Below, piece by piece: positions 1 through 64,000 of a DNA stretch of 64,000 nt. Positions within the stretch are counted from its first letter, which is position 1. Each line of letters opens with the position of its first letter. Location: positions 1 through 64,000 of the forward strand of contig NZ_AMSF01000095.1 in assembly GCF_000334915.1 (NCBI RefSeq), read 5' to 3'. The notes beneath the pieces are model-generated. The model saw only the letters and a list, made by a program, of their open reading frames with translations. It had not been told where the DNA came from and ran no database searches. Origin of the DNA: Dyella ginsengisoli LA-4 (GTDB taxonomy: Bacteria; Pseudomonadota; Gammaproteobacteria; Xanthomonadales; Rhodanobacteraceae). Made by a program: the position numbers and the translations under genes.

Positions 1-1
1 C

Positions 2-1066
2 CGCAAGCCGTTCCGCGTCGCCCACCTGCTGCGGCTCGAGGGCAACCGCCACGTCGAGATCGAGCAGGCGGTGCCCGGCGACATGGCGGCGGTGGCCAAG
101 GTCGAGGAGATCCACTTCGACGCGGTACTGCACGACTCGCACGACGAGGACCGCATCCACCTCGTGCCGATGGCCTATCCGGAACCGATGGCCGGGCTGG
201 CGCTGGAACCGAAGCACAAGGGCCAGGAGCAGAAGCTGGCGCTGGCCCTGGCGCGGCTGGCCGAGGAAGATCCCTGCCTGCGCGTGGAGCACCGGCGCGA
301 GCTCAACGAAACCGTGCTGCGCGGGCTCTCCGAGCTGCACCTGTCGATCGCGCTTGAACGCATGCGCGAACGCTACGGCGTGGAAGTCACCACGCATCCG
401 CCGCGGATCGCCTACCGCGAAACCATCACCGCCAGCGCCGACGGCCACCACCGGCACAAGAAGCAGACCGGCGGCGCCGGCCAGTTCGGCGAGGTGCTGC
501 TGCGGGTCGAACCGCTGGAGCGCGGTGCCGGCTTCGCCTTCGTCGACGCGGTGAAGGGCGGCGCGATCCCCGGCCAGTTCCTGCCGGCGATCGAGAAGGG
601 CGTGCGCCAGGCGATGGACCATGGTGCGGTCGCCGGCTTCCCGCTGCAGGACGTGCGCGTGACCGTGCTCGACGGCAAGCACCACTCGGTCGATTCGAAG
701 GAGGTCGCCTTCATCACCGCCGGGCGCAAGGCCTTCCTCGACGCGGTGGGCAAGGCGCAGCCGGTGGTGCTGGAGCCGATCGTGTCGCTGGAGGTGGCGA
801 TTCCCGAGGCGCACGTGGGCGACATCACCGGCAGCCTGGCCGGCAAGCGCGCGCGCATCCTCGGCACCGACCTGCAGCGCGGCGGCGAGCTGCTGATCCG
901 CGCCCTGGCGCCGCTGGCCGAGCTGGCCGACTACGCCACCGAACTGCGCGCGGTCACCGCCGGCCGCGGCCGCTACGGCATGGAGCTGAGCCACTACGAG
1001 GCGGCGCCGCCGGCGATGCAGAAGCAGCTGCGCGAGGCGTGGCGCCCGCATCCGGACGACGACTGA
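2..1066 (+). CDS. Elongation factor G-type translational GTPase, 3' part (5' end outside the window)
   Basis: An open frame enters from the left edge and gives 354 residues covering the end of domain II and domains III to V of an EF-G-type GTPase, which moves tRNA and mRNA through the ribosome. The domain III segment (LRGLSELHLSIALERM) and the domain IV segment (HKKQTGGAGQFGEV, then DGKHHSVDSKEVAF) are typical. The end (ELSHYEAAPPAMQKQL) matches domain V. The GTP-binding domain lies outside, so the frame cannot be checked there. The style resembles the second, EF-G2-like paralogue rather than the str-operon fusA: no rpsL, rpsG or tuf lies beside it and the next gene is convergent. Which paralogue it is remains an inference. 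Confidence 0.9.
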   Translation, partial: RKPFRVAHLLRLEGNRHVEIEQAVPGDMAAVAKVEEIHFDAVLHDSHDEDRIHLVPMAYPEPMAGLALEPKHKGQEQKLALALARLAEEDPCLRVEHRRELNETVLRGLSELHLSIALERMRERYGVEVTTHPPRIAYRETITASADGHHRHKKQTGGAGQFGEVLLRVEPLERGAGFAFVDAVKGGAIPGQFLPAIEKGVRQAMDHGAVAGFPLQDVRVTVLDGKHHSVDSKEVAFITAGRKAFLDAVGKAQPVVLEPIVSLEVAIPEAHVGDITGSLAGKRARILGTDLQRGGELLIRALAPLAELADYATELRAVTAGRGRYGMELSHYEAAPPAMQKQLREAWRPHPDDD

Positions 1067-1073
1067 GCCGACC

Positions 1074-1097
1074 GCCGGCGCCCGCTCGGGCGCCGGC
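1074..1097. terminator. GC-rich hairpin between convergent genes
   Basis: A perfect 10-bp stem (GCCGGCGCCC at 1074-1083 with 1088-1097) and a GCTC loop lie exactly between the stop codons of the EF-G-type gene and the minus-strand DJ-1/PfpI gene. There is no T tract on either side, so intrinsic termination would be weak. It may instead protect 3' ends. Confidence 0.4.
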
Positions 1098-1098
1098 C

Positions 1099-1644
1099 TC
1101 AGGCGGCCAGCCGTTCGATCAGCGCCTCGGTGAACGCCGGGATGTCGTCCGGCTTGCGGCTGGTGATCAGCGTGCCGTCGGCCACCACCGCCTTGTCCTG
1201 CCACTGTGCGCCGGCGTTCTCCAGATCGTGGCGCAGCGACGGCCAGGAGGTGACCTTGCGGCCCATCACCAGCCCCGCGTCGATCAGCGTCCACGGGCCG
1301 TGGCAGATCGCCGCCACCGGCTTGCCGGCCGCGCCGAAGTCGCGGATCAGCTCGATCGCCTCGTGCTTCAGGCGCAGCTGGTCGGGGTTGATCACGCCGC
1401 CGGGCAGCAGCAGGGCGTCGAAGTCCTCGGCGTGGGCCTTGGCCAGCGGCAGGTCAACCTTCACCGGCTCGGCCCAGTCGCCGCCCTTCCAGCCGCGGAT
1501 CTGCTTCGAGCCGTCCGGCGCCACCACCTCGACGCGTGCCCCGGCCGCCTCCAGCAGGCGCTTGGGTTCGGTCAGTTCGCTGTGTTCGAAACCGTCGGTC
1601 GCCAGGACGGCGATACGGCGGCCATGCAGGTCGGTGGTGCTCAT
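1099..1644 (-). CDS. DJ-1/PfpI family protein (type 1 glutamine amidotransferase-like)
   Basis: A 181-residue protein of the DJ-1/PfpI superfamily, whose members include proteases, chaperones and glyoxalase or deglycase-like enzymes. It begins with a beta strand and the acidic turn TDGFEHSELTEP. The nucleophile elbow is AICHGPW, where the Cys followed by His is the usual catalytic pair. The longer in-frame start at 1692 was rejected because the ATG at 1644 follows an AGGAG-type ribosome site a few bases upstream and gives the normal family N-terminus. It stands alone, convergent with the EF-G gene and divergent from glpK. Stress protection by protein repair is plausible; the substrate is unknown. 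Confidence 0.88.
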   Translation of the reverse strand: MSTTDLHGRRIAVLATDGFEHSELTEPKRLLEAAGARVEVVAPDGSKQIRGWKGGDWAEPVKVDLPLAKAHAEDFDALLLPGGVINPDQLRLKHEAIELIRDFGAAGKPVAAICHGPWTLIDAGLVMGRKVTSWPSLRHDLENAGAQWQDKAVVADGTLITSRKPDDIPAFTEALIERLAA

Positions 1645-1727
1645 GGCGGCGCTCCTCGGAAGTGGGAAAGGCGACTGTCGCAGGTCGGGCATCGCCGGGG
1701 CGTCGTCGCCGCGTTAGACCAGCGTGA

Positions 1728-3308
<1,581 letters not shown>

Positions 3309-3332
3309 CCGCGAGGCCACCGCGCGCCGGCT

Positions 3333-3791
3333 TCAGATGACCACTTGGCAAGCGTCGCACTGGCCGTGTCCGTGCTTCCTGCTTGCAGAGAGCTTGTCGC
3401 CACAGACGGGGCAACACAGCGGCTCCGGATCGCTCTCGTCGTGGAACCACCAATAGTAGGTCGGCAGCAAAGCGCTCAACGCGGCGACTGCGGCGAGGCC
3501 GTCGCGGTTGACTTGTCCATCCCGCTTGAGCAACTGGACCTTGGCCCAGGCCTCGTACTCGCCGCAGTCAAGCCACAGGCTGTAGAGCGCCTGAAACTGG
3601 CCATGCCAGGAGCTCACCATATCGACCTGCTTGCTGCTGAGACCTAACCGCTGAGGATCGAGGGCTCCATTGCAGGCAAAACAGTGCACCGGGTTGTCCG
3701 TGAGCCGGTGCACCAGCAGAAGCTCACGAAGTTCCTTGCAATCGCAGAATTGCAGGTCAGCCGATGGCCTGAGCTTGTCGTAATGGCTCAT
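3333..3791 (-). CDS. Hypothetical Cys-rich (putative zinc-ribbon) protein
   Basis: A 152-residue protein of unknown function. Four pairs of cysteines are visible: CDC near residue 17, CFAC near 38, CPVC near 130 and CDAC near 147. The last two form a plausible C-terminal zinc ribbon, and the first two could bind a second metal. The middle is rich in Trp and Leu (WHGQFQALYSLWLDCGEYEAW) with no membrane segment. It lies 10 bases after the SET-domain gene on the same strand, so the two are probably co-transcribed. The base composition is visibly less GC-rich than the surroundings, which suggests acquired DNA. I do not recognise a named family. Confidence 0.7.
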   Translation of the reverse strand: MSHYDKLRPSADLQFCDCKELRELLLVHRLTDNPVHCFACNGALDPQRLGLSSKQVDMVSSWHGQFQALYSLWLDCGEYEAWAKVQLLKRDGQVNRDGLAAVAALSALLPTYYWWFHDESDPEPLCCPVCGDKLSASRKHGHGQCDACQVVI

Positions 3792-3801
3792 CGGCGCCCG
3801 G

Positions 3802-4317
3802 CTAGCCCTTGGGCTGCAGCAGCGTGCCGGTGCACTTGGGCGAACCGCACAGGCACTTCCACAGCTTCTTCAGCCGCGCGGTGTGCGGCACTTCCAGCAC
3901 GATGCCGTAGTTGTAGGTGAGTTCCTCGCCGGGCTTGATCGTACGGATCGCCTCGATCATCACCTTGTCTCTGCGCGGGTCGCCGCTGGCGCTCTCCTCC
4001 ACCACCGCACGGCAGTTCGGATCGCAGCTGTGGTTGATCCAGCGCGCCGTGTTGCCCTTGCGGTTGGCGTCGATGATGTACTCGTCGTTGAGCGTGAACA
4101 GGAAGGTGTGCCCGGTCTCGCCACCATCGCCGTACAGCTCGTCCGCCTCGGCATGGGTCATCAGCGTGCCCTTGTACTGGACGACTTCTTCGCCCTTGCG
4201 GATCACATCGGTGGCGAACACGCCATTGCCGTGGATGGGCGAACGGCGGGCGACGAAACGTGCGGGCATGCGGACAGTCCGTTGGTAGGCGAAACCACGA
4301 TGATGCCCGTTCGGCAT
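3802..4317 (-). CDS. SET-domain protein, probable protein-lysine methyltransferase
   Basis: A 171-residue protein that is almost entirely a SET domain, the fold that transfers methyl groups from S-adenosylmethionine to protein lysines. The motifs are in order: the HGNGVFAT glycine turn, WINHSCDPNC (SAM pocket and pseudoknot), GEELTYNYG with the catalytic Tyr, and a post-SET Cys cluster CLCGSPKCTGT. A later ATG at 4269 would remove 16 residues and still leave a whole domain; neither start has a good ribosome site. Bacterial SET proteins are thought to methylate ribosomal or DNA-associated proteins. The substrate here is unknown, and the neighbouring Cys-rich protein may be a partner. Confidence 0.88.
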   Translation of the reverse strand: MPNGHHRGFAYQRTVRMPARFVARRSPIHGNGVFATDVIRKGEEVVQYKGTLMTHAEADELYGDGGETGHTFLFTLNDEYIIDANRKGNTARWINHSCDPNCRAVVEESASGDPRRDKVMIEAIRTIKPGEELTYNYGIVLEVPHTARLKKLWKCLCGSPKCTGTLLQPKG

Positions 4318-4424
4318 GAACGTTGAAACCGCGCCGCCGCGGCGATCGACTGGCCGCGACCGTCCCGGCTCCCCGGCAGGGGACGGTTTCAGCCGCCACG
4401 CAAAGATGGGTAGAATCGGTCATT

Positions 4425-4438
4425 CAAACGATCGTTTG
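4425..4438. promoter_or_regulatory. Perfect 14-bp palindrome, PsrA-type operator candidate
   Basis: The sequence CAAACGATCGTTTG is a perfect palindrome. It matches the published form of the Pseudomonas PsrA (TetR-family fatty-acid sensor) site, C/GAAAC-N2-4-GTTTG/C, with an N4 spacer. It lies just after a -10-like TAGAAT (4411-4416), where a repressor would cover the transcription start, and 11 bases before the lipoprotein ATG. The two-gene unit downstream contains an acyl-CoA dehydrogenase, a typical target of such regulators. The match is by eye; no regulator gene is in the window. Confidence 0.6.
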
Positions 4439-4449
4439 GAGAAGCCGTG

Positions 4450-4929
4450 ATGCGCCTGACCCGCTGGATCGCCCCCGCCGCGCTCGCCCTGGGCCTGGTT
4501 GCCTGCGGGCCGCCGCGCAAGAGCGTGTTCCCGCCGGCGGTCAGCATCCAGCAGCTGCAGCTCCAGCCCGGCGGTGGATGGCACCTCACCGTGCGCATCC
4601 AGAACAACAGCTACGGCGAGATGGACTTCACCTCGCTGGAAGGCACGCTGCAGGTGGCCCAGCTCGAGCCGGTGCGCCTGCACGGCAGCTTCAAGCGCGA
4701 CATCCCTGCCCTCTCCGGCGACGTGGTGGACATCGACGTGCTGCCGACCTCACAGATGACCGCCGCACTGGCCGCCGTCGCGGCCAAGGGCAGCGCCGGT
4801 TCGCTCGCCTACCGGGTGAGCGGCACCGCCCGCGCCAAGCCCGAGCAGGAAAAGCAGGCCCGCGATTTCGACTTCAGCGGCAACGACTGGCTGTCGCCCG
4901 TGCCCGGGATACCCGGCACCTTCCGCTGA
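4450..4929 (+). CDS. Small LEA-type-2-like lipoprotein
   Basis: A 159-residue predicted lipoprotein. The signal peptide MRLTRWIAPAALALGLVAC ends in a lipobox with Cys19. The mature part is a single beta-sandwich-like domain with the pattern LTVRIQNNSYGEMDFTSLEGTLQV, which resembles LEA14/WHy-type domains; this resemblance is my reading of the pattern. A GTG at 4447 is an alternative start, but the ATG at 4450 has a GGAG site 8 bases upstream. It is the first gene of a unit with the acyl-CoA dehydrogenase 42 bases downstream, both behind the 4425-4438 palindrome. A role in the envelope during fatty-acid use is an inference. Confidence 0.8.
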   Translation: MRLTRWIAPAALALGLVACGPPRKSVFPPAVSIQQLQLQPGGGWHLTVRIQNNSYGEMDFTSLEGTLQVAQLEPVRLHGSFKRDIPALSGDVVDIDVLPTSQMTAALAAVAAKGSAGSLAYRVSGTARAKPEQEKQARDFDFSGNDWLSPVPGIPGTFR

Positions 4930-4971
4930 TCCGCTCCTCACATCCCACCCATTCCACCGAAGGACATCGCC

Positions 4972-6762
4972 ATGACGCTTTACAAGGCCCCCCTCGACGA
5001 CCAGCGCTTCGCCCTCTTCGACGTCCTCGGCGCCGAAGCGGTGCTGACCGGGCTGGAAGGTGGCGACGGCCACACCCGCGACCTGCTCGACGCCGTGCTG
5101 GAAGAAGCCGGCAAGCTGGCCGAACAGGTGCTCGCCCCGACCAACCGGCCGGGCGACCAGGAAGGCTGCCACTACGACAAGGAGACCCACACGGTCACCA
5201 CGCCCAAGGGCTTCAAGGAGGCGTTCAAGGCGTTCGCCGAAGGCGGCTGGGCCGGCCTGACCATGCCCGAGGCCTACGGCGGCCAGGCGCTGCCGGCGGT
5301 GCTGGGCACCGCCACCACCGAGCTGTTCCAGTCCGGCAACCTGTCGTGGAGCCTGTATCCCCTGCTGTCCGAAGGCGCCTGCCACGCGATGGAGCTGCAC
5401 GGCGAGGAATGGCAGCGCCAGCTGTTCATGAGCCGCATCGTCGCCGGCGACTGGACCGGCACGATGTGCCTGACCGAGCCGCAGGCCGGCTCCGACCTGG
5501 GCCTGCTGAAGACCCGCGCCGAACCGGCCGGCAAGGGCCTCAACGACGCCACCACCTACAAGATCTCCGGCACCAAGATCTTCATCAGCGCCGGCGAGCA
5601 CGACCTGGCCGAGAACATCGTGCACCTGGTGCTGGCGCGGCTGCCCGACGCCCCGGCCGGCAGCCGCGGCATCTCGATGTTCATCGTGCCGAAATTCAAG
5701 GTGAACGCCGACGGCTCGCTGGGCGAACGCAACAATGCCTACGCCGGTGCCATCGAGCACAAGATGGGCATCAAGGGTTCGGCCACCTGCGTGATGAACT
5801 TCGACGAGGCCGAGGGCTACCTGATCGGCCAGCCGCACAAGGGCCTGATGGCCATGTTCACCATGATGAATGCCGCCCGCCTGGCGGTGGGCGTGCAGGG
5901 CCTGGCGCTGTCGGAGCGGGCGCTGCAGAACAGCCTGAACTACGCCCGCGAGCGCCTGCAGTCGCGCGCGCTGTCGGGCCCGAAGTTCCCGGAAAAGCCG
6001 GCCGACAACCTGCTGGTGCAGCCGGACGTGCGCCGCATGCTGCTGACCCAGCGCGCCTTCGTCGAGGGCTCGCGCCTGCTGGTGCTCTACAACGCGCTGC
6101 AGACCGACATCGAGGCGCGTGCCAGGGATGAGGCCACCCGCCAGAAGGCCAGCGAGCTGGTCGCGTTCCTGATCCCGATCTCCAAGGCACTGGTCACCGA
6201 GCTGTCGATCGAGTGCACCAAGGAGGCGCTGCAGATCTATGGCGGCCACGGCTACATCGGCGAGAACGGCATGGAGCAGTTCGCCCGCGATGCGCGCATC
6301 ACCACGCTGTACGAGGGCACCACCGGCATCCAGGCGGCCGACCTGCTCGGCCGCAAGATCCTCCAGCTCCAGGGCGTGGGCTTCCGGCATTTCCTGGAGG
6401 AGATCAGCGCGTTCTGCCAGCAGCACAGCGCCGACGAGTCGCTGCGCGCGATGATCGGTCCGCTCGCCGTCTACGCCAAGCAGTGGGGCGAGCTGACCAT
6501 GAAGCTGGCCGGCCGCATCCAGGCCAACCCGGAAGAGCTGGGCGCTGCCGCCAACGACTATCTCTACTACTCCGGCTACATCACGCTCGCCTACCTGTGG
6601 GCCAGGAGCGTGGCCGCGGCAGACAAGAGCAACCAGCCGGAGGCGTTCAAGCAGGCCAAGCGCGATACCGCGTCGTTCTATTTCGCCCGCATCCTGCCCC
6701 GTTGCCTCATGCATCAGGCCGGGATGGAGGCCGGCGTCGCGACGCTGCCCGCGATCGCCTGA
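4972..6762 (+). CDS. Acyl-CoA dehydrogenase (large DmdC/FadE-like type)
   Basis: A 596-residue FAD-dependent acyl-CoA dehydrogenase, carrying out the first oxidation step of fatty acyl-CoA breakdown. MCLTEPQAGSDLG near residue 165 is the flavin/substrate-binding motif. YEGTTGIQA contains the expected catalytic base, Glu448. After about residue 470 an extra C-terminal domain follows, of the kind that marks the roughly 600-residue subfamily also containing DmdC. An AAGGA ribosome site precedes the ATG. It follows the lipoprotein and is closed by a strong terminator at 6789. The putative PsrA-type operator upstream fits induction by long-chain acyl-CoA. Chain-length preference cannot be read from sequence. 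Confidence 0.95.
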   Translation: MTLYKAPLDDQRFALFDVLGAEAVLTGLEGGDGHTRDLLDAVLEEAGKLAEQVLAPTNRPGDQEGCHYDKETHTVTTPKGFKEAFKAFAEGGWAGLTMPEAYGGQALPAVLGTATTELFQSGNLSWSLYPLLSEGACHAMELHGEEWQRQLFMSRIVAGDWTGTMCLTEPQAGSDLGLLKTRAEPAGKGLNDATTYKISGTKIFISAGEHDLAENIVHLVLARLPDAPAGSRGISMFIVPKFKVNADGSLGERNNAYAGAIEHKMGIKGSATCVMNFDEAEGYLIGQPHKGLMAMFTMMNAARLAVGVQGLALSERALQNSLNYARERLQSRALSGPKFPEKPADNLLVQPDVRRMLLTQRAFVEGSRLLVLYNALQTDIEARARDEATRQKASELVAFLIPISKALVTELSIECTKEALQIYGGHGYIGENGMEQFARDARITTLYEGTTGIQAADLLGRKILQLQGVGFRHFLEEISAFCQQHSADESLRAMIGPLAVYAKQWGELTMKLAGRIQANPEELGAAANDYLYYSGYITLAYLWARSVAAADKSNQPEAFKQAKRDTASFYFARILPRCLMHQAGMEAGVATLPAIA

Positions 6763-6788
6763 GGTCACCCTTGCTGCCTGCACCCGAA

Positions 6789-6818
6789 ACGCCCGGCCCT
6801 GCCGGGCGTCTCTTTTTC
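6789..6818 (+). terminator. Rho-independent terminator after the acyl-CoA dehydrogenase
   Basis: A 9-bp perfect stem (ACGCCCGGC / GCCGGGCGT) with a CCT loop is followed by CTCTTTTTC. It ends the lipoprotein and acyl-CoA dehydrogenase unit. Confidence 0.85.
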
Positions 6819-6901
6819 TGGGCGAAGGAGCCGATCGCGCCGCTACTGTCGCCGCCGTCGGGCGATTGCTACGCTGCGGGCACTCGCCAAGGGGGAAATC
6901 C

Positions 6902-7444
6902 ATGCGCCGGACCGCCGTGCTGCTCGCCAGCCTGCTCGCCTGCACCCATGCCTTCGCCGGGGCAACGCTGAAACCCGGCGACACACCACCGGACGCACTG
7001 GGCGTCACCCGCGACGGCACCCGGCTCACGCTTTCGTCGATGCGTGGCAAGGTGGTGGTGGTGAGCTTCTGGGCCACCTGGTGCGGCTACTGCATGAAGG
7101 AAATGCCGACCCTGGGCAGCATCCAGCAGGCGGCGATCCAGAAGCACCTGCCGCTGCAGATCGTCGCGGTGAACCATCGCGAGAGCCTCCGGACGTTCGT
7201 CGCGGTGTCGCGCAACATGCACCGCATCCTGCCGAGCCTGCTGATGAGCCGCGACGGGGATGGCAGCGTCGGGCGTCCCTACGGCAGCGACAACGGCATC
7301 CCGGTGATGGCGATCTTCCATCCGGACGGCACGCTGGCCGATCTGCACGTAGGTTATGACGAGAGCGATCTCGACGGGATCCTCTCCGAGATCAACGGTC
7401 TGCTGGCCGACGCCATGAAACAGCAGGCCGTCGCCCCGCCCTGA
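6902..7444 (+). CDS. Periplasmic thioredoxin-like protein (TlpA/redoxin type)
   Basis: A 180-residue exported thioredoxin-fold protein. The signal peptide MRRTAVLLASLLACTHAFA is followed by a TlpA/ResA-like core: GKVVVVSFWATWCGYC with the redox pair Cys61 and Cys64, and the cis-proline loop IPVMAIF. The start at 6902 follows an AGGGGG-rich ribosome site; an in-frame start at 6866 lies before the signal peptide and was not used. It precedes the DUF2946 and copper receptor genes on the same strand by 86 bases. It could keep periplasmic cysteines or copper sites reduced; the true partner is unknown. Confidence 0.88.
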   Translation: MRRTAVLLASLLACTHAFAGATLKPGDTPPDALGVTRDGTRLTLSSMRGKVVVVSFWATWCGYCMKEMPTLGSIQQAAIQKHLPLQIVAVNHRESLRTFVAVSRNMHRILPSLLMSRDGDGSVGRPYGSDNGIPVMAIFHPDGTLADLHVGYDESDLDGILSEINGLLADAMKQQAVAPP

Positions 7445-7530
7445 CAGCGACACCCTGCCGCAGCGGCTTACCGCCGCCCCGGCGTCCGTGACATGATGCC
7501 GGGCCGTCGAAATCGACAGACCGTCTTTCC

Positions 7531-7899
7531 GTGCCCATTCCACGCCGCCAACGAGGCTTCGTCGCCTGGCTCGCCATCGTCGCCCTGTGGCTGACGATCG
7601 TCGCGCCCGTGGTGTCGCAGACGCTGGCGAACCCGCTGGATTCGCTGATCAGCATCGGTGCCTGCGGCGTGCATCATCCGGACGGCACGCAGACCCCGCC
7701 CACCGGTCACCTGCTGGAAAAGTGCGGCTACTGCGGCATGATGGCCGGGCATTCGATGCTGCCCGACGCATCGCCGGTGCAGATCCCCGGGCTGGCGCTG
7801 GCCGGTCCGTCGCTCACCGCCGTCCGGCCACCCGAACGCAGCACGATCGTGCTGCTCGCTGCCGCGCCCCGCGGCCCACCCGTCGTCGCGCACGCCTGA
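7531..7899 (+). CDS. DUF2946-type small membrane or periplasmic protein
   Basis: A 122-residue protein with an N-terminal hydrophobic segment (residues 11-30) and the motif CGYCGMMAGHSM (Cys65, Cys68, Met70, Met71, His74) plus Cys45 and the pair His48-His49. Small proteins with this layout (DUF2946) are often found beside copper genes and TonB-dependent copper receptors, as here, where the receptor starts 127 bases downstream. The Cys, His and Met residues suggest metal binding. The start is GTG without a clear ribosome site, so the first residues are uncertain. Confidence 0.75.
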   Translation: MPIPRRQRGFVAWLAIVALWLTIVAPVVSQTLANPLDSLISIGACGVHHPDGTQTPPTGHLLEKCGYCGMMAGHSMLPDASPVQIPGLALAGPSLTAVRPPERSTIVLLAAAPRGPPVVAHA

Positions 7900-8026
7900 A
7901 CCTGCACCACGCGGATCGCTGACCGACCGTCCCCGGCCTTGCCGGATCGACGGCCGGCGATGACATCCGCTCCGTGATCGCGCATGGCCCGCGTGCCGTG
8001 CGTCGCTGCCGACTCCAGGGATCTCC

Positions 8027-10159
8027 ATGACTCACCCAACGCTTCACCGGCGTGCACGTGCGCACGCCCGCACCGCGCCGTGCACACTCGCCGCCGCCCT
8101 CGCGCTGGCACTCGCCGGCCCCGCACTCGCCACCGACGCGCAACCGGCCACCGAGCTGGCTCCGGTGGTGGTTACCGCACCGATGCAGGACAGTCCGCTC
8201 ACCGTGGTCACCGACCCGAAGGCCCCGCGCCAGCCGGTGCCGGCCAGCGACGGCGCCGACCTGCTCAGGAGCATTCCCGGCTTCTCGATGATCCGCAAAG
8301 GCGGCAGCAACGGCGATCCGGTGCTGCGCGGCATGAGCGGCTCGCGACTGGGCATCCTGATGGACGGCGGCCAGATCGCCGGCGGCTGCCCGTCACGCAT
8401 GGATCCGCCGACCGCCTACATCGCGCCGGAAAACTACGATCGCGTCACCGTGATCAAGGGCCCGGAAACGGTGATCTACGGGCCCGGCAACTCGGCTGGC
8501 GTGGTGCGCTTCGACCGCGACTTCAGCCGCTACGCCGAACCGGGTTACAGCGTCGACGCCAGCGTGCTCGGCGGCTCCTGGGGCCGCAACGACCAGAACC
8601 TCGACCTGCGCGCCGGCGCCCCGACCGGCTACCTGGGGGTTGCCGCCAACCACACCCATTCGCAGGACTACGCCGACGGCGCCGGCCACCGCGTGCACTC
8701 GCGCTACGACCGCTGGAACGTCGACACTACCGTGGGCTGGACGCCCAGTGACGACACCCGGCTGGAACTGGCCGTCGGCAAGGGCAACGGCCAGGCCGCC
8801 TATGCCTTCAGCGGCATGGATGGCTCGCAGTTCCTGCGCGAAAGCGCCGGCCTGACGCTCGTGCAGCAGCACCTCACGCATCATTGGGACAAGCTGGAAA
8901 TGCAGGCGTACACCAATTACGCCGACCACGTGATGGACAACTACACGCTGCGCCAGCCCGATCCGGCCAGCATGATGCCGATGGCGATGGCCTCCAACGT
9001 GGCCCGGCGCACCAGCGGCGGGCGCATCGCCGGCACCTGGCGCTGGGACGAGGTGCTGGAGCTGGTCGCCGGCATGGACGGCTCGACCAACGCACACACC
9101 GTGCGCAACGGCGGCCCGCCGGACAGCATGAACGACTACCGCCGCCTGCCGCGCCTGCGCGACGCCCGCATGCGCGACGTCGGCGCGTTCGGCGAACTGC
9201 GCTGGACTCTCGCGCCCCGCCAGCGCGTGATCGGCGGCGTCCGGCTGGATCGCGCACAGGCCCGCGGCTACCAGCTCACCCTGCCTTCCTCCGGCACGGG
9301 AGGCATGGGGGGTGGAATGAGCGGCGGGATGAGCGGCGGCATGGGCAGCAGCATGACCACCACGGTCACGGCGGATCGCTCCGACACCCTGCCGTCGGGC
9401 TTCGTCCGCTACGAGCAGTACCTCGCCTCCGCACCGGCCACGTTCTACGCCGGCATCGGCCATGTAGAGCGCTTCCCCGACTACTGGGAGCTGTTCGGCG
9501 GGCATGTGGACACCTCGATCACGAGCTTCCGCAAGCTGCAGCCGGAACGCACCACCCAGCTGGACATCGGCCTGCAGTATCACGACAGCCGCATGAAGGC
9601 CTGGGTCTCCGGCTACGCCGGCGTGGTGCAGGACTTCATCCTGATGCACTACCCGGCCAGTGCCATGGGCACGGGAACGGCCAACAACGTGCAGGCGCGC
9701 ATCGCCGGCGGCGAAGCCGGCGTGAGCTATGCGTTCGATCCGCACTGGAGCGGCGACGCCTCGCTCAGCTATGCCTGGGGCGAAAACCGCACCGAACATC
9801 GCCCGCTGCCGCAGATGCCGCCACTGGAAGCCCGCTTCGGACTCACCTACGCACGCGACGCGTGGTCGCTGGGCACGCTCTGGCGTATAGCCACGGCCCA
9901 GCATCGGGTGGCGGTCGGCGAGGGCAACATCGTCGGCCAGGACCTGGGAACCAGCGGCGGCTTCGGCGTGCTCTCGCTCAACGGCAGCTACCGCCTCGGC
10001 CGGCACCTGACGCTGAGCGCCGGTGTCGACAACCTGCTGGACAGGACCTACGCCGAGCACCTCAACGCCGCCCCGGCGGGCCTGGCCGGCTACGTCAACA
10101 CCGTGCGCGTGAACGAACCCGGGCGCACCGCCTGGATGAAACTCGCCATCCGCCTCTGA
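8027..10159 (+). CDS. TonB-dependent copper receptor
   Basis: A 710-residue outer-membrane receptor of the OprC/NosA-like copper family. After a signal sequence ending near ALAT come the TonB-box-like region (ELAPVVVTAP) and a plug domain with DGADLLRSIPGFSMIRKGG, LMDGGQIAGGCPSRMDPP and YDRVTVIKGPETVIYGP. The rest is a 22-strand-type barrel ending in the aromatic/basic C-terminus WMKLAIRL. The stretch GGCPSRMD is characteristic of copper receptors. An extracellular loop at about residues 423-446 is a Gly-Met repeat, and another Met cluster (MMPMAMA) lies near residue 315; both are plausible copper ligands. It moves copper across the outer membrane using TonB energy. Confidence 0.93.
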   Translation: MTHPTLHRRARAHARTAPCTLAAALALALAGPALATDAQPATELAPVVVTAPMQDSPLTVVTDPKAPRQPVPASDGADLLRSIPGFSMIRKGGSNGDPVLRGMSGSRLGILMDGGQIAGGCPSRMDPPTAYIAPENYDRVTVIKGPETVIYGPGNSAGVVRFDRDFSRYAEPGYSVDASVLGGSWGRNDQNLDLRAGAPTGYLGVAANHTHSQDYADGAGHRVHSRYDRWNVDTTVGWTPSDDTRLELAVGKGNGQAAYAFSGMDGSQFLRESAGLTLVQQHLTHHWDKLEMQAYTNYADHVMDNYTLRQPDPASMMPMAMASNVARRTSGGRIAGTWRWDEVLELVAGMDGSTNAHTVRNGGPPDSMNDYRRLPRLRDARMRDVGAFGELRWTLAPRQRVIGGVRLDRAQARGYQLTLPSSGTGGMGGGMSGGMSGGMGSSMTTTVTADRSDTLPSGFVRYEQYLASAPATFYAGIGHVERFPDYWELFGGHVDTSITSFRKLQPERTTQLDIGLQYHDSRMKAWVSGYAGVVQDFILMHYPASAMGTGTANNVQARIAGGEAGVSYAFDPHWSGDASLSYAWGENRTEHRPLPQMPPLEARFGLTYARDAWSLGTLWRIATAQHRVAVGEGNIVGQDLGTSGGFGVLSLNGSYRLGRHLTLSAGVDNLLDRTYAEHLNAAPAGLAGYVNTVRVNEPGRTAWMKLAIRL

Positions 10160-10176
10160 CCCAGATCAGACCCACG

Positions 10177-10196
10177 GGTACGCCGCAAGGCGTACC
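10177..10196 (+). other. Intergenic hairpin with GCAA tetraloop
   Basis: GGTACGCC-GCAA-GGCGTACC is a perfect 8-bp stem closed by a GNRA tetraloop, placed between the copper receptor stop and the next start. No T tract follows, so it is more likely an mRNA-stabilising or processing element than a terminator. Confidence 0.6.
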
Positions 10197-10223
10197 TTGG
10201 CCCCGCATTTCAAGGAATCCGCC

Positions 10224-11186
10224 ATGAATCGCCTGTCTCGCTCCCTCGCTTCCTTCGCCGCGGCCGCGCTTGCCACGCTGCCCGGCGTTGCAGCCGCCTG
10301 CTCCACCTGCGGCTGCTCGCTCAACTCCGACTGGGCCAGCCAGGGCTATGCCACCTCGCGCGGGCTGCACCTGAGCCTGCGTCAGGACTATTTCAACCAG
10401 TCCCGGCTGGTGTCCGGCTCCGACCGCGTCGCCTTCGGCAGCATCCCTCTGCCCAGCGAGGACGAGCTGCAGCGCAAGACCATCAACCGCAATACCCTGC
10501 TCGGCCTGGACTACAGCTTCAACCGGGCCTGGGGCTTGTCGGTGCAGCTACCCTGGTTCAGCCGGTACCACGAGACCTGGCCGGAAGGCGAAACCACGTT
10601 GTCGTCTTCCAGGGGACAGGGCATCGGCGACATCCGCGTGGTCGCCCGCTACCAGGGCTTCAGCCCGGATGCGGGCCTGGGCGTGCAGTTCGGCGTGAAG
10701 CTGGCCACCGGCACGTTCAAGCAGACCTTCGACGCCGGCAGCGCCGCCGGCGAGCTGCTGGATCGCGGCCTGCAGCGCGGCACCGGCACCACCGACGCAC
10801 TGTTCGGCGTCTACAAGTTCGGCTACCTCAGCGACTCGGTCGGCTATTTCGGCCAGGCCATGGGCGAGGTGGCGATGAACGCCCGCGACGGCTTCCGTCC
10901 GGGCAATTCGCTCAACGTGAATCTGGGCCTGCGCTATCTCGACGCCGGCATGTTCGTGCCGCAGGTACAGCTCAATCTGCATGGCGAGCAGCGCGAGAGC
11001 GGCGCCTTCGCCGACCGCGCCAACAGCGGCGCCACGCTGGCCTATCTCAGCCCCGGGCTGGGCGTGAAGCTGGGACGTCGCGTGGACGCCTTCGTGTTCA
11101 TGCAGGTGCCGGTGCACGAGCACGTCAACGGGCTGCAGATCGAACCGGGACGGCTGTGGTCGGCCGGCGTGCAGCTCCGCCTCTAG
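10224..11186 (+). CDS. Putative outer-membrane beta-barrel protein with CxxCxC motif
   Basis: A 320-residue exported protein. The signal peptide runs to about GVAAA and the mature protein starts with CSTCGCSLN, a compact Cys cluster suited to metal binding. The remainder is a run of amphipathic strands (LHLSLRQDYFNQSRL, LGLDYSFNRAWGLSVQLPWFSRY, LNVNLGLRYLDAGMFVPQVQLNLHG) ending in a barrel-type C-terminus (SAGVQLRL). The start at 10224 places the signal peptide at the N-terminus; an in-frame ATG at 10197 was not used. It follows the copper receptor in the same direction and probably belongs to the same copper-handling group. I do not know a named function. Confidence 0.75.
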   Translation: MNRLSRSLASFAAAALATLPGVAAACSTCGCSLNSDWASQGYATSRGLHLSLRQDYFNQSRLVSGSDRVAFGSIPLPSEDELQRKTINRNTLLGLDYSFNRAWGLSVQLPWFSRYHETWPEGETTLSSSRGQGIGDIRVVARYQGFSPDAGLGVQFGVKLATGTFKQTFDAGSAAGELLDRGLQRGTGTTDALFGVYKFGYLSDSVGYFGQAMGEVAMNARDGFRPGNSLNVNLGLRYLDAGMFVPQVQLNLHGEQRESGAFADRANSGATLAYLSPGLGVKLGRRVDAFVFMQVPVHEHVNGLQIEPGRLWSAGVQLRL

Positions 11187-11266
11187 CGGTGGACCACGGG
11201 CGGGGCTTCCGTCGCACCCGCGCATCGGTGTAGAACCGGAGGCTCAACCGGCTGCGACCCAAACGC

Positions 11267-11740
11267 ATGAACGAGCCCTCCCTCCTGATCCGCCTGGCCG
11301 AGGACGACGACGACTTCATCCTCGGCCTGGTCCCGCGCTTCGTCCAGTTCGACCTGCCGGCCTGGCGGCGGCGGCACGAATGCATCGAAGGCATCCGCCG
11401 CGACATCGCACATCACCTGGACGACCAGCCGCCGAACAGCTTCCTGTTCGTGGCCGAGGATGCCGACGGCGAGCGGGTCGGCTTCCTGCACCTGCAGAAG
11501 ACCCAGGACTTCTTCACCGGCCGCACCAACTGCCACATCTCCGACGTGGCGGTGGCGCCGGGCCACGAGCGCCAGGGGATCGGACGCGCCCTGCTGCAGC
11601 ATGCCGAGGAGTGGGCACGCGAGCACCGCTGCGCGCTGGTCACACTGGCCGTATTCCCCGGCAACGACGGGGCACGCGCGTTGTACGAGGCGGCCGGCTA
11701 TGGCACCGACCTGCTGCGCATGGCCAAGCCGGTGGGCTGA
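11267..11740 (+). CDS. GNAT family N-acetyltransferase
   Basis: A 157-residue GCN5-related acetyltransferase. The acetyl-CoA binding motif A reads CHISDVAVAPGHERQGIGRALLQHAEEWA (Q/R-x-x-G-x-G/A pattern, near residues 88-115), followed by motif B around LYEAAGYGTDLLRM. The substrate, small molecule or protein N-terminus, cannot be told. It stands alone between the outer-membrane gene and the convergent sapC-family gene. Confidence 0.9.
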   Translation: MNEPSLLIRLAEDDDDFILGLVPRFVQFDLPAWRRRHECIEGIRRDIAHHLDDQPPNSFLFVAEDADGERVGFLHLQKTQDFFTGRTNCHISDVAVAPGHERQGIGRALLQHAEEWAREHRCALVTLAVFPGNDGARALYEAAGYGTDLLRMAKPVG

Positions 11741-11742
11741 GC

Positions 11743-11777
11743 AAAAAAGACCCGCGGCTGCCGGGCAGCCGCGGGTC
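11743..11777 (-). terminator. Rho-independent terminator of the SapC-family gene
   Basis: Read on the minus strand, a perfect 14-bp GC-rich stem (11749-11762 with 11764-11777) is followed by six T residues (plus-strand A tract 11743-11748). It lies 20 bases after the SapC-family stop codon. The plus strand has no T tract, so it serves mainly the minus-strand gene. Confidence 0.88.
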
Positions 11778-11797
11778 CGGATCGATCACCGTGACGA

Positions 11798-12565
11798 TCA
11801 GTTGACTGCAGTGCTGCCGGTCGGCGCCTCGGTCTGTTCACGGTCGTTCAGGCGGGCCGACACGCGATCGATGTTGGCCAGCGACAACAGGTGGGCGTAG
11901 ATCCAGCCCAGCGTGCCGTCCTTCAGGAACTCGTGCGCGGTCTTCTCGTCGAGCTGGCGCAGCTTTTCCTCGTTGACCACGAACAGGCCATTGAGGTTGA
12001 TCGTCTTGCCGTCCTTCTCCAGCCGGATGTTGCGCGGCTCGAGCAGGTCGTGCTTGCGCAGCTGGTCCATGAACCAGTGCGTGCGGGCGACATGCTGCTG
12101 GAACTCGCCGAGGAAGTTCACGGCGTTGGTCAGCATCTCCGCATCGGTGCCGTCTTCCTTGAACAGGCGCTCGCCCTCTTCACTGCTGAAGCCTTCATAG
12201 GCCTCGTCCAGGAACACGGTGAAATCGTCGCCTTCCTGGTCTTTCGGCTTCTCCGCCAGGATGAACGGATAGCGGCGGATGAAGGCAGGCACGTAGGCGC
12301 CCGGGATCCACTGGCCGTTCGCGTCGACGAACAGGTTCTCGTTCTGGCGCAGGCCAAGCAGGGCCATCGGACCGGCTTCCTTGACGTCGGTGCCGGCGAA
12401 CAGGATCGGCATGTCGCGGGCTGCGGCGGGAAACTCGACGCCGGTCAGCGGCACCGAATGCACGTTGGCCGCGAACTTCAGGCTCGGCACGCCCTTCAGG
12501 CGCAGGTCCTTGTGGGCGGTGCGGTTGAGCGGCACGGGGCGCTCGTAGAAAAAGACTTCTGCCAC
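11798..12565 (-). CDS. SapC family protein
   Basis: A 255-residue protein of the SapC family (PF07277), first named from a Campylobacter surface-layer locus; the molecular role is unsettled. Typical segments are VPLTGVEFPAAARDMPILFAG, NLFVDANGQWIPGAYVPAFIRRYPF and LNGLFVVNEEKLRQLD. The start is GTG at 12565: an AGAGG ribosome site sits 8 bases upstream and the product MAEVFFYERPVPL matches family N-termini. The longer frame to 12667 would add 34 residues of low-complexity sequence. No signal peptide is seen. It has its own terminator at 11743 and is divergent from the HNH gene. Confidence 0.9.
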   Translation of the reverse strand: MAEVFFYERPVPLNRTAHKDLRLKGVPSLKFAANVHSVPLTGVEFPAAARDMPILFAGTDVKEAGPMALLGLRQNENLFVDANGQWIPGAYVPAFIRRYPFILAEKPKDQEGDDFTVFLDEAYEGFSSEEGERLFKEDGTDAEMLTNAVNFLGEFQQHVARTHWFMDQLRKHDLLEPRNIRLEKDGKTINLNGLFVVNEEKLRQLDEKTAHEFLKDGTLGWIYAHLLSLANIDRVSARLNDREQTEAPTGSTAVN

Positions 12566-12812
12566 GTTGTTTACCTCTGCCCAGCCGCGCCGGGGTTGCC
12601 ACCGTCGGCCCCCCCTCCCAAACCCGGCCCGGGTCTCAAGACGAACAGCCACTATAACAGCGCCCACGGCCGCCCGCGAACGCCCGGGCGGCGCCCCCTT
12701 GTCCCTGCCGCATCAAGGATTTGCATGCGAACGGCAACAAAGATGGGCTATGCTCGGCGGGAGTACACGGTTGCATCGCTGCGCGTTTTCCCCTGATCGA
12801 AGGAAGGACTGC

Positions 12813-13412
12813 ATGCTGATGGAAGTGCCGCTTCGGGCCGATCTGCATTCGACCCGGGTACTGTCGCTGGACGCCTCCGGCCGGATCCTCGACTGGATCA
12901 GCTGGCAGGATGCGGCTTGCCTCTACGTCCGCGAGGCCGTGGCGTGGACCCTCGGCGAACCCTGCCTGACCGTCCACGGCGGCATCAACCGCGCACTGGG
13001 CACGCAGAGCACGCTGGACCTGCACCCGATCATCGCCAGCACCGGACACTGCCGCGACCACGCCATCGATCCGGCCCCGGCGCTCACCAACACGGCGCTG
13101 TTCGCCCGCGACCGCCACCTTTGCCTTTACTGCGGCAACCACTACAGCCGCGGCGAGCTGACCCGCGACCACGTGCAGCCGGTCTCCAAGGGCGGGCGCG
13201 ACGAGTGGGAAAACGTGGTCAGCGCCTGCCTGGCCTGCAACCTGCGCAAGGCCAACCGCACGCCGCAGCAGGCGCACATGCCGCTGCTGGCGGTGCCCTA
13301 CCGGCCGAGCTGGGTGGAGCACCTGATCCTGTCCAACCGCAACATCCTGGCCGACCAGATGGAATTCCTGGTCAACCACCTGCCGCGCGACCGCCGGGCC
13401 GCGCACGCCTGA
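12813..13412 (+). CDS. HNH endonuclease family protein
   Basis: A 199-residue protein. The C-terminal half holds an HNH nuclease fold: CLYCG at residues 104-108, RDHVQPVSKGG with the first His and the Asp, DEWENVV with the central Asn, and CLACNLRKANRTP, so two CxxC pairs bind a structural zinc. The N-terminal hundred residues (RADLHSTRVLSLDASGRILDWISWQDA) occur in a widespread bacterial HNH subgroup with no assigned substrate. The start ATG at 12813 follows AAGGAAGGA. No methylase or phage genes are nearby, so restriction is not indicated; DNA repair or another housekeeping cleavage is possible. Confidence 0.88.
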   Translation: MLMEVPLRADLHSTRVLSLDASGRILDWISWQDAACLYVREAVAWTLGEPCLTVHGGINRALGTQSTLDLHPIIASTGHCRDHAIDPAPALTNTALFARDRHLCLYCGNHYSRGELTRDHVQPVSKGGRDEWENVVSACLACNLRKANRTPQQAHMPLLAVPYRPSWVEHLILSNRNILADQMEFLVNHLPRDRRAAHA

Positions 13413-13427
13413 TCCTGCGGGTCCCGA

Positions 13428-13841
13428 TCAGATCTCGTCGTCCTCGTCGCCGAGGGCCTCCTCCACGTTGCCCAGCTCGCTGCGGTCGCGTTCGGCCAGC
13501 CGGCTGTAGTGACGGCGGATGCGGTCGAGTGTCGCATCGTCCAGCTCTTCCAGCGCCAGCAGGGCGTTGTGCGCCCGACTGGAGCGGATCAGCTCGTCCA
13601 GCTTGATCTGCAGCGCCGCCGAGTCCCGGTTCTGGGTGTTCTGGATCAGGAACACCATCAGGAAGGTGATGATCGTGGTGCCGGTGTTGATCACCAGTTG
13701 CCAGGTGTCGCCGAAGCCGAACAGCGGCCCGGTGAGGGCCCAGACCACGATGATCAGCGTGGCCGTGATGAAGGCGGCAGGCTTGCCGGCGGCCCGCGAG
13801 GTGGCCGCGGCGAACCGGCGGAACAGCTTGGAATCGGCCAT
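13428..13841 (-). CDS. Low-affinity iron permease family protein
   Basis: A 137-residue membrane protein of the PF04120 family. Two transmembrane helices (about residues 22-40 and 48-66) are separated by the short loop [16 protein letters not shown] charged cytoplasmic tail follows ([27 protein letters not shown]), ending acidic. That segment with [18 protein letters not shown] is the family hallmark. The start at 13841 has AGGAG upstream. The family name derives from a yeast transporter, and iron transport is not established for the bacterial members. It is divergent from dxs. Confidence 0.85.
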
Positions 13842-13976
13842 GTACGGGCTCCTGAGGGGCTTGGGTGTCGGCAGCTGCACAGCATGCCGGGTGGTCGTGG
13901 ACGGGCCGGTGAATGTGAAGGCGCCCGACACGGCCCGCCCTCCGCCCTTGCCCCGCCTCCCCGGCAGGCCAACAAT

Positions 13977-15872
13977 ATGCGGATGATCGACCTGTCCCGC
14001 TATCCCCACCTGGCGCCCATCGCCACGCCCGCCGACCTGCGCCGCGTCCCCGACGACGAGTTGCCGGCGGTGGCCGACGAACTGCGCCAGTACCTGATCG
14101 AGGCCGTGGCCAGCTCCGGCGGCCACTTCGGCGCGGGCCTGGGCGTGGTCGAGCTGACCGTGGCCCTGCACCACGTGTTCGACACGCCGCGCGACCGGCT
14201 GGTCTGGGACGTCGGCCACCAGTGCTACCCGCACAAGATCCTCACCGGCCGCCGCGACCGCATCACCACGATCAAGAAGAAGGACGGCCTGGCGCCGTTC
14301 CCGCGTCGCGAGGAGAGCGAATACGACACCTTCGGCGTCGGCCACTCGTCCACCTCCATCTCGGCCGCGCTCGGCATGGCGATCGCCGCGCAGCGGCGCG
14401 GCGACGACCGCAAGTTCGTGGCGGTGATCGGCGACGGCGCGATGACCGCCGGCATGGCCTTCGAGGCGCTCAACCATGGCGGCGACGTCGAGCCGAACAT
14501 GCTGGTGGTGTTCAACGACAACGGCATGTCGATCAGCGAGAACGTCGGCGCGCTGACCAAGATGATGGCGCGCGCCATGGCCAGCCACACGCTCAACGCC
14601 TGGCGCGAACGGGCCAAGCGGGCGATTCCCAAGCAGTCGCTGATGGGCCGCTTCTTCAAGCGCTGGGAAGAGCACGCCAAGGGCATGTTCGTCCCCTCGA
14701 CGCTGTTCGAGGAGCTGGGCTTCCACTACACCGGTCCGATCGACGGCCACAACCTCCCGCAGCTGCTCGCCGCGCTGCGTACAGTGAAGGACCTGCCCGG
14801 CCCGCAGCTGCTGCACGTGATCACCACCAAGGGCAAGGGCTACGCCCCGGCCGAGCAGGCGCAGATCGAATACCACGCGGTCGGCCCGTTCGACCCGCAG
14901 GCCGGCCTGGCGAAGAAGTCCGCTCCGGCCAAGCCCACCTACACCGACGTGTTCAGCGACTGGCTGTGCGACCAGGCCGCGGCCGACGACCGCCTGATGG
15001 GCATCACCCCGGCAATGCGCGAGGGCTCGGGGCTGGTACGCTTCTCGAAGGAATACCCCGAGCGCTACTTCGACGTGGCGATCGCCGAGCAGCATGCGGT
15101 GACGCTGGCCGCGGGCATGGCCTGCGAAGGCGCCAAGCCGGTGGTGGCGATCTACTCCACCTTCCTGCAGCGCGCCTATGACCAGGCGATCCACGACGTG
15201 GCGCTGCAGAACCTGGACGTGACCTTCGCGATCGACCGCGCCGGCGTGGTCGGCCCGGACGGCGCCACCCACGCCGGCAGCTTCGACCTGTCGTTCCTGC
15301 GCTGCCTGCCGAACATGGTGATCATGGCTCCGGCAGACGAGAACGAGTGCCGCACGATGCTGTCCACCGGCTTCGCCTACGCGGGCCCGGCCGCCGTGCG
15401 TTACCCGCGCGGCAGCGGCCCCGGTGCGACGCTGCGGGCCGAGCTGGACACGCTGCCGATCGGCAAGGCGGAGCTGCGCCGCCGCGGCCGCGGTCTCGCC
15501 CTGCTCTCGTTCGGCGCGATGCTGGCGCCGGCAGCCGTGGTCGCCGCCGAACTGGACGCCACGCTGGTCAACATGCGCTTCGTCAAGCCGCTCGACGAGA
15601 CGATGCTGGTCGAGCTGGCGAAGACCCACGACGCCTTCGTCACGCTGGAAGACAACGCGGTGGCCGGCGGTGCCGGCTCGGCGGTCGCCGAGTGCCTGGC
15701 CGCACACGGCATCACCCTGCCGATCCTGCACCTGGGCCTGCCCGACGCGTACCTCGAGCACGGCAGTCGCGAGGAGGTGCTGAGCATGGCCGGGCTCGAT
15801 CTGCCGTCGATCCGCCTCGCGATCCGCGCGCGCTTCCCGAAGCTGGTCGCCAGCAGCGCCAGCGCGGGCTGA
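13977..15872 (+). CDS. dxs: 1-deoxy-D-xylulose-5-phosphate synthase
   Basis: A 631-residue thiamine-diphosphate enzyme joining pyruvate and glyceraldehyde 3-phosphate in the first step of the MEP isoprenoid pathway. [14 protein letters not shown] with downstream NDNGMSIS forms the ThDP/Mg motif. [26 protein letters not shown] is the N-terminal signature, and [28 protein letters not shown] the pyrimidine-domain signature. The length is standard. The ATG at 13977 gives [10 protein letters not shown]; a second ATG two codons later is possible and the ribosome site is weak. The gene appears monocistronic. Confidence 0.97.
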
Positions 15873-15873
15873 G

Positions 15874-15900
15874 CGCCGGGGAGGGCTCGCCGCCCCGGCG
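15874..15900. terminator. GC-rich hairpin between dxs and prmC
   Basis: CGCCGGGG (15874-15881) pairs with CCCCGGCG (15893-15900) between the convergent dxs and prmC stop codons. There is no T tract on either strand, so its strength as a terminator is doubtful. Confidence 0.35.
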
Positions 15901-15905
15901 GACGC

Positions 15906-16733
15906 TCAATCGGGGCGGCGGCCGCCGCTGACGCGGTCGCGCTGCTCCAGGTCTTGCGCAGTGAACACCTCGCGGTAGCCGGCGGCCTGCAGCAGCGCGC
16001 GGCAGGCCTCGCCCTGGTTCCAGCCATGCTCGAAAAGCAGCCAGCCGCCGGGCAGCAGCACCTCGCGGGCGTCGGCGACGATGCGTCGGATGTCGTCCAG
16101 GCCATCTGCTCCGGAGGCCAGGGCGGAGGCCGGCTCGAAGCGCAGGTCGCCCTGGCCCAGGTGCGGATCGTCCGCCTCGATGTACGGCGGGTTGGACACG
16201 ACCAGATCAAAGCGCTCGCCCGCCAGCGGCGCCAGCCAGTCGCCCTCGACGAAGCGGACGTTGGGGATGCACAGCCTTCGCGCGTTGCGCCGGGCCACCT
16301 CGAGTGCGGCGGCACTCGCGTCCACGGCGAGCACCCGCGCATGCGGCCGTTCCGTACCGATCGCCAGGGCGATCGCACCGCTGCCGGTGCCGAGGTCGAC
16401 AACGCCGGCCGCGCGATCCTCCGGCAGTCGGGCCAGCGCCAGCTCCACCAGCAGTTCGGTTTCCGGGCGCGGGATCAGCGTGGCCGGCGTGACCTCCAGC
16501 TCCAGCGACCAGAAGCCGCGCCGGCCGGTGATATAGGCCACCGGCTCGCCCGCAAGGCGCCGACGCACGAGTTCGACGAATGCCTGCTCGTCCGCCAGCG
16601 ACATCACGTCGTCGGCATGTGCGATCAGCCAGCTCGGCGGACGCCGCAGCACGTGCTGCAGCAGTACCTCGGCATCGACGCGATCGCCGAGACGACGCGC
16701 GGCGTCGCCCAGGGCATGGCGGACTTCAGTCAT
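15906..16733 (-). CDS. prmC: Release factor N5-glutamine methyltransferase
   Basis: A 275-residue SAM-dependent methyltransferase that methylates the glutamine of the GGQ loop in release factors RF1 and RF2. [12 protein letters not shown] is the SAM-binding loop and SNPPYI the NPPY motif specific to N-methylation. The N-terminal helical bundle ([19 protein letters not shown]) is the release-factor-binding part. The ATG at 16733 lies inside the end of the preceding 1372-residue gene, an 8-base overlap that suggests translational coupling. An earlier in-frame start at 16826 would add 31 residues of out-of-frame shadow. Confidence 0.94.
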
Positions 16734-19700
16734 GTGTCGTGTGATCTCCCGTGGCCGGCGGCAGGTCCGGCGGGCTGGCCCGGCGCTCGCGGGCGCGCCA
16801 GTACCCGCCCTCGCTCCATGCCGCAAACGCCCAGCGTAGCCAGCCGATCAGCGCATTGGCCAGCCACAGCGCCCAGGCCAGCATCGCCAGCTTGTAGACC
16901 CACAACGACACGCTGAGCACACCGGCACGCGGCAGCACGCCGGTGCTCTGGTCGGCGAACCAGCGCAGGCTCCATGCGCTGGATCCATTGCCGGCCACGT
17001 GCATGTCCGGCAGGCCCAGCAGGCCGCGTGGCACCGCGCCGACCAGTGCCAGCAACGCCAGCGCGGTGAGCAGCGCCAGCGCCACCTGCAGCAGGTTGAA
17101 GGCGACCGGATGGGCAGGCGGCTTCAGCCGTGCGCGCAGTCCCATCGCGATCAGCCACGCCACCACCAGCGCATACGCGCTCCAGGCGAACGCCGAGAAA
17201 CCAAGCCCCAGCAGCAGCCAGTGGTGGAAACGCAATCCGGTCGGTGCGTAGCGCGCCAGCAGCCACGCCACGACCAGAAGCACCGCGAGCTGGGACCAGT
17301 ACAGCACCGCCGGCCCCATCGACGGTCCCCACGCCCACAGCACCCAGCGATCGCGCGGCAGCTGCAGGTCGAGCGCGATGTTGGCCACCGGAGCGCGCAG
17401 GTCGAGCGCGGCAGTGCGGGTGCGGGTCGCTGCGCCCTCTGGCTGGCGCAGCGTCACCTGGTACTGGTGCACGCCCGGCAGCAAAGGCAGGGCGAGCTTG
17501 CCGTCGCGCACACCGAGGTTGAGCGACTCGTCGTCGCGCTGCGCCTGCAGCAGTTCGGCGCCGGGCGGCAGGACGATCGCGTGCTCTCCACCGCGGGTGC
17601 TTCGCGCCGTGAGCAGCAGCGTCGTCTCGCTGGCACGTTCGCCCGCCGTCGTGCTTGCCTGCACGCGATCGAACGCAATGCTGGAACCCGGCACTGCCGA
17701 CGGCTCGCTCAATGCGAGCGTGAGCGTTTCGCCCGGCAACGGCTGGAAGCGCGGGCCGTGGGACACGGCGCTGGTCGGCACGCCGCTCGCCTCCACGTGC
17801 CACATCGGGGCGGCATCGACCTGCCAGACCTCGGCGCGCTCGGCCAGCGGCGGCGCCGTCAGCGAGAGCGTGGGCGCATGGTCGAGCCGGCTCGACCACC
17901 CCACCTGCCGAGTGTCCGCACTGAAGTTCGCCTGCACCGAGCCGTTGTGCACCACCAGATCGTCGCCCTGCGGGTGCTCGCCCGGCAGCAGCGGCACGTC
18001 GACGCTGAAGCCGCCCTGCTCCGGCGCCAGCCGCTCCACCGTGGTACGCACCTGCCAGTCCACGCCGAACACCAGCTGCCGCATCACCCGCACGTACGGC
18101 GGCAGGCGCTGTGCCACCGTCAACGCGCTGCCGTCGGGCGCCGCACGCATGCGGCTCAGCGTGAGGCTGTCCCCGGGCAGGTGAGCGTCGTCCAGTCCGC
18201 TCGCGTTCCAGCCCTGGCCGATGAAGCCGACGTGGGCGGGGCGCAGCGGAAAGCCGAGCCGCACGCTGTCGGCACCGGCCGCGATGCGGTAGCGCAGGGT
18301 CACCTGGTGCACGCCGCGGTCCAGCCGCAGCACCAGGGCGTCGCCGCGACGCACCAGCGCAGCCGGCTGGCCGTCCAGCCGTGCATCGAGCAGGGTCAAC
18401 GCCTCGTCGCCCCGCGGCAGCGGCAGGCCGGCATCGGCCCCGGCATCGGCCTGCAGCGACAGGTCGAGCGCATCGCCGCCGGCCTGCAACTGGGCGTCGG
18501 CGATAGCGACGCAGTCCGGCGCGCACTTCGGCAGCTCGGTCAGCCGCTGGCGCAGGCTGTCCAGCAGGTGCTGGTCAGGAAAGGCCTGGCGGGCGTGGCC
18601 GGCATGCGGGGCGAGCATCGCGAGCAGCAGCACGGCCGCACTGGCCGCCCCGCGTCTCCACTCGCCCCAACGCCCGCGCAGTGGCGTGACCAGCAACGGC
18701 ACCATCCGCGCCAGCAAGGCGGCGAGCAGGGCGACCATCAGCACACGCAGCAGACGTACCAGCCATCCCGGCGCGATCACCAGCCGCATGCTCTGGTTCA
18801 CCGTGACCGGGCCCGACCAGCCCAGTCGGTAGCTGTTGCCAGCCCGCCACTCCGGCTGGCCTGCGCCGGCCTGTGCCACGCTGCGGCTGTCCAGCGGTGC
18901 GCTGGCGAGGGTGGTGTCCATGTCGACCGATGCCAGGCTGTCGGCAGCCGCGACCGGAGGCGGCGGAGCGGCCATCTCGGCCAGCGCCGAGGGTGGTGCC
19001 GGCGGGGCCGGCGGCGGCAGACTGGCCGCCTCCGGCTCGGCGGGCACGGCCCGGTTCTGCTGCCGTCGGATGCCCCCGGCCACTTTCATGCTTGCCGGCA
19101 CCCACCCGGGCGGCGTACCGCCCACCACCCCGCTCTCCAGTTGCGGATGCAGCGCGTACTGCAGCTGCGTCGCCGCAAAGGGCAGCGTCCACAACACCGC
19201 CAGCGCGAAGGTGGCCAGTGCGACGAAGCGCGCAGCGAGACGCAGGCGGCCCTCGGGCAAGGCACGCAGCAGCAGCGCGAAGGCAAACGCCGCCGCCAGC
19301 GTCCAGCGCGGCGCACCGCCCTCGTGCTGCGCCAGCGCAAGGAACACCGCCGCCAGCAGCGCGCCACGCCAGCCCAGCGCGCGCCCTGCGAGCAGGGCGA
19401 TCAGGGCAACCACGAACAGGTCGAGCAGGGTCCACTGCGCGATCCACGAATCCGGCGAACGGTCCGCGCCATCGGCACCCAGCAGGCGGTAGCCTGGCGG
19501 CAGGTGCAAGGTGGCGTCGATGCCCTCCAGCGGCACCTGCCAGCCACCGGCCGGCAGGCGGCCCGCGTGCGCCGGCGCACGCAGACCGGCGCTCAGATCG
19601 AGCTCGCGGTCGCGCAGCTCGACGCCGCGGCGGCCGTCCTTGCCCGCACTGACCAGCAGCGGCTGCCCGTCCTGTCCGGCCCGCTGCAGCTGCCATGGCG

Positions 19701-20844
19701 AGGCGACGTCGAGCCGCTGCCGATGGCGCAGGGTGCCGGTGAGACGGTCGACCGCGCTCAGACCGTTGCCGTCGAAGTCCAGCCACAGCTCGCGCTGCAG
19801 ATGCAGCCGGTCGTCCCGGCTTCCACGATCGCCGCGATTGCCCTCGACGACGCTCAGTCCGTGACTGGCATCCACGGCAAACGCGGGCAGGCTGCTCCAC
19901 TCGTCGGGCACGCCGGCACGCGTGGCGTCGACGCCCTGCCCTTCGACGCGCGTGCCGCGCAGGCCGGTGTCATCGGAGTAACTCCATATTTCCTGCGCCG
20001 GCCACGGCGCGCCCGGCGGCTTGAACTGCACGCCGGCGAGCGGCGCGATGGCTCGCGCGTCCAGGGTGATCGTCCATCGGCCCGGCCGCAGCTGCACGCG
20101 CAGCCGTCCGTCGTTTTCCAGTCGCGCCGGCAGGTCGCCGGACAGGGCGGTGGCGATGAAGCCCGGAGGGAGCGCCGGGCCCAGCAGCTGCTCGCGCGCG
20201 GATCCGGCCACGTCGAGCTGCAGCCGGGTCTCCAGCCGGGGCGGCAGGCCATCGACCAGCCGGCGATAGACGCGCAGCGACAGCGCGTCGGCCGCGCGTG
20301 CCGAGGCTGCCGCCTCGCCCAGGGTGAGGCGGTTGCCGTTGCGTTCGACCCGCGCCACCGGCGCGCCGTCGACGGTGAGGTCGACCAGCGCGATCGATGG
20401 CGGCACGGCCAGCGTGGGCGGGCGATGGCTCCAGTCCATGGTGCCTTCCAGCCGGTGGCCACCGGCCGCCAACCACACCGACGGCGCGCCGCGGTGCGCC
20501 AGCACCGGCTGCGCCTGGCCATCGACGCGCAGCTGCTGCGGCCAGTCGCGCGCATCACCCGGCAGCGCGACCCAGCCCGGTGCGTCCATGCGCGCCTGCA
20601 GCGTGAAGCGCGCGCCGTCGGCATCGGCCTGCAGGGCCAGCCGTCCGGGCCAGACGCACTGGCGCGCGTTGCCGGCGGCAACCGGGCTGGCCAGCAGCGG
20701 GCAGGCATGATCCGGCACATCGTGCAGCACCCAGCCCTGCCATCCCTCGAGCGCGGAGGGAATGTCCTGCGCCCGCAATGGCGCGACGACGAGCAATGCC
20801 AGCAGCGCGAGCGCCCACCAGGCGCTCCGTGAACGACGTTCCAT
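16726..20844 (-). CDS. Very large predicted inner-membrane protein of unknown function
   Basis: A 1372-residue protein I cannot assign. From the N-terminus: a signal peptide (residues 5-25); a periplasmic beta-rich region to about 465; three to four membrane segments at 472-487, 492-505, 515-527 and 538-558; a Pro/Ala-rich linker at 600-640; two segments at 692-712 and 734-746; a second large beta-rich region at 755-1165 with repeated short strands; then five or six segments at 1182-1199, 1208-1239, 1252-1271 and 1310-1336. The start at 20844 has a GGAGAGGATC ribosome site. Its stop overlaps the prmC start. Two beta-rich blocks and alternating membrane bundles suggest an envelope assembly or sensing role, which is speculation. 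Confidence 0.8.
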
Positions 20845-21043
20845 GATCCTCTCCCCTTGCCGTTTCGTGGGCCCGGGCAGTGTAGCGATGCGCCGGCGTG
20901 GGCGGCGCCCGGTGCATCGATCGCGGCGGCCCGCCCGTAGGTACCGCTGCATACCGGTGAAACGGCCGCCGGCCACGACCGGGGTCAGGGCGGGCTCCAT
21001 ACGCTCGCACTGGCGCCCGACTTCCCGCCCAAGAGAGTCCCCG

Positions 21044-22000
21044 ATGCCCATCTCGCCCATCCGTCGCGACCGCGTGGTGCCGCTGCGTCCGCGCCGCCCC
21101 CGTGGCCTCGCCGCGCTGCTGGCCGCGCTCGTCGCCAGCCTGCTCGGCGGCTGCCAGGCGACGCTGTTTGCCGGGCTCAACGCCGCCGCGCGCGACGCTG
21201 GCGTGGTCGCCACCCGCGACATCGAATTCGACTCCACGCACGGTCTGGCGCTGGATATCTACCGACCGATCGACGCGCGCGGCGTGCCGGTGGTGGTGTT
21301 CTTCTACGGTGGCAGCTGGAAATCCGGCAAGCGGCAGTGGTACCGCTGGGCCGGCGAGGCGCTGGCTCGACGCGGGCTGGTGGTGGTGATACCGGATTAC
21401 CGCAAGTGGCCGCAGGTGCGGATGGGCGGTTTCATGCGCGACGCCGCGCACGCGGTGGCCTGGGCGCATGTGCACGCCGGCGACTACGGTGGCGATCCCG
21501 ACGCGCTGTTCGTGATGGGCCACTCGGCCGGCGCCCACCTGGGCGCCCTGCTCGCCACCGACGACCGCTGGCTGCGCCAGGTCGGCCTGCGGCCCGGCCA
21601 GCTGAGCGGCTTCATCGGCCTGGCCGGGCCGTATGACTTTCTGCCACTCACCGACCCGGACTTCATCGACATGTTCGGCCACGACCACGCCGAGCAGCTG
21701 GCCTCCCAGCCGGTGCACTTCGTCGACGGCCGCGAACCGCCGATGCTGTTGCTGCAAGGCACCGACGACCACCTGGTGGCCCCGCGCAACGCCAGCGCGC
21801 TGGGCGACGCGGTGCGGCAGGCCGGTGGCAACGCGACGGTGGAACGGGTGCCCGGCGTGGGCCACGTCGCGCTGCTGCTGGCGATGTCACGGCCGCTGCG
21901 CGGGCGCGCCCCGGTGCTGGAGGACGTGACCGCCTTCATCCGCGCCCACGCCGAGCGCCCGGCCCGCATCGCGATGGCCGCCGCCGCACGGGTGCGCTGA
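21044..22000 (+). CDS. Alpha/beta-hydrolase lipoprotein (esterase-like)
   Basis: A 318-residue alpha/beta hydrolase related to carboxylesterases of the BD-FAE/HSL-like group. The basic N-terminus is followed by a hydrophobic stretch and lipobox LLGGC (Cys near residue 33), so it is probably anchored in the envelope. VVFFYGGSWKSG is the oxyanion loop. GHSAGAH carries the nucleophile Ser. TDDHLVAPRN and GVGHVALLL supply the Asp and His. The substrate is unknown. It is divergent from the giant membrane protein gene and stands alone. Confidence 0.9.
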   Translation: MPISPIRRDRVVPLRPRRPRGLAALLAALVASLLGGCQATLFAGLNAAARDAGVVATRDIEFDSTHGLALDIYRPIDARGVPVVVFFYGGSWKSGKRQWYRWAGEALARRGLVVVIPDYRKWPQVRMGGFMRDAAHAVAWAHVHAGDYGGDPDALFVMGHSAGAHLGALLATDDRWLRQVGLRPGQLSGFIGLAGPYDFLPLTDPDFIDMFGHDHAEQLASQPVHFVDGREPPMLLLQGTDDHLVAPRNASALGDAVRQAGGNATVERVPGVGHVALLLAMSRPLRGRAPVLEDVTAFIRAHAERPARIAMAAAARVR

Positions 22001-22018
22001 CCGCACCGGTCGCGGCGC

Positions 22019-22051
22019 AAAAAGAAACGCCGGGCGGTCTCCCGCCCGGCG
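22019..22051 (-). terminator. Rho-independent terminator of the M1 aminopeptidase gene
   Basis: On the minus strand a 10-bp stem (CGCCGGGCGG at 22028-22037 with 22042-22051) and a 4-base loop are followed by TTTCTTTTT. It lies 31 bases past the aminopeptidase stop. Confidence 0.85.
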
Positions 22052-22082
22052 CTCCGGTGTTGCCCTGCGAGGGCGATCCCGG

Positions 22083-24761
22083 TCAGCGCATGATTGCCGA
22101 AGCGTCCTGCTTCTGCTTCAACGCAGCGCACAGCAGCGTGGATTCGGAGGTCTGCGCCAGGCCGCGTGCCGCGCCCGGCGCCTGGTCCGCCCGATCCTTG
22201 AAGAACGCCTGCAGGCGGTCCGCCTCGGCCTGCGAGCAGCCGCCGCCGCCCATCAGGCTGGGCAGGCGGCCACCGGCGAAGCTGCCGGTGCGGGCGAGGA
22301 TCTGGTCGTAGTGCGCCACCGACCAGGTCCACATCGCATCGCGCTGCGCGGGGGTGTCGCGACCGCCGCGCAGCAGCGCCGCCATCTCGCCCACCTTCAC
22401 CGCCTTGCTCAGGGCGAAGTCGCGGATCCGCTCGACCAGCGCCGGATCCTCCACGCTGGCCAGGCCGGCCAGGATCGCGTTGCGGGTGGCCGGATCGCTG
22501 GTCTTCGGCAACGTGTCGATCAGCGCATCGACCACCGGCTTGCCGTGCTCCTGCGCGGCCACGCCCAGCGCCACGCCGAGCAGGTCCGGATCGGCCGCGG
22601 CGTAGTCGAGGCTGCCGTCGGGCTTGCGCTTCATCACCGCGTCGCCCTGCTTGAGCAGTTCGGCACGCACTTCCGGCAGCTTCACGTCCATGCCGAGGAA
22701 GTCGGCCAGGGTGCTGCGCATCAGCGAGTCGCCATCAGCCTCGCCGGCCTTGCGCTGGTAGCCCAGCGCCTCGAGCCGCGGCAGGTAGGCGTCCTTCGCC
22801 CAGGCGGCGAGCTTCGTGCGCTGGGCGTCGGTGTCGGCGAGGTGGCGCCAGATCCAGCCGAAGGTGTTCAGCGGCGCGGTAGCCACCTCGTCGGTCTTCG
22901 AGCCGGCCAGCGGCTTGAGCGCCGCCAGCGCATCGGCCGCATCGATGTCGCCGTGGCGGAAGCTGGCGCCCACCGCGTCGGCGTAGGCCAGCTGCTCGGT
23001 GTCGGCCAGCGAACCGATCTGCTTGCCCAGTGCGGCGAGGCCCGCCTTGGTCATGCCGAAGCGGTAGTAGCCCTGCGCATCGGCGTTGGGCATCACCCAG
23101 GTCGGCGTGCTGGCGCCGGCCAGCACCATCGAGCCCTCGGCCTTGTCGAGCATCTCGCAGCTCACCTTGCTGCCGCCCGGCACGCCGTAGCGCACGCACA
23201 CCGGCACGCCCCACACGCGCTGGCTGTCGCCGGTGGAACCAACCGGCAGGTAGCGGCTCTGGCTCAGGTGCAGGATGGTCTGGCCGTCCTTCTGCTCCAG
23301 CTTCGTCTGGACATACGGCACGCCGGACTGGTTGAGGAAGCTCTTGAACGCTTCCTTGAACGCCTCGCCCTTGTCGGCGGCGTGCGCGATCGAGTCGACC
23401 AGGTCGTCGGCGGTAGCGTTGCCGAACTTGTGGTCCTGGATGTAGGCGCGCATGCCCTTCTGGAACACCGCCGGCGTCACGTAGTTCTCGAACATGCCGA
23501 GCACCGCCGCACCCTTCTGGTAGGTGATGCCGTCGAACGCGGTCATGATGTCGCCGTTGCCGGTGATCGGCTGGCGGATCTTGCGCGCGCTGACCAGGCT
23601 GTCGTTGTTCATCGCACCCTGCGCACCGCGGATGCGGTCCAGGTCGGCGCGGTATTCCGGATGCACCGCCATGGTGACCTTCTGCTGCATCCAGGTGGCG
23701 AAGGCCTCGTTGAGCCAGATGTCATTCCACCATTTGGTGGTGACGGTGTCGCCGGTCCACTGGTGGGCCAGCTCGTGCGCGGTCACGTTGAACGAGCCGC
23801 GCACGTACCGCGCCGGGGAATCGGGATCGAGCAGCAGCAGCCAGTCGCGGAAGGTGACCAGGCCCGGGTTCTCCATCGCGCCGGCTGCGAAGTCGGGCGC
23901 GGCGAGCAGGTCGAGCTTGCCGAACGGGTAGCCGAAGCCGTAGTAGTTCTCCAGCGTGTGGATGATGCTCGGCGTCTCGCTGAGCACGTGCTGCATGCGG
24001 TGGCCCTCGCCCTTGGCGGCCACGCCGCGCAGCTTCAGCGGCTCGCTGCGGTACGCGTCGGGGGAGATGTCCGGGCCGGCCACGATGTCCCACGGACCGA
24101 CGCCGAAGGCGACCAGGTAGGTCGGCAGCGGGCGGGTCTTCGCGAAGGTGATCGTCTTCCAGCCCTTGCCGGCCGGCTTCTCGCTCACTTCGCCGGTGTT
24201 GGCCACCGCCTTCTCGCTGTCGGGAATGGTCAGGGTGAGGTCGAACGGAGTCTTGTAGTCCGGCTGGTCGAAACCGGGGAAGGCGTAGCGCGCGCTGATC
24301 GGCTCCATCTGCGTCATCGCGTACGGTTCGCCCTCGTGGCTGACCTTGTACAGGCCCTGCAGCTGCAGGTTCAGCGGCGCGGTGTAGTCGAACGCGAGGG
24401 TGATCTCCTGCGGCTTCACGGTGTGGCCGAAGTCGACGCGGGCCACACCCTCGTGCGGCGCGGCCGCCACGTACTTCGCCATCGTGGTCTTGCCGGCGGC
24501 GTCGGTCAGGCGGACCTTCGACACGGTGAGGTCGGCGCCGTGCAGCCAGACGTGGTCGGAGGCCTGGGTCAGCTTCACCTTGATCACGGTGTGGCCGGAG
24601 AAGTCCTTCTGGTGCGGATCGACCTTGAAGGCGAGCTGGTACGACTGCGGCACCGCCCAGGTGGGCAGCAGGCCATGCGGCACGGCGTCGCCGCCGGCAG
24701 CGAACGCGGCGCTGCAACTGGCGGCGAGGGCGGTGAACAGGAGCGGGCGGAGGAGGCGCAT
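22083..24761 (-). CDS. M1 family metallo-aminopeptidase, exported
   Basis: An 892-residue zinc aminopeptidase of family M1 that removes N-terminal residues from peptides. The signal peptide is MRLLRPLLFTALAASCSAAFA. GAMENPGL near residue 294 is the substrate-anchoring exopeptidase motif. HELAHQW at 329 gives the HExxH zinc site, with the third ligand in NEAF near Glu352. A C-terminal alpha-solenoid of the ERAP1-like type (residues 560-892) includes ATRNAILAGLASVEDP. It acts in the periplasm or outside. Its own promoter must lie between 24762 and the terminator at 24854, unless that terminator acts as an attenuator. Confidence 0.94.
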   Translation of the reverse strand: MRLLRPLLFTALAASCSAAFAAGGDAVPHGLLPTWAVPQSYQLAFKVDPHQKDFSGHTVIKVKLTQASDHVWLHGADLTVSKVRLTDAAGKTTMAKYVAAAPHEGVARVDFGHTVKPQEITLAFDYTAPLNLQLQGLYKVSHEGEPYAMTQMEPISARYAFPGFDQPDYKTPFDLTLTIPDSEKAVANTGEVSEKPAGKGWKTITFAKTRPLPTYLVAFGVGPWDIVAGPDISPDAYRSEPLKLRGVAAKGEGHRMQHVLSETPSIIHTLENYYGFGYPFGKLDLLAAPDFAAGAMENPGLVTFRDWLLLLDPDSPARYVRGSFNVTAHELAHQWTGDTVTTKWWNDIWLNEAFATWMQQKVTMAVHPEYRADLDRIRGAQGAMNNDSLVSARKIRQPITGNGDIMTAFDGITYQKGAAVLGMFENYVTPAVFQKGMRAYIQDHKFGNATADDLVDSIAHAADKGEAFKEAFKSFLNQSGVPYVQTKLEQKDGQTILHLSQSRYLPVGSTGDSQRVWGVPVCVRYGVPGGSKVSCEMLDKAEGSMVLAGASTPTWVMPNADAQGYYRFGMTKAGLAALGKQIGSLADTEQLAYADAVGASFRHGDIDAADALAALKPLAGSKTDEVATAPLNTFGWIWRHLADTDAQRTKLAAWAKDAYLPRLEALGYQRKAGEADGDSLMRSTLADFLGMDVKLPEVRAELLKQGDAVMKRKPDGSLDYAAADPDLLGVALGVAAQEHGKPVVDALIDTLPKTSDPATRNAILAGLASVEDPALVERIRDFALSKAVKVGEMAALLRGGRDTPAQRDAMWTWSVAHYDQILARTGSFAGGRLPSLMGGGGCSQAEADRLQAFFKDRADQAPGAARGLAQTSESTLLCAALKQKQDASAIMR

Positions 24762-24853
24762 GGGGCGTGTCCGGTGGCAAGTGAACCCCGAACGCTAGGC
24801 AGCCCATGACCTATGACACAGTGCCAGAAGGCACCCCCGCACCGGCACGACGC

Positions 24854-24894
24854 AAAAAAATGCCGGTGAGCGGGAACGGGACCCGGTCACCGGC
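24854..24894 (-). terminator. Orphan Rho-independent terminator upstream of the aminopeptidase gene
   Basis: On the minus strand an 8-bp perfect stem (24887-24894 with 24862-24869), extended inward by a CGGG/CCCG helix, is followed by seven T (24860-24854). It lies about 93 bases before the aminopeptidase start, with no coding sequence upstream of it. It therefore ends either a small RNA or a leader transcript. Confidence 0.8.
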
Positions 24895-25008
24895 GGGAGC
24901 GACCGTGGCGCCGGTCGGGAGGGGGGAACCGGCGCCGTGGGGGTGCTCGCGTGGCCGCGCGGTTTGCGGGGGGAAGACGGACCGGGGGAGGTCCGCCGCG
25001 GGGCCACG
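24854..25008 (-). ncRNA. Candidate small RNA with C-rich loops, divergent from oxyR
   Basis: No protein gene fills 24762-25097 (336 bases). Its minus strand folds into successive hairpins. CGUGGCC-c-CGCGG (25008-24996) pairs with 24962-24950, enclosing GGACC-UCCCCC-GGUCC (24994-24979). GGCGCCGGU (24936-24928) pairs with 24915-24907 around the loop UCCCCCCUCCCG. A terminator (24894-24862) followed by seven U ends it. Single-stranded parts are nearly all C and U, hence complementary to GGAGG ribosome sites. A promoter-like pair lies at 25015-25043, with an OxyR-like dyad directly upstream. The architecture recalls OxyS by position and Xanthomonas sX13 by its C-rich loops; homology is untested. 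It could alternatively be an attenuated leader of the aminopeptidase gene. Confidence 0.55.
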
Positions 25009-25014
25009 AAGCGC

Positions 25015-25043
25015 AAGATACGCCGCCCCATTGCATCGAACAA
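25015..25043 (-). promoter_or_regulatory. Sigma-70-like promoter candidate for the small RNA
   Basis: On the minus strand TTGTTC (25043-25038), 17 bases and TATCTT (25020-25015) form an imperfect -35/-10 pair, predicting a start near 25008. The first OxyR-like dyad ends one base upstream of the -35, the position from which OxyR activates polymerase in Escherichia coli. Confidence 0.45.
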
Positions 25044-25080
25044 ATTGATTGTTACCATCAATGTCATAGCCTGAAGCTAT
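25044..25080. promoter_or_regulatory. Two tandem dyads, OxyR operator candidate
   Basis: ATTGAT-N7-ATCAAT (25044-25062) and ATAGC-N5-GCTAT (25066-25080) lie side by side with centres 20 bases apart. The second contains ATAG-N7-CTAT, the OxyR half-unit. Two dimer sites on one DNA face are what an OxyR tetramer binds. The site ends 5 bases before the oxyR ribosome site (AGGAG 25086-25090), so it would also allow autorepression. Confidence 0.6.
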
Positions 25081-25097
25081 TCAACAGGAGATGGGCC

Positions 25098-26066
25098 ATG
25101 AACCTGCGCGACCTGCAATACCTCGTGGCGCTGGCCGAGCATCGCCACTTCGGTCGCGCCGCGGAGGCGTGCTTCGTCAGCCAACCCACGCTGTCCACCC
25201 AGATCCGGAAGCTGGAGGACGAACTCGGCGTGTCGCTGGTCGAGCGCACGCCCCGCAAGGTGCTGCTGACCGAGGTCGGCAGCGAGATCGCCACCCGCGC
25301 CCGCGAGGTGCTCAACGAAGTCGATCAGATCCGTGCGGTGGCCCGACGCACCCGCGATCCCGAGTCAGGCACGGTGCGACTGGGCATCTTCCCCACCCTC
25401 GGCCCCTACCTGCTGCCACATGCGGTGCCGATGGTGCGCGAAGCTTTTCCCAAGCTCGAGCTGCTGCTGGTGGAGGAGAAGACCGAAGTGATCCTGCGCC
25501 TGCTGCGCGAGGGGAAGCTCGACGTCGGCATCCTCGCCCTGCCGCTGCACGAGGACAGCCTGCACGTGGAGTTCCTGTTCGAGGAGCCGTTCGTGCTGGC
25601 GGTGCCGCAATCGCATCCGCTGGCGCGCCGCCACGGCCAGCTGAAGCTGGCGGACCTGTCCAACGAGAGCCTGCTTCTGCTCGAGGACGGCCACTGCCTG
25701 CGCGACCAGGCGCTGGAGGTCTGCCACCTGGCCGGCGCCGGCGAGCGCAACGGCTTCCGCGCTACCAGCCTGGAGACGCTGCGGCAGATGGTCTCGGCCG
25801 AGGTCGGCATCACCCTGCTGCCGGTGCTCGCAGTGAAACCGCCGGTGGCCCAGTCGGGAAACCTGCGGTTGATCGAGTTCAAGGCGCCGCCGCCCAGCCG
25901 CCGCCTCGCCATGGTGTGGCGCAAGAGCTCGGCGATGGATGGTTTCCTCACCCGCCTGGCCGAGGTCTTCAAGCGGTTGCCGGCGGATCTGCTCGATACT
26001 CGCACGGCGGTCATGCCGTCCGCCGTCGCGACGACGAGGGCGCCCGCACCACGTTCCGCGGCATGA
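25098..26066 (+). CDS. oxyR: Hydrogen-peroxide-sensing LysR-type regulator
   Basis: A 322-residue LysR regulator. The N-terminal helix-turn-helix contains HFGRAAEACFVSQPTLSTQIRKLEDELGVSL. The sensing domain carries LLEDGHCLRDQALEVC with Cys200 and Cys209, matching the peroxide-reactive pair Cys199 and Cys208 of Escherichia coli OxyR. That makes the assignment firm. Oxidation joins these cysteines and changes DNA contacts, activating antioxidant genes. The ATG at 25098 follows AGGAG; an out-of-frame ATG sits at 25091. Tandem operator-like dyads and a divergent RNA candidate lie upstream. No ahpC or katG is in the window. Confidence 0.95.
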   Translation: MNLRDLQYLVALAEHRHFGRAAEACFVSQPTLSTQIRKLEDELGVSLVERTPRKVLLTEVGSEIATRAREVLNEVDQIRAVARRTRDPESGTVRLGIFPTLGPYLLPHAVPMVREAFPKLELLLVEEKTEVILRLLREGKLDVGILALPLHEDSLHVEFLFEEPFVLAVPQSHPLARRHGQLKLADLSNESLLLLEDGHCLRDQALEVCHLAGAGERNGFRATSLETLRQMVSAEVGITLLPVLAVKPPVAQSGNLRLIEFKAPPPSRRLAMVWRKSSAMDGFLTRLAEVFKRLPADLLDTRTAVMPSAVATTRAPAPRSAA

Positions 26067-26094
26067 TCAGGCGGCATCCAGCCGTGGGCAGGCG

Positions 26095-26700
26095 ATGAAC
26101 GGACGCCAGCTCGGGCTCGCCTTCGCCGCCCTGCTCGTCGTGTGGGGCGGCATGCACTGGTGGCGGCACGACCGCCCGGTACACGACGCCCCCGGCGTGC
26201 TCGCGCCGGATCCGCCCGAACAGGTCGACCTGGATACGCCGGCCCAACTGACCCGCGACGATCTCACGCTCACCACACGCGCGCACTTCGAGCTCACCGC
26301 ACGCGTGCTCTCGCGCGAGGACTACCGCTTCGACGCCGGCGCCTCGCTGGCCCCGACCGACCTTGCACTGGGCTGGGGCCGCATGTCCGACAGCGCCGTG
26401 CTCCAGCGCATCCGCATCACCCAGGGCAGCCGGTTCTACTACTGGCATGTGGACGACTTCCCGATCCCGCGGCGCGAGATCGAGCGCTCCAGCGCCAACA
26501 TGCACATCATCCCGGCCAATGCCGGCGTACGCGGCATGCTTTCGCGGGTACGTGCCGGCGAGGTGGTGCACATCGAAGGCTTCCTGGTCGACGCGCGACG
26601 ACCCGACGGTTGGCAGTGGCACACTTCGCTCACCCGCGACGACACCGGCAACGGCGCCTGCGAACTGGTGTACGTCGAGTCGCTGGTGATCGATCGCTGA
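26095..26700 (+). CDS. Hypothetical membrane-anchored protein downstream of oxyR
   Basis: A 201-residue protein of unknown function. A single hydrophobic segment at about residues 5-22 anchors it, followed by a periplasmic domain of about 170 residues with patterns such as LTARVLSREDYRFDAGASLAPTDLALGWGRM, FYYWHVDDFPIPRREIE and HIEGFLVDARRPDG. The regular beta pattern suggests a compact sandwich with a Trp/Tyr/His-rich edge. It starts 28 bases after oxyR on the same strand with a weak ribosome site, so it may share that transcript. Confidence 0.72.
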   Translation: MNGRQLGLAFAALLVVWGGMHWWRHDRPVHDAPGVLAPDPPEQVDLDTPAQLTRDDLTLTTRAHFELTARVLSREDYRFDAGASLAPTDLALGWGRMSDSAVLQRIRITQGSRFYYWHVDDFPIPRREIERSSANMHIIPANAGVRGMLSRVRAGEVVHIEGFLVDARRPDGWQWHTSLTRDDTGNGACELVYVESLVIDR

Positions 26701-26710
26701 GGTCGCGCGC

Positions 26711-26866
26711 TCAGATCCGGCCAAGCAACCACAGCACCAGCAGGATGGCCAGAATCACCCCGAGCACGCCCGAGGGACCGTAGCCCCAACTGCGCGAATA
26801 TCCCCAGGTCGGCAGGCCACCGATCAGGGCCAGCACAAGCAGCACGACGAGAATGGTGACGAGCAT
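26711..26866 (-). CDS. DUF3309 family small membrane protein
   Basis: A 51-residue peptide with two hydrophobic helices (residues 2-16 and 33-48) around the conserved loop LPTWGYSRSWGYGPSGVLG, the signature of DUF3309. A GGGAG ribosome site precedes the ATG at 26866; a longer frame upstream is not needed. Members are common, often stress-associated and functionally uncharacterised. It is convergent with the previous gene. Confidence 0.85.
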   Translation of the reverse strand: MLVTILVVLLVLALIGGLPTWGYSRSWGYGPSGVLGVILAILLVLWLLGRI

Positions 26867-27020
26867 GGTGGGTTCTCCCGGTGCGTGGCGACGGCGCCAC
26901 GGTCGCTGGTGAGCGTCGGAGCCCCGCGGTGTCTGCCGCGTCAACAGGTGGCGAAGACCCTCCATGCAGCGGAGCCAGGAGTTCAGCAGGGTGAATGGCC
27001 CTTCACCTCGACGGTGGCGA

Positions 27021-27539
27021 TCAGTAATGCAAAAGGCTGTGCAGCGGCGTCACGCGATCCCAGCGCGCGCGCCCGTCCAGCGCGTCCAGCTCGATCACCA
27101 CCGCGGCACCGACCAACTCGGCGCCCAGCTCGACCACCAGCGACCGCGCCGCGGCCAGCGTGCCGCCGGTGGCCAGCACGTCGTCGACGATCAGCGTGCG
27201 CTCGCCCGGACGCAGTGCGCCGCTGCGTGCCTCCAGCCGGTCGTGGCCGTATTCCAGCTCGTAGTCCACGCCGGTGACCGGCGGCGGCAGCTTGCCCGGC
27301 TTGCGCAGCGGCACGAAGCCGGCCTTGAGCTTCTGCGCCAGCGCCGCGCCGAAGATGAAACCGCGCGACTCGATCCCGCACACCGCCTGCACGCCCTGCC
27401 CCAGCCACGGCTCGGCCAGCGCGTCGATGCAGCGCGCGAACGCACCGGCGTTGGCGAGCATGGGGGTGATGTCGCGGAACACGATGCCGGGTTTGGGAAA
27501 GTCCGGTACGGCGTGAACCAGGGAAGCGAAGTCGGTCAT
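27021..27539 (-). CDS. apt: Adenine phosphoribosyltransferase
   Basis: A 172-residue purine-salvage enzyme converting adenine and PRPP to AMP. The PRPP loop reads TLIVDDVLATGGT (residues 114-126). FPKPGIVFRDITPML is the N-terminal Apt signature and GIESRGFIFGAALA the adenine-site motif. The start at 27539 gives a normal length. It lies 5 bases downstream of the EamA transporter gene, probably in one operon with it and the DUF2007 gene. Confidence 0.96.
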   Translation of the reverse strand: MTDFASLVHAVPDFPKPGIVFRDITPMLANAGAFARCIDALAEPWLGQGVQAVCGIESRGFIFGAALAQKLKAGFVPLRKPGKLPPPVTGVDYELEYGHDRLEARSGALRPGERTLIVDDVLATGGTLAAARSLVVELGAELVGAAVVIELDALDGRARWDRVTPLHSLLHY

Positions 27540-27544
27540 CGGGA

Positions 27545-28489
27545 TCATCCGGAAGCAGGGGGCGGCAGCGGCCGACGACGGCGCAACGCGCCGAGCAGGA
27601 TACCGGCCAGCGCCAGCAGCAGCCCGAGCCAGTCCATCGCGCTGGTCGGACGGCCGAACAGCAGCACGTCCACGACGAAGGCCAGCGCCGGCTGCAGCAA
27701 CAGCAGCAGGCCGACCAGCGAGGCCGGCAGCCGCGGCATCGCGCTCCCGATCAGCAGCCACGCCACCACCTGGCCGAGCAGCCCCAGCGCCAGCAGCGAC
27801 AGCCAGCCGCGCACGGTGGTCAGCGCCAGCGACTCGCCGTCGGCGACGCACCACAGCGCGAGCACGCCGGCGCACAGCAGACTCATCAGGCCGAGAAACT
27901 GTGCCGGCGGCAACGCCGAGCGCCCGGCCAGCGCTCGGCGGAAGCTGAGCAGGTAGACGGTGTAGGCCAGGCAGCTGGCCAGACCCAGCCACACGCCGAG
28001 GCGATGCTCGACGTCGAACAGCGACCAGTGCGCCCCCACCAGCAGCCACAGCCCGGCAAGTGCCAGCGCCATGCCCGGCCAGAACGCCGGCGCCAGTCGC
28101 TCGCGGTAGGCCACCACTCCGACCACGGCGAGCAGGAACACCTGGAAGTTGGTGAGCAGGGTCGCCACGCCCGGTCCGACCCACAGGATCGAGCGGTGCC
28201 ACAGGATCAGGTCGGTCGCCAGGCCCAGCGCCGGCAGCAGCGCCAGCGCCGCGTCGCGGCCACGGATCGGCTGCCAGCGGCCGCGCAGCACCACCCAGCC
28301 GAACAGTGCGGTACCGCCGAACAGCATGCGATAGAACGCCGACACGCCCGGCGCCACCTGCGCCAGCACCACGAAAATGCTGGTGCACGACAGCAGCGCG
28401 GCGCCCAGCGCCATGGCAAGCACGTCGCCGCGATGCAGCAGCGGATGATCCGCCGGACGTGCCGGCGCGACTGGAGCGGTGGTACGCAT
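27545..28489 (-). CDS. EamA-family (DMT superfamily) transporter
   Basis: A 314-residue inner-membrane protein with about ten hydrophobic helices in two EamA repeats. The first starts at ALGAALLSCTSIFVVLAQVAPGVSAFYRMLFGG and the second at WLGLASCLAYTVYLLSFRRAL. Such transporters export metabolites or amino-acid derivatives; the substrate is unknown. The ATG at 28489 was preferred to 28540, which overlaps the gene upstream. It sits between DUF2007 and apt with very small gaps. Confidence 0.9.
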   Translation of the reverse strand: MRTTAPVAPARPADHPLLHRGDVLAMALGAALLSCTSIFVVLAQVAPGVSAFYRMLFGGTALFGWVVLRGRWQPIRGRDAALALLPALGLATDLILWHRSILWVGPGVATLLTNFQVFLLAVVGVVAYRERLAPAFWPGMALALAGLWLLVGAHWSLFDVEHRLGVWLGLASCLAYTVYLLSFRRALAGRSALPPAQFLGLMSLLCAGVLALWCVADGESLALTTVRGWLSLLALGLLGQVVAWLLIGSAMPRLPASLVGLLLLLQPALAFVVDVLLFGRPTSAMDWLGLLLALAGILLGALRRRRPLPPPASG

Positions 28490-28497
28490 CGCGAGAC

Positions 28498-28776
28498 TCA
28501 GGCAGGCAGCGGGCCGTCCAGGTCCGGGCCGGCCTCCCATGCGGCGCCCTCGGCCCGCGACACGGCCAGCGCGCGCTCGACTTCGGCCACCACGGGCGCC
28601 GCCTCCTCGCGCGCCGCCTCCGGCACCATCACCGTCACGTAGTCGATCGCCGGCAACTGGCCGACACCGCCAGTGAGGTACTCGCCGCTGACGAATGCGG
28701 GGATCCCGGCGCGCTCCAGCGCGTCCTTCACCAGATGGGCATCGATCAGCGATTCGGCGCGATAGGCGATGTGCAT
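28498..28776 (-). CDS. DUF2007 domain protein (putative signal-transducing protein)
   Basis: A 92-residue soluble protein with the compact DUF2007 fold: MHIAYRAESLIDAHLVKDALERAGIPAFVSGEYL, the typical ferredoxin-like start, then YVTVMVPEAAREEAAPVV. The name signal-transducing is historical and no activity is proven. It is the first gene of the group with the EamA transporter and apt. The ATG at 28776 is chosen because upstream residues are not family-like. Confidence 0.88.
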   Translation of the reverse strand: MHIAYRAESLIDAHLVKDALERAGIPAFVSGEYLTGGVGQLPAIDYVTVMVPEAAREEAAPVVAEVERALAVSRAEGAAWEAGPDLDGPLPA

Positions 28777-28919
28777 GGCTTGCACGCTAGTGGGGAACCG
28801 GCACTCCGGCAAGCGCCGCGGCCATCCCGGGCAAGCCGCCGCACGGGGGTGGCCGGTCGGCGGCCACGGGGTAAACTGCAAGGATTTTCCCCTATCACGC
28901 GCCGCGAGCCATCAGCCCG

Positions 28920-30674
<1,755 letters not shown>

Positions 30675-30679
30675 GCGCG

Positions 30680-31243
30680 ATGGGACTGTTGCCGCAGCAG
30701 ATCCACCTGACCCTGCCGCCGTGGATCGCCGACGTCGCCGACGCGTCGCGCCTGTACGTCACCGACGAGGAGCGCGTGGGACTGGCCATCGAGCTGGCCC
30801 GCCAGAACGTGGCGATGGGTGGAGGCGGTCCGTTCGGTGCCGCGGTGTTCGACGACGAAGGGCGGCTGATCGCCGCCGGGGTCAATCGCGTGATCCCGCA
30901 GAGCTGCTCGGTGGCACACGCCGAAATGATGGCCTACATGGCCGCGCAGCAGCGGCTGCAGCGCTTCCGCATCAACGAGGACGGCGTCCGCTACGTGCTG
31001 GCCACCAGCGCGCAACCGTGCTGCCAGTGCTACGGCGCCACCGTGTGGGCCGGCATCGACGAGCTGCTGATCGGCGCCCGCGCCGAGGACGTGGAGGAGC
31101 TCACCGAGTTCGACGAAGGCCCGCTGCCGGCCGACTGGACCGGCGAACTGGCGCGCCGCGGCATCGCCGTGCGCCGCGACATCCTGCGCCACGAAGCCCG
31201 GGCGGTGCTGGCCGCCTACGGCGCCACCGGGCCGAACTATTGA
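30680..31243 (+). CDS. Nucleoside/nucleobase deaminase, zinc-dependent
   Basis: A 187-residue protein of the cytidine/deoxycytidylate deaminase superfamily. HAE in SVAHAEMMAY and the two Cys in QPCCQCYGA form the zinc site (His, Cys, Cys) with Glu as proton shuttle. It is closest in pattern to guanine deaminase or TadA-like proteins rather than to cytidine deaminase; the exact base is not certain. It begins 5 bases after glnS and its stop overlaps the next start. Confidence 0.88.
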   Translation: MGLLPQQIHLTLPPWIADVADASRLYVTDEERVGLAIELARQNVAMGGGGPFGAAVFDDEGRLIAAGVNRVIPQSCSVAHAEMMAYMAAQQRLQRFRINEDGVRYVLATSAQPCCQCYGATVWAGIDELLIGARAEDVEELTEFDEGPLPADWTGELARRGIAVRRDILRHEARAVLAAYGATGPNY

Positions 31244-31953
31244 GCCGGCTGCGCGCCGCGCTGCCGCTGTTCCTGCTGGTCATGGCCGGCGTGGTGCTCT
31301 ATGCGTCCGGTGCGTTGTCGCAGCTCAGCCCGGAATACCTGGTGGCCCACCAGGCGAGGATGCGCGAGGAGATCGCGGCGAACCCATGGCTGGCGAGGCT
31401 CAGCTACATCGGCCTGCTCACCCTGGGAATGGCGACCGGCATCCCCGGCACCATCGTGATCATCCTCGCCGGCGGCTTCGCCTTCGGTGTGGTCGAGGGC
31501 ACGATCTACTCCTCGATCGCACTCACCCTGGGTTCGCTGATCCTGTTCCTCGCCAGTCGCTACGCGTTCGGCGCCGGGCGCAAGCATCCGCCGGCGCTGG
31601 TAGAGCGCCTGCGTCATGGCTTCGCCCATCACCCGGTGAGCTACACGCTGTTCCTGCGCTTCGTGCCGGTGCTGCCGTTCGGCGCGGTGACGGTGTGCCT
31701 GGCCTGGCTGCGTTGCCGGCTGTGGCTGTTCCTCGGCGCAACCTGGCTGGGTGGCACGGTGACCCTGGTGTTCGAGACCCTGGTCGGCGCCGGCCTCGGT
31801 GACGCGCTCAGTCAGGCCGATCACATCGGGCTGGGCATGCTGCTCCACCGCAACGTGCTGCTGCCGCTCGGTGGCATCGCGCTGATCTCGCTGCTGCCGC
31901 TGCTGGTCGAGCGGCTGACCCGCCACCGCCGCGTGCCGCCACCGGGCGTGTGA
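31240..31953 (+). CDS. TVP38/TMEM64-type VTT-domain membrane protein
   Basis: A 237-residue membrane protein with the VTT (SNARE-associated) fold. GIPGTIVIILAGGFAFGVVEGTIYSSIALTLG is the core re-entrant motif and FLRFVPVLPFGAVTVCLAW the second half. Four to six helices are visible. Related proteins act in lipid scrambling or membrane-potential maintenance. No ATG is near: the likely start is TTG at 31240, overlapping the deaminase stop in TATTGA. An internal ATG at about 31280 would cut the first helix. Confidence 0.82.
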   Translation: MSRLRAALPLFLLVMAGVVLYASGALSQLSPEYLVAHQARMREEIAANPWLARLSYIGLLTLGMATGIPGTIVIILAGGFAFGVVEGTIYSSIALTLGSLILFLASRYAFGAGRKHPPALVERLRHGFAHHPVSYTLFLRFVPVLPFGAVTVCLAWLRCRLWLFLGATWLGGTVTLVFETLVGAGLGDALSQADHIGLGMLLHRNVLLPLGGIALISLLPLLVERLTRHRRVPPPGV

Positions 31954-32033
31954 TGCAAATTCGCTACCGACGCCCCTGCCCCCTAGAATGACGGGTTTGC
32001 GGCCCTTCGCTGCCACTTCCATCCTCCTACGCC

Positions 32034-32294
32034 ATGCGCCTCTACCTGCAAACTCCGCCCGCCGCGGCCGAAGCGCCGCGCTACGTCCAGATCGTGCTCG
32101 AGCAGGATCTGCTCGGCGGCTGGACGCTGTACCGCGAAACCGGCACCCAGGGGGGCAAGGCCTCGCTCAAGCGCGAGCAGTTCCTCGAACGTGAGGCGGC
32201 CATCGCCGCGTTCGAGAAAGCCCGCGATGCACAACTCAAGCGCGGCTACCGCGTGATGTTCAGCCAGGGCCTCGACGGCCCCCACGGCCGGTGA
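32034..32294 (+). CDS. WGR-domain small protein
   Basis: An 86-residue protein consisting of one WGR domain: [48 protein letters not shown], with the Trp in [10 protein letters not shown]. In larger proteins WGR modules bind nucleic acid; here the domain stands alone. It ends in GTGA, overlapping a possible hemE start, so the two may be coupled. Confidence 0.85.
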
Positions 32295-32299
32295 CCGCC

Positions 32300-33370
32300 A
32301 TGACCGCTCCCCTGAAGAACGACCGCTTCCTGCGCGCGCTGCGCCGCGAACCGACCGACACCACGCCGATCTGGGTGATGCGCCAGGCCGGCCGCTACCT
32401 GCCCGAGTACCGCGCCACCCGCGCGCGCGCCGGCAGTTTCATGGGGCTGGCGCAGCACCCGGAGTTCGCCTGCGAGGTGACGCTGCAGCCGCTGGCGCGG
32501 TTCGACCTGGACGCGGCGATCCTGTTCTCCGACATCCTGACCATTCCCGATGCGATGGGGCTGGGCCTGTCTTTCGCCGCCGGCGAGGGCCCGCAGTTCG
32601 CCCACCCGGTGCGCGACGCCGCCGCGATCGACCGGCTCGCTGTGCCCGACATGGACGGCGAGCTGCGCTACGTGATGGATGCGGTGCGCCTGATCCGCAA
32701 GGAACTGGACGGCCGCGTGCCGCTGATCGGCTTCTCCGGCAGCCCGTGGACGCTGGCCTGCTACATGGTGGAAGGCTCCGGTTCGCGCGACTTCGCCACG
32801 CTCAAGGCGATGTGCTGGAGCGAGCCGGCGGTTGCCCATCGCCTGCTCGACACGCTGGCCCGCGCGGTCGGTGCCTATCTGATTGCCCAGGCGCATGCCG
32901 GTGCGCAGGCGCTGATGGTGTTCGACACCTGGGGCGGCCTGCTCGGTCCGGCACCGTTCCGCGAGTTCTCGCTGCGATACATGCAGCAGGTGGTCGAGAC
33001 ACTGAAGGCCGACCCGGTGGCCCGCGAGCTGCCCACGATCCTGTTCTCCAAGGGCGCCGGCCAGCACCTGGCGGCGATGGCCGACACCGGCTGCACCGCG
33101 CTCGGCGTGGACTGGACCGTCGACCTTGCCGATGCACGCCGCGCGGTGGCCGGCCGGGTCGCCCTCCAGGGCAACCTGGATCCGGCGATCCTTCGCGCCG
33201 GCCCGGACGTGGTCCGCCGCGAAGCGCGCGCCGTGCTGGACAGCTATGGCAACCACCCCGGTCACGTGTTCAACCTCGGCCACGGCATCACCCCGGAAGT
33301 GGACCCCGAGAACGTCGCCGCCCTGGTCGACGAGGTGCATGCGTACGGACGCACCCTGCGCACAAGGTGA
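32300..33370 (+). CDS. hemE: Uroporphyrinogen decarboxylase
   Basis: A 356-residue enzyme converting uroporphyrinogen III to coproporphyrinogen III in haem synthesis. The motifs [16 protein letters not shown] and [16 protein letters not shown] are the two family signatures. The ATG at 32300 gives [14 protein letters not shown], like other HemE proteins. A GTG at 32291 overlapping the WGR stop would add three residues. The length is standard. Confidence 0.97.
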
Positions 33371-33412
33371 TCTGCGTCACAGAACGCCGCTGACCCCGCA
33401 CCCCGGACCGCC

Positions 33413-33440
33413 TCAAGTCCGGCGCCGCCCGCGTCGATAA
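33413..33440 (+). promoter_or_regulatory. FliA (sigma-28)-like promoter candidate for the chemotaxis operon
   Basis: TCAAG, 15 bases, then GTCGATAA resembles the flagellar sigma factor consensus TAAAG-N14-GCCGATAA, with one base of extra spacing. It lies in the 266-base gap between hemE and the receptor gene, about 190 bases upstream of the receptor ATG. A hairpin (CCGGAC/GTCCGG, 33403-33422) overlaps the -35 and may end hemE instead. Nothing else was seen in this gap. Confidence 0.4.
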
Positions 33441-33636
33441 CCCCTCGTCAGAAGGACGAGCGGGCGCAGCGGCGCACCCGTTCGCTTCCTGCGATGTTCA
33501 ACCGTGAGGGACCGACTGCATCAGCGACCGGCCGATGTGACCCCGTGCACCGCTTCGGGGCACCGCGCCACGGGCCGTCGCCGGCATCCAGCCCGTTTCC
33601 CTTCAGGTGTACCGACCAGAAGCGAGAGAAAACACC

Positions 33637-35334
33637 ATGGGCAAGGAAATTCCCGAACCGCAGTTGGAACTGCAGGAAATGCGCGCGCTCAGCGACGCGC
33701 TGAACCGCGTGCAGGCCGTGATCGAGTTCGACCTCAAGGGCAAGATTCTCGACGCCAACGACAACTTCCTCGCGCTGATGGGCTACACGCTGGGCGACGT
33801 GCAGGGCAAGCACCATCGCATGTTCTGCGACCCGGACCACGCCGTCAGCCCCGAGTACCGGAAATTCTGGGAGCGCCTGGCCAGCGGCAAGTTCGACAAG
33901 GGCGAATACAAGCGCATTGCCGCGGACGGACGCGAGGTATGGATCAACGCCTCCTACAACCCGGTGCTGGACAGCCACGGCAAACCCTTCAAGGTGATCA
34001 AGTTCGCCACCGACATCACCGCGTCGCGCAACCAGGCCGCCGAAGTGGAGGGCAAGATGGCGGCGCTGGACAAGTCGCAGGCGGTGATCGAGTTCGATCC
34101 CTCCGGACACGTGCTTGCCGCCAACGCCAACTTCCTGGCCACCGTGGGCTACACGCTGAAGGAGATCGCCGGCAAGCATCACCGCATGTTCTGCGACGAG
34201 GCGCATGCGGCCAGCCCCGAATACACCGCCTTCTGGGAAAAGCTGCGCAGCGGCGAGTTCGACTCGGGGCGTTATCACCGCGTCGGCAAGGGCGGCCGCT
34301 CGATCTGGCTGCAGGCCAGCTACAACCCGGTGCACGACTCCGCCGGACGCCTGCAGAAGGTGGTCAAGTTCGCCACCGACATCACCGCCCAGGTGGAACT
34401 GGAGGAATCGGTCAAGCGCCGCGCCGCCGAGGACCAGCGCAAGGTCGACCTGTTGCTCGACACCGTCCGCAAGGCGGCCGCCGGCGATCTCACCGGCGAG
34501 ATCACCCTCGAGGGCGACGAGCCGATCGACCAGCTCGCCGCGGGCATCCGCCAGATGATGGGCGACCTGCGCCACGTGATCGCCAAGGTGATCGGCGGTG
34601 CCAGCCACTTCTCGCAGGCCTCGACCGAGATCGCCGGGGAGTCCAATTCCATGGCCAGCGGCGCGCAGCTGCTGGGCGCCACGGTGGAGGAGATGAACGC
34701 CACCATCGAGGAACTCACCGCGTCGATCAATTCGATTGCCGGCAATGCGCGCAACGCCGACGCGCTGGCCAAGGACACCCAGCTCGAGGCCGAGCGGGGC
34801 GCCAAGGCCATCGACAAGTCGATCGAGGCGATGGGCCTGATCAACAAATCGTCCGAGGATATCGGCGAGATCATCAAGGTGATCGGCGAGATCGCCAGCC
34901 AGACCAATCTTCTGGCCTTCAATGCCGCGATCGAGGCGGCCCGCGCCGGCGAGCACGGGCTGGGCTTCTCGGTGGTCGCCGACGAGGTGCGCAAGCTGGC
35001 CGAGCGCTCCTCCCAGGCCGCCAAGGAGATATCCAAGCTGATCACCGAGTCGACCCGGCGCGTTGCCCAGGGCAGCGAGATCTCCAGGGAAGCGGCGGAG
35101 GCCTTCGACAAGATCGTGTTCGGCGTGGCCCGCACCACCCAGGCGATGTCGGAGATCTCCTGCGGTGCCGAGGAACAGGCCGTGGCCGCCCGTGAAGTGG
35201 CCAATGCCGTGCAGCACATCGCCGAGGAGACCGAGAAGACCGCCGCCACCTGCGACAACATCGCCCGCGCCTGCGGCGAGCTGATGCAGGAAGCCGGCGA
35301 ACTCAACACCACCGTGAACCATTTCGCGGTGTAA
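33637..35334 (+). CDS. Soluble methyl-accepting chemotaxis protein with two PAS domains
   Basis: A 565-residue receptor with no membrane segment. Two PAS domains (about residues 20-130 and 140-255) are near-copies: [12 protein letters not shown], and the ending KFATDITA occur in both. A short HAMP-like linker follows, then the coiled-coil signalling domain with the tip [43 protein letters not shown]. The layout is like BdlA and Aer-type cytoplasmic sensors, which often bind haem or flavin; the ligand is unknown. There is no C-terminal pentapeptide for CheR docking. The ATG at 33637 was preferred over 33607. It leads an operon with cheR, cheD and a triple-CheW gene. Confidence 0.93.
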
Positions 35335-35347
35335 CGGAGCCAGTCCG

Positions 35348-36184
35348 ATGATGCTCGAGACAGAGGTCACCGTCGATCCGGCCACCCAGGCGGCGCTGTT
35401 CGCCCGGGTCCGCCGGCACACCGGCATCGCCATGGCCGAGCGCAAGTGGACCCTGCTGCAGGGCCGCCTGCGGCGGCGGCTGCAGGCACTGTCGCTGTCG
35501 AGCTACGGCGACTATCTCGCCGTGCTGGACAGCTCCAACGACGAGGTCGGCCGGTTCATCGACCTGGTCACCACCAACGAGACCTCCTTTTTCCGCACGC
35601 CACGGATCTGGGACTACCTCTGGCACGGCTTCCTGCCGGCCTGGCACGCCGCCCATCCGGGCAACGTGCTGCAGGTCTGGTCGGCGGCCGCTTCCACCGG
35701 CGAGGAGGCCTACTCGCTGGCGATGCTGTGCGAGGAGTTCCGCGAGAAGCACCCGGACTTCCGCTACCGCATCCTCGGCACCGACATCGCTGGCGGCGTG
35801 CTCGAGACCGGGCGCGCCGGCCATTACCTGGGCCGCAACATCGACGGCCTGCGCAAGGCGCGTCCGGCGATGCTGGAGAAGTATTTCCTCGGTGTCGATG
35901 AGGTCTATACCGCCTCGCCCACGCTCCGCGCGGCGGTGAATTTCCGCCCGCACAACCTGTACCAGCGACTGGAGGAGCCGACCCGCTTCGACCTGGTGCT
36001 GTTGCGCAACGTGCTGATCTACTTCGACGAGTCCGGCCAGGAGACGGTGCTGGAGAACGTGCGCCAGTCGATGTCGCCCAGGGCCGTGCTGCTGGTGGGC
36101 GAGTCCGAATCGCTCAACCGCCTGCGCACCGGCTTCGCCTACCAGCAACCGCTGATCTACCGCAACGATCGCCCGCCGGCATGA
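35348..36184 (+). CDS. cheR: Chemotaxis receptor methyltransferase
   Basis: A 278-residue CheR that methylates glutamates of receptors using SAM. The N-terminal helical domain includes RRRLQALSLSSYGDYLAVL. The catalytic domain holds TTNETSFFRTPRIWDYL, WSAAASTGEEAYSLAM (SAM site) and LLRNVLIYFDESGQ. GGAG lies 8 bases before the ATG at 35348. It starts 13 bases after the receptor gene and overlaps cheD by ATGA. Confidence 0.95.
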   Translation: MMLETEVTVDPATQAALFARVRRHTGIAMAERKWTLLQGRLRRRLQALSLSSYGDYLAVLDSSNDEVGRFIDLVTTNETSFFRTPRIWDYLWHGFLPAWHAAHPGNVLQVWSAAASTGEEAYSLAMLCEEFREKHPDFRYRILGTDIAGGVLETGRAGHYLGRNIDGLRKARPAMLEKYFLGVDEVYTASPTLRAAVNFRPHNLYQRLEEPTRFDLVLLRNVLIYFDESGQETVLENVRQSMSPRAVLLVGESESLNRLRTGFAYQQPLIYRNDRPPA

Positions 36185-36654
36185 ACGGGCGGGATGTCCA
36201 CGTGAAGATGTGCGAGATGCGCGCCGGCAACGGCGACGAGATCCTGCGCACCACGCTGGGTTCCTGTGTGGGCATCGGCCTGCTGTGGCACGAGCGCGCC
36301 CGCTGCGCCCTGGCGCACTGCCTGCTGCCCGAACCGCCCAACGGCCAGCCGCAGCCTTCGGCAAAGTACGTCACCGACACCCTGCCCGCCCTGCTGCAAC
36401 TGATCGGCGCCGAACCGGGCGACTACGACCAGCTTGAGGCCGTCGTTGCCGGCGGCGCCTGCATGGTCAGGCACGAACGGCCAGCCCCCTACGGATTGAT
36501 CGGCGAGCAGAACACCCAGATGGCACAGCGCCTGCTGGCCCGGGCCGGGATCCGGGTCGTGCACACCGACACCGGCGGCAACCACGGCCGCCAGCTGAGC
36601 ATCGACTGCCGCAGCCGGCAGTACTCGGTGCGCACCTTCGAACGTATCGACTGA
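36181..36654 (+). CDS. cheD: Chemoreceptor glutamine deamidase
   Basis: A 157-residue CheD that deamidates receptor glutamines. TTLGSCVGIGL provides the catalytic Cys near residue 27, and CALAHCLLP the catalytic His near 44. It overlaps cheR by 4 bases (translational coupling) and precedes the CheW-type gene by 12 bases. Confidence 0.93.
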   Translation: MNGRDVHVKMCEMRAGNGDEILRTTLGSCVGIGLLWHERARCALAHCLLPEPPNGQPQPSAKYVTDTLPALLQLIGAEPGDYDQLEAVVAGGACMVRHERPAPYGLIGEQNTQMAQRLLARAGIRVVHTDTGGNHGRQLSIDCRSRQYSVRTFERID

Positions 36655-36666
36655 GGAAGCCCGCCC

Positions 36667-38217
36667 ATGGACAGTCCGGCCTCACCGCCCCCAACTGCCT
36701 CGCAGGACGCGATGCAGCTGTTCGGCTCGTTCCATCTGGGCGAATTCGAGCTGGCGTTGCCGATCGGCGCGCTGCAGGAGGTGGTGCCCTTCCCCGCCTC
36801 GATCACCCGGGTGCCGTTGGCGCCCCCTCATCTGCTGGGCCTGTTCAACCTGCGCGGCATGCTGATCCCGCTGGCCGACCTGGGCCGGTTCATGGGATTG
36901 AGCGAAACCGCCGACCGCGGCGACGCGCGCGTCGCCGTGGTGGCCAGCGGCGCGGCGCGGCTGGGCGTGCTGTTCGACCGCACCGGCGAGATGCTGCGGT
37001 TGCCGGCCGGCCAGGTGGTGCCGTTCCGGCATGGCAGCGAGTCGCTGGGTCTGATCGAAAGCGCGTTCCATCTGGGCGAGCGCATCCTGCAGGTGCTTTC
37101 GGCCGACGCACTGACCCGGCTACCCGGCCTGCCGCAGGTACTCAATCCCGATCTGGCCGAACAGGCGCGCCAGCGCCGCCTGGCCCAGGGGCGTCGCCAG
37201 CAGGCGGTCTCGTTCCGCGCCGGCGGGCGCCACATGGCGCTGCCGATGGGCGCGATCCACGAAATCATCCGGCTGCCGCCACTGGAGCATTCGGTGCTGG
37301 CCGACGACCGCTGTCTCGGGCGCGTGCACCTGCGCGGCCACCCCGTCCCGGTGGTCGACTTCGCCCGCTTCCTCGGACTGGCGGCTGCCGGTTCCGGCGG
37401 CCCGGACGAGGCGGACGGCGAGGACTTGCGCCGGGTGCTCGTGCTGCGGCAGGACGAGTCCTACCTCGGCCTGCAGGTGGATGAGGTCGACAGCATCGTG
37501 GGCTACCTCGACGGCCAGGTGCTGCCGATGCCGCCGATCGAGGGGCAGACCGGGCTGATCGCCGGCTGCATCAGCCGCAAGGACAGTGGCCAGGACGACC
37601 TGGCCCTGGTCGACGCACCGGGGCTGCACGCCGATCCGTTCCTGGCCCACCTGGCCACGGGACATCGCGAGCTCTACCTGGTGGCGGCAGACGAGGCCGC
37701 GGCGGCCCAGGCCGGCCAGCGGCGCCTGCGCGAGACCTGGGTGACCTTCCAGCTCGACCGCCTGATGGGCCTGCGCATCGAGCAGTTGTGCGAGGTGATC
37801 GACTACGACCCGTCACTGATGCGCCCGCCCGGCGCACCGCCCTTCGTGCGCGGCGTGCTGAATCTGAGGCAGAAGCTGATCACCGTGGTCGACCTGCGCA
37901 CGCTCTACGGCATGGAGCAGGCGGCCGATCCGGCTGCGTGCAAGATCCTCATCGTCGACCACGCCGGCGCAAAGTACGGCCTGGTGGCCGACTCGGTGCA
38001 GAGCATCCTGGGCATCGACCGGGCCGAAAAGCTGCGGGTACCTGCACTGGTGTCGCACCACCTGCATCCGGAGTTGCAGCGCGACCTGCACGAAGTGGCC
38101 GAACTGCCCGAACACGGCACCGTGCTGCTGCTCGACGCCACGCCGCTGTTGCGACGGATCGCCGGCACGGTCGCCGCGGATCAGGGCGAGCCGGCGCGGG
38201 TCCACACCGCGACGTAA
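36667..38217 (+). CDS. Protein with three tandem CheW domains
   Basis: A 516-residue scaffold composed of three CheW-like beta-barrel modules: about residues 17-165 (LALPIGALQEVVPF, LGLFNLRGMLIPLADL), 175-340 (MALPMGAIHEIIRLP, GRVHLRGHPVPVVDF) and 355-505 (GLRIEQLCEVIDY, VRGVLNLRQKLITVVDL). Single CheW proteins of about 160 residues link receptors to the kinase CheA. A triple form could bridge several receptors or kinases at once. It ends the operon and its last 37 bases overlap the convergent GH16 gene. No cheA is nearby. Confidence 0.9.
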   Translation: MDSPASPPPTASQDAMQLFGSFHLGEFELALPIGALQEVVPFPASITRVPLAPPHLLGLFNLRGMLIPLADLGRFMGLSETADRGDARVAVVASGAARLGVLFDRTGEMLRLPAGQVVPFRHGSESLGLIESAFHLGERILQVLSADALTRLPGLPQVLNPDLAEQARQRRLAQGRRQQAVSFRAGGRHMALPMGAIHEIIRLPPLEHSVLADDRCLGRVHLRGHPVPVVDFARFLGLAAAGSGGPDEADGEDLRRVLVLRQDESYLGLQVDEVDSIVGYLDGQVLPMPPIEGQTGLIAGCISRKDSGQDDLALVDAPGLHADPFLAHLATGHRELYLVAADEAAAAQAGQRRLRETWVTFQLDRLMGLRIEQLCEVIDYDPSLMRPPGAPPFVRGVLNLRQKLITVVDLRTLYGMEQAADPAACKILIVDHAGAKYGLVADSVQSILGIDRAEKLRVPALVSHHLHPELQRDLHEVAELPEHGTVLLLDATPLLRRIAGTVAADQGEPARVHTAT

Positions 38218-39137
38218 TCCACCACCATCGGGTGGCCGGGCTGGGTAGCCGGCACCGGGGTGTCGCGGCCACCGGAAACGGCGTAGGCAAAGTCGCCCCC
38301 CATCGCCACGTTCAGCAACAGGAAGTAGCCGCGCTGACCGGTGATCTCCTGCCAGGTGACGGGTGGCAGCCGGTCGCGGGTGAGCACGCCGTAGAGTTTG
38401 CCGTCGAGGTACCAGCGCAGCGCTTCGGGCGCGACGCTGCGGTCCCATTCGAAGGTGTAGGTATGGAAGCCGTCCTGGCAGCTCGAGCCCTCGCAGGGGG
38501 CGTGCTGGCCGATGCCGTTGGGCTCGTTGCAGGGACCGTTCGGCAGCACCCCGCAGTGCAGGGTGCCCCACACCAGGTTGAGTCCGTTGACGTTTTCCAT
38601 GATGTCGAACTCGCCCGCCTGCGGCCAGTTGCCGAGGCGGCGGAAGCTCTCGCCCAGCGCCCAGAACGCCGGCCAGTAGCCCAGGGCGGCCTCGCCGCTC
38701 ACCTGCGGCATGCGCAGGCGGGCCTCCATCCGCAGCACGCCGCCTTCGGGCGGACGGAAGTCGTCGCGCCAGGTCTCGATGCGCGCCGAGGTCCATTCGC
38801 CCCCGGCGTCGCGCAACGGCGTGATGCGCAGGTGCCCGTGGCCGTCCAGGCTGACGTTGGCCGGATCGTCGGTGTACCGCTGCACCTCGTGGGTGCCCCA
38901 GTGCTGCGGGCCGCCGGGGTAGTTGTGGCCGAGGTCGAACTTCCACCGCGACGGATCGGGCCGCTGCCCGGCCGCGCCGTCGAAGTCGTCGCTGAACACC
39001 GGCTGCCAGCCCGGCAATGACGGTACCGCCGCCCGCGCCCGCAGGGCGGGCAAAGCCGCCAGCAGCCCCAGCAAAACCAGCTGCCAGACCCGTGACCGCG
39101 GCACGCGCCACCCGTGTTCCACTGACTGCACAACCAC
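38181..39137 (-). CDS. Secreted glycoside hydrolase family 16 (laminarinase-type)
   Basis: A 318-residue exported enzyme. The signal peptide is [25 protein letters not shown], and the GH16 catalytic signature E-x-D-x-x-E appears in [21 protein letters not shown] before it and [18 protein letters not shown] after are typical of beta-1,3-glucanases. The start is taken as GTG at 39137, 6 bases after GAGGAG; GTG codons at 39131 and 39122 are alternatives. It probably degrades fungal or plant glucans. It is divergent from valS and overlaps the CheW gene's 3' end. Confidence 0.88.
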
Positions 39138-39236
39138 ACCCTGCTCCTCGCGGATGACCCGCGTGGGATCGATTCTGGCATTCCGGACCTTCCGGCAAGC
39201 GCATCCAGCGCACGCTTCGGCGCGAACGGTCGCGTT

Positions 39237-39265
39237 TTGGCAGCCCCGGGCCGGCCCCGTACAAT
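39237..39265 (+). promoter_or_regulatory. Sigma-70 promoter of valS
   Basis: TTGGCA (39237-39242), a 17-base spacer and TACAAT (39260-39265) form a near-consensus promoter about 58 bases before the valS ATG, the best housekeeping promoter seen in the window. Confidence 0.75.
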
Positions 39266-39323
39266 GGCCGCCTTTGCGTCCAACCCGCGTGCGGCATCCG
39301 CCGCGCGCCGCAAGCGAGTCCCC

Positions 39324-42152
39324 ATGGAAAAGAGCTTCGAGCCCGCCCAGATCGAGTCCACCTGGTATGCCCGCTGGGAGGCCAGCGGCGTGTTCAAGCC
39401 GTCCAGCCACGGCGACCCGTACTGCATCCTGCTGCCGCCGCCGAACGTCACCGGCACCCTGCACATGGGCCATGCCTTCCAGCAGACCGTGATGGACATG
39501 CTGGTGCGCTACCAGCGCATGCGCGGCATGGACACGCTGTGGCAGGTCGGCACCGACCACGCCGGCATCGCCACCCAGAAGATCGTCGAGAACCAGCTCG
39601 CCGCCGAGGGCAAGAGCCGCCACGACCTGGGCCGCGAGCCGTTCGTCGAGCGCGTGTGGCGGTGGAAGGAGGAATCCGGTTCCACCATCACCAACCAGAT
39701 GCGCCGCCTCGGCGTTGCCGCCGACTGGTCGCGCGAGCGCTTCACCATGGACGAGGGCCTGTCGGCCGCCGTGCGCAAGGTGTTCGTCGACTGGTACCGC
39801 GCCGGCCTGATCTACCGCGGCAACCGCCTGGTCAACTGGGACCCGGCGCTGGGCACCGCGGTGTCCGACCTGGAAGTGGACAACGTCGAGCGCGACGGCC
39901 ACCTGTGGTCGATCCGCTATCCGGTCACCGGCAGCGACGAGAGCCTGGTGGTCGCCACCACCCGCCCGGAAACCATGCTCGGCGACGTCGCCGTCGCGGT
40001 GCACCCGGAGGATGAGCGCTACGCGCACCTGGTCGGCAAGACGCTCACCCTGCCGCTGACCGGACGGCAGATCCCGGTGATCGCCGACGACTACGTCGAC
40101 CGCGAGTTCGGCACCGGCTGCGTGAAGATCACCCCGGCGCACGACTTCAACGACTACGCGATCGGCCAGCGGCACCAGCTCGCGCCGATCACCGTGTTCA
40201 CGCTGGACGCCAAGGTCAACGAGAACGGCCCGGACAAGTACCGCGGGCTGGACCGCTACGAGGCGCGCAAGGCCGTGCTGGCCGACCTGGAAGCCGCAGG
40301 CCTGCTGGTCGAGACCAAGCCGCACAAGCTGAAGGTGCCGGTGAGCCAGCGCTCGGGCGCGGTGATCGAGCCGCTGCTCACCGACCAGTGGTTCCTCGAC
40401 CTCACCCGCGACACCCTGCCCGATGGCCGCCCCGGCGGCCGCAAGGCGATCACCGAGCCGGCGCTCGAGGCCGTGCGCGGTGGCGACATCAAGTTCGTGC
40501 CGGAGAACTGGAGCACCACCTACACGCAGTGGCTGGAGAACATCCAGGACTGGTGCGTCAGCCGCCAGCTCTGGTGGGGCCACCAGATCCCGGCGTGGTA
40601 CGACGAGGCCGGCAACATCTTCGTCGGCGAGGACGAGGCCGATGCGCGCGCCCATGCCGACATCGAGCCGGTCGGAGCGCTCAAGCGCGACGAGGACGTG
40701 CTCGACACCTGGTTCAGCTCGGCGCTGTGGCCGTTCTCCACCCTGGGCTGGCCGCTGGACGGCCCGGTGGCGAACGAGCACGGCGCGGTGGTCGCCGACT
40801 GGTCGCACGACCAGCGTTTCCTGCCCAGCGCAGTGCTGGTCACCGGCTTCGACATCATCTTCTTCTGGGTCGCCCGCATGGTGATGGCGACCAAGTACTT
40901 CACCGGCAAGGTGCCGTTCCGCGAGGTGTACATCAACGCCATCGTGCGCGACGCCGAAGGCCAGAAGATGTCCAAGTCCAAGGGCAACACGCTGGACCCG
41001 CTGGACCTGATCGACGGCATCGCGCTGGAGCCGCTGGTGGCCAAGTCGACCCGGAGCCTGCTGCTGCCGCAGGAGCGCGAGAAGGTCGAGAAGCGCGTGC
41101 GCCGCGATTATCCCAACGGCATCACCGCGATCGGCACCGACGCGCTGCGCTTCACCTTCGCCGCACTGGCCAGCTACAGCCGCACGATCAACTTCGACAT
41201 CAAGCGCGCCGAGGGCTACAAGGCGTTCTGCAACAAGCTGTGGAACGCCGCCCGCTTCGTGCTGATGAACCTTCCTGAAGGCCGCATCGAGGCCCCGGCC
41301 GGCGGCCCGGCCACCGAGGCCGAGCGCTGGATCCTCACGCGGCTGAAGCAGACCCTCGGCGAGGTCGAGCAGCACTTCGCCAGCTACCGCTTCGACCTGC
41401 TGGCGCAGGCGCTGTACGAGTTCGTCTGGAACGAGTACTGCGACTGGTTCCTGGAGCTGTCCAAGCCGGCGCTCAACGGCGACGACGCCACCGCCGCGGC
41501 GTCCACCCGGCACACCCTGCTGGTGGTGCTGGAGACGGTGCTGCGCGCGCTGCATCCGATCATCCCGTTCATCACCGAGGAGATCTGGCAGTCGGTGGGA
41601 CCGAAGCTGGGCCTGACCGAGGCCGAGCTGATCCTGCGCCCCTGGCCGCAGGCCGACGCCATCGCCGCCGACGAGGCCGCCACGGCGGAGATCGAGTGGT
41701 TCAAGGCGGTGCTCTCCGGCGTGCGCAGGATCCGCGCGGAGATGAACATCGCGCCGGGCAAGACCATCCCGCTGCTGCTCGCCGACGGCGACGCCAGCGA
41801 TCACGCCCGCGCGGCCAAGTTCGCCACGCAGATCGCCTTCCTCGCCCGTGTCGAGGCGCCGGCATGGATCGAACCCGGCGCCGACGAACCGGCCGCCGCC
41901 GCCGCGGTGGTCGGCACCCTGCGCGTGCTGATCCCGCTGGCCGGCCTGATCGACCTCACCGCCGAGAAGGCGCGCCTGGCCAAGGAGATCGCCCGCATCG
42001 AGGGCGAGATCAAAAAGTGCGAGGGCAAGCTGGGCAACGCCAACTTCGTCGCCAACGCCCCGGCCGAGGTGGTGGCGCAGGAACGCCAGCGCATCGTCGA
42101 CTGGAACACGACCCTCGCCGCCCTGCGCGAGCAGCAGGCCAAGCTGGGCTGA
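39324..42152 (+). CDS. valS: Valine--tRNA ligase
   Basis: A 942-residue class I synthetase charging tRNA-Val. [15 protein letters not shown] holds the HIGH site. The CP1 editing domain lies at about residues 190-340 ([19 protein letters not shown]). KMSKSKGN is the second ATP site, near residue 550. The C-terminal coiled coil ([29 protein letters not shown]) is specific to ValRS. The ATG at 39324 gives [15 protein letters not shown], the usual start. Confidence 0.98.
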
Positions 42153-42166
42153 TCGTCCCGACCTCC

Positions 42167-42247
42167 GTAGGAGCCCGCTCGCGGGCGATGCCCTTGCTCC
42201 TGACGCACATCAAAGACGAGGAGCATCGCCCGCGAGCGGGCTCCTAC
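42167..42247. repeat. REP doublet (25-bp perfect inverted repeat)
   Basis: Arms at 42167-42191 and 42223-42247 are perfect inverted copies around a 31-base loop. Each starts with GTAGGAG and contains its own small hairpin (GCCCGC-TC-GCGGGC), the form of REP/BIME elements of Pseudomonas and relatives. It lies between valS and the rimI stop. Such elements are mobilised by RAYT transposases; none is in the window. Confidence 0.85.
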
Positions 42248-42263
42248 CCCCTGCCGGGGCAAG

Positions 42264-42743
42264 TCAGGATCGGTCGGACTCGCGCAGCACCAGCTCCATC
42301 ACGATCGCATCCTCGCGTCCGCCCTGCGCCGGGTAATAACGTGGCCGCCGGCCGATCTCGGTGAAGCCGGCGGTGCGATACAGCTTCTGCGCCACCGGAT
42401 TGGACGGACGCACTTCCAGGAACACGCGCTCGGCGCCGCTCCAGCGGATCACGTCGAGCAGACGCATCAGCAGGCGCCGTCCCAGGCCACGCCCCTGCCA
42501 CTGACGGCCGATGCAGAGATTCAATACGTGGGCCTCGCCGGCGGCGATCGACAGGATGCCGTAGCCGGCGATCTGTCCGTCCACCCACAGCACCCAGCAC
42601 GGATGGCCCGCGCGCAGGCAGTCGGAAAAGATGCCGCGGCTCCAGGGGAATTCGTAGGACTCCGCCTCCAGCGCGGCTACGGCATCGAGATCCTGCGGCT
42701 GCAGGGCGCGGATCTCGCTCGCCGGCGGGCTCACCACGGCCAC
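42264..42743 (-). CDS. rimI: Ribosomal-protein-alanine acetyltransferase (RimI-like)
   Basis: A 159-residue GNAT enzyme that acetylates the N-terminal alanine of ribosomal protein S18. The acetyl-CoA motif is VLNLCIGRQWQGRGLGRRLLMRLLD, followed by VFLEVRPSNPVAQKLYRTAGF, a strong RimI signature. GTG at 42743 lies one base after the holD stop; GTG codons at 42737 and 42734 are alternatives. The holD-rimI order is the same as in Escherichia coli. Confidence 0.9.
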   Translation of the reverse strand: MAVVSPPASEIRALQPQDLDAVAALEAESYEFPWSRGIFSDCLRAGHPCWVLWVDGQIAGYGILSIAAGEAHVLNLCIGRQWQGRGLGRRLLMRLLDVIRWSGAERVFLEVRPSNPVAQKLYRTAGFTEIGRRPRYYPAQGGREDAIVMELVLRESDRS

Positions 42744-42744
42744 G

Positions 42745-43218
42745 CTAGCCCGCTCCGGCCACCGCCAGTGCACGACGCAACTGCCTGAGCGCCGCCCACA
42801 GCCGCCGCTTGCCCTGCGCACCGGCGAACAGTGCCTCCGGCGCGTCGACCAGGGCGATGTGTGCCTGGCTCATCACCGCCGCCGGCAGCTCGCGCCCCAG
42901 CGCATGCGCCTGGGCCTGCCCGAACACCAGATAAGCCGGCGCATGCGGTACGGGTGCCTGCGGCTGGCCATCGGCCACCAGCACGCGCCCGGCCCGGGCG
43001 ATCCCGGCGCCCGCCGCCTGCAGCGCCCGCCCCAGCACGTCCATGATCCGCGGCGGCAGCTGCGCCGGCAGCACCACGATGCAGCGCGCCACCGGCGGTT
43101 CGAACACCGGCGCATCCAGCGTGAGTTCCTCGAGCGGCGCACCCGGCTCGCGCACCCGTCGCACCCACGAGGTGATGCCCATGGCCTGCAGAACCTGCTG
43201 GCGGCGTGCATCGCGCAT
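42745..43218 (-). CDS. holD: DNA polymerase III psi subunit (HolD-like)
   Basis: A 157-residue protein. Its N-terminus RRQQVLQAMGITSWVRR closely follows the HolD start, and it lies directly upstream of rimI as in Escherichia coli. Psi links the clamp loader to chi and SSB at the replication fork. A GGAGG ribosome site precedes the ATG. The middle is poorly conserved, as usual for this subunit, so the call rests on the N-terminal motif and gene order. Confidence 0.75.
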   Translation of the reverse strand: MRDARRQQVLQAMGITSWVRRVREPGAPLEELTLDAPVFEPPVARCIVVLPAQLPPRIMDVLGRALQAAGAGIARAGRVLVADGQPQAPVPHAPAYLVFGQAQAHALGRELPAAVMSQAHIALVDAPEALFAGAQGKRRLWAALRQLRRALAVAGAG

Positions 43219-43230
43219 CGGCGGCCCTCC

Positions 43231-44007
43231 TCAGGCGCCCCGCCGGACGCGGCGATGGGTGGCACGACCCCACAGGGTCAGCACAGGACCGGACAACAGG
43301 TAGGCGGAGAACACCGCCAGCAACAGCCGCGGTGGATCGATCGCCAGCAACACCAGCACCAGCACCGCCACCACCATCCAGACGAATGGCACGCCTTCGC
43401 CAGCGGTCCACGGCAACGACTTGAAACTGAAATAGCGGAATCGGCTGACCATCAGCAGGCCGGTCACCACCGCCAGTACCGGCGTGACGAAGCACAGCGT
43501 GCTGCCGGCGACGCCGGTCTTCTCCATGGTCCAGACGAACGACATGCAGACGGCCGCGGCCGACGGACTGGCCAGACCCTGGAAATAGCGCTTGTCGACT
43601 ACCGCCACCTGGGTGTTGAAGCGCGCCAGCCGCAGCGCGCCGCAGGCGGCGTAGATGAACGCCGCCGCCCAGCCCACCTTGCCCCACATCGGCCCGTACT
43701 CGCGCAGGGCCGAGAGCGACCAGGTGTACATCACCAGCGCCGGCGCCAGGCCGAAGCTGACCAGGTCGGACAGCGAGTCGTACTGCACGCCGAACTCGCT
43801 CTGCGTGTGGGTCATGCGCGCCACGCGGCCATCCAGGCCGTCCAGCAGCGCCGCCACGAACACCGCGATCGCCGCCTCGGTGTAGCGGCCACCGATGCTG
43901 GCCACGATCGCGTAGAACCCCGAGAACATGGCCGCGGTGGTGAACAGGTTCGGCAGCAGGTAGATGCCGCGATGGCGCGGGCGTCGTACGGGCGTGTCGG
44001 GGTTCAT
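43231..44007 (-). CDS. pssA: CDP-diacylglycerol--serine O-phosphatidyltransferase
   Basis: A 258-residue membrane enzyme making phosphatidylserine, the precursor of phosphatidylethanolamine. The CDP-alcohol transferase motif D-G-x2-A-R-x8-G-x3-D-x3-D is present in LLDGLDGRVARM followed by EFGVQYDSLSD. Several transmembrane helices follow. The ATG at 44007 yields MNPDTPVRRPRHRGIYLLPNLFT; an upstream in-frame start is not supported. It is 12 bases before holD and probably in one operon with holD and rimI. Confidence 0.93.
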   Translation of the reverse strand: MNPDTPVRRPRHRGIYLLPNLFTTAAMFSGFYAIVASIGGRYTEAAIAVFVAALLDGLDGRVARMTHTQSEFGVQYDSLSDLVSFGLAPALVMYTWSLSALREYGPMWGKVGWAAAFIYAACGALRLARFNTQVAVVDKRYFQGLASPSAAAVCMSFVWTMEKTGVAGSTLCFVTPVLAVVTGLLMVSRFRYFSFKSLPWTAGEGVPFVWMVVAVLVLVLLAIDPPRLLLAVFSAYLLSGPVLTLWGRATHRRVRRGA

Positions 44008-44113
44008 CGACCGGTCCAGTGGAAGCTGGCGCGCATTGTAGAACACCGGCGCTTGAGTCCGGCCCGCGCCGGTGATACGAAGAGCGCCTGAACCCGCGCC
44101 CCTGGAGAGCACC

Positions 44114-44548
44114 ATGTTCCGTCGCCCCCTGTTCGTCCTGCTGCTGGCCGCCAGTTGCAGCGTATCGGCCCAGGCTTACAAATGGGTCGACACTCATGGC
44201 GTGGTGCACTACACCGAGTCCGCGCCTCCTCCGGGCACGAAATACAAGCGCATTACCCTGTCCGGCAATGCCGAGCCCCTGGCCAGGCCGGCCGCCGCCC
44301 CGACCGGTAGCCAGCCGGCCGACACTGGGCCGGAGGCCGTTTCCTCGAACCTGCCCATGCAGGACACCCCTGCCAACCGGGCCAAGCTCTGCACGTCGCT
44401 GAAAACCAACCTCGCCGCCCTGCACGGCAACGGCCCCGTCGTCATGCAGCAGAACGGAAAGCAGGTACTGCTCGACGCCGACCAGCGCAAGGCGCAGACC
44501 GACTCGGCCCAGGCGCAGTACTCGCAGTATTGCCTCGAGCAGCAATAG
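44114..44548 (+). CDS. DUF4124 domain secreted protein
   Basis: A 144-residue exported protein. The signal peptide MFRRPLFVLLLAASCSVSAQA is followed by the DUF4124 motif YKWVDTHGVVHYTESAPPPG (residues 22-41). The rest is a low-complexity linker and a helical tail with Cys residues near 95 and 140. GGAGAG lies just upstream of the ATG. The family is widespread in envelope proteins of proteobacteria, without known function. Confidence 0.87.
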   Translation: MFRRPLFVLLLAASCSVSAQAYKWVDTHGVVHYTESAPPPGTKYKRITLSGNAEPLARPAAAPTGSQPADTGPEAVSSNLPMQDTPANRAKLCTSLKTNLAALHGNGPVVMQQNGKQVLLDADQRKAQTDSAQAQYSQYCLEQQ

Positions 44549-44625
44549 CCCCCGGCGGGGGACCGCCCTGATGGCCCCATGGCTGGCATAATCGGCGCCT
44601 TTATCCCGAACGCCGGACCGCCCGC

Positions 44626-46323
44626 ATGCGCCTCAGCCAATTCCACCTGGCCACCGTCAAGGAAGTTCCCGCCGAAGCCGAGCTGGTCAGCCACAAGCTG
44701 ATGCTGCGCGCCGGCATGATCCGCAAGCTCGCGGCCGGCCTCTACACCTGGACACCGCTCGGCCTGCGCGTGCTGCGCAAGGTCGAGGCGGTGGTTCGCG
44801 AGGAGATGGATCGCGCCGGCGCGATCGAGATGCTGATGCCCACGGTGCAGCCGAAGGAGCTGTGGGAGGAAACCGGCCGCTGGGAGAAGTTCGGCGGGCA
44901 GCTGCTGAAGATCGCCGACCGCAAGGCGCAGGAGTTCTGCTACGCCCCCACCGCCGAGGAAGTGATCACCGACTTCGCGCGGCAGGAGCTGAAGAGCTAC
45001 AAGCAGCTGCCGGTCAACTTCTACCAGATCCAGACCAAGTTCCGCGACGAGATCCGCCCGCGCTTCGGCGTGATGCGCGCGCGAGAGTTCCTGATGAAGG
45101 ACGCCTACTCCTTCCACCTCGGCCAGGAGTCGCTGGCGCAGACCTACCAGGCGATGTACGACGCCTATGGCCGTATCTTCACCCGGCTCGGCCTGAAGTT
45201 CCGCGCCGTGCAGGCGGACACCGGCGCGATCGGCGGCAACGCCAGCCACGAGTTCCAGGTGATCGCCGACTCCGGCGAGGACGTGATCGCGTTCTCCGAC
45301 GGCTCGGACTATGCCGCCAACGTGGAAAAGGCCGAGGCGCTGGCACCCGCCATCGCACGCCCGGCGCCGTCCGCCCCCCTGTCCCGCGTCGACACGCCGA
45401 AGCAGAAGACCATCGACGAGGTCTCCGCCTTCCTGAAGGTGCCGGCGACGCAGTGCGTGAAGACGCTGATCGTCAAGGGTCGCGAGGGTCTGGTCGCGCT
45501 GTGCCTGCGCGGCGACCACGCGTTCAACGAGGTGAAGGCCAACAAGCTGCCCGAGCTGACGGACGACATCGTGATGGCGTCCGAGGAGGAGATCGTGGCC
45601 GCCATTGGCGCGAAGCCCGGCTCGATCGGCCCGGTCGGCCTGCCGGAGTCGATCCCGCTGATCGTCGACCGCAGCGCAGCCGTGCTGGCCGACTTCGTCT
45701 GCGGCGGCAATACCGACGACACCCACTACACCGGTGCCAACTGGGAGCGCGACGCACGCATCACCCGGGTGGAGGACATCCGCCAGGTGGTCGCCGGCGA
45801 CCCCTCGCCGGATGGCCTGGGCACGCTGCAGATCGCCCGCGGCATCGAGGTCGGCCACGTGTTCCAGCTCGGCTCCAAATACGCCGAGGCGATGGACGCC
45901 ACCGTGCTCGACGACCAGGGCAAGGCGCAGGTGATGCTGATGGGCTGCTACGGCATCGGCGTGAGCCGCATCGTGGCCGCCGCGATCGAACAGCGCCACG
46001 ACGACGCCGGCATCCTCTGGCCGGAGCCGATGGCGCCCTGGCGCGTGGCGGTGTGCATGATCAATCCCAAGGGTCAGGCCGAGGTCACCGCGGCCGCCGA
46101 ATCGCTCTATTCGGAGTTGGCCGCCCGCGGTGTCGAGGTGGTGCTGGACGATCGCGGCCTGCGCCCCGGCGCGATGTTCGCCGACATGGAGCTGATCGGC
46201 ATTCCGCATCGCGTGGTGGTAAGCGAACGCGGCGTGGCCGCCGGCACGCTGGAATACCGCGCGCGCGACGCGGCCGAGAGTCGCCAGGTCACGAAGGACG
46301 AACTGCTTGGCCTATTTGGCTGA
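44626..46323 (+). CDS. proS: Proline--tRNA ligase (bacterial type with editing domain)
   Basis: A 565-residue class II synthetase charging tRNA-Pro. Class II motifs include [32 protein letters not shown], and a YbaK-type editing insertion at about residues 255-375 ([22 protein letters not shown]) removes misloaded alanine. The C-terminal anticodon domain ends LLGLFG. The length is standard. A -10-like CATAAT about 40 bases upstream may be its promoter; a strong terminator follows. Confidence 0.98.
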
Positions 46324-46342
46324 TTGCCGCCGCGCCGCAAAT

Positions 46343-46370
46343 AAAAAAGCCGCCTCCGGGCGGCTTTTTT
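46343..46370. terminator. Rho-independent terminator after proS (bidirectional shape)
   Basis: AAAAAA-GCCGCC-TCCG-GGCGGC-TTTTTT: a 6-bp GC stem with A and T tracts on both sides, 20 bases after the proS stop. Confidence 0.92.
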
Positions 46371-46617
46371 ATTGTATTGGGAATGCCGCGCGATAATCCC
46401 CGGGCACACCGGCAGCAGCATCAGGATAATCCTGCAGCATCGGCTTTATTGGCAAACGTGGCAGGTAAAGTCCGCAAAGACGATTCCATCACGCCGGCAC
46501 GAATATTTTGCAAATCGCCATCCATTACGGGAGAATGCGTGCCGCATCAGGATGGCGCAATCGCCTTAATGGCGATATCAAAACCAGTCAATTGAATATT
46601 CCAACGCGGAGTTGTCC
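46371..46617 (+). promoter_or_regulatory. AT-richer leader region upstream of the H-NS-like gene
   Basis: No gene is seen here. The DNA is clearly richer in A and T than its surroundings. It holds two small palindromes: CAGGATAATCCTG (46422-46434) and ATCGCC-TTAAT-GGCGAT (46560-46576), the latter about 40 bases before the ATG. A possible promoter pair is TTGCAA, 17 bases, GAGAAT near 46508-46536. AT-rich, possibly curved DNA upstream of an H-NS gene fits self-binding and autorepression. Confidence 0.45.
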
Positions 46618-46944
46618 ATGGCCGTCGATATCAAGAATCTCAACCACAACCAGCTCAACGACCTGATCGCCAAAGCGCAGACCCGCCAGGAAGAACTGCG
46701 CAAGGAAAAGGTCGGCAAGCTGCGCGAGAAGGTCCACGCGCTGATCAAGGCCGAGGGTTACACCTTCGACGACATCTTCGGTTCCGCGCGTGGCGGCAAG
46801 GTGCGTCGCGCCAAGACCACGGTGGCCCCGAAGTACCGCAACCCTGCCAACCCCGAGCAGACCTGGTCCGGCCGCGGCAAGCGCCCGCGCTGGTTCAACG
46901 ATGCGCTGAAGGCCGGCAAGAAGGAAAAGGACCTGGCGATCTGA
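46618..46944 (+). CDS. H-NS histone-like nucleoid protein
   Basis: A 108-residue nucleoid protein. The N-terminal coiled coil (LNDLIAKAQTRQEELRKEKVGKLREKVHALIK) makes dimers, a basic linker (KVRRAKTTVAPK) follows, and the C-terminal DNA-binding motif KYRNPANPEQTWSGRGKRPRW has the TWSGRGxxP core of the H-NS family. The ATG at 46618 was preferred to TTG at 46612. It silences AT-rich DNA and shapes the chromosome. It is monocistronic, between two terminators. Confidence 0.93.
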   Translation: MAVDIKNLNHNQLNDLIAKAQTRQEELRKEKVGKLREKVHALIKAEGYTFDDIFGSARGGKVRRAKTTVAPKYRNPANPEQTWSGRGKRPRWFNDALKAGKKEKDLAI

Positions 46945-46970
46945 TCGCCACGGTCGCTGCAGACCACGAA

Positions 46971-46994
46971 ACGCCGGCCTCGCGCCGGCGTTTT
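46971..46994 (+). terminator. Rho-independent terminator after the H-NS-like gene
   Basis: ACGCCGGC (46971-46978) pairs with GCCGGCGT (46984-46991), with a 5-base loop followed by TTT. It lies between this gene and the convergent exporter gene. Confidence 0.8.
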
Positions 46995-47014
46995 GCTTCA
47001 GGCGGCCGGCGATT

Positions 47015-48298
47015 TCAAAGCGAACGCCGCGACGACACCAGCAGGTCGCCGAAAAGCAGCCCCGCCACCAGTGAAACGAGCAGGGTCAGCAACAGCACGC
47101 CGGTGTCCAGTCCGAGCACGGTATCGCGTTCGAACAGATACGAGACGCTGCGGAATCCGACGCTTCCCGGCACCAGCAGGATAATCCCCGGCTCGCGGAT
47201 CACCGCGCCGGGCCGATGCATCCAGCGGGCGTAGAGATTGGCGACCGAGCCCAGCAGGAATCCGCCCAGGAATACGCCGAACGGCGCCCCCGGAATGGAG
47301 CCGGAAATCAATCCACCCCAGCGGGTGGCCAGATAACCGACCAGCACCGCACCGATCACCACCGGCCAGTCGCGGCGCGCGGCGCGGAACAGGATCGCGA
47401 AACCGAATGCGCCCAGCAGCAGTGACGGATAATCGACCCAGCCCGGAAGCGGCGGCAATGCATAGGTCCCCGGATCGATGCCCAGCGCCCCGCACAGCTG
47501 GGTCGCGGCCACGGTGCCGAAGGTGAGTTTGAGCAGGGTGGAAATCGCCCCGCCCATGCGCGCCACCCCCGACACCAGGTGCTGGCTGGAGATCTCGCGC
47601 ACGGCGGTGGTCAACGACATGCCCGGCACCAGCACGATCAGCCCCGCCAGCACTACCGACTTCACCGCCAGCGGCACCACGTAGGCACTGACCAGGATCG
47701 CGATGGTGGTCGCCACCAGGGCGCAGATCGCATCGCTGGCCGCCGCCAGCCGCGGCCGGCTGGCGGCCAGGATGGTGATCGCACCGATGACCAGCCCGAT
47801 CAGCCCCGAGGCCAGCAGATCCGCCCACGAGCTGTGCAGCAGCAGGCCCACCACGCAGGCGGCCGACAGCCCGTAGCTGGCCACCACCCCGGCCCGCGCC
47901 CGGCGCGTGTCGGGCAGGCCGAGCAGCCGCAGCAGGCGGAACCCCTCGCGCAGCTCGATTTCCCCGGACATCACGCGGTCGGCGATTTCGTCCGCCTCGC
48001 ACAGCCGCGCCAGGTTCACGTCACCCGGCGGCAGCCGCATCACCTGGGTGACCTGGGCCAGCCCCTCGTCGCCCTGGGCCAGGTCGGAGAACGAAATGAT
48101 GATCGCCGTGGGACTGGACCAGACGTCGGCGGCCAGTCCCATCTGCTGCGCCGAGCGGGCGATCGCCATCTCCAGCCGGGGCGCGGTGGTGCCGTACTGG
48201 TGCAGGCGGCGCGCCAACTCCACCAGGAAGCTGATGCGGGTGTTCAGCGCGGCCGTGGAGAAATCGGCCGATACAGCGACGGAGGCGACGGCGCTCAT
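47015..48298 (-). CDS. ThrE-type threonine/serine exporter family protein
   Basis: A 427-residue membrane protein. The N-terminal soluble part (residues 1-120: LVELARRLHQYGTTAPRLEMAI, SSPTAIIISF) matches the ThrE N-domain, and about ten helices follow, including GLIVLVPGMSLTTAVREISSQHLVSG, the family signature. Both halves that some bacteria split into two proteins are fused here. The ATG at 48298 has GGAG 10 bases upstream; 48307 and GTG 48331 are less likely. It exports threonine or serine; specificity is inferred. Confidence 0.87.
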   Translation of the reverse strand: MSAVASVAVSADFSTAALNTRISFLVELARRLHQYGTTAPRLEMAIARSAQQMGLAADVWSSPTAIIISFSDLAQGDEGLAQVTQVMRLPPGDVNLARLCEADEIADRVMSGEIELREGFRLLRLLGLPDTRRARAGVVASYGLSAACVVGLLLHSSWADLLASGLIGLVIGAITILAASRPRLAAASDAICALVATTIAILVSAYVVPLAVKSVVLAGLIVLVPGMSLTTAVREISSQHLVSGVARMGGAISTLLKLTFGTVAATQLCGALGIDPGTYALPPLPGWVDYPSLLLGAFGFAILFRAARRDWPVVIGAVLVGYLATRWGGLISGSIPGAPFGVFLGGFLLGSVANLYARWMHRPGAVIREPGIILLVPGSVGFRSVSYLFERDTVLGLDTGVLLLTLLVSLVAGLLFGDLLVSSRRSL

Positions 48299-48335
48299 GC
48301 GGCGCATGCTCCGGTCCCGGGCCGACTCCACCGGC

Positions 48336-48782
48336 TCATGCTGCGGAACGCACCTGCAGGGTGGTGCCGTCCACGGCCACCACCTCCACCGTGGCGCCGA
48401 CCGGCAACTCCGGCCCGGCCACCAGCCACTGGCCGTCGCCCACGCGTGCCTTGCCGCGGCCGTTGACGATAGCCTCGCTGAGCACGTAGCGCTGTCCGAT
48501 CATCTGCTCGGCACGCCGGTTGAGCCGCTCGCTGCCCGGGGCGCTACGTTCGATGCGCGGGCGCAGCTTGCGCGCGTAGAACACGCAGGCAGCCAGCGCC
48601 AGCACGGCGAACAGCACGGCCTGCAGCAACAGGCCCATGCCCGGCACCAGCCACAGCACAACCCCCATCGCTGCGGCCGCCAGGCCGATCCACAGCAGGA
48701 AGTAGCCCGGGATCAGCACCTCGCCACCGATCAGCAGCAGCGCCAGGATCCACCACAGGTAGTACACGGATAGATTCCACAT
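48336..48782 (-). CDS. NfeD family membrane protein (short form)
   Basis: A 148-residue protein with three helices at residues 8-25, 30-45 and 50-68, then a C-terminal OB-fold (GQRYVLSEAIVNGRGKARVGDGQWLVAGPELPVGATVEVVAVDGTTLQV). Short NfeD proteins partner with SPFH proteins in membrane microdomains, and the SPFH gene lies just upstream, as usual. Confidence 0.92.
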   Translation of the reverse strand: MWNLSVYYLWWILALLLIGGEVLIPGYFLLWIGLAAAAMGVVLWLVPGMGLLLQAVLFAVLALAACVFYARKLRPRIERSAPGSERLNRRAEQMIGQRYVLSEAIVNGRGKARVGDGQWLVAGPELPVGATVEVVAVDGTTLQVRSAA

Positions 48783-48801
48783 GGTCGCTCTCCAGGCCGA
48801 C

Positions 48802-49743
48802 TCAGCGCGGCGGCGGAATGGAGGACTTGGTCTGCTGCTGGCCCAGCGACTCCTTGGCCAGCTCGGCGATGCCGGCCAGCGAACCGAGGATGCCGGTCGC
48901 CTCCATCGGCAGCAGCAGCATCTTCTGGTTGGGTGAGTTGGCCATTTCCTTCAGCGCTTCGACGTACTTGTTGGCGACGAAGTAGTTCAACGCGTTGACG
49001 TTGCCGCCGGCGATCGCGTCGGAAACCAGGGTGGTCGCCTTGGCTTCCGCCGCGGCCAGCCGCTCGCGCGCCTCGGCCTCGCGGAACGCCGCCTCCCGCT
49101 TGCCTTCGGCGGCCAGGATCGCGCTCTGCTTCTCGCCGTCGGCCTTGAGGATCGCCGCCTGCTTGAAGCCTTCGGCCTCCAGGATGTTGGCGCGCTTCTC
49201 GCGCTCGGCCTTCATCTGCCGCGCCATCGAGTCGACCAGGTCGCGCGGCGGCGCGATGTCCTTGATCTCGATGCGATTGACCTTCACGCCCCACGGATGG
49301 GTGGCCTCGTCGACGACGCTGAGCAGGCGGGCGTTGATCTCGTCGCGCTTGCTGAGGGACTCGTCCAGGTCCATCGAGCCGAGCACGGTGCGGATGTTGG
49401 TCATCACCAGCGCCAGCGAGGCCTGTTCGAGGTTGGAGACCTCATAGGCGGCCTTGGAGGCGTCCAGCACCTGGTAGAACACCACCCCGTCCACCCGCAC
49501 CACCGCGTTGTCCTTGGTGATGACGTCCTGGCTGGGCACGTCCAGCACCTGCTCCATCATGTTGATCTTGCGGCCGACCGACTGGTAGACCGGCACCAGC
49601 AGGTGCAGGCCGGGCGACAGGGTCCGGGTGTACTTGCCGAAAGTCTCGACCGTCCATTCGAAGCCCTGCGGCACGATGCGCACGAGCTTGGTGATCACGA
49701 CCACCGCCACGATGACGATGACCAGCGCGAGTATCTGTCCCAT
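48802..49743 (-). CDS. SPFH/Band-7 (stomatin-like) membrane protein
   Basis: A 313-residue protein with one N-terminal membrane segment (residues 3-20), an SPFH domain (VPQGFEWTVETFGKYTRTLSPGLHLLVPVYQSV, DVPSQDVITKDNAVVRVDGVVFYQV) and a long charged coiled coil (residues 175-245), followed by an oligomerising tail. It resembles QmcA. It is thought to organise membrane microdomains and protect or quality-control membrane proteins with NfeD. Confidence 0.94.
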   Translation of the reverse strand: MGQILALVIVIVAVVVITKLVRIVPQGFEWTVETFGKYTRTLSPGLHLLVPVYQSVGRKINMMEQVLDVPSQDVITKDNAVVRVDGVVFYQVLDASKAAYEVSNLEQASLALVMTNIRTVLGSMDLDESLSKRDEINARLLSVVDEATHPWGVKVNRIEIKDIAPPRDLVDSMARQMKAEREKRANILEAEGFKQAAILKADGEKQSAILAAEGKREAAFREAEARERLAAAEAKATTLVSDAIAGGNVNALNYFVANKYVEALKEMANSPNQKMLLLPMEATGILGSLAGIAELAKESLGQQQTKSSIPPPR

Positions 49744-49795
49744 TACAACCCCCTTCCTCCGATGAAGTCCGGAGTATAGGCGAGCGCCGTGGCGG

Positions 49796-51187
49796 TCAGA
49801 CCTCCCGCGGCGTGACCAGCGGCAACAACAGGCTCACCTGCAGGCCGCCGCCCTCGCGGTTGGCCAGCGCGATACGCCCGCCGTGGGCCTCGGCGATCTC
49901 GCGCGCCAGTGCCAGGCCCAGGCCGGTACCCGAGCGCTTGGTCGAATAGAACGGCAGCAATGCCTGCGCCAGCACGGTCTCGCTCATGCCGGGACCGCGG
50001 TCGGCCACTTCGATGCGCAGCTCGTGCCCCAGCACCTGCAGGGCGAGGGTGACCTCGTCATCGGGGCCGCCGGCTTCGTGGGCGTTCTTGATCAGGTTGA
50101 TCAGCACCTGCTCGACCTGGGCGGCATCGAACCAGCCCGGCTGCGCCGGCGCCCCGCCAAGCAGGCGGAACCGGCAATGCAGGGCCAATCCCTCGAGAAA
50201 CGGCGCCCAGGACACCTCCGCTTTGCGCGGTGCCGGCAGCTTGGCGAAGCTGGCATAGCCGGCAATGAAGCCGTGCAGGTGCCGCGCGCGCTCGCCGATG
50301 GTGGCGAATACGCCGGGCAATCGCTCCACCTCGCCGCGACGCGCCAGCTCGGCGCCGGAATGCGCCAGCGAGGAAATCGGCGCCAGCGAGTTGTTGAGCT
50401 CATGGCTGATCACCCGGATCACCCGCTTCCAGCTCGCCACCTCCTGCCGCGACAGTTCACGCGTCATCCGTCGGAACAGCAGCAGGCGGTGCGGCCGCCC
50501 CTGCAGGCGAAACGCGCGCTGGGAGATGTGGAAGGTTTCCTCGCTGTTGTCCATCTCCACCGTCAGCAGCGCGTCCTCGCCCCGCTCGACCGCCTCGCGC
50601 ATCGCCTTCGGCGCGTCGGCGGTCACGTCGGCGAAGACCAGTCCATGCAGGCTGCGGCCGTCATTGAACAGGTGCCGCGCGGCAATGTTGGCGTAAGCGA
50701 CGCGCCCACCGGCATCGGTCAGTACCAGCGCCACCGGCGTGTTCTGTACCACCGTGTCCAGCAACAGCTCGCGCTGCACCAGATGCTGGCGCTGGTCGCG
50801 CAGGGTCTGCCCCAGCGCGTTGTGCATGGCGATCAGCTCGCCCAGCTCGTCGCGCCGGTTGACCGCCAGCGAAATGCTGAAGTCGCCGTCGCGGTAGCTC
50901 GCCACCGAGCCCTCCAGCGCGCGCAGCAGGCGGCTGACCGGCGACATCGCCAGGCTGGCCATCCACAAAGCCAGTGGCACCAGCACGGCAAGGCTGACCG
51001 CCAGGCCCGCCCCGAAACCCAGGTGCACCGGGCCGGGGGCGACGCCTTTGGTATCGGTATGCAGCAGTGCAAGCAACTGCGGCAGCGGCCAGTCGGTGAT
51101 ACCGACGTACACCAGCACGCCAGCCAGCCCGGCCAGCATCAGCAACAGGCTCAGCCGCCCCTCGAGCGAACGCAGGCGACGGATCAT
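49796..51187 (-). CDS. Sensor histidine kinase with PAS domain (NtrY-like)
   Basis: A 463-residue membrane sensor. Two helices lie at residues 12-30 and 56-78, with a short periplasmic loop; then come a HAMP-like segment, a PAS domain (about 140-240) and the phosphoacceptor box ISHELNNSLAP with His262. The ATPase domain holds NLIKNAHEAGG, DRGPGMS and GTGLGLALAREIAEAHGG. It is the last gene of a three-gene set whose first gene encodes the sigma-54 response regulator. The signal is unknown. Confidence 0.94.
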   Translation of the reverse strand: MIRRLRSLEGRLSLLLMLAGLAGVLVYVGITDWPLPQLLALLHTDTKGVAPGPVHLGFGAGLAVSLAVLVPLALWMASLAMSPVSRLLRALEGSVASYRDGDFSISLAVNRRDELGELIAMHNALGQTLRDQRQHLVQRELLLDTVVQNTPVALVLTDAGGRVAYANIAARHLFNDGRSLHGLVFADVTADAPKAMREAVERGEDALLTVEMDNSEETFHISQRAFRLQGRPHRLLLFRRMTRELSRQEVASWKRVIRVISHELNNSLAPISSLAHSGAELARRGEVERLPGVFATIGERARHLHGFIAGYASFAKLPAPRKAEVSWAPFLEGLALHCRFRLLGGAPAQPGWFDAAQVEQVLINLIKNAHEAGGPDDEVTLALQVLGHELRIEVADRGPGMSETVLAQALLPFYSTKRSGTGLGLALAREIAEAHGGRIALANREGGGLQVSLLLPLVTPREV

Positions 51188-51209
51188 GCAGCGCGCTGGC
51201 CGGTGCGGG

Positions 51210-51533
51210 TCAACGACATGCAGGATCCATCGGCGTGGCGGCGCAGTTCACGGTGGGACGACCGTCGCGCCCGAGCTGGTTGCCGCCCATCACCGGGGCC
51301 TTGCCGGCAGCCTCCATCGCGTCGTTGCGCATCGGCGTGGCACCGCGCCGCTCCTTGAACTTGAAATGGTTGTCCGAGTCCGATTTCGGCTTCAGCGGAT
51401 TGGCATCCTCGTACTTCACCGTCGACGCCGGCGCCGGCTGGCTCCAGCGGTCGCTGGCCGCGGTCGGAGTGGTCTGCGCGTGGACGGCGCCAGCAGCCAG
51501 CAGGGCGCTGGCGAACAGCAGTCGCAGGGTCAT
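51210..51533 (-). CDS. Small secreted protein inside a two-component operon
   Basis: A 107-residue exported protein of unknown function. The signal peptide MTLRLLFASALLAAGAVHAQ is followed by a polar, probably unstructured chain with HFKFKERRG, PVMGGNQLGRDGRPTVNC and the terminal Cys pair CAATPMDPAC. The start at 51533 has AAGGAG 7 bases upstream. It sits between the regulator gene and the kinase gene, 22 bases before the kinase, so it may modulate sensing. Confidence 0.75.
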   Translation of the reverse strand: MTLRLLFASALLAAGAVHAQTTPTAASDRWSQPAPASTVKYEDANPLKPKSDSDNHFKFKERRGATPMRNDAMEAAGKAPVMGGNQLGRDGRPTVNCAATPMDPACR

Positions 51534-51620
51534 GGCATCGCTCCTTGTCGGCATGAATGCCCCCTTTTTACGCCATCCGCGAGGCCGACGGCCACTGCCG
51601 GTCGGCCTGCAGCCACGGCC

Positions 51621-52961
<1,341 letters not shown>

Positions 52962-53117
52962 CTTTCGTCTACACATGCGGGCATGGATGCAGCTCCATGC
53001 GAAAAGGTTGCATGGCCGGGGGCGTCAACGCCACCCCCGACCGGATCCGCGCCAAAGCACCGGCCCCGGCGCGCGCTCCACCGGTAGCGCCGGAGGAAAG
53101 CGCGGGAGCCGGAAGCC

Positions 53118-54911
53118 TCACGCCTTGGCCTTCTGCGCCGCGATCCATCCGTCCACGCGCTGCTCCAGCACGTCCAGCGGCAGCGCGCCGCCATCGAGGA
53201 TCTCGTCGTGGAAGGCGCGGATCTCGAAGCGCTTGCCCAGCTCGCGCTTGGCCCGGGCTCGCAGCTGCAGGATCTTCAGCTCGCCCATCTTGTACGCCAG
53301 CGCCTGGCCCGGCCAGGTGATGTAGCGATCGGTCTCGGCCTGCACGTCCGGCTCGTCCTCGCTGGAATGGGCGTGGAAGAAGTCCACCATCTGCTGTCGC
53401 GTCCAGTGCTTGTAGTGCACGCCTGTGTCCAGCACCAGCCGGTCGGCGCGCAGCAGCTCGTCGGACAGGCGGCCGTAGTCGGACAGCGGGTCCTTGTAGA
53501 AGCCGATGTCCTTGCCCAGCTGTTCGGCATACAGCGCCCAGCCCTCGACGTACGCGGTGTAACCGCCCTGCTGCCGGAACGGCGGCAGCTTGGGCAGGGT
53601 CTGCGCGATCGAGATCTGCATGTGATGGCCCGGGATACCCTCGTGGTACGCGGTCGACTCGATGGTCAGCACGCTGCGATGGGCGAAGTCGCCGGTGTTG
53701 ACGAAGATCTGTCCCGGCCGCGAGCCATCCGGGGTGCCCTGGTGATACTCGGCCGCCGCGGCCTCCTTTTCGCGGAACGGTTCCACCGGCACCACCACCA
53801 CCTTGGTCTTGGGCAGCAGGCCGAACAGCTTGGGCAGTTCCGGCTGCATCTGCGCCAGGTAGCCGCGGTAGCGGTTCAGGATGTCCTCGCGCGAGGTGGC
53901 GTGCACCTTCGGGTTGGTCTTCAGCGCGGCGCGGAAGGCGGCCAGGTCCTTGTAGCCCTGAGCGTGGGCGATCTTCGTCATCTCGCCTTCGATGCGGGCG
54001 ACCTCCTTCAGTCCGAGCTCGTGGATCTGCTCGGGCGTCTGGTCGGTGGTGGTCATCTGTTGCACGTCGAAGCGGTAGATCGCATCGCCGTTGGGCAGGT
54101 CCCACACGCCCGGTTGCAGGCGGCCGTGCGGGGCGTAGTCCCTGGCCACGAACGTGCCCAGCTTGGCGTAGGCCGGCCGCACGTCCTGGTCGATCGCCGC
54201 CAGGATGGCCTGCTTCAGCCGCGCCTGGTCGGCCGCCGACACCGAGGCGGGAAAATGCTTCAGCGGCTCGGCAAACACACTGTCCATGCCGGCCGGCTTG
54301 CCGATCGCGTCGATCTGCTTGACCACCGCCTCGAGCAGGTACTTCGGCGGCATCATGCGGTCGCGCAGGCCCTGCCGCGCCACGTCGGCGACCTGGTCGA
54401 ACGCCGCCGGCACCGCCTTCAGCCGCGCCAGGTAGTCCTCGTATTCCTTGGTGTTGTCGAACGGGATCGAACTGATGAATCCGGCCAGCTGCAGGTGGAT
54501 GCCGTTCATCTGGTCCAGCGGCATCTCGTCCAGCTTCAGCTCGTGCGCGCGCATCGCGTCCTTCAGCTGGCGCACCATCAGCTCGTGGTTGAGCTTGTCG
54601 TTGTCGCTGAAACCCCGGGTGTCGATCGCCTGGAAACGGCGCAGGAAGTCGCCGGTCCAGCGGTACTCCGCCTGTGCGTGGGCCAGCGACAGGTCGCTGA
54701 AGCGGTCGTTGTAGCGCAGGTCGCCGAGGATGGTCGCGTACTCCGGCGCATTCTCCAGCGTGTGCTGCCACTGCTCGTCGAGCAGCTTGTTCTGCGCGGC
54801 GACCCGTGCCGTCACGTCGGCAACCGGGGCGGACGCCGCCGCTACCTCGTGCGGCACCATCGCCCCCCCCACCACCAGGCCCACGGCCACCATCAGCGGC
54901 AACATCTTCAT
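53118..54911 (-). CDS. DUF885 family exported protein, putative metallopeptidase
   Basis: A 597-residue protein of the DUF885 family. The signal peptide begins MKMLPLMVAVGLVVGGA. The sequence YHEGIPGHHMQ near residue 425 is an HExxxHH-like zinc-binding motif, with a conserved Glu in YVEGWALYAEQL about 35 residues later. The family resembles M32-like helical peptidases, and peptidase activity is likely but seldom shown. The ATG at 54911 has GGGAG 9 bases upstream; a TTG at 54920 is weaker. Confidence 0.88.
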   Translation of the reverse strand: MKMLPLMVAVGLVVGGAMVPHEVAAASAPVADVTARVAAQNKLLDEQWQHTLENAPEYATILGDLRYNDRFSDLSLAHAQAEYRWTGDFLRRFQAIDTRGFSDNDKLNHELMVRQLKDAMRAHELKLDEMPLDQMNGIHLQLAGFISSIPFDNTKEYEDYLARLKAVPAAFDQVADVARQGLRDRMMPPKYLLEAVVKQIDAIGKPAGMDSVFAEPLKHFPASVSAADQARLKQAILAAIDQDVRPAYAKLGTFVARDYAPHGRLQPGVWDLPNGDAIYRFDVQQMTTTDQTPEQIHELGLKEVARIEGEMTKIAHAQGYKDLAAFRAALKTNPKVHATSREDILNRYRGYLAQMQPELPKLFGLLPKTKVVVVPVEPFREKEAAAAEYHQGTPDGSRPGQIFVNTGDFAHRSVLTIESTAYHEGIPGHHMQISIAQTLPKLPPFRQQGGYTAYVEGWALYAEQLGKDIGFYKDPLSDYGRLSDELLRADRLVLDTGVHYKHWTRQQMVDFFHAHSSEDEPDVQAETDRYITWPGQALAYKMGELKILQLRARAKRELGKRFEIRAFHDEILDGGALPLDVLEQRVDGWIAAQKAKA

Positions 54912-55028
54912 CGTCGACAACTCCCTTGAAAGAACCCCGATTCTGCCCGAACGCCGGCCACGGGTGATGGGCCGTTATTCACACGCCATGGATCCACGCG
55001 CCATGCCACCGATCCGCCGGCCGGCGCC

Positions 55029-55697
55029 TCACTTCATGCCGGGCTGGCCCGGTGGGGTCGCTCCGTCGAACCATTGCGCGCGGATACCCTCGACGGCACC
55101 GATGCGTGCCTGCCGGCTGACCCAGAGCGTGCCGCCACGCGCCGCAACAATCGGGCCGTCCACCACCACGCCCGGACCGATCACCACCAGCGGCAGTCGC
55201 TTCCGCACCTCGTCCTGCGCATCGGTGGAGGGGCGCGGCTTGTCCAGGTAGATGCCCTTGCCGACATGGGTGGTGCCATGCAGCAGGATCTTTCCCGACA
55301 CCGTGTGGATGGCACCGGCGATCTCGGCGTCCTGCGCGTCGAGGCCGGCGACCAGCGTCCGCAGGTCGCCGCCGACATGGGCGCCCCAGGCCAGCGAGAC
55401 CTGGCCGTCCACCGCGGACAGGTCGTGCCGGCAGGTCGCGCCACGCTCCAGCACAACCGGACCATCGACGGTGTCGATGGTCTTCGCCGTCGCCCCTTCG
55501 CCCAGCGTGACGCCACCGTCCACGCTGCGGATCTTGCCCGCCTCCGCCCTGGCGGCCAGATGCACGCCGCCATCGACCGAATAGACCGGGCGTGGCAGGT
55601 GTCCCGCGGCAATCTCGGTCGGCTGGTCCAGGTGCATCACGCAGCCGCTACACACGAGTGCGGCAAGGCATGCCGTCGTCCAGGTGATCTGTCTCAC
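55029..55697 (-). CDS. Lipoprotein with about 18-residue VDG repeats (beta-solenoid-like)
   Basis: A 222-residue lipoprotein. The lipobox LVCSGC ends the signal peptide. Residues from about 38 hold six successive 18-19-residue units, each starting VDG or a variant (VDGGVHL, VDGGVTL, VDGPVVL, VDGQVSL, LVAGLDA, VSGKILL), a period expected of a right-handed beta-helix similar to bactofilins. A distal part repeats the pattern (VVIGPGVVVDGPIVAARGGTLWV). The start is GTG at 55697, 6 bases after AAGGAG. It lies 36 bases beyond the last permease of the array and is probably its terminal gene. Function unknown. Confidence 0.75.
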   Translation of the reverse strand: MRQITWTTACLAALVCSGCVMHLDQPTEIAAGHLPRPVYSVDGGVHLAARAEAGKIRSVDGGVTLGEGATAKTIDTVDGPVVLERGATCRHDLSAVDGQVSLAWGAHVGGDLRTLVAGLDAQDAEIAGAIHTVSGKILLHGTTHVGKGIYLDKPRPSTDAQDEVRKRLPLVVIGPGVVVDGPIVAARGGTLWVSRQARIGAVEGIRAQWFDGATPPGQPGMK

Positions 55698-55733
55698 TCC
55701 GTTCTCCTTGAGCTTCCTACCAGCCATCCACCA

Positions 55734-56966
55734 TCACACACTCCGCGTCGCCACCACCGGCGGCACGGCCGCAGCGCGCAGCGCTGGGGCCAGTACCGAC
55801 AGCTGTCCCAGCGCCCACAGCGCCAGAGCGCCAACCGGCAGGTACCACAACGGCAGTCGCGGCAGTTCGTAGCGACTCATCAGCAGCAGGTTGAGTGCCA
55901 CCGCGAGCACCGCCCCGATCACGACGCCAGCGCCTACGATCAGGAAATTCTCGGCCTGGAAATAGCGCAGGATGTCGCCGCGCGTGGCGCCGATCGCCCG
56001 GCGGATGCCGATCGTCCGCGTGCGTTGCTGTACCCAGAAATTGGCCAGGCCGGCAATGCCGAGCGCGGTGACGAACAGCAGGCCCAGGCCAGCGGCGATC
56101 AGCAGACCGATCATGGTGATATCGCGCTGGAAATAGCGCGCGCGTATCTGCGTGTAGGTCTTCATCCGTTGCGGGTCGACCAGGCGGCTCGGGCTGGCCG
56201 CCAACAGGGCCGCCCGGCCCGCCCGCAGTATCCGTGCGCGGTCCTGCGGTGCGCTGCGCAGCACATAGAGCACGCCGGCATCCACGGGACGCTGCGGCCA
56301 GATCATGCTCTGGCCGGCGACGCCCGGCTGGTTCGGAGCTGGCCGCAGCAGGGTATCCACGATGCCGACGACGCGGATGAAGTCGTGGCCGTCGTACATG
56401 CTCTGTCCGAGCGCCGAACGCCCTGGATACATGGCCTTCGCCAAGGCTTGCGTGATGATCGCGACCGCCGGCTTGCCCTTGTCGACGTACTCGTCGGGCA
56501 GGAAATCGCGCCCCGCGACAAGACGCAGGCCCAGGGTATCGACCAGGCCAGGCGTGCCGTCGTATACGGCAGGTTGCATGCACCCGCTACCTTCGATCGA
56601 ATTGCGCTGCATCGCGCGATCCAGCGCCTCCTTGCTGGGACAGAAGCCACGGGACGACTCGCTCCGGTTCAGCGGCAGCGAATAACTCACCGCCACCGCG
56701 GAGCGCACCCCGGGAATGGCGCGCAGCGCCGCCAGATCGGCCGCATGCCGGGCCTGCGGGCTCTCGTCTTTACCGATGCCGCTGCTGTGGATCACCGACA
56801 GCTCGGACTCGGCAATGCCGGTCGACACGCTGACCCGCTGGATCCGCTGGGCGACCATGAACACCACGTTGCAGACGATGGCGCAGGTGAAAGCCACCTG
56901 CAGCATCAGCAGGCTGGCGGTGAGTTTGTGTCGACGCAGGCTGGACAGGATGGGACGAAATTCCAT
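55734..56966 (-). CDS. FtsX/MacB-type ABC transporter permease, type B (third pair)
   Basis: A 410-residue permease. One N-terminal helix (about 18-40, LLMLQVAFTCAIVCNVVFMV) precedes a periplasmic domain. Three C-terminal helices include the FtsX signature RRAIGATRGDILRYFQAENFLIV, and the end is LRAAAVPPVVATRSV. It is 18 bases after its type A partner. Such permeases pair with a MacB-like ATPase in efflux or lipoprotein release; no ATPase lies in the window. Confidence 0.9.
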   Translation of the reverse strand: MEFRPILSSLRRHKLTASLLMLQVAFTCAIVCNVVFMVAQRIQRVSVSTGIAESELSVIHSSGIGKDESPQARHAADLAALRAIPGVRSAVAVSYSLPLNRSESSRGFCPSKEALDRAMQRNSIEGSGCMQPAVYDGTPGLVDTLGLRLVAGRDFLPDEYVDKGKPAVAIITQALAKAMYPGRSALGQSMYDGHDFIRVVGIVDTLLRPAPNQPGVAGQSMIWPQRPVDAGVLYVLRSAPQDRARILRAGRAALLAASPSRLVDPQRMKTYTQIRARYFQRDITMIGLLIAAGLGLLFVTALGIAGLANFWVQQRTRTIGIRRAIGATRGDILRYFQAENFLIVGAGVVIGAVLAVALNLLLMSRYELPRLPLWYLPVGALALWALGQLSVLAPALRAAAVPPVVATRSV

Positions 56967-56984
56967 GTCGTACTCCGATGGCCG

Positions 56985-58301
56985 CTACTGGGCCTTGAGC
57001 TGAAGGGCAGGCGCTATGCGGCAGGCACGCCACGCCGGCAACAGGCTGGCCAGCACGCTGGCCAGCACGGCCAGCACAAAGGTGCCGGCGAGCATCGTCG
57101 GGTCCATCTGGGCCAGTCGCGCATAGTCGTCCGGCCGGTGGCGCACGCTCCACAGGCCGAGCTGGGCGATGGCAAGGCCCAGCGCACCGCCGGCGATACC
57201 GATCAGCGCCGACTCGATCGCCAGTTGCGCGAAGATGTCGCGCCGCCGCGCGCCCAGCGCGCGTCGCACGCTGATCTCGCCGCCACGGCGCAGGAACTTC
57301 GCCAGCAGCAGGGCAACGATGTTCAGCATGCACACGAACAGGAAACCCAGCGCCAGCCACAGCTGCAGCTGGACGTCGTCCGGCACCAGGTTCTCGTGCG
57401 CCAGCCAGCCCATCAGGCTGTAAAGCTTCGCGTCCGTCGGCGGCCGTTCGAAGCGGCCCAGTGCCTTCTGCTCTACCGAGTAGTCGACCAGGTACTGGCG
57501 ATAGGCGGCCACCTGCGCCGGCGTGTCCAGTTCCACCCAGAACTGCAGCCAGCTCATCTCGGCACCACGCTTGCCGGAACCCGCCTTGTCGTCGCTACCC
57601 CAGCCCGACTGGTTGCCATTGACCGGCAGATCCTTGTCTATCGCCACCGACAGCGGCAGGAAGAAGCGATCGGTATCGCTGTACTGGGTACCCGTGTTGT
57701 CGGCGTAGAACTGCGGCGCGGGCGACCAGTCGGCCACCACGCCGATCACCCGGTAGTCCAGCTCCCCGAGATGCGCGGTGCGCCCCACCACGTCGGCGCG
57801 ACCGAACAGCTTGCGTGCCAGCATGTCCGCCAGCACCACCACGTGCGCACCCGCGGCATCGTCGGCGGAGCTCCAACCACCGCCGTATTCGAAGCGGAGA
57901 CCGAACAGCGCGAAGATGTCCGCGGTGGCATACCGCCCGCCGACGTAGAAAGGCTGCAACCCGTCCTGCGCGGGACGCGCGAGCAGAGTGCCACCGGCCA
58001 TCGCCGCCTGCCGCACCGCGCGTTTCGCCTTAAGCAGTCCCATCGCATCCGGCCAGGTGAGGTTGTCGGATGGATCGGGGCTGTTCTCGCCACGGTGATA
58101 GTCCCGTGGCAGGGGATCGAGATGCGGTGTGTACAGATGCGCACTGCGGCCAGGCAGCGGATCGTCGGTCATCACGTGCAGCACGGTGATCATCGTCATG
58201 CTGGCGCCGATGCCCAGGCCGATCGCCAGCACCATCAGTCCGGTCAGGACGGGGCTGCGGCGCAGGCTGCGCAGCGCCAGATCCACGTAATAGGCAATCA
58301 T
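56985..58301 (-). CDS. FtsX/MacB-type ABC transporter permease, type A (third pair)
   Basis: A 438-residue permease. The N-terminus is MIAYYVDLALRSLRRSPVLTGLMVLAIGLGIGASMTM. The periplasmic domain spans about residues 45-310. Then come the signature SVRRALGARRRDIFAQLAIESALIG and three helices, ending ACRIAPALQLKAQ. It is the most divergent of the type A copies. It is followed by its type B partner after 18 bases and preceded by the next pair after 47. Confidence 0.9.
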   Translation of the reverse strand: MIAYYVDLALRSLRRSPVLTGLMVLAIGLGIGASMTMITVLHVMTDDPLPGRSAHLYTPHLDPLPRDYHRGENSPDPSDNLTWPDAMGLLKAKRAVRQAAMAGGTLLARPAQDGLQPFYVGGRYATADIFALFGLRFEYGGGWSSADDAAGAHVVVLADMLARKLFGRADVVGRTAHLGELDYRVIGVVADWSPAPQFYADNTGTQYSDTDRFFLPLSVAIDKDLPVNGNQSGWGSDDKAGSGKRGAEMSWLQFWVELDTPAQVAAYRQYLVDYSVEQKALGRFERPPTDAKLYSLMGWLAHENLVPDDVQLQLWLALGFLFVCMLNIVALLLAKFLRRGGEISVRRALGARRRDIFAQLAIESALIGIAGGALGLAIAQLGLWSVRHRPDDYARLAQMDPTMLAGTFVLAVLASVLASLLPAWRACRIAPALQLKAQ

Positions 58302-58348
58302 TCGAAAACTCCCTTTTCTCGACGTTGGGCGGGCCGCGCGCTCGCCTT

Positions 58349-59566
58349 CTAGACGCTTCGTGTCGCCACCACTGGCGGGACATGCGATGCACGCAGGGCC
58401 GGACCGAGCACGGCGAGCTGGCCGAGCCCCCACAGCGCCAACGCGCCGATCGGCAGGTAGTAGAGCGGCAGGTGTGGCAGCTCGTAGAACTTCATCAGCA
58501 CGGCGTTGAGCAGATAGGCCAGCAACATGCCCAGCGTGATGCCGATGGTGACGATCAGCAGGTTCTCGGTCTGGAAGTAGCGCAGGATGTCTCCGCGCGT
58601 GGCCCCCAGCGCACGACGCACGCCGATGGTGCGCCGGCGCTGACCCACCCAGAAGCTCGTGAGCCCGACGATGCCAAGCGCGGTGACGCCGAGCATGAGG
58701 ACGACCACCCCGAGCAGCAGGCCGATCATGATGCGGTCGGTCTCGAAGTAGTCCGTGCGCAGGTCGCCCAGCGTCTTGCTGTCCTCCTGGTCCAGCACCA
58801 CGTCGGGAGCGATCTTCGCCACCGCAGCCTTGGCATCGCGCAGCACCCGCTGCACATCCTGCGGTCGTGCCCGCAACAGGTAGGTCCCGGAGAGCGAACC
58901 TCCCGGCGCGGTGGGTGTGAACACCGTCCACTCGGCCTGCGCCATGTCGTACTGGTGCGGCTGCGCGCGTGCAAAGTGATCCACCACGCCGATGACGCGA
59001 AAGTGGAACTTGTCGCACCAGAAATCCTTGCCGAGCGGACTCTCGCCAGGCCACGCATGTTCCGCCAGCGCGCGCGTGACGAGCACCTGCGCATCGTTGG
59101 GGACGAAGCTGACCGCAGGCTGGTAGTCGTCCGCCTGCGGCAGCCTTCCCTCGACCAGCTTGAGACCCAGCGCCTTGAAGGTGCCCGGCCCTCCCAGCAC
59201 GAAATCCACCACCCCGATCAGCTTCTTGTAACCACCCGGATCGTGCGTCACGCCGGCGGCCGCTCGCTGCGGCCCGAATGGCACCTGGTTGATCAGGGTG
59301 GCCGACTGCACGCCGGGGATGGCCTGCAGGCCGGCCAGCATGCGCGCGTTGACGTCCGCAGCCTGGCTCGGCTCGAAGCCGTTGACGCTCAATACCGCGA
59401 GGGAACGCTCATCGATGCCACTGTTGGTGTGGATCATCTCCATGCGCTGCGCGACCAGGAAGAAGGCGTTGCAAAGCACCGCACAGGCCAGCGCGATCTC
59501 CATCGCGATCAGCAGGGTGGCGAGGCGATGGCGGCGTAGCGCCGCGACGATGGGTTGAATCTGCAT
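58349..59566 (-). CDS. FtsX/MacB-type ABC transporter permease, type B (second pair)
   Basis: A 405-residue permease. The start is MQIQPIVAALRRHRLATLLIAMEIALACAVLCNAFFLVAQRM. The FtsX signature is GVRRALGATRGDILRYFQTENLLIV and the end LRASHVPPVVATRSV. It lies 11 bases after its type A partner. The periplasmic domain differs from the other B copies far more than the helices do, so the substrate-facing part has diverged. Confidence 0.9.
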   Translation of the reverse strand: MQIQPIVAALRRHRLATLLIAMEIALACAVLCNAFFLVAQRMEMIHTNSGIDERSLAVLSVNGFEPSQAADVNARMLAGLQAIPGVQSATLINQVPFGPQRAAAGVTHDPGGYKKLIGVVDFVLGGPGTFKALGLKLVEGRLPQADDYQPAVSFVPNDAQVLVTRALAEHAWPGESPLGKDFWCDKFHFRVIGVVDHFARAQPHQYDMAQAEWTVFTPTAPGGSLSGTYLLRARPQDVQRVLRDAKAAVAKIAPDVVLDQEDSKTLGDLRTDYFETDRIMIGLLLGVVVLMLGVTALGIVGLTSFWVGQRRRTIGVRRALGATRGDILRYFQTENLLIVTIGITLGMLLAYLLNAVLMKFYELPHLPLYYLPIGALALWGLGQLAVLGPALRASHVPPVVATRSV

Positions 59567-59577
59567 GACCGATCTCC

Positions 59578-60879
59578 TCACAGCGCCTTGAGCTGCCAAC
59601 CGGGAACCACGCGGCTGGCGCGCAGCGCCGGGATAAATCCGGCGAGCAGGCTGGTGCATACCGCCAGTGCGAACGTGGCGAGGAACATGGTGGTGTCCAG
59701 TCGTGCAAGGTGGGCGTAGTCCACTGGCTGATGACGCACCAGCCACAGGCCGAGCAGGGTCAGAACCCAACCGAAGAAACCGCCGAGCAAGCCGATCACG
59801 CCCGCCTCGACCAGGCACTGCGCGAAGATCGCGCCGCGGCTGGCACCCAGTGCGCGGCGCACGCCGATCTCGCCGCTGCGGCGCAGAAACTTCGCCAACA
59901 AGAGCCCCACGGCGTTGAACAGGCAGATGACCAGGAACGCCAGCGCCAGCCATGCCTGCAAGCGCACGTCGTCCGGCACCTGGCCGCGCGCGGTCAGCCA
60001 GGTCATCAGGTCGCGCAGGCGCACGCGCTCGCTGCCCACGGCGAAGCGGCCCGCCGCCTTCTGCGTGTCCGCGTAGTGGTCCAGGAAACGCGCGTAATCG
60101 CGTACCTTGGCCGGGCTGCCCAGCTCGACCCAGAGCCACACCCAGACACAATCGGCGTGCACCATGTCGCGCGGATCCTTCGGCACGTGCCAGCAGGTGT
60201 ACGGCTGGAAATTGCCCTGGTTGATTTCCAGGCTGCTGGTGAAGGGCGCGAAGACATCCTCGGTCTTGCTGAAGTTCTGGCTCCACGGATCGTAGAACAG
60301 GGGCGTGGGGCGCCAGGGCTTGAGCACGCCGACGATACGCACGTCGGTATCGCGCACCCGCAGGATGCGCCCCACGCTGTCGGCACCGCCGAACAGCTTC
60401 TGGTTGAGGCCGGCGGAAATCACCGCCACCCGCGCGCGGTGCGCATCGTCGTCCGCGCTCCAGCCCGAGCCGTACTGGAACGGCACGTCGAACATCGGAA
60501 AGAAATCCGCCGAGGTGGAGAGCAGGCCCAGCATCAATGGCGGCTGCCCGCTGTCCGGCAGGCGCACCTTCGCCGAGCTGCTGGTGATGATCGCCTGGCG
60601 GTCGGCGCGGTGCGCGCTCCACAGATCCACGGCCGAGCGGTAGTCCATCATCGGATAAGGCTGGGTATGCCCTTGCGACACCGGTGACTCCGGGTCCAGC
60701 TGCGGGAAAAACAGCACGCTGCTCCTGCCCGGCAGCGGGTCGCCGGACAGCAGATGCACGATGGTCAGCGTGGTCATGCTGGCGCCGATGCCGACGGCGA
60801 TGGCCAGCACCATCAGTGCCGTCAGCACCTTGTTGCGCTTGAGGCTGCGCAGGGCGAGGTCGAGGTAGTAAGTGAACAT
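59578..60879 (-). CDS. FtsX/MacB-type ABC transporter permease, type A (second pair)
   Basis: A 433-residue permease starting MFTYYLDLALRSLKRNKVLTALMVLAIAVGIGASMTTLT. It contains GVRRALGASRGAIFAQCLVEAG and ends PALRASRVVPGWQLKAL. Its first 37 residues are nearly identical to those of the copy at 62140-63432, evidence of recent duplication or gene conversion. Confidence 0.9.
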   Translation of the reverse strand: MFTYYLDLALRSLKRNKVLTALMVLAIAVGIGASMTTLTIVHLLSGDPLPGRSSVLFFPQLDPESPVSQGHTQPYPMMDYRSAVDLWSAHRADRQAIITSSSAKVRLPDSGQPPLMLGLLSTSADFFPMFDVPFQYGSGWSADDDAHRARVAVISAGLNQKLFGGADSVGRILRVRDTDVRIVGVLKPWRPTPLFYDPWSQNFSKTEDVFAPFTSSLEINQGNFQPYTCWHVPKDPRDMVHADCVWVWLWVELGSPAKVRDYARFLDHYADTQKAAGRFAVGSERVRLRDLMTWLTARGQVPDDVRLQAWLALAFLVICLFNAVGLLLAKFLRRSGEIGVRRALGASRGAIFAQCLVEAGVIGLLGGFFGWVLTLLGLWLVRHQPVDYAHLARLDTTMFLATFALAVCTSLLAGFIPALRASRVVPGWQLKAL

Positions 60880-60905
60880 GAATCGGTTCCCTTGAGTCGT
60901 TCGCT

Positions 60906-62129
60906 TCACGTGGAGCGTGTCGCCACCACCGGCGGTACCGCCGCGGCACGCAGCGCCGGACCGAGCACTGCAAGTTGCCCCAGCGTCCACAGGACAATTG
61001 CGCCGAGGGGCAGGTAGTAGCCCGGCAGCCGACCGAGTTCGTAGTGCCGCATCAGCACCAGGTTGATGCCATAGGCCAGCGCCATGCCGAGCACGATGCC
61101 GCCGGTGGCGATCAGGAAGTTCTCGGCCTGGAAATAGGTCCGGATATCGCGGCGCGAGGCGCCGATGGCGCGCCGGATGCCGATCTGCCGGCGCCGCTGT
61201 CCCACCCAGAAGCTGCTCAAGCCCACGATGCCCAGCGCGGTGACCAGCAGCAGCAACAGGCTCACGCCCACCAGCAACCAGGCCATGGCGCGGTCGTTGA
61301 CGTAATACTTCGCGCGAGCCGCTTCCAGGGTGGTGGCGTACCTGGGTGAGATCAGCCGCAGCGGGCCATCGGCTTTCAGTGCCTGCAGCGCCTGACCGAT
61401 CACCGCCTGCCGCCGGGCCGGGTCATCGACGCGCATCAGGTAGGTGCCGCGCGAATACGGCAGGTCGACCGGAAACATCATGGCGTACCGGTAGTCCCCG
61501 GCCGCACCGTAGTCCCGCGGCTGCACCAGCCGGTCCACCACCCCCACCACGCGATTGGCTCCAAAGGCGTAGATGGTCCGGCCAGCGGCGTCCTGACCGG
61601 GGAAAAGGTGCTGGGCGAGCGCGCGACTGATGATCACCGGCACGCCGGAAGCGCCGCCCTGCAGGGCGTCGTAGCTGACGAACTCGTCGGGGGTGAACCA
61701 GCGTCCGCTCGCCAGCTTCAGGCCCAGGGTGCGAGCCAGCTGGACGCCGCCGAAATACTGCGCCACCGGCATGCTCGGCGCTTTCGCGTCGTCGCTCAGG
61801 CTCACGCCGCTGAAGCTCACCGAATCACCAAACGGGATCGGGCTCGCGACCACCGCGTCACTCACCCCGGGCAGGGCGCGCAGGCGTGCCAGATCGGTGC
61901 GGGTCTGTGCCATCACCGCCTCCGGGGTGCCTGGCGTGACGCTGCGGACACCCACCTCGACCAGGTGCGTCTCGTCGACACCGCTCGGCCGCTGCATCCG
62001 CTCCAGCCGGGTACCGATGAGGAACAGCGCGTTGCAGACCACAGCACAGGAAAAGGCGATCTCCAGCACCAGCAGCCCCGCCGCGATCCGGTGGCGTCCC
62101 AAGGCACGAAGAATGTGGCGTAGATGCAT
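60906..62129 (-). CDS. FtsX/MacB-type ABC transporter permease, type B (first complete pair)
   Basis: A 407-residue permease. The start is MHLRHILRALGRHRIAAGLLVLEIAFSCAVVCNALFLIGTRL. The signature is GIRRAIGASRRDIRTYFQAENFLIA and the C-terminus PPVVATRST. It is 10 bases after its type A partner at 62140. Overall topology is one plus three membrane helices with a large outer domain. Confidence 0.9.
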   Translation of the reverse strand: MHLRHILRALGRHRIAAGLLVLEIAFSCAVVCNALFLIGTRLERMQRPSGVDETHLVEVGVRSVTPGTPEAVMAQTRTDLARLRALPGVSDAVVASPIPFGDSVSFSGVSLSDDAKAPSMPVAQYFGGVQLARTLGLKLASGRWFTPDEFVSYDALQGGASGVPVIISRALAQHLFPGQDAAGRTIYAFGANRVVGVVDRLVQPRDYGAAGDYRYAMMFPVDLPYSRGTYLMRVDDPARRQAVIGQALQALKADGPLRLISPRYATTLEAARAKYYVNDRAMAWLLVGVSLLLLLVTALGIVGLSSFWVGQRRRQIGIRRAIGASRRDIRTYFQAENFLIATGGIVLGMALAYGINLVLMRHYELGRLPGYYLPLGAIVLWTLGQLAVLGPALRAAAVPPVVATRST

Positions 62130-62139
62130 CGTGGGTGTC

Positions 62140-63432
62140 CTAGTTCGACTTCAGGGCCACGGCCGGGGCGACGTGCATGGCCCTCCAGGCGGGCAGGAGT
62201 CCGGCCAGCAGGCTGCTGAGCAGGGCCAGCACGAAGGTCGCCAGCAGCATGCTCGGATCCATGCGGATCAAGCCGGCGTAGTCGGTCGGCTGATGGCGTA
62301 CCAGCACCAGGCCCAGGCCGGCCAGCGCCAGCCCGCACACGCCACCGGCCAGTCCGACCACTCCGGCCTCGACCAGGCACTGCATGAAGATCGCGCGACG
62401 CGACGCACCCAGCGCGCGCCGCACGCTGATCTCGCCGCTGCGACGCAGGAACTTGGCCAGCAACAGGCCCACGGTGTTGAGCAGGCAGATGCCGAGAAAG
62501 CCCAGTGCCAGCCACACCTGCAACCGCACGTCCGAAGGCACCACGCCCTTGGCGTCCAGCCACTGCATCACGTCCAGCAGGCGGATCTGTCCGGGGTGGG
62601 TGAAGCGTCCGGCCTGTCGCTGCTGGGCCATGTAGTTTTGCAGGTATTGCCGGTAAGCCCGTCGTGTCGACGGGGCGTCGAGCTCGGCCCAGTACTGCAG
62701 CCACAGACAAGGCGCATCCGCGGCGTGCTCGTCGGGAACATTGCCCCAGCAATTCATCGTGCCGCTGGTCGCCAGATGCAGATCCAGCGCCGTAGCCAGC
62801 GGGACGAACACCTGCTCGCTGTCACCGAACCGGCCGTTGCTGAGATCGTAGAAGCGGGGATTCATGCTCCAGTCGTCCAGCACGCCGACGATCCGCAGCG
62901 ACTGGCCTCCCACCTGCAGCATCGAGCCGGTGCTGTCGCGACCGCCGAACAGCTGATCGTTCAACGCGGCCGAGATCACCGCCACCCGGGCGTGGTGACC
63001 GTCGTCGCCACGATCCCAGCCGTGACCGAAGCGAAACGGCACGGCGAACATCGCGAAGAAATCCGCCGTGGTGTAGCGCGCCTCCAGGCTCAACGGATCG
63101 CCCTGTGCCGGCGTCACCACCATGGTGCCGGCCGACATCATCGCCTGGCGATCGGCACGGGCGTCGCGCAGCAGCGCCTCGGCATCCCGACGGGTCAGGT
63201 TGTCCGGCACCTTGTCGCCGGGCCTGAAATTGTCGTCCGGAAACACGTTCAGGCCCACGCGGAACAGGTCCGCGCTCTTCTGCGGGATCGGATCACCCGA
63301 CAGCACGTGCATGACCGTCAACGTGGTCATGCTGGTACCGATACCCACCGCGATGGCCAACACCATCAGGGCGGTGAGAACCTTGTTGCGTTTCAGGCTG
63401 CGCAGGGCCAGATCGAGGTAGTAACTGATCAT
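62140..63432 (-). CDS. FtsX/MacB-type ABC transporter permease, type A (first complete pair)
   Basis: A 430-residue permease. The start MISYYLDLALRSLKRNKVLTALM was chosen at 63432 rather than 63465 because it matches the other A copies. The signature is SVRRALGASRRAIFMQCLVEAG and it ends WRAMHVAPAVALKSN. The partial type B gene ends 55 bases upstream, so this A gene opens a new pair. Confidence 0.9.
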   Translation of the reverse strand: MISYYLDLALRSLKRNKVLTALMVLAIAVGIGTSMTTLTVMHVLSGDPIPQKSADLFRVGLNVFPDDNFRPGDKVPDNLTRRDAEALLRDARADRQAMMSAGTMVVTPAQGDPLSLEARYTTADFFAMFAVPFRFGHGWDRGDDGHHARVAVISAALNDQLFGGRDSTGSMLQVGGQSLRIVGVLDDWSMNPRFYDLSNGRFGDSEQVFVPLATALDLHLATSGTMNCWGNVPDEHAADAPCLWLQYWAELDAPSTRRAYRQYLQNYMAQQRQAGRFTHPGQIRLLDVMQWLDAKGVVPSDVRLQVWLALGFLGICLLNTVGLLLAKFLRRSGEISVRRALGASRRAIFMQCLVEAGVVGLAGGVCGLALAGLGLVLVRHQPTDYAGLIRMDPSMLLATFVLALLSSLLAGLLPAWRAMHVAPAVALKSN

Positions 63433-63487
63433 CGGGGACTCCTCCGCCCTGTACGCTCGCTGCACTCCTGCATCGCCATGGGTCGCC

Positions 63488-64000
63488 TCACACCGATCGC
63501 GTCGCCACTACCGGCGGCACGGCAGCCGCGCGCAGCGCCGGTCCCAGCACGGCGACCTGGCCGATCAGCCACAACGCGACGGCGCCGACCGGGAAGTAGA
63601 TCGCGGGCAGGCGCGGCAGCTCGTAGTGCTGCATCAGGAACAGGTTGATGCCGTAGGCCAGCACCATGCCGAGGCCGATGCCGATGGTGGCGAGCAGGAA
63701 GTTCTCGGTCTGGAAGTAGTGCAGGATGTTGGCGCGGGTGGCGCCCAGCGCCCGCCGCACGCCGATCTGCCGGCGACGCTGTGCCACCCAGAAACTGCCC
63801 AGCCCGACGATGCCCAGCGCGGTCACCACCAATAGCGCGATGCATACCCCCACCAGCAGCACGGCCATCGCACGGTCCTGGCGGAAGAAATCGCTGCGCA
63901 TGTCGTCCCAGATGTGCTGCGCGATCACCACCCGGTGCGGGTCGCTCTTCTTCAGTGCGGCGATGGCCGCCTTGAGCACGCGATCGCGCTCGCCGGGCGC
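63488..64000 (-). CDS. FtsX/MacB-type ABC transporter permease, type B, 3' part (5' end outside)
   Basis: The frame runs off the right edge, giving the last 170 or so residues of a fourth type B permease: three membrane helices, signature GVRRALGATRANILHYFQTENFLLA and end LRAAAVPPVVATRSV. It shows that the array continues beyond the window, where the ATPase and membrane-fusion genes may lie. Confidence 0.88.
   Translation of the reverse strand, partial: APGERDRVLKAAIAALKKSDPHRVVIAQHIWDDMRSDFFRQDRAMAVLLVGVCIALLVVTALGIVGLGSFWVAQRRRQIGVRRALGATRANILHYFQTENFLLATIGIGLGMVLAYGINLFLMQHYELPRLPAIYFPVGAVALWLIGQVAVLGPALRAAAVPPVVATRSV

Follow-up and report, generated by a model that had tools for sequence, protein, structure and literature searches.

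The gap of 336 bases that separates oxyR from the gene of an M1 family aminopeptidase (24762–25097 of the window, i.e., the whole stretch of 64,000 nucleotides that was analysed) raises the question of what is transcribed there, divergently from oxyR. The initial annotation gave this interval correctly and proposed an OxyR-controlled small RNA (sRNA) with C-rich loops resembling the anti-Shine-Dalgarno sequence. This is still the best-supported reading, given the conserved OxyR site and promoter, the covarying stems and the CCCUCCC loops of relatives. We propose that 24854–25008 is a stand-alone sRNA driven by OxyR, derived from the 3′ untranslated region (3′UTR) of ahpC, whose C-rich loops pair with G-rich ribosome sites in trans, and assign this reading a probability of roughly 0.7.

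Layout, predicted promoter and predicted fold of the locus

The features of the locus are given below, where R1 is a covariance model of the element made from relatives.

22083–24761, minus strand: M1 family aminopeptidase, the downstream neighbour (PF01433, 211.6 bits)
24819–24833, minus strand: palindromic motif TGCCTTCTGGCACTG in the peptidase's own upstream region, outside the sRNA, conserved across family loci
24854–25008, minus strand: predicted sRNA transcript of about 155 nt, its start placed about 7 nt after the −10 (fold z score; stretch present in all four genomes of the genus)
24854–24860, minus strand: U7 tract, with one A between it and the terminator hairpin (sequence, fold)
24862–24894, minus strand: terminator hairpin (fold, R1; its counterpart covaries in 60 relatives)
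24897–24948, minus strand: stem-loop B, loop CCCCCCUCCC (fold; found jointly with the terminator by R1)
24950–25008, minus strand: stem-loop A, enclosing a hairpin at 24995–24978 with loop UCCCCC (fold; alignment to stem-loop 1 of relatives)
24963–24977, minus strand: single-stranded C-rich stretch UCUUCCCCCCGCAAA inside A (fold)
25015–25020, minus strand: −10 TATCTT, 17 nt from the −35, kept in all states of the locus except that with neither ahpC nor the element, where it is decayed
25038–25043, minus strand: −35 TTGTTC, directly abutting the operator, kept in loci with a transcription unit and decayed in those without
25044–25080, minus strand: putative OxyR-type operator of two dyads, ATAGCTTCAGGCTAT, 7 nt, ATGGTAACAATCAAT, common to oxyR and the sRNA promoter (matrix score)
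25098–26066, plus strand: oxyR (NCBIfam NF008361 OxyR equivalog, 335 bits, cut-off 329)

An OxyR-like dyad had been described as abutting the −35, and the operator at 25080–25044 does adjoin it directly. It scores 56.5 bits, the next best non-overlapping place in the 64 kb scoring −0.9, with a matrix built from 96 oxyR-upstream sites of other genera with at least 11/20 consensus matches, 'neither' loci and the duplicates L070 and L076 included. The −35/−10-like pair is likewise present as TTGTTC (25043–25038), 17 nt and TATCTT (25020–25015). A generic scan for sigma-70 promoters and terminators was negative for both at the thresholds used. The promoter hexamers match at 8 of 12 positions where 9 are required, and an internal loop interrupts the terminator stem; both assignments therefore rest on comparison with relatives.

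On the minus strand, 25008–24854 folds with a minimum free energy of −83.8 kcal/mol against −59.1 ± 3.75 for shuffled sequences (z −6.59; none of 200 shuffles as low), and a 172-nt version gives z −5.13. The fold confirms the three stem structures, one enclosing another hairpin, and the seven-U terminator of the initial annotation. As for the loops that it read as almost pure C/U, UCCCCC (inner hairpin of A), UCUUCCCCCCGCAAA (A) and CCCCCCUCCC (B) are indeed unpaired, while UCCCCCCUCCCG was drawn too long and takes in letters of closing pairs. By the fold, the unpaired runs of hairpin A are UCCCCC and UCUUCCCCCC, and the core CCUCC is present in loop B.

The element in relatives

By DNA search, the stretch 24854–25008 was found in all four genomes of the window's genus. 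Seven of 60 relatives matched in this way, i.e., the four of the genus and three others with short matches only, two of which (L005 and L006) correspond to the promoter region of oxyR. In L008, a 34-base match at another place in the window's genome, R1 scored no match above 8.2 bits. R1 was built from 16 aligned element sequences, all from other genera, and oxyR-upstream regions were taken from 40 genomes. At E ≤ 0.01 it matched in 101 of 233 family genomes, many of these matches being weak. Genome searches with strict filters missed the window's genus; with filters off on the short loci L001–L004, the window element was the top match at 28.9–33.5 bits (next best 8.7), and default filters on L001 gave 32.8 bits.

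A covariance search in related genomes had been suggested as a check, and it found the element in all four loci of the genus (R1) and stems that covary across 60 relatives. The element and its covariation are computational observations. The 60 oxyR-linked matches, of which 59 are distinct, all come from outside the window's genus. In them, 96.6% of 1272 cells are paired and 16 of the 22 pairs have changed on both sides, with 135 such cells against 26.0 in shuffled and 3–17 in slid controls. The alignment was fitted to the model, which favours structure; the slid controls nevertheless pair just 33–50% of cells. The loop of stem-loop 1 in these relatives is 57% C, and the terminator loop is also C-rich (45%). 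CCCC occurs in every one of the 60 stem-loop 1 loops, CCUCC in 54 (mean 17.6 after per-loop shuffling, maximum 27 in 200) and CCCUCCC in 51 (5.0 expected from shuffling the same loops, maximum 11).

R1 places stem-loop 1 on B of the window, whereas A is the domain similar in sequence. In alignments with the stem-loop 1 of four relatives, A was equalled or beaten by 0, 1, 9 and 0 of 500 shuffles and B by 93, 210, 89 and 13. Judged by sequence alignment, stem-loop A is the probable counterpart of stem-loop 1, and stem-loop B is probably an extra hairpin of the window's genus. Sequence gives no support to B as the counterpart.

Several R1 matches lie away from oxyR (L101–L106, L108–L111 and L113 in the family, L175–L180 outside it) and were not counted as members. 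They fall at the 3′ ends of phasin genes and of a peroxidase gene, in a spacer that we take to resemble ftsZ-lpxC, or in places left unassigned. Outside the family, R1 at E ≤ 1e-4 matched in 6 of 299 genomes sampled from the order, and tblastn found no oxyR, ahpC, ahpD or peptidase in these six stretches (L175–L180). A stem-loop with a C-rich loop followed by a terminator stands behind phasin-like genes in L101–L105, L108, L176 and L177, which span two genera of the family and two other families. Phasin_2 is above its cut-off in L108, L176 and L177 and falls just short of it in L101 (24.1 bits, cut-off 24.9), while L102–L105 were assigned by resemblance. These may represent another RNA built on the same plan. 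L180 (G378, contig C46, 12973–13045), from a different family in the order, scores 31.4 bits with R1 directly behind a peroxidase gene (PF00141, 147 bits), presumably katG, and its loop contains CCUCC.

Loss of ahpC and ahpD

In many loci the gene between the oxyR promoter and the element encodes an AhpC-TSA protein (PF00578). The 102 sampled loci comprise 36 with ahpC and the element, 31 with the element only, 24 with neither and 11 with ahpC but without the element; genomes were partly chosen for hits or an informative state, and these counts are not frequencies. L131, L139 and L140 were assigned to the first state at 27.2, 21.8 and 19.8 bits because visual inspection showed a C-rich stem-loop; L164 and L166 (19.7 and 22.8 bits), in which no C-rich loop is visible, were left out of it, and L128 (20.9 bits) was not counted there. 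In L164 and L166, of genus g18, a different and longer structured region without C-rich loops follows ahpC, as if the element had been replaced.

All 36 loci with both have the order ahpC, element, ahpD in a unit divergent from oxyR behind an OxyR-type promoter. The distance from the last codon of AhpC to the element is 13–53 nt in 33 loci, and 73, 86 and 165 nt in the three that scored weakly; the one AhpD that was typed is TIGR00777 (199.5 bits, cut-off 191.95), and the peptidase lies beyond ahpD in 23 of the 36 within the fetched stretch. From this arrangement, the ancestral-looking order is oxyR, facing away from ahpC, the element and ahpD. Both genes are missing from the window's genus and from parts of five others, where the promoter and element remain.

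On a midpoint-rooted tree of one gene, oxyR, from which L070 and L076 were removed because they duplicate L100 and L099, the element-only state needs nine changes, at least six of them forced by well-supported branches; these are gains and losses of the state label, not conversions. The two large element-only groups (g1/g18; g15, g19, g20 and g21) fall into separate regions of the tree, both well supported and both containing loci that carry ahpC and the element, so that at least two conversions from ahpC with element to element only are likely. A less simple alternative is that ahpC and ahpD were regained around the element.

The promoter differs between these states. The promoter-proximal half-site (of 15 positions) averages 14.4 in element-only loci, 12.6 with ahpC and element (lowest 6), 12.2 with ahpC but no element and 8.25 in 'neither' loci; its consensus was defined by inspection of g1/g18 sequences ahead of the count, a choice that benefits element-only loci, and the loci compared are moreover related by descent, and p values overstate the differences. 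In the same order, the −35 scores 4.45, 5.1, 5.1 and 2.46 of 6 and the −10 scores 4.55, 4.7, 5.3 and 2.25 of 6. The dyad nearer oxyR differs little between states, at 8.1–8.7 of 10 (8.7 in element-only, 8.4 in 'neither' loci). The promoter has thus been kept where the peroxidase frame is gone yet the element is present. Promoter conservation and the pattern of ahpC and ahpD loss are, as above, results of computation.

The lost type of AhpC was also sought elsewhere in the genomes. Close relatives (74–100%) of the oxyR-linked AhpC occur in 6 of 22 genomes tested; in the other 16, where it is missing next to oxyR, the type was not found anywhere else either. All 16 carry a 37–42% identical peroxiredoxin elsewhere, as does one of the six, which has both. 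The oxyR-linked type of AhpD was found in two of 16 tested genomes, the two bearing ahpC, and nowhere in the other 14. One of these other peroxiredoxins, L205, was typed and proved to be a classical AhpC, with 344.6 bits for TIGR03137 (cut-off 272), a model on which the oxyR-linked type reaches 153.5. An OxyR-type site of 27.0–44.4 bits accompanies such a gene at all eight loci examined (one from the genome with both), and R1 found no match above 11.5 bits in eight loci of this other AhpC-family gene. At G000 contig C46 (L183) and L204–L210 there is an apparent peroxidase swap, from the oxyR-linked AhpC to another peroxiredoxin with an OxyR site.

We read the aminopeptidase gene as a transcription unit apart from the sRNA, and TGCCTTCTGGCACTG is probably its operator. 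Among peptidase-bearing loci, at least 13 of the 15 positions of this motif match in all 23 loci with ahpC and the element, in 30/30 element-only loci, in 14/15 'neither' loci and in two of the five with ahpC but without the element. It is conserved in most sampled loci of the family, irrespective of what stands further upstream.

Proposed function and alternative explanations

Under peroxide, oxidised OxyR on 25044–25080, which may also be used for oxyR autoregulation, would switch on the abutting promoter and yield a structured RNA of about 155 nt that ends with the terminator at 24854. This RNA would have originated as the 3′UTR of ahpC, the spacer before ahpD, in a unit of these two genes under OxyR control; both frames would have been lost, and the retained promoter and 3′ element joined. 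Its unpaired C-rich stretches (CCUCC, loop B) would mimic the 16S anti-Shine-Dalgarno, of which CCUCC is the core (PMC6288834), and pair with G-rich ribosome binding sites. Such pairing, most likely in trans, would lower the translation of target mRNAs under peroxide stress. We infer expression, OxyR dependence in the window's organism, pairing in trans and the existence of targets, as well as the peroxide induction and the block on translation of many mRNAs put forward by the initial annotation.

As a guide to targets, a search with one pattern, GGGAGGGGG at 1–12 nt from an ATG, gave 12, 19, 6 and 5 places in the four genomes of the genus against 1, 2, 2 and 1 for a reversed-pattern control, although Shine-Dalgarno sites are G-rich anyway. 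Among the 20 of 42 places inspected, the only clear gene with a loop-fitting site in all four genomes encodes a LysM-domain protein (PF01476, 40.4 bits; L192, L197, L198 and L203) with the ribosome site GGGGGAGGGGG. This gene is a candidate target, offered as a lead only. For a second place common to the four genomes, three of them were read and have no clear frame in common there.

Other explanations of the locus have to be weighed against this reading. The element might be a mere strong terminator and protective hairpin of the ahpC mRNA, so that loss of ahpC left an OxyR-driven transcript without function in trans, and in 36 of the 102 loci it does occupy the site expected of an ahpC 3′ stabiliser or terminator. 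Against this, loci left with the element but without a peroxidase frame have preserved the −35, the −10 and the promoter-side half of the OxyR site, all of which are decayed where the element is lost, and the loop motif CCCUCCC, which a terminator does not need, stands far above what the composition of the loops predicts; we consider the explanation unlikely. Titration of a protein or another RNA in place of pairing with ribosome sites is quite improbable in our view: stable, repeated C-rich loops could be protein sites, but their motif is similar to CCUCC, the anti-Shine-Dalgarno core of 16S rRNA, and in sX13 the C-rich loops act on G-rich motifs of mRNAs (PMC3771888).

An attenuator leader of the aminopeptidase gene, the alternative first entertained, would explain why the element lies upstream of and co-directional with the peptidase in 30 of 31 element-only loci. 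It is disfavoured by the position of the element after ahpC and before ahpD in 36 of the 102 loci, with ahpD intervening in the 23 that have the peptidase in the fetched stretch, and by a peptidase motif independent of the element: the U7 terminator comes before this separate conserved motif, which also occurs in 14 of the 15 peptidase-bearing 'neither' loci. We find this alternative hardly credible. The same holds for a small protein encoded at 24795–25067 (90 aa, minus strand) or 24806–25048 (plus strand), both of which exist as open reading frames. The ATG of the minus-strand frame is upstream of the predicted transcript start, 13 of 23 element-only transcripts (four of the genus, 19 others) contain no ATG and the remaining frames are short and differ from one another, and the stems covary by compensating changes.

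Known RNAs and the possible rise of a riboregulator

Searches of 24750–25100 against Rfam, with gathering and relaxed thresholds (E up to 10), returned no family, including OxyS (which we take to be RF00035), RF02232 and ar14. The suggested comparison with the sX13 and OxyS models has therefore been made, with neither matching at E up to 10, and as far as these models tell the window RNA would be neither OxyS nor sX13. On 12 loci of relatives the one match was ar14 in L030. Genus g4 (L147 2634–2717, L148, L030 and L031) has a two-hairpin C-rich RNA upstream of oxyR, with a weak match to ar14 in L147/L030 (34.7 bits, gathering 58.8) and preceded in L030 and L031 by CTTGAA ... CCCCATCT, seen by eye, which we take to be a sigma-32-like promoter.

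OxyS has an OxyR site beside its −35, and the window element shares this feature as well as a divergent position 5′ of oxyR. It differs in lying far outside the enterobacteria, in its C-rich loops and in having no Rfam match. Krieger et al. in 2022 reportedly proposed that OxyS, a peroxide-responding sRNA, originated from a peroxidase mRNA, an origin that would resemble the pattern at the window locus. sRNAs derived from 3′UTRs form a general class; relatives bearing ahpC conform to it with an element and terminator at the mRNA 3′ end, but at the window the parent frames are gone and the sRNA uses the parent's promoter. As for the range of OxyS, PMC5793797 lists 603 potential homologues, all 5′ of oxyR and in the enterobacterial clade.

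The C-rich loops of sX13 in Xanthomonas repress mRNAs with G-rich motifs near translation starts without a need for Hfq, and its homologues are reported always to lie downstream of polA (both from PMC3771888). The window RNA and its relatives also carry C-rich loops on stable stems, but the window RNA is not behind polA, which in this genome is on another contig, C53. There, L181 2723–2839 (G000 contig C53) holds an sX13-like RNA with C-rich loops downstream of polA (RF02232, 31 bits, gathering 50), which fits the reported polA-linked position of sX13 and suggests that the family is Rhodanobacteraceae-like, within the order of Xanthomonas. In the alpha-r14 or cuckoo RNAs, the anti-Shine-Dalgarno CCUCCUCCC is unpaired and kept while the stems vary, according to PMC10746234, much as the CCUCC core is unpaired in the loops of 54 of 60 relatives and in window loop B. 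The CcsR RNAs of alphaproteobacteria have a role in stress defence, and CcsR1–4 are co-transcribed with ccaF1 from an RpoHI/RpoHII promoter (PMC10253847). Unlike these two groups, the window RNA is a single gene behind an OxyR site and has no Rfam match.

In the open-licence literature on OxyR sRNAs of the group, UTR-derived sRNAs of ahpC, OxyS-like sRNAs and C-rich stress sRNAs, the element is undescribed among the matches listed (for one topic the best 20 of 565), and the two themes of an OxyR-driven sRNA and anti-Shine-Dalgarno-like C-rich loops were not found joined in these matches.

We think it reasonably probable that a peroxide riboregulator of the OxyS type evolved outside the enterobacteria along the route reportedly put forward for OxyS, by loss of the peroxidase frames from an OxyR-driven mRNA, with the promoter and the 3′ element kept, and that this happened at least twice, perhaps several times, in one family. 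The window element seems to have arisen independently of Escherichia coli OxyS in the same position. The origin of new regulatory RNAs is an open question, and this family seems to show the steps from an mRNA 3′ end to a free-standing gene. If this is true, living relatives display the states before, after and lost side by side, at the very locus where OxyS sits in a distant group, and the repeated, parallel evolution of stress riboregulators would become directly testable.
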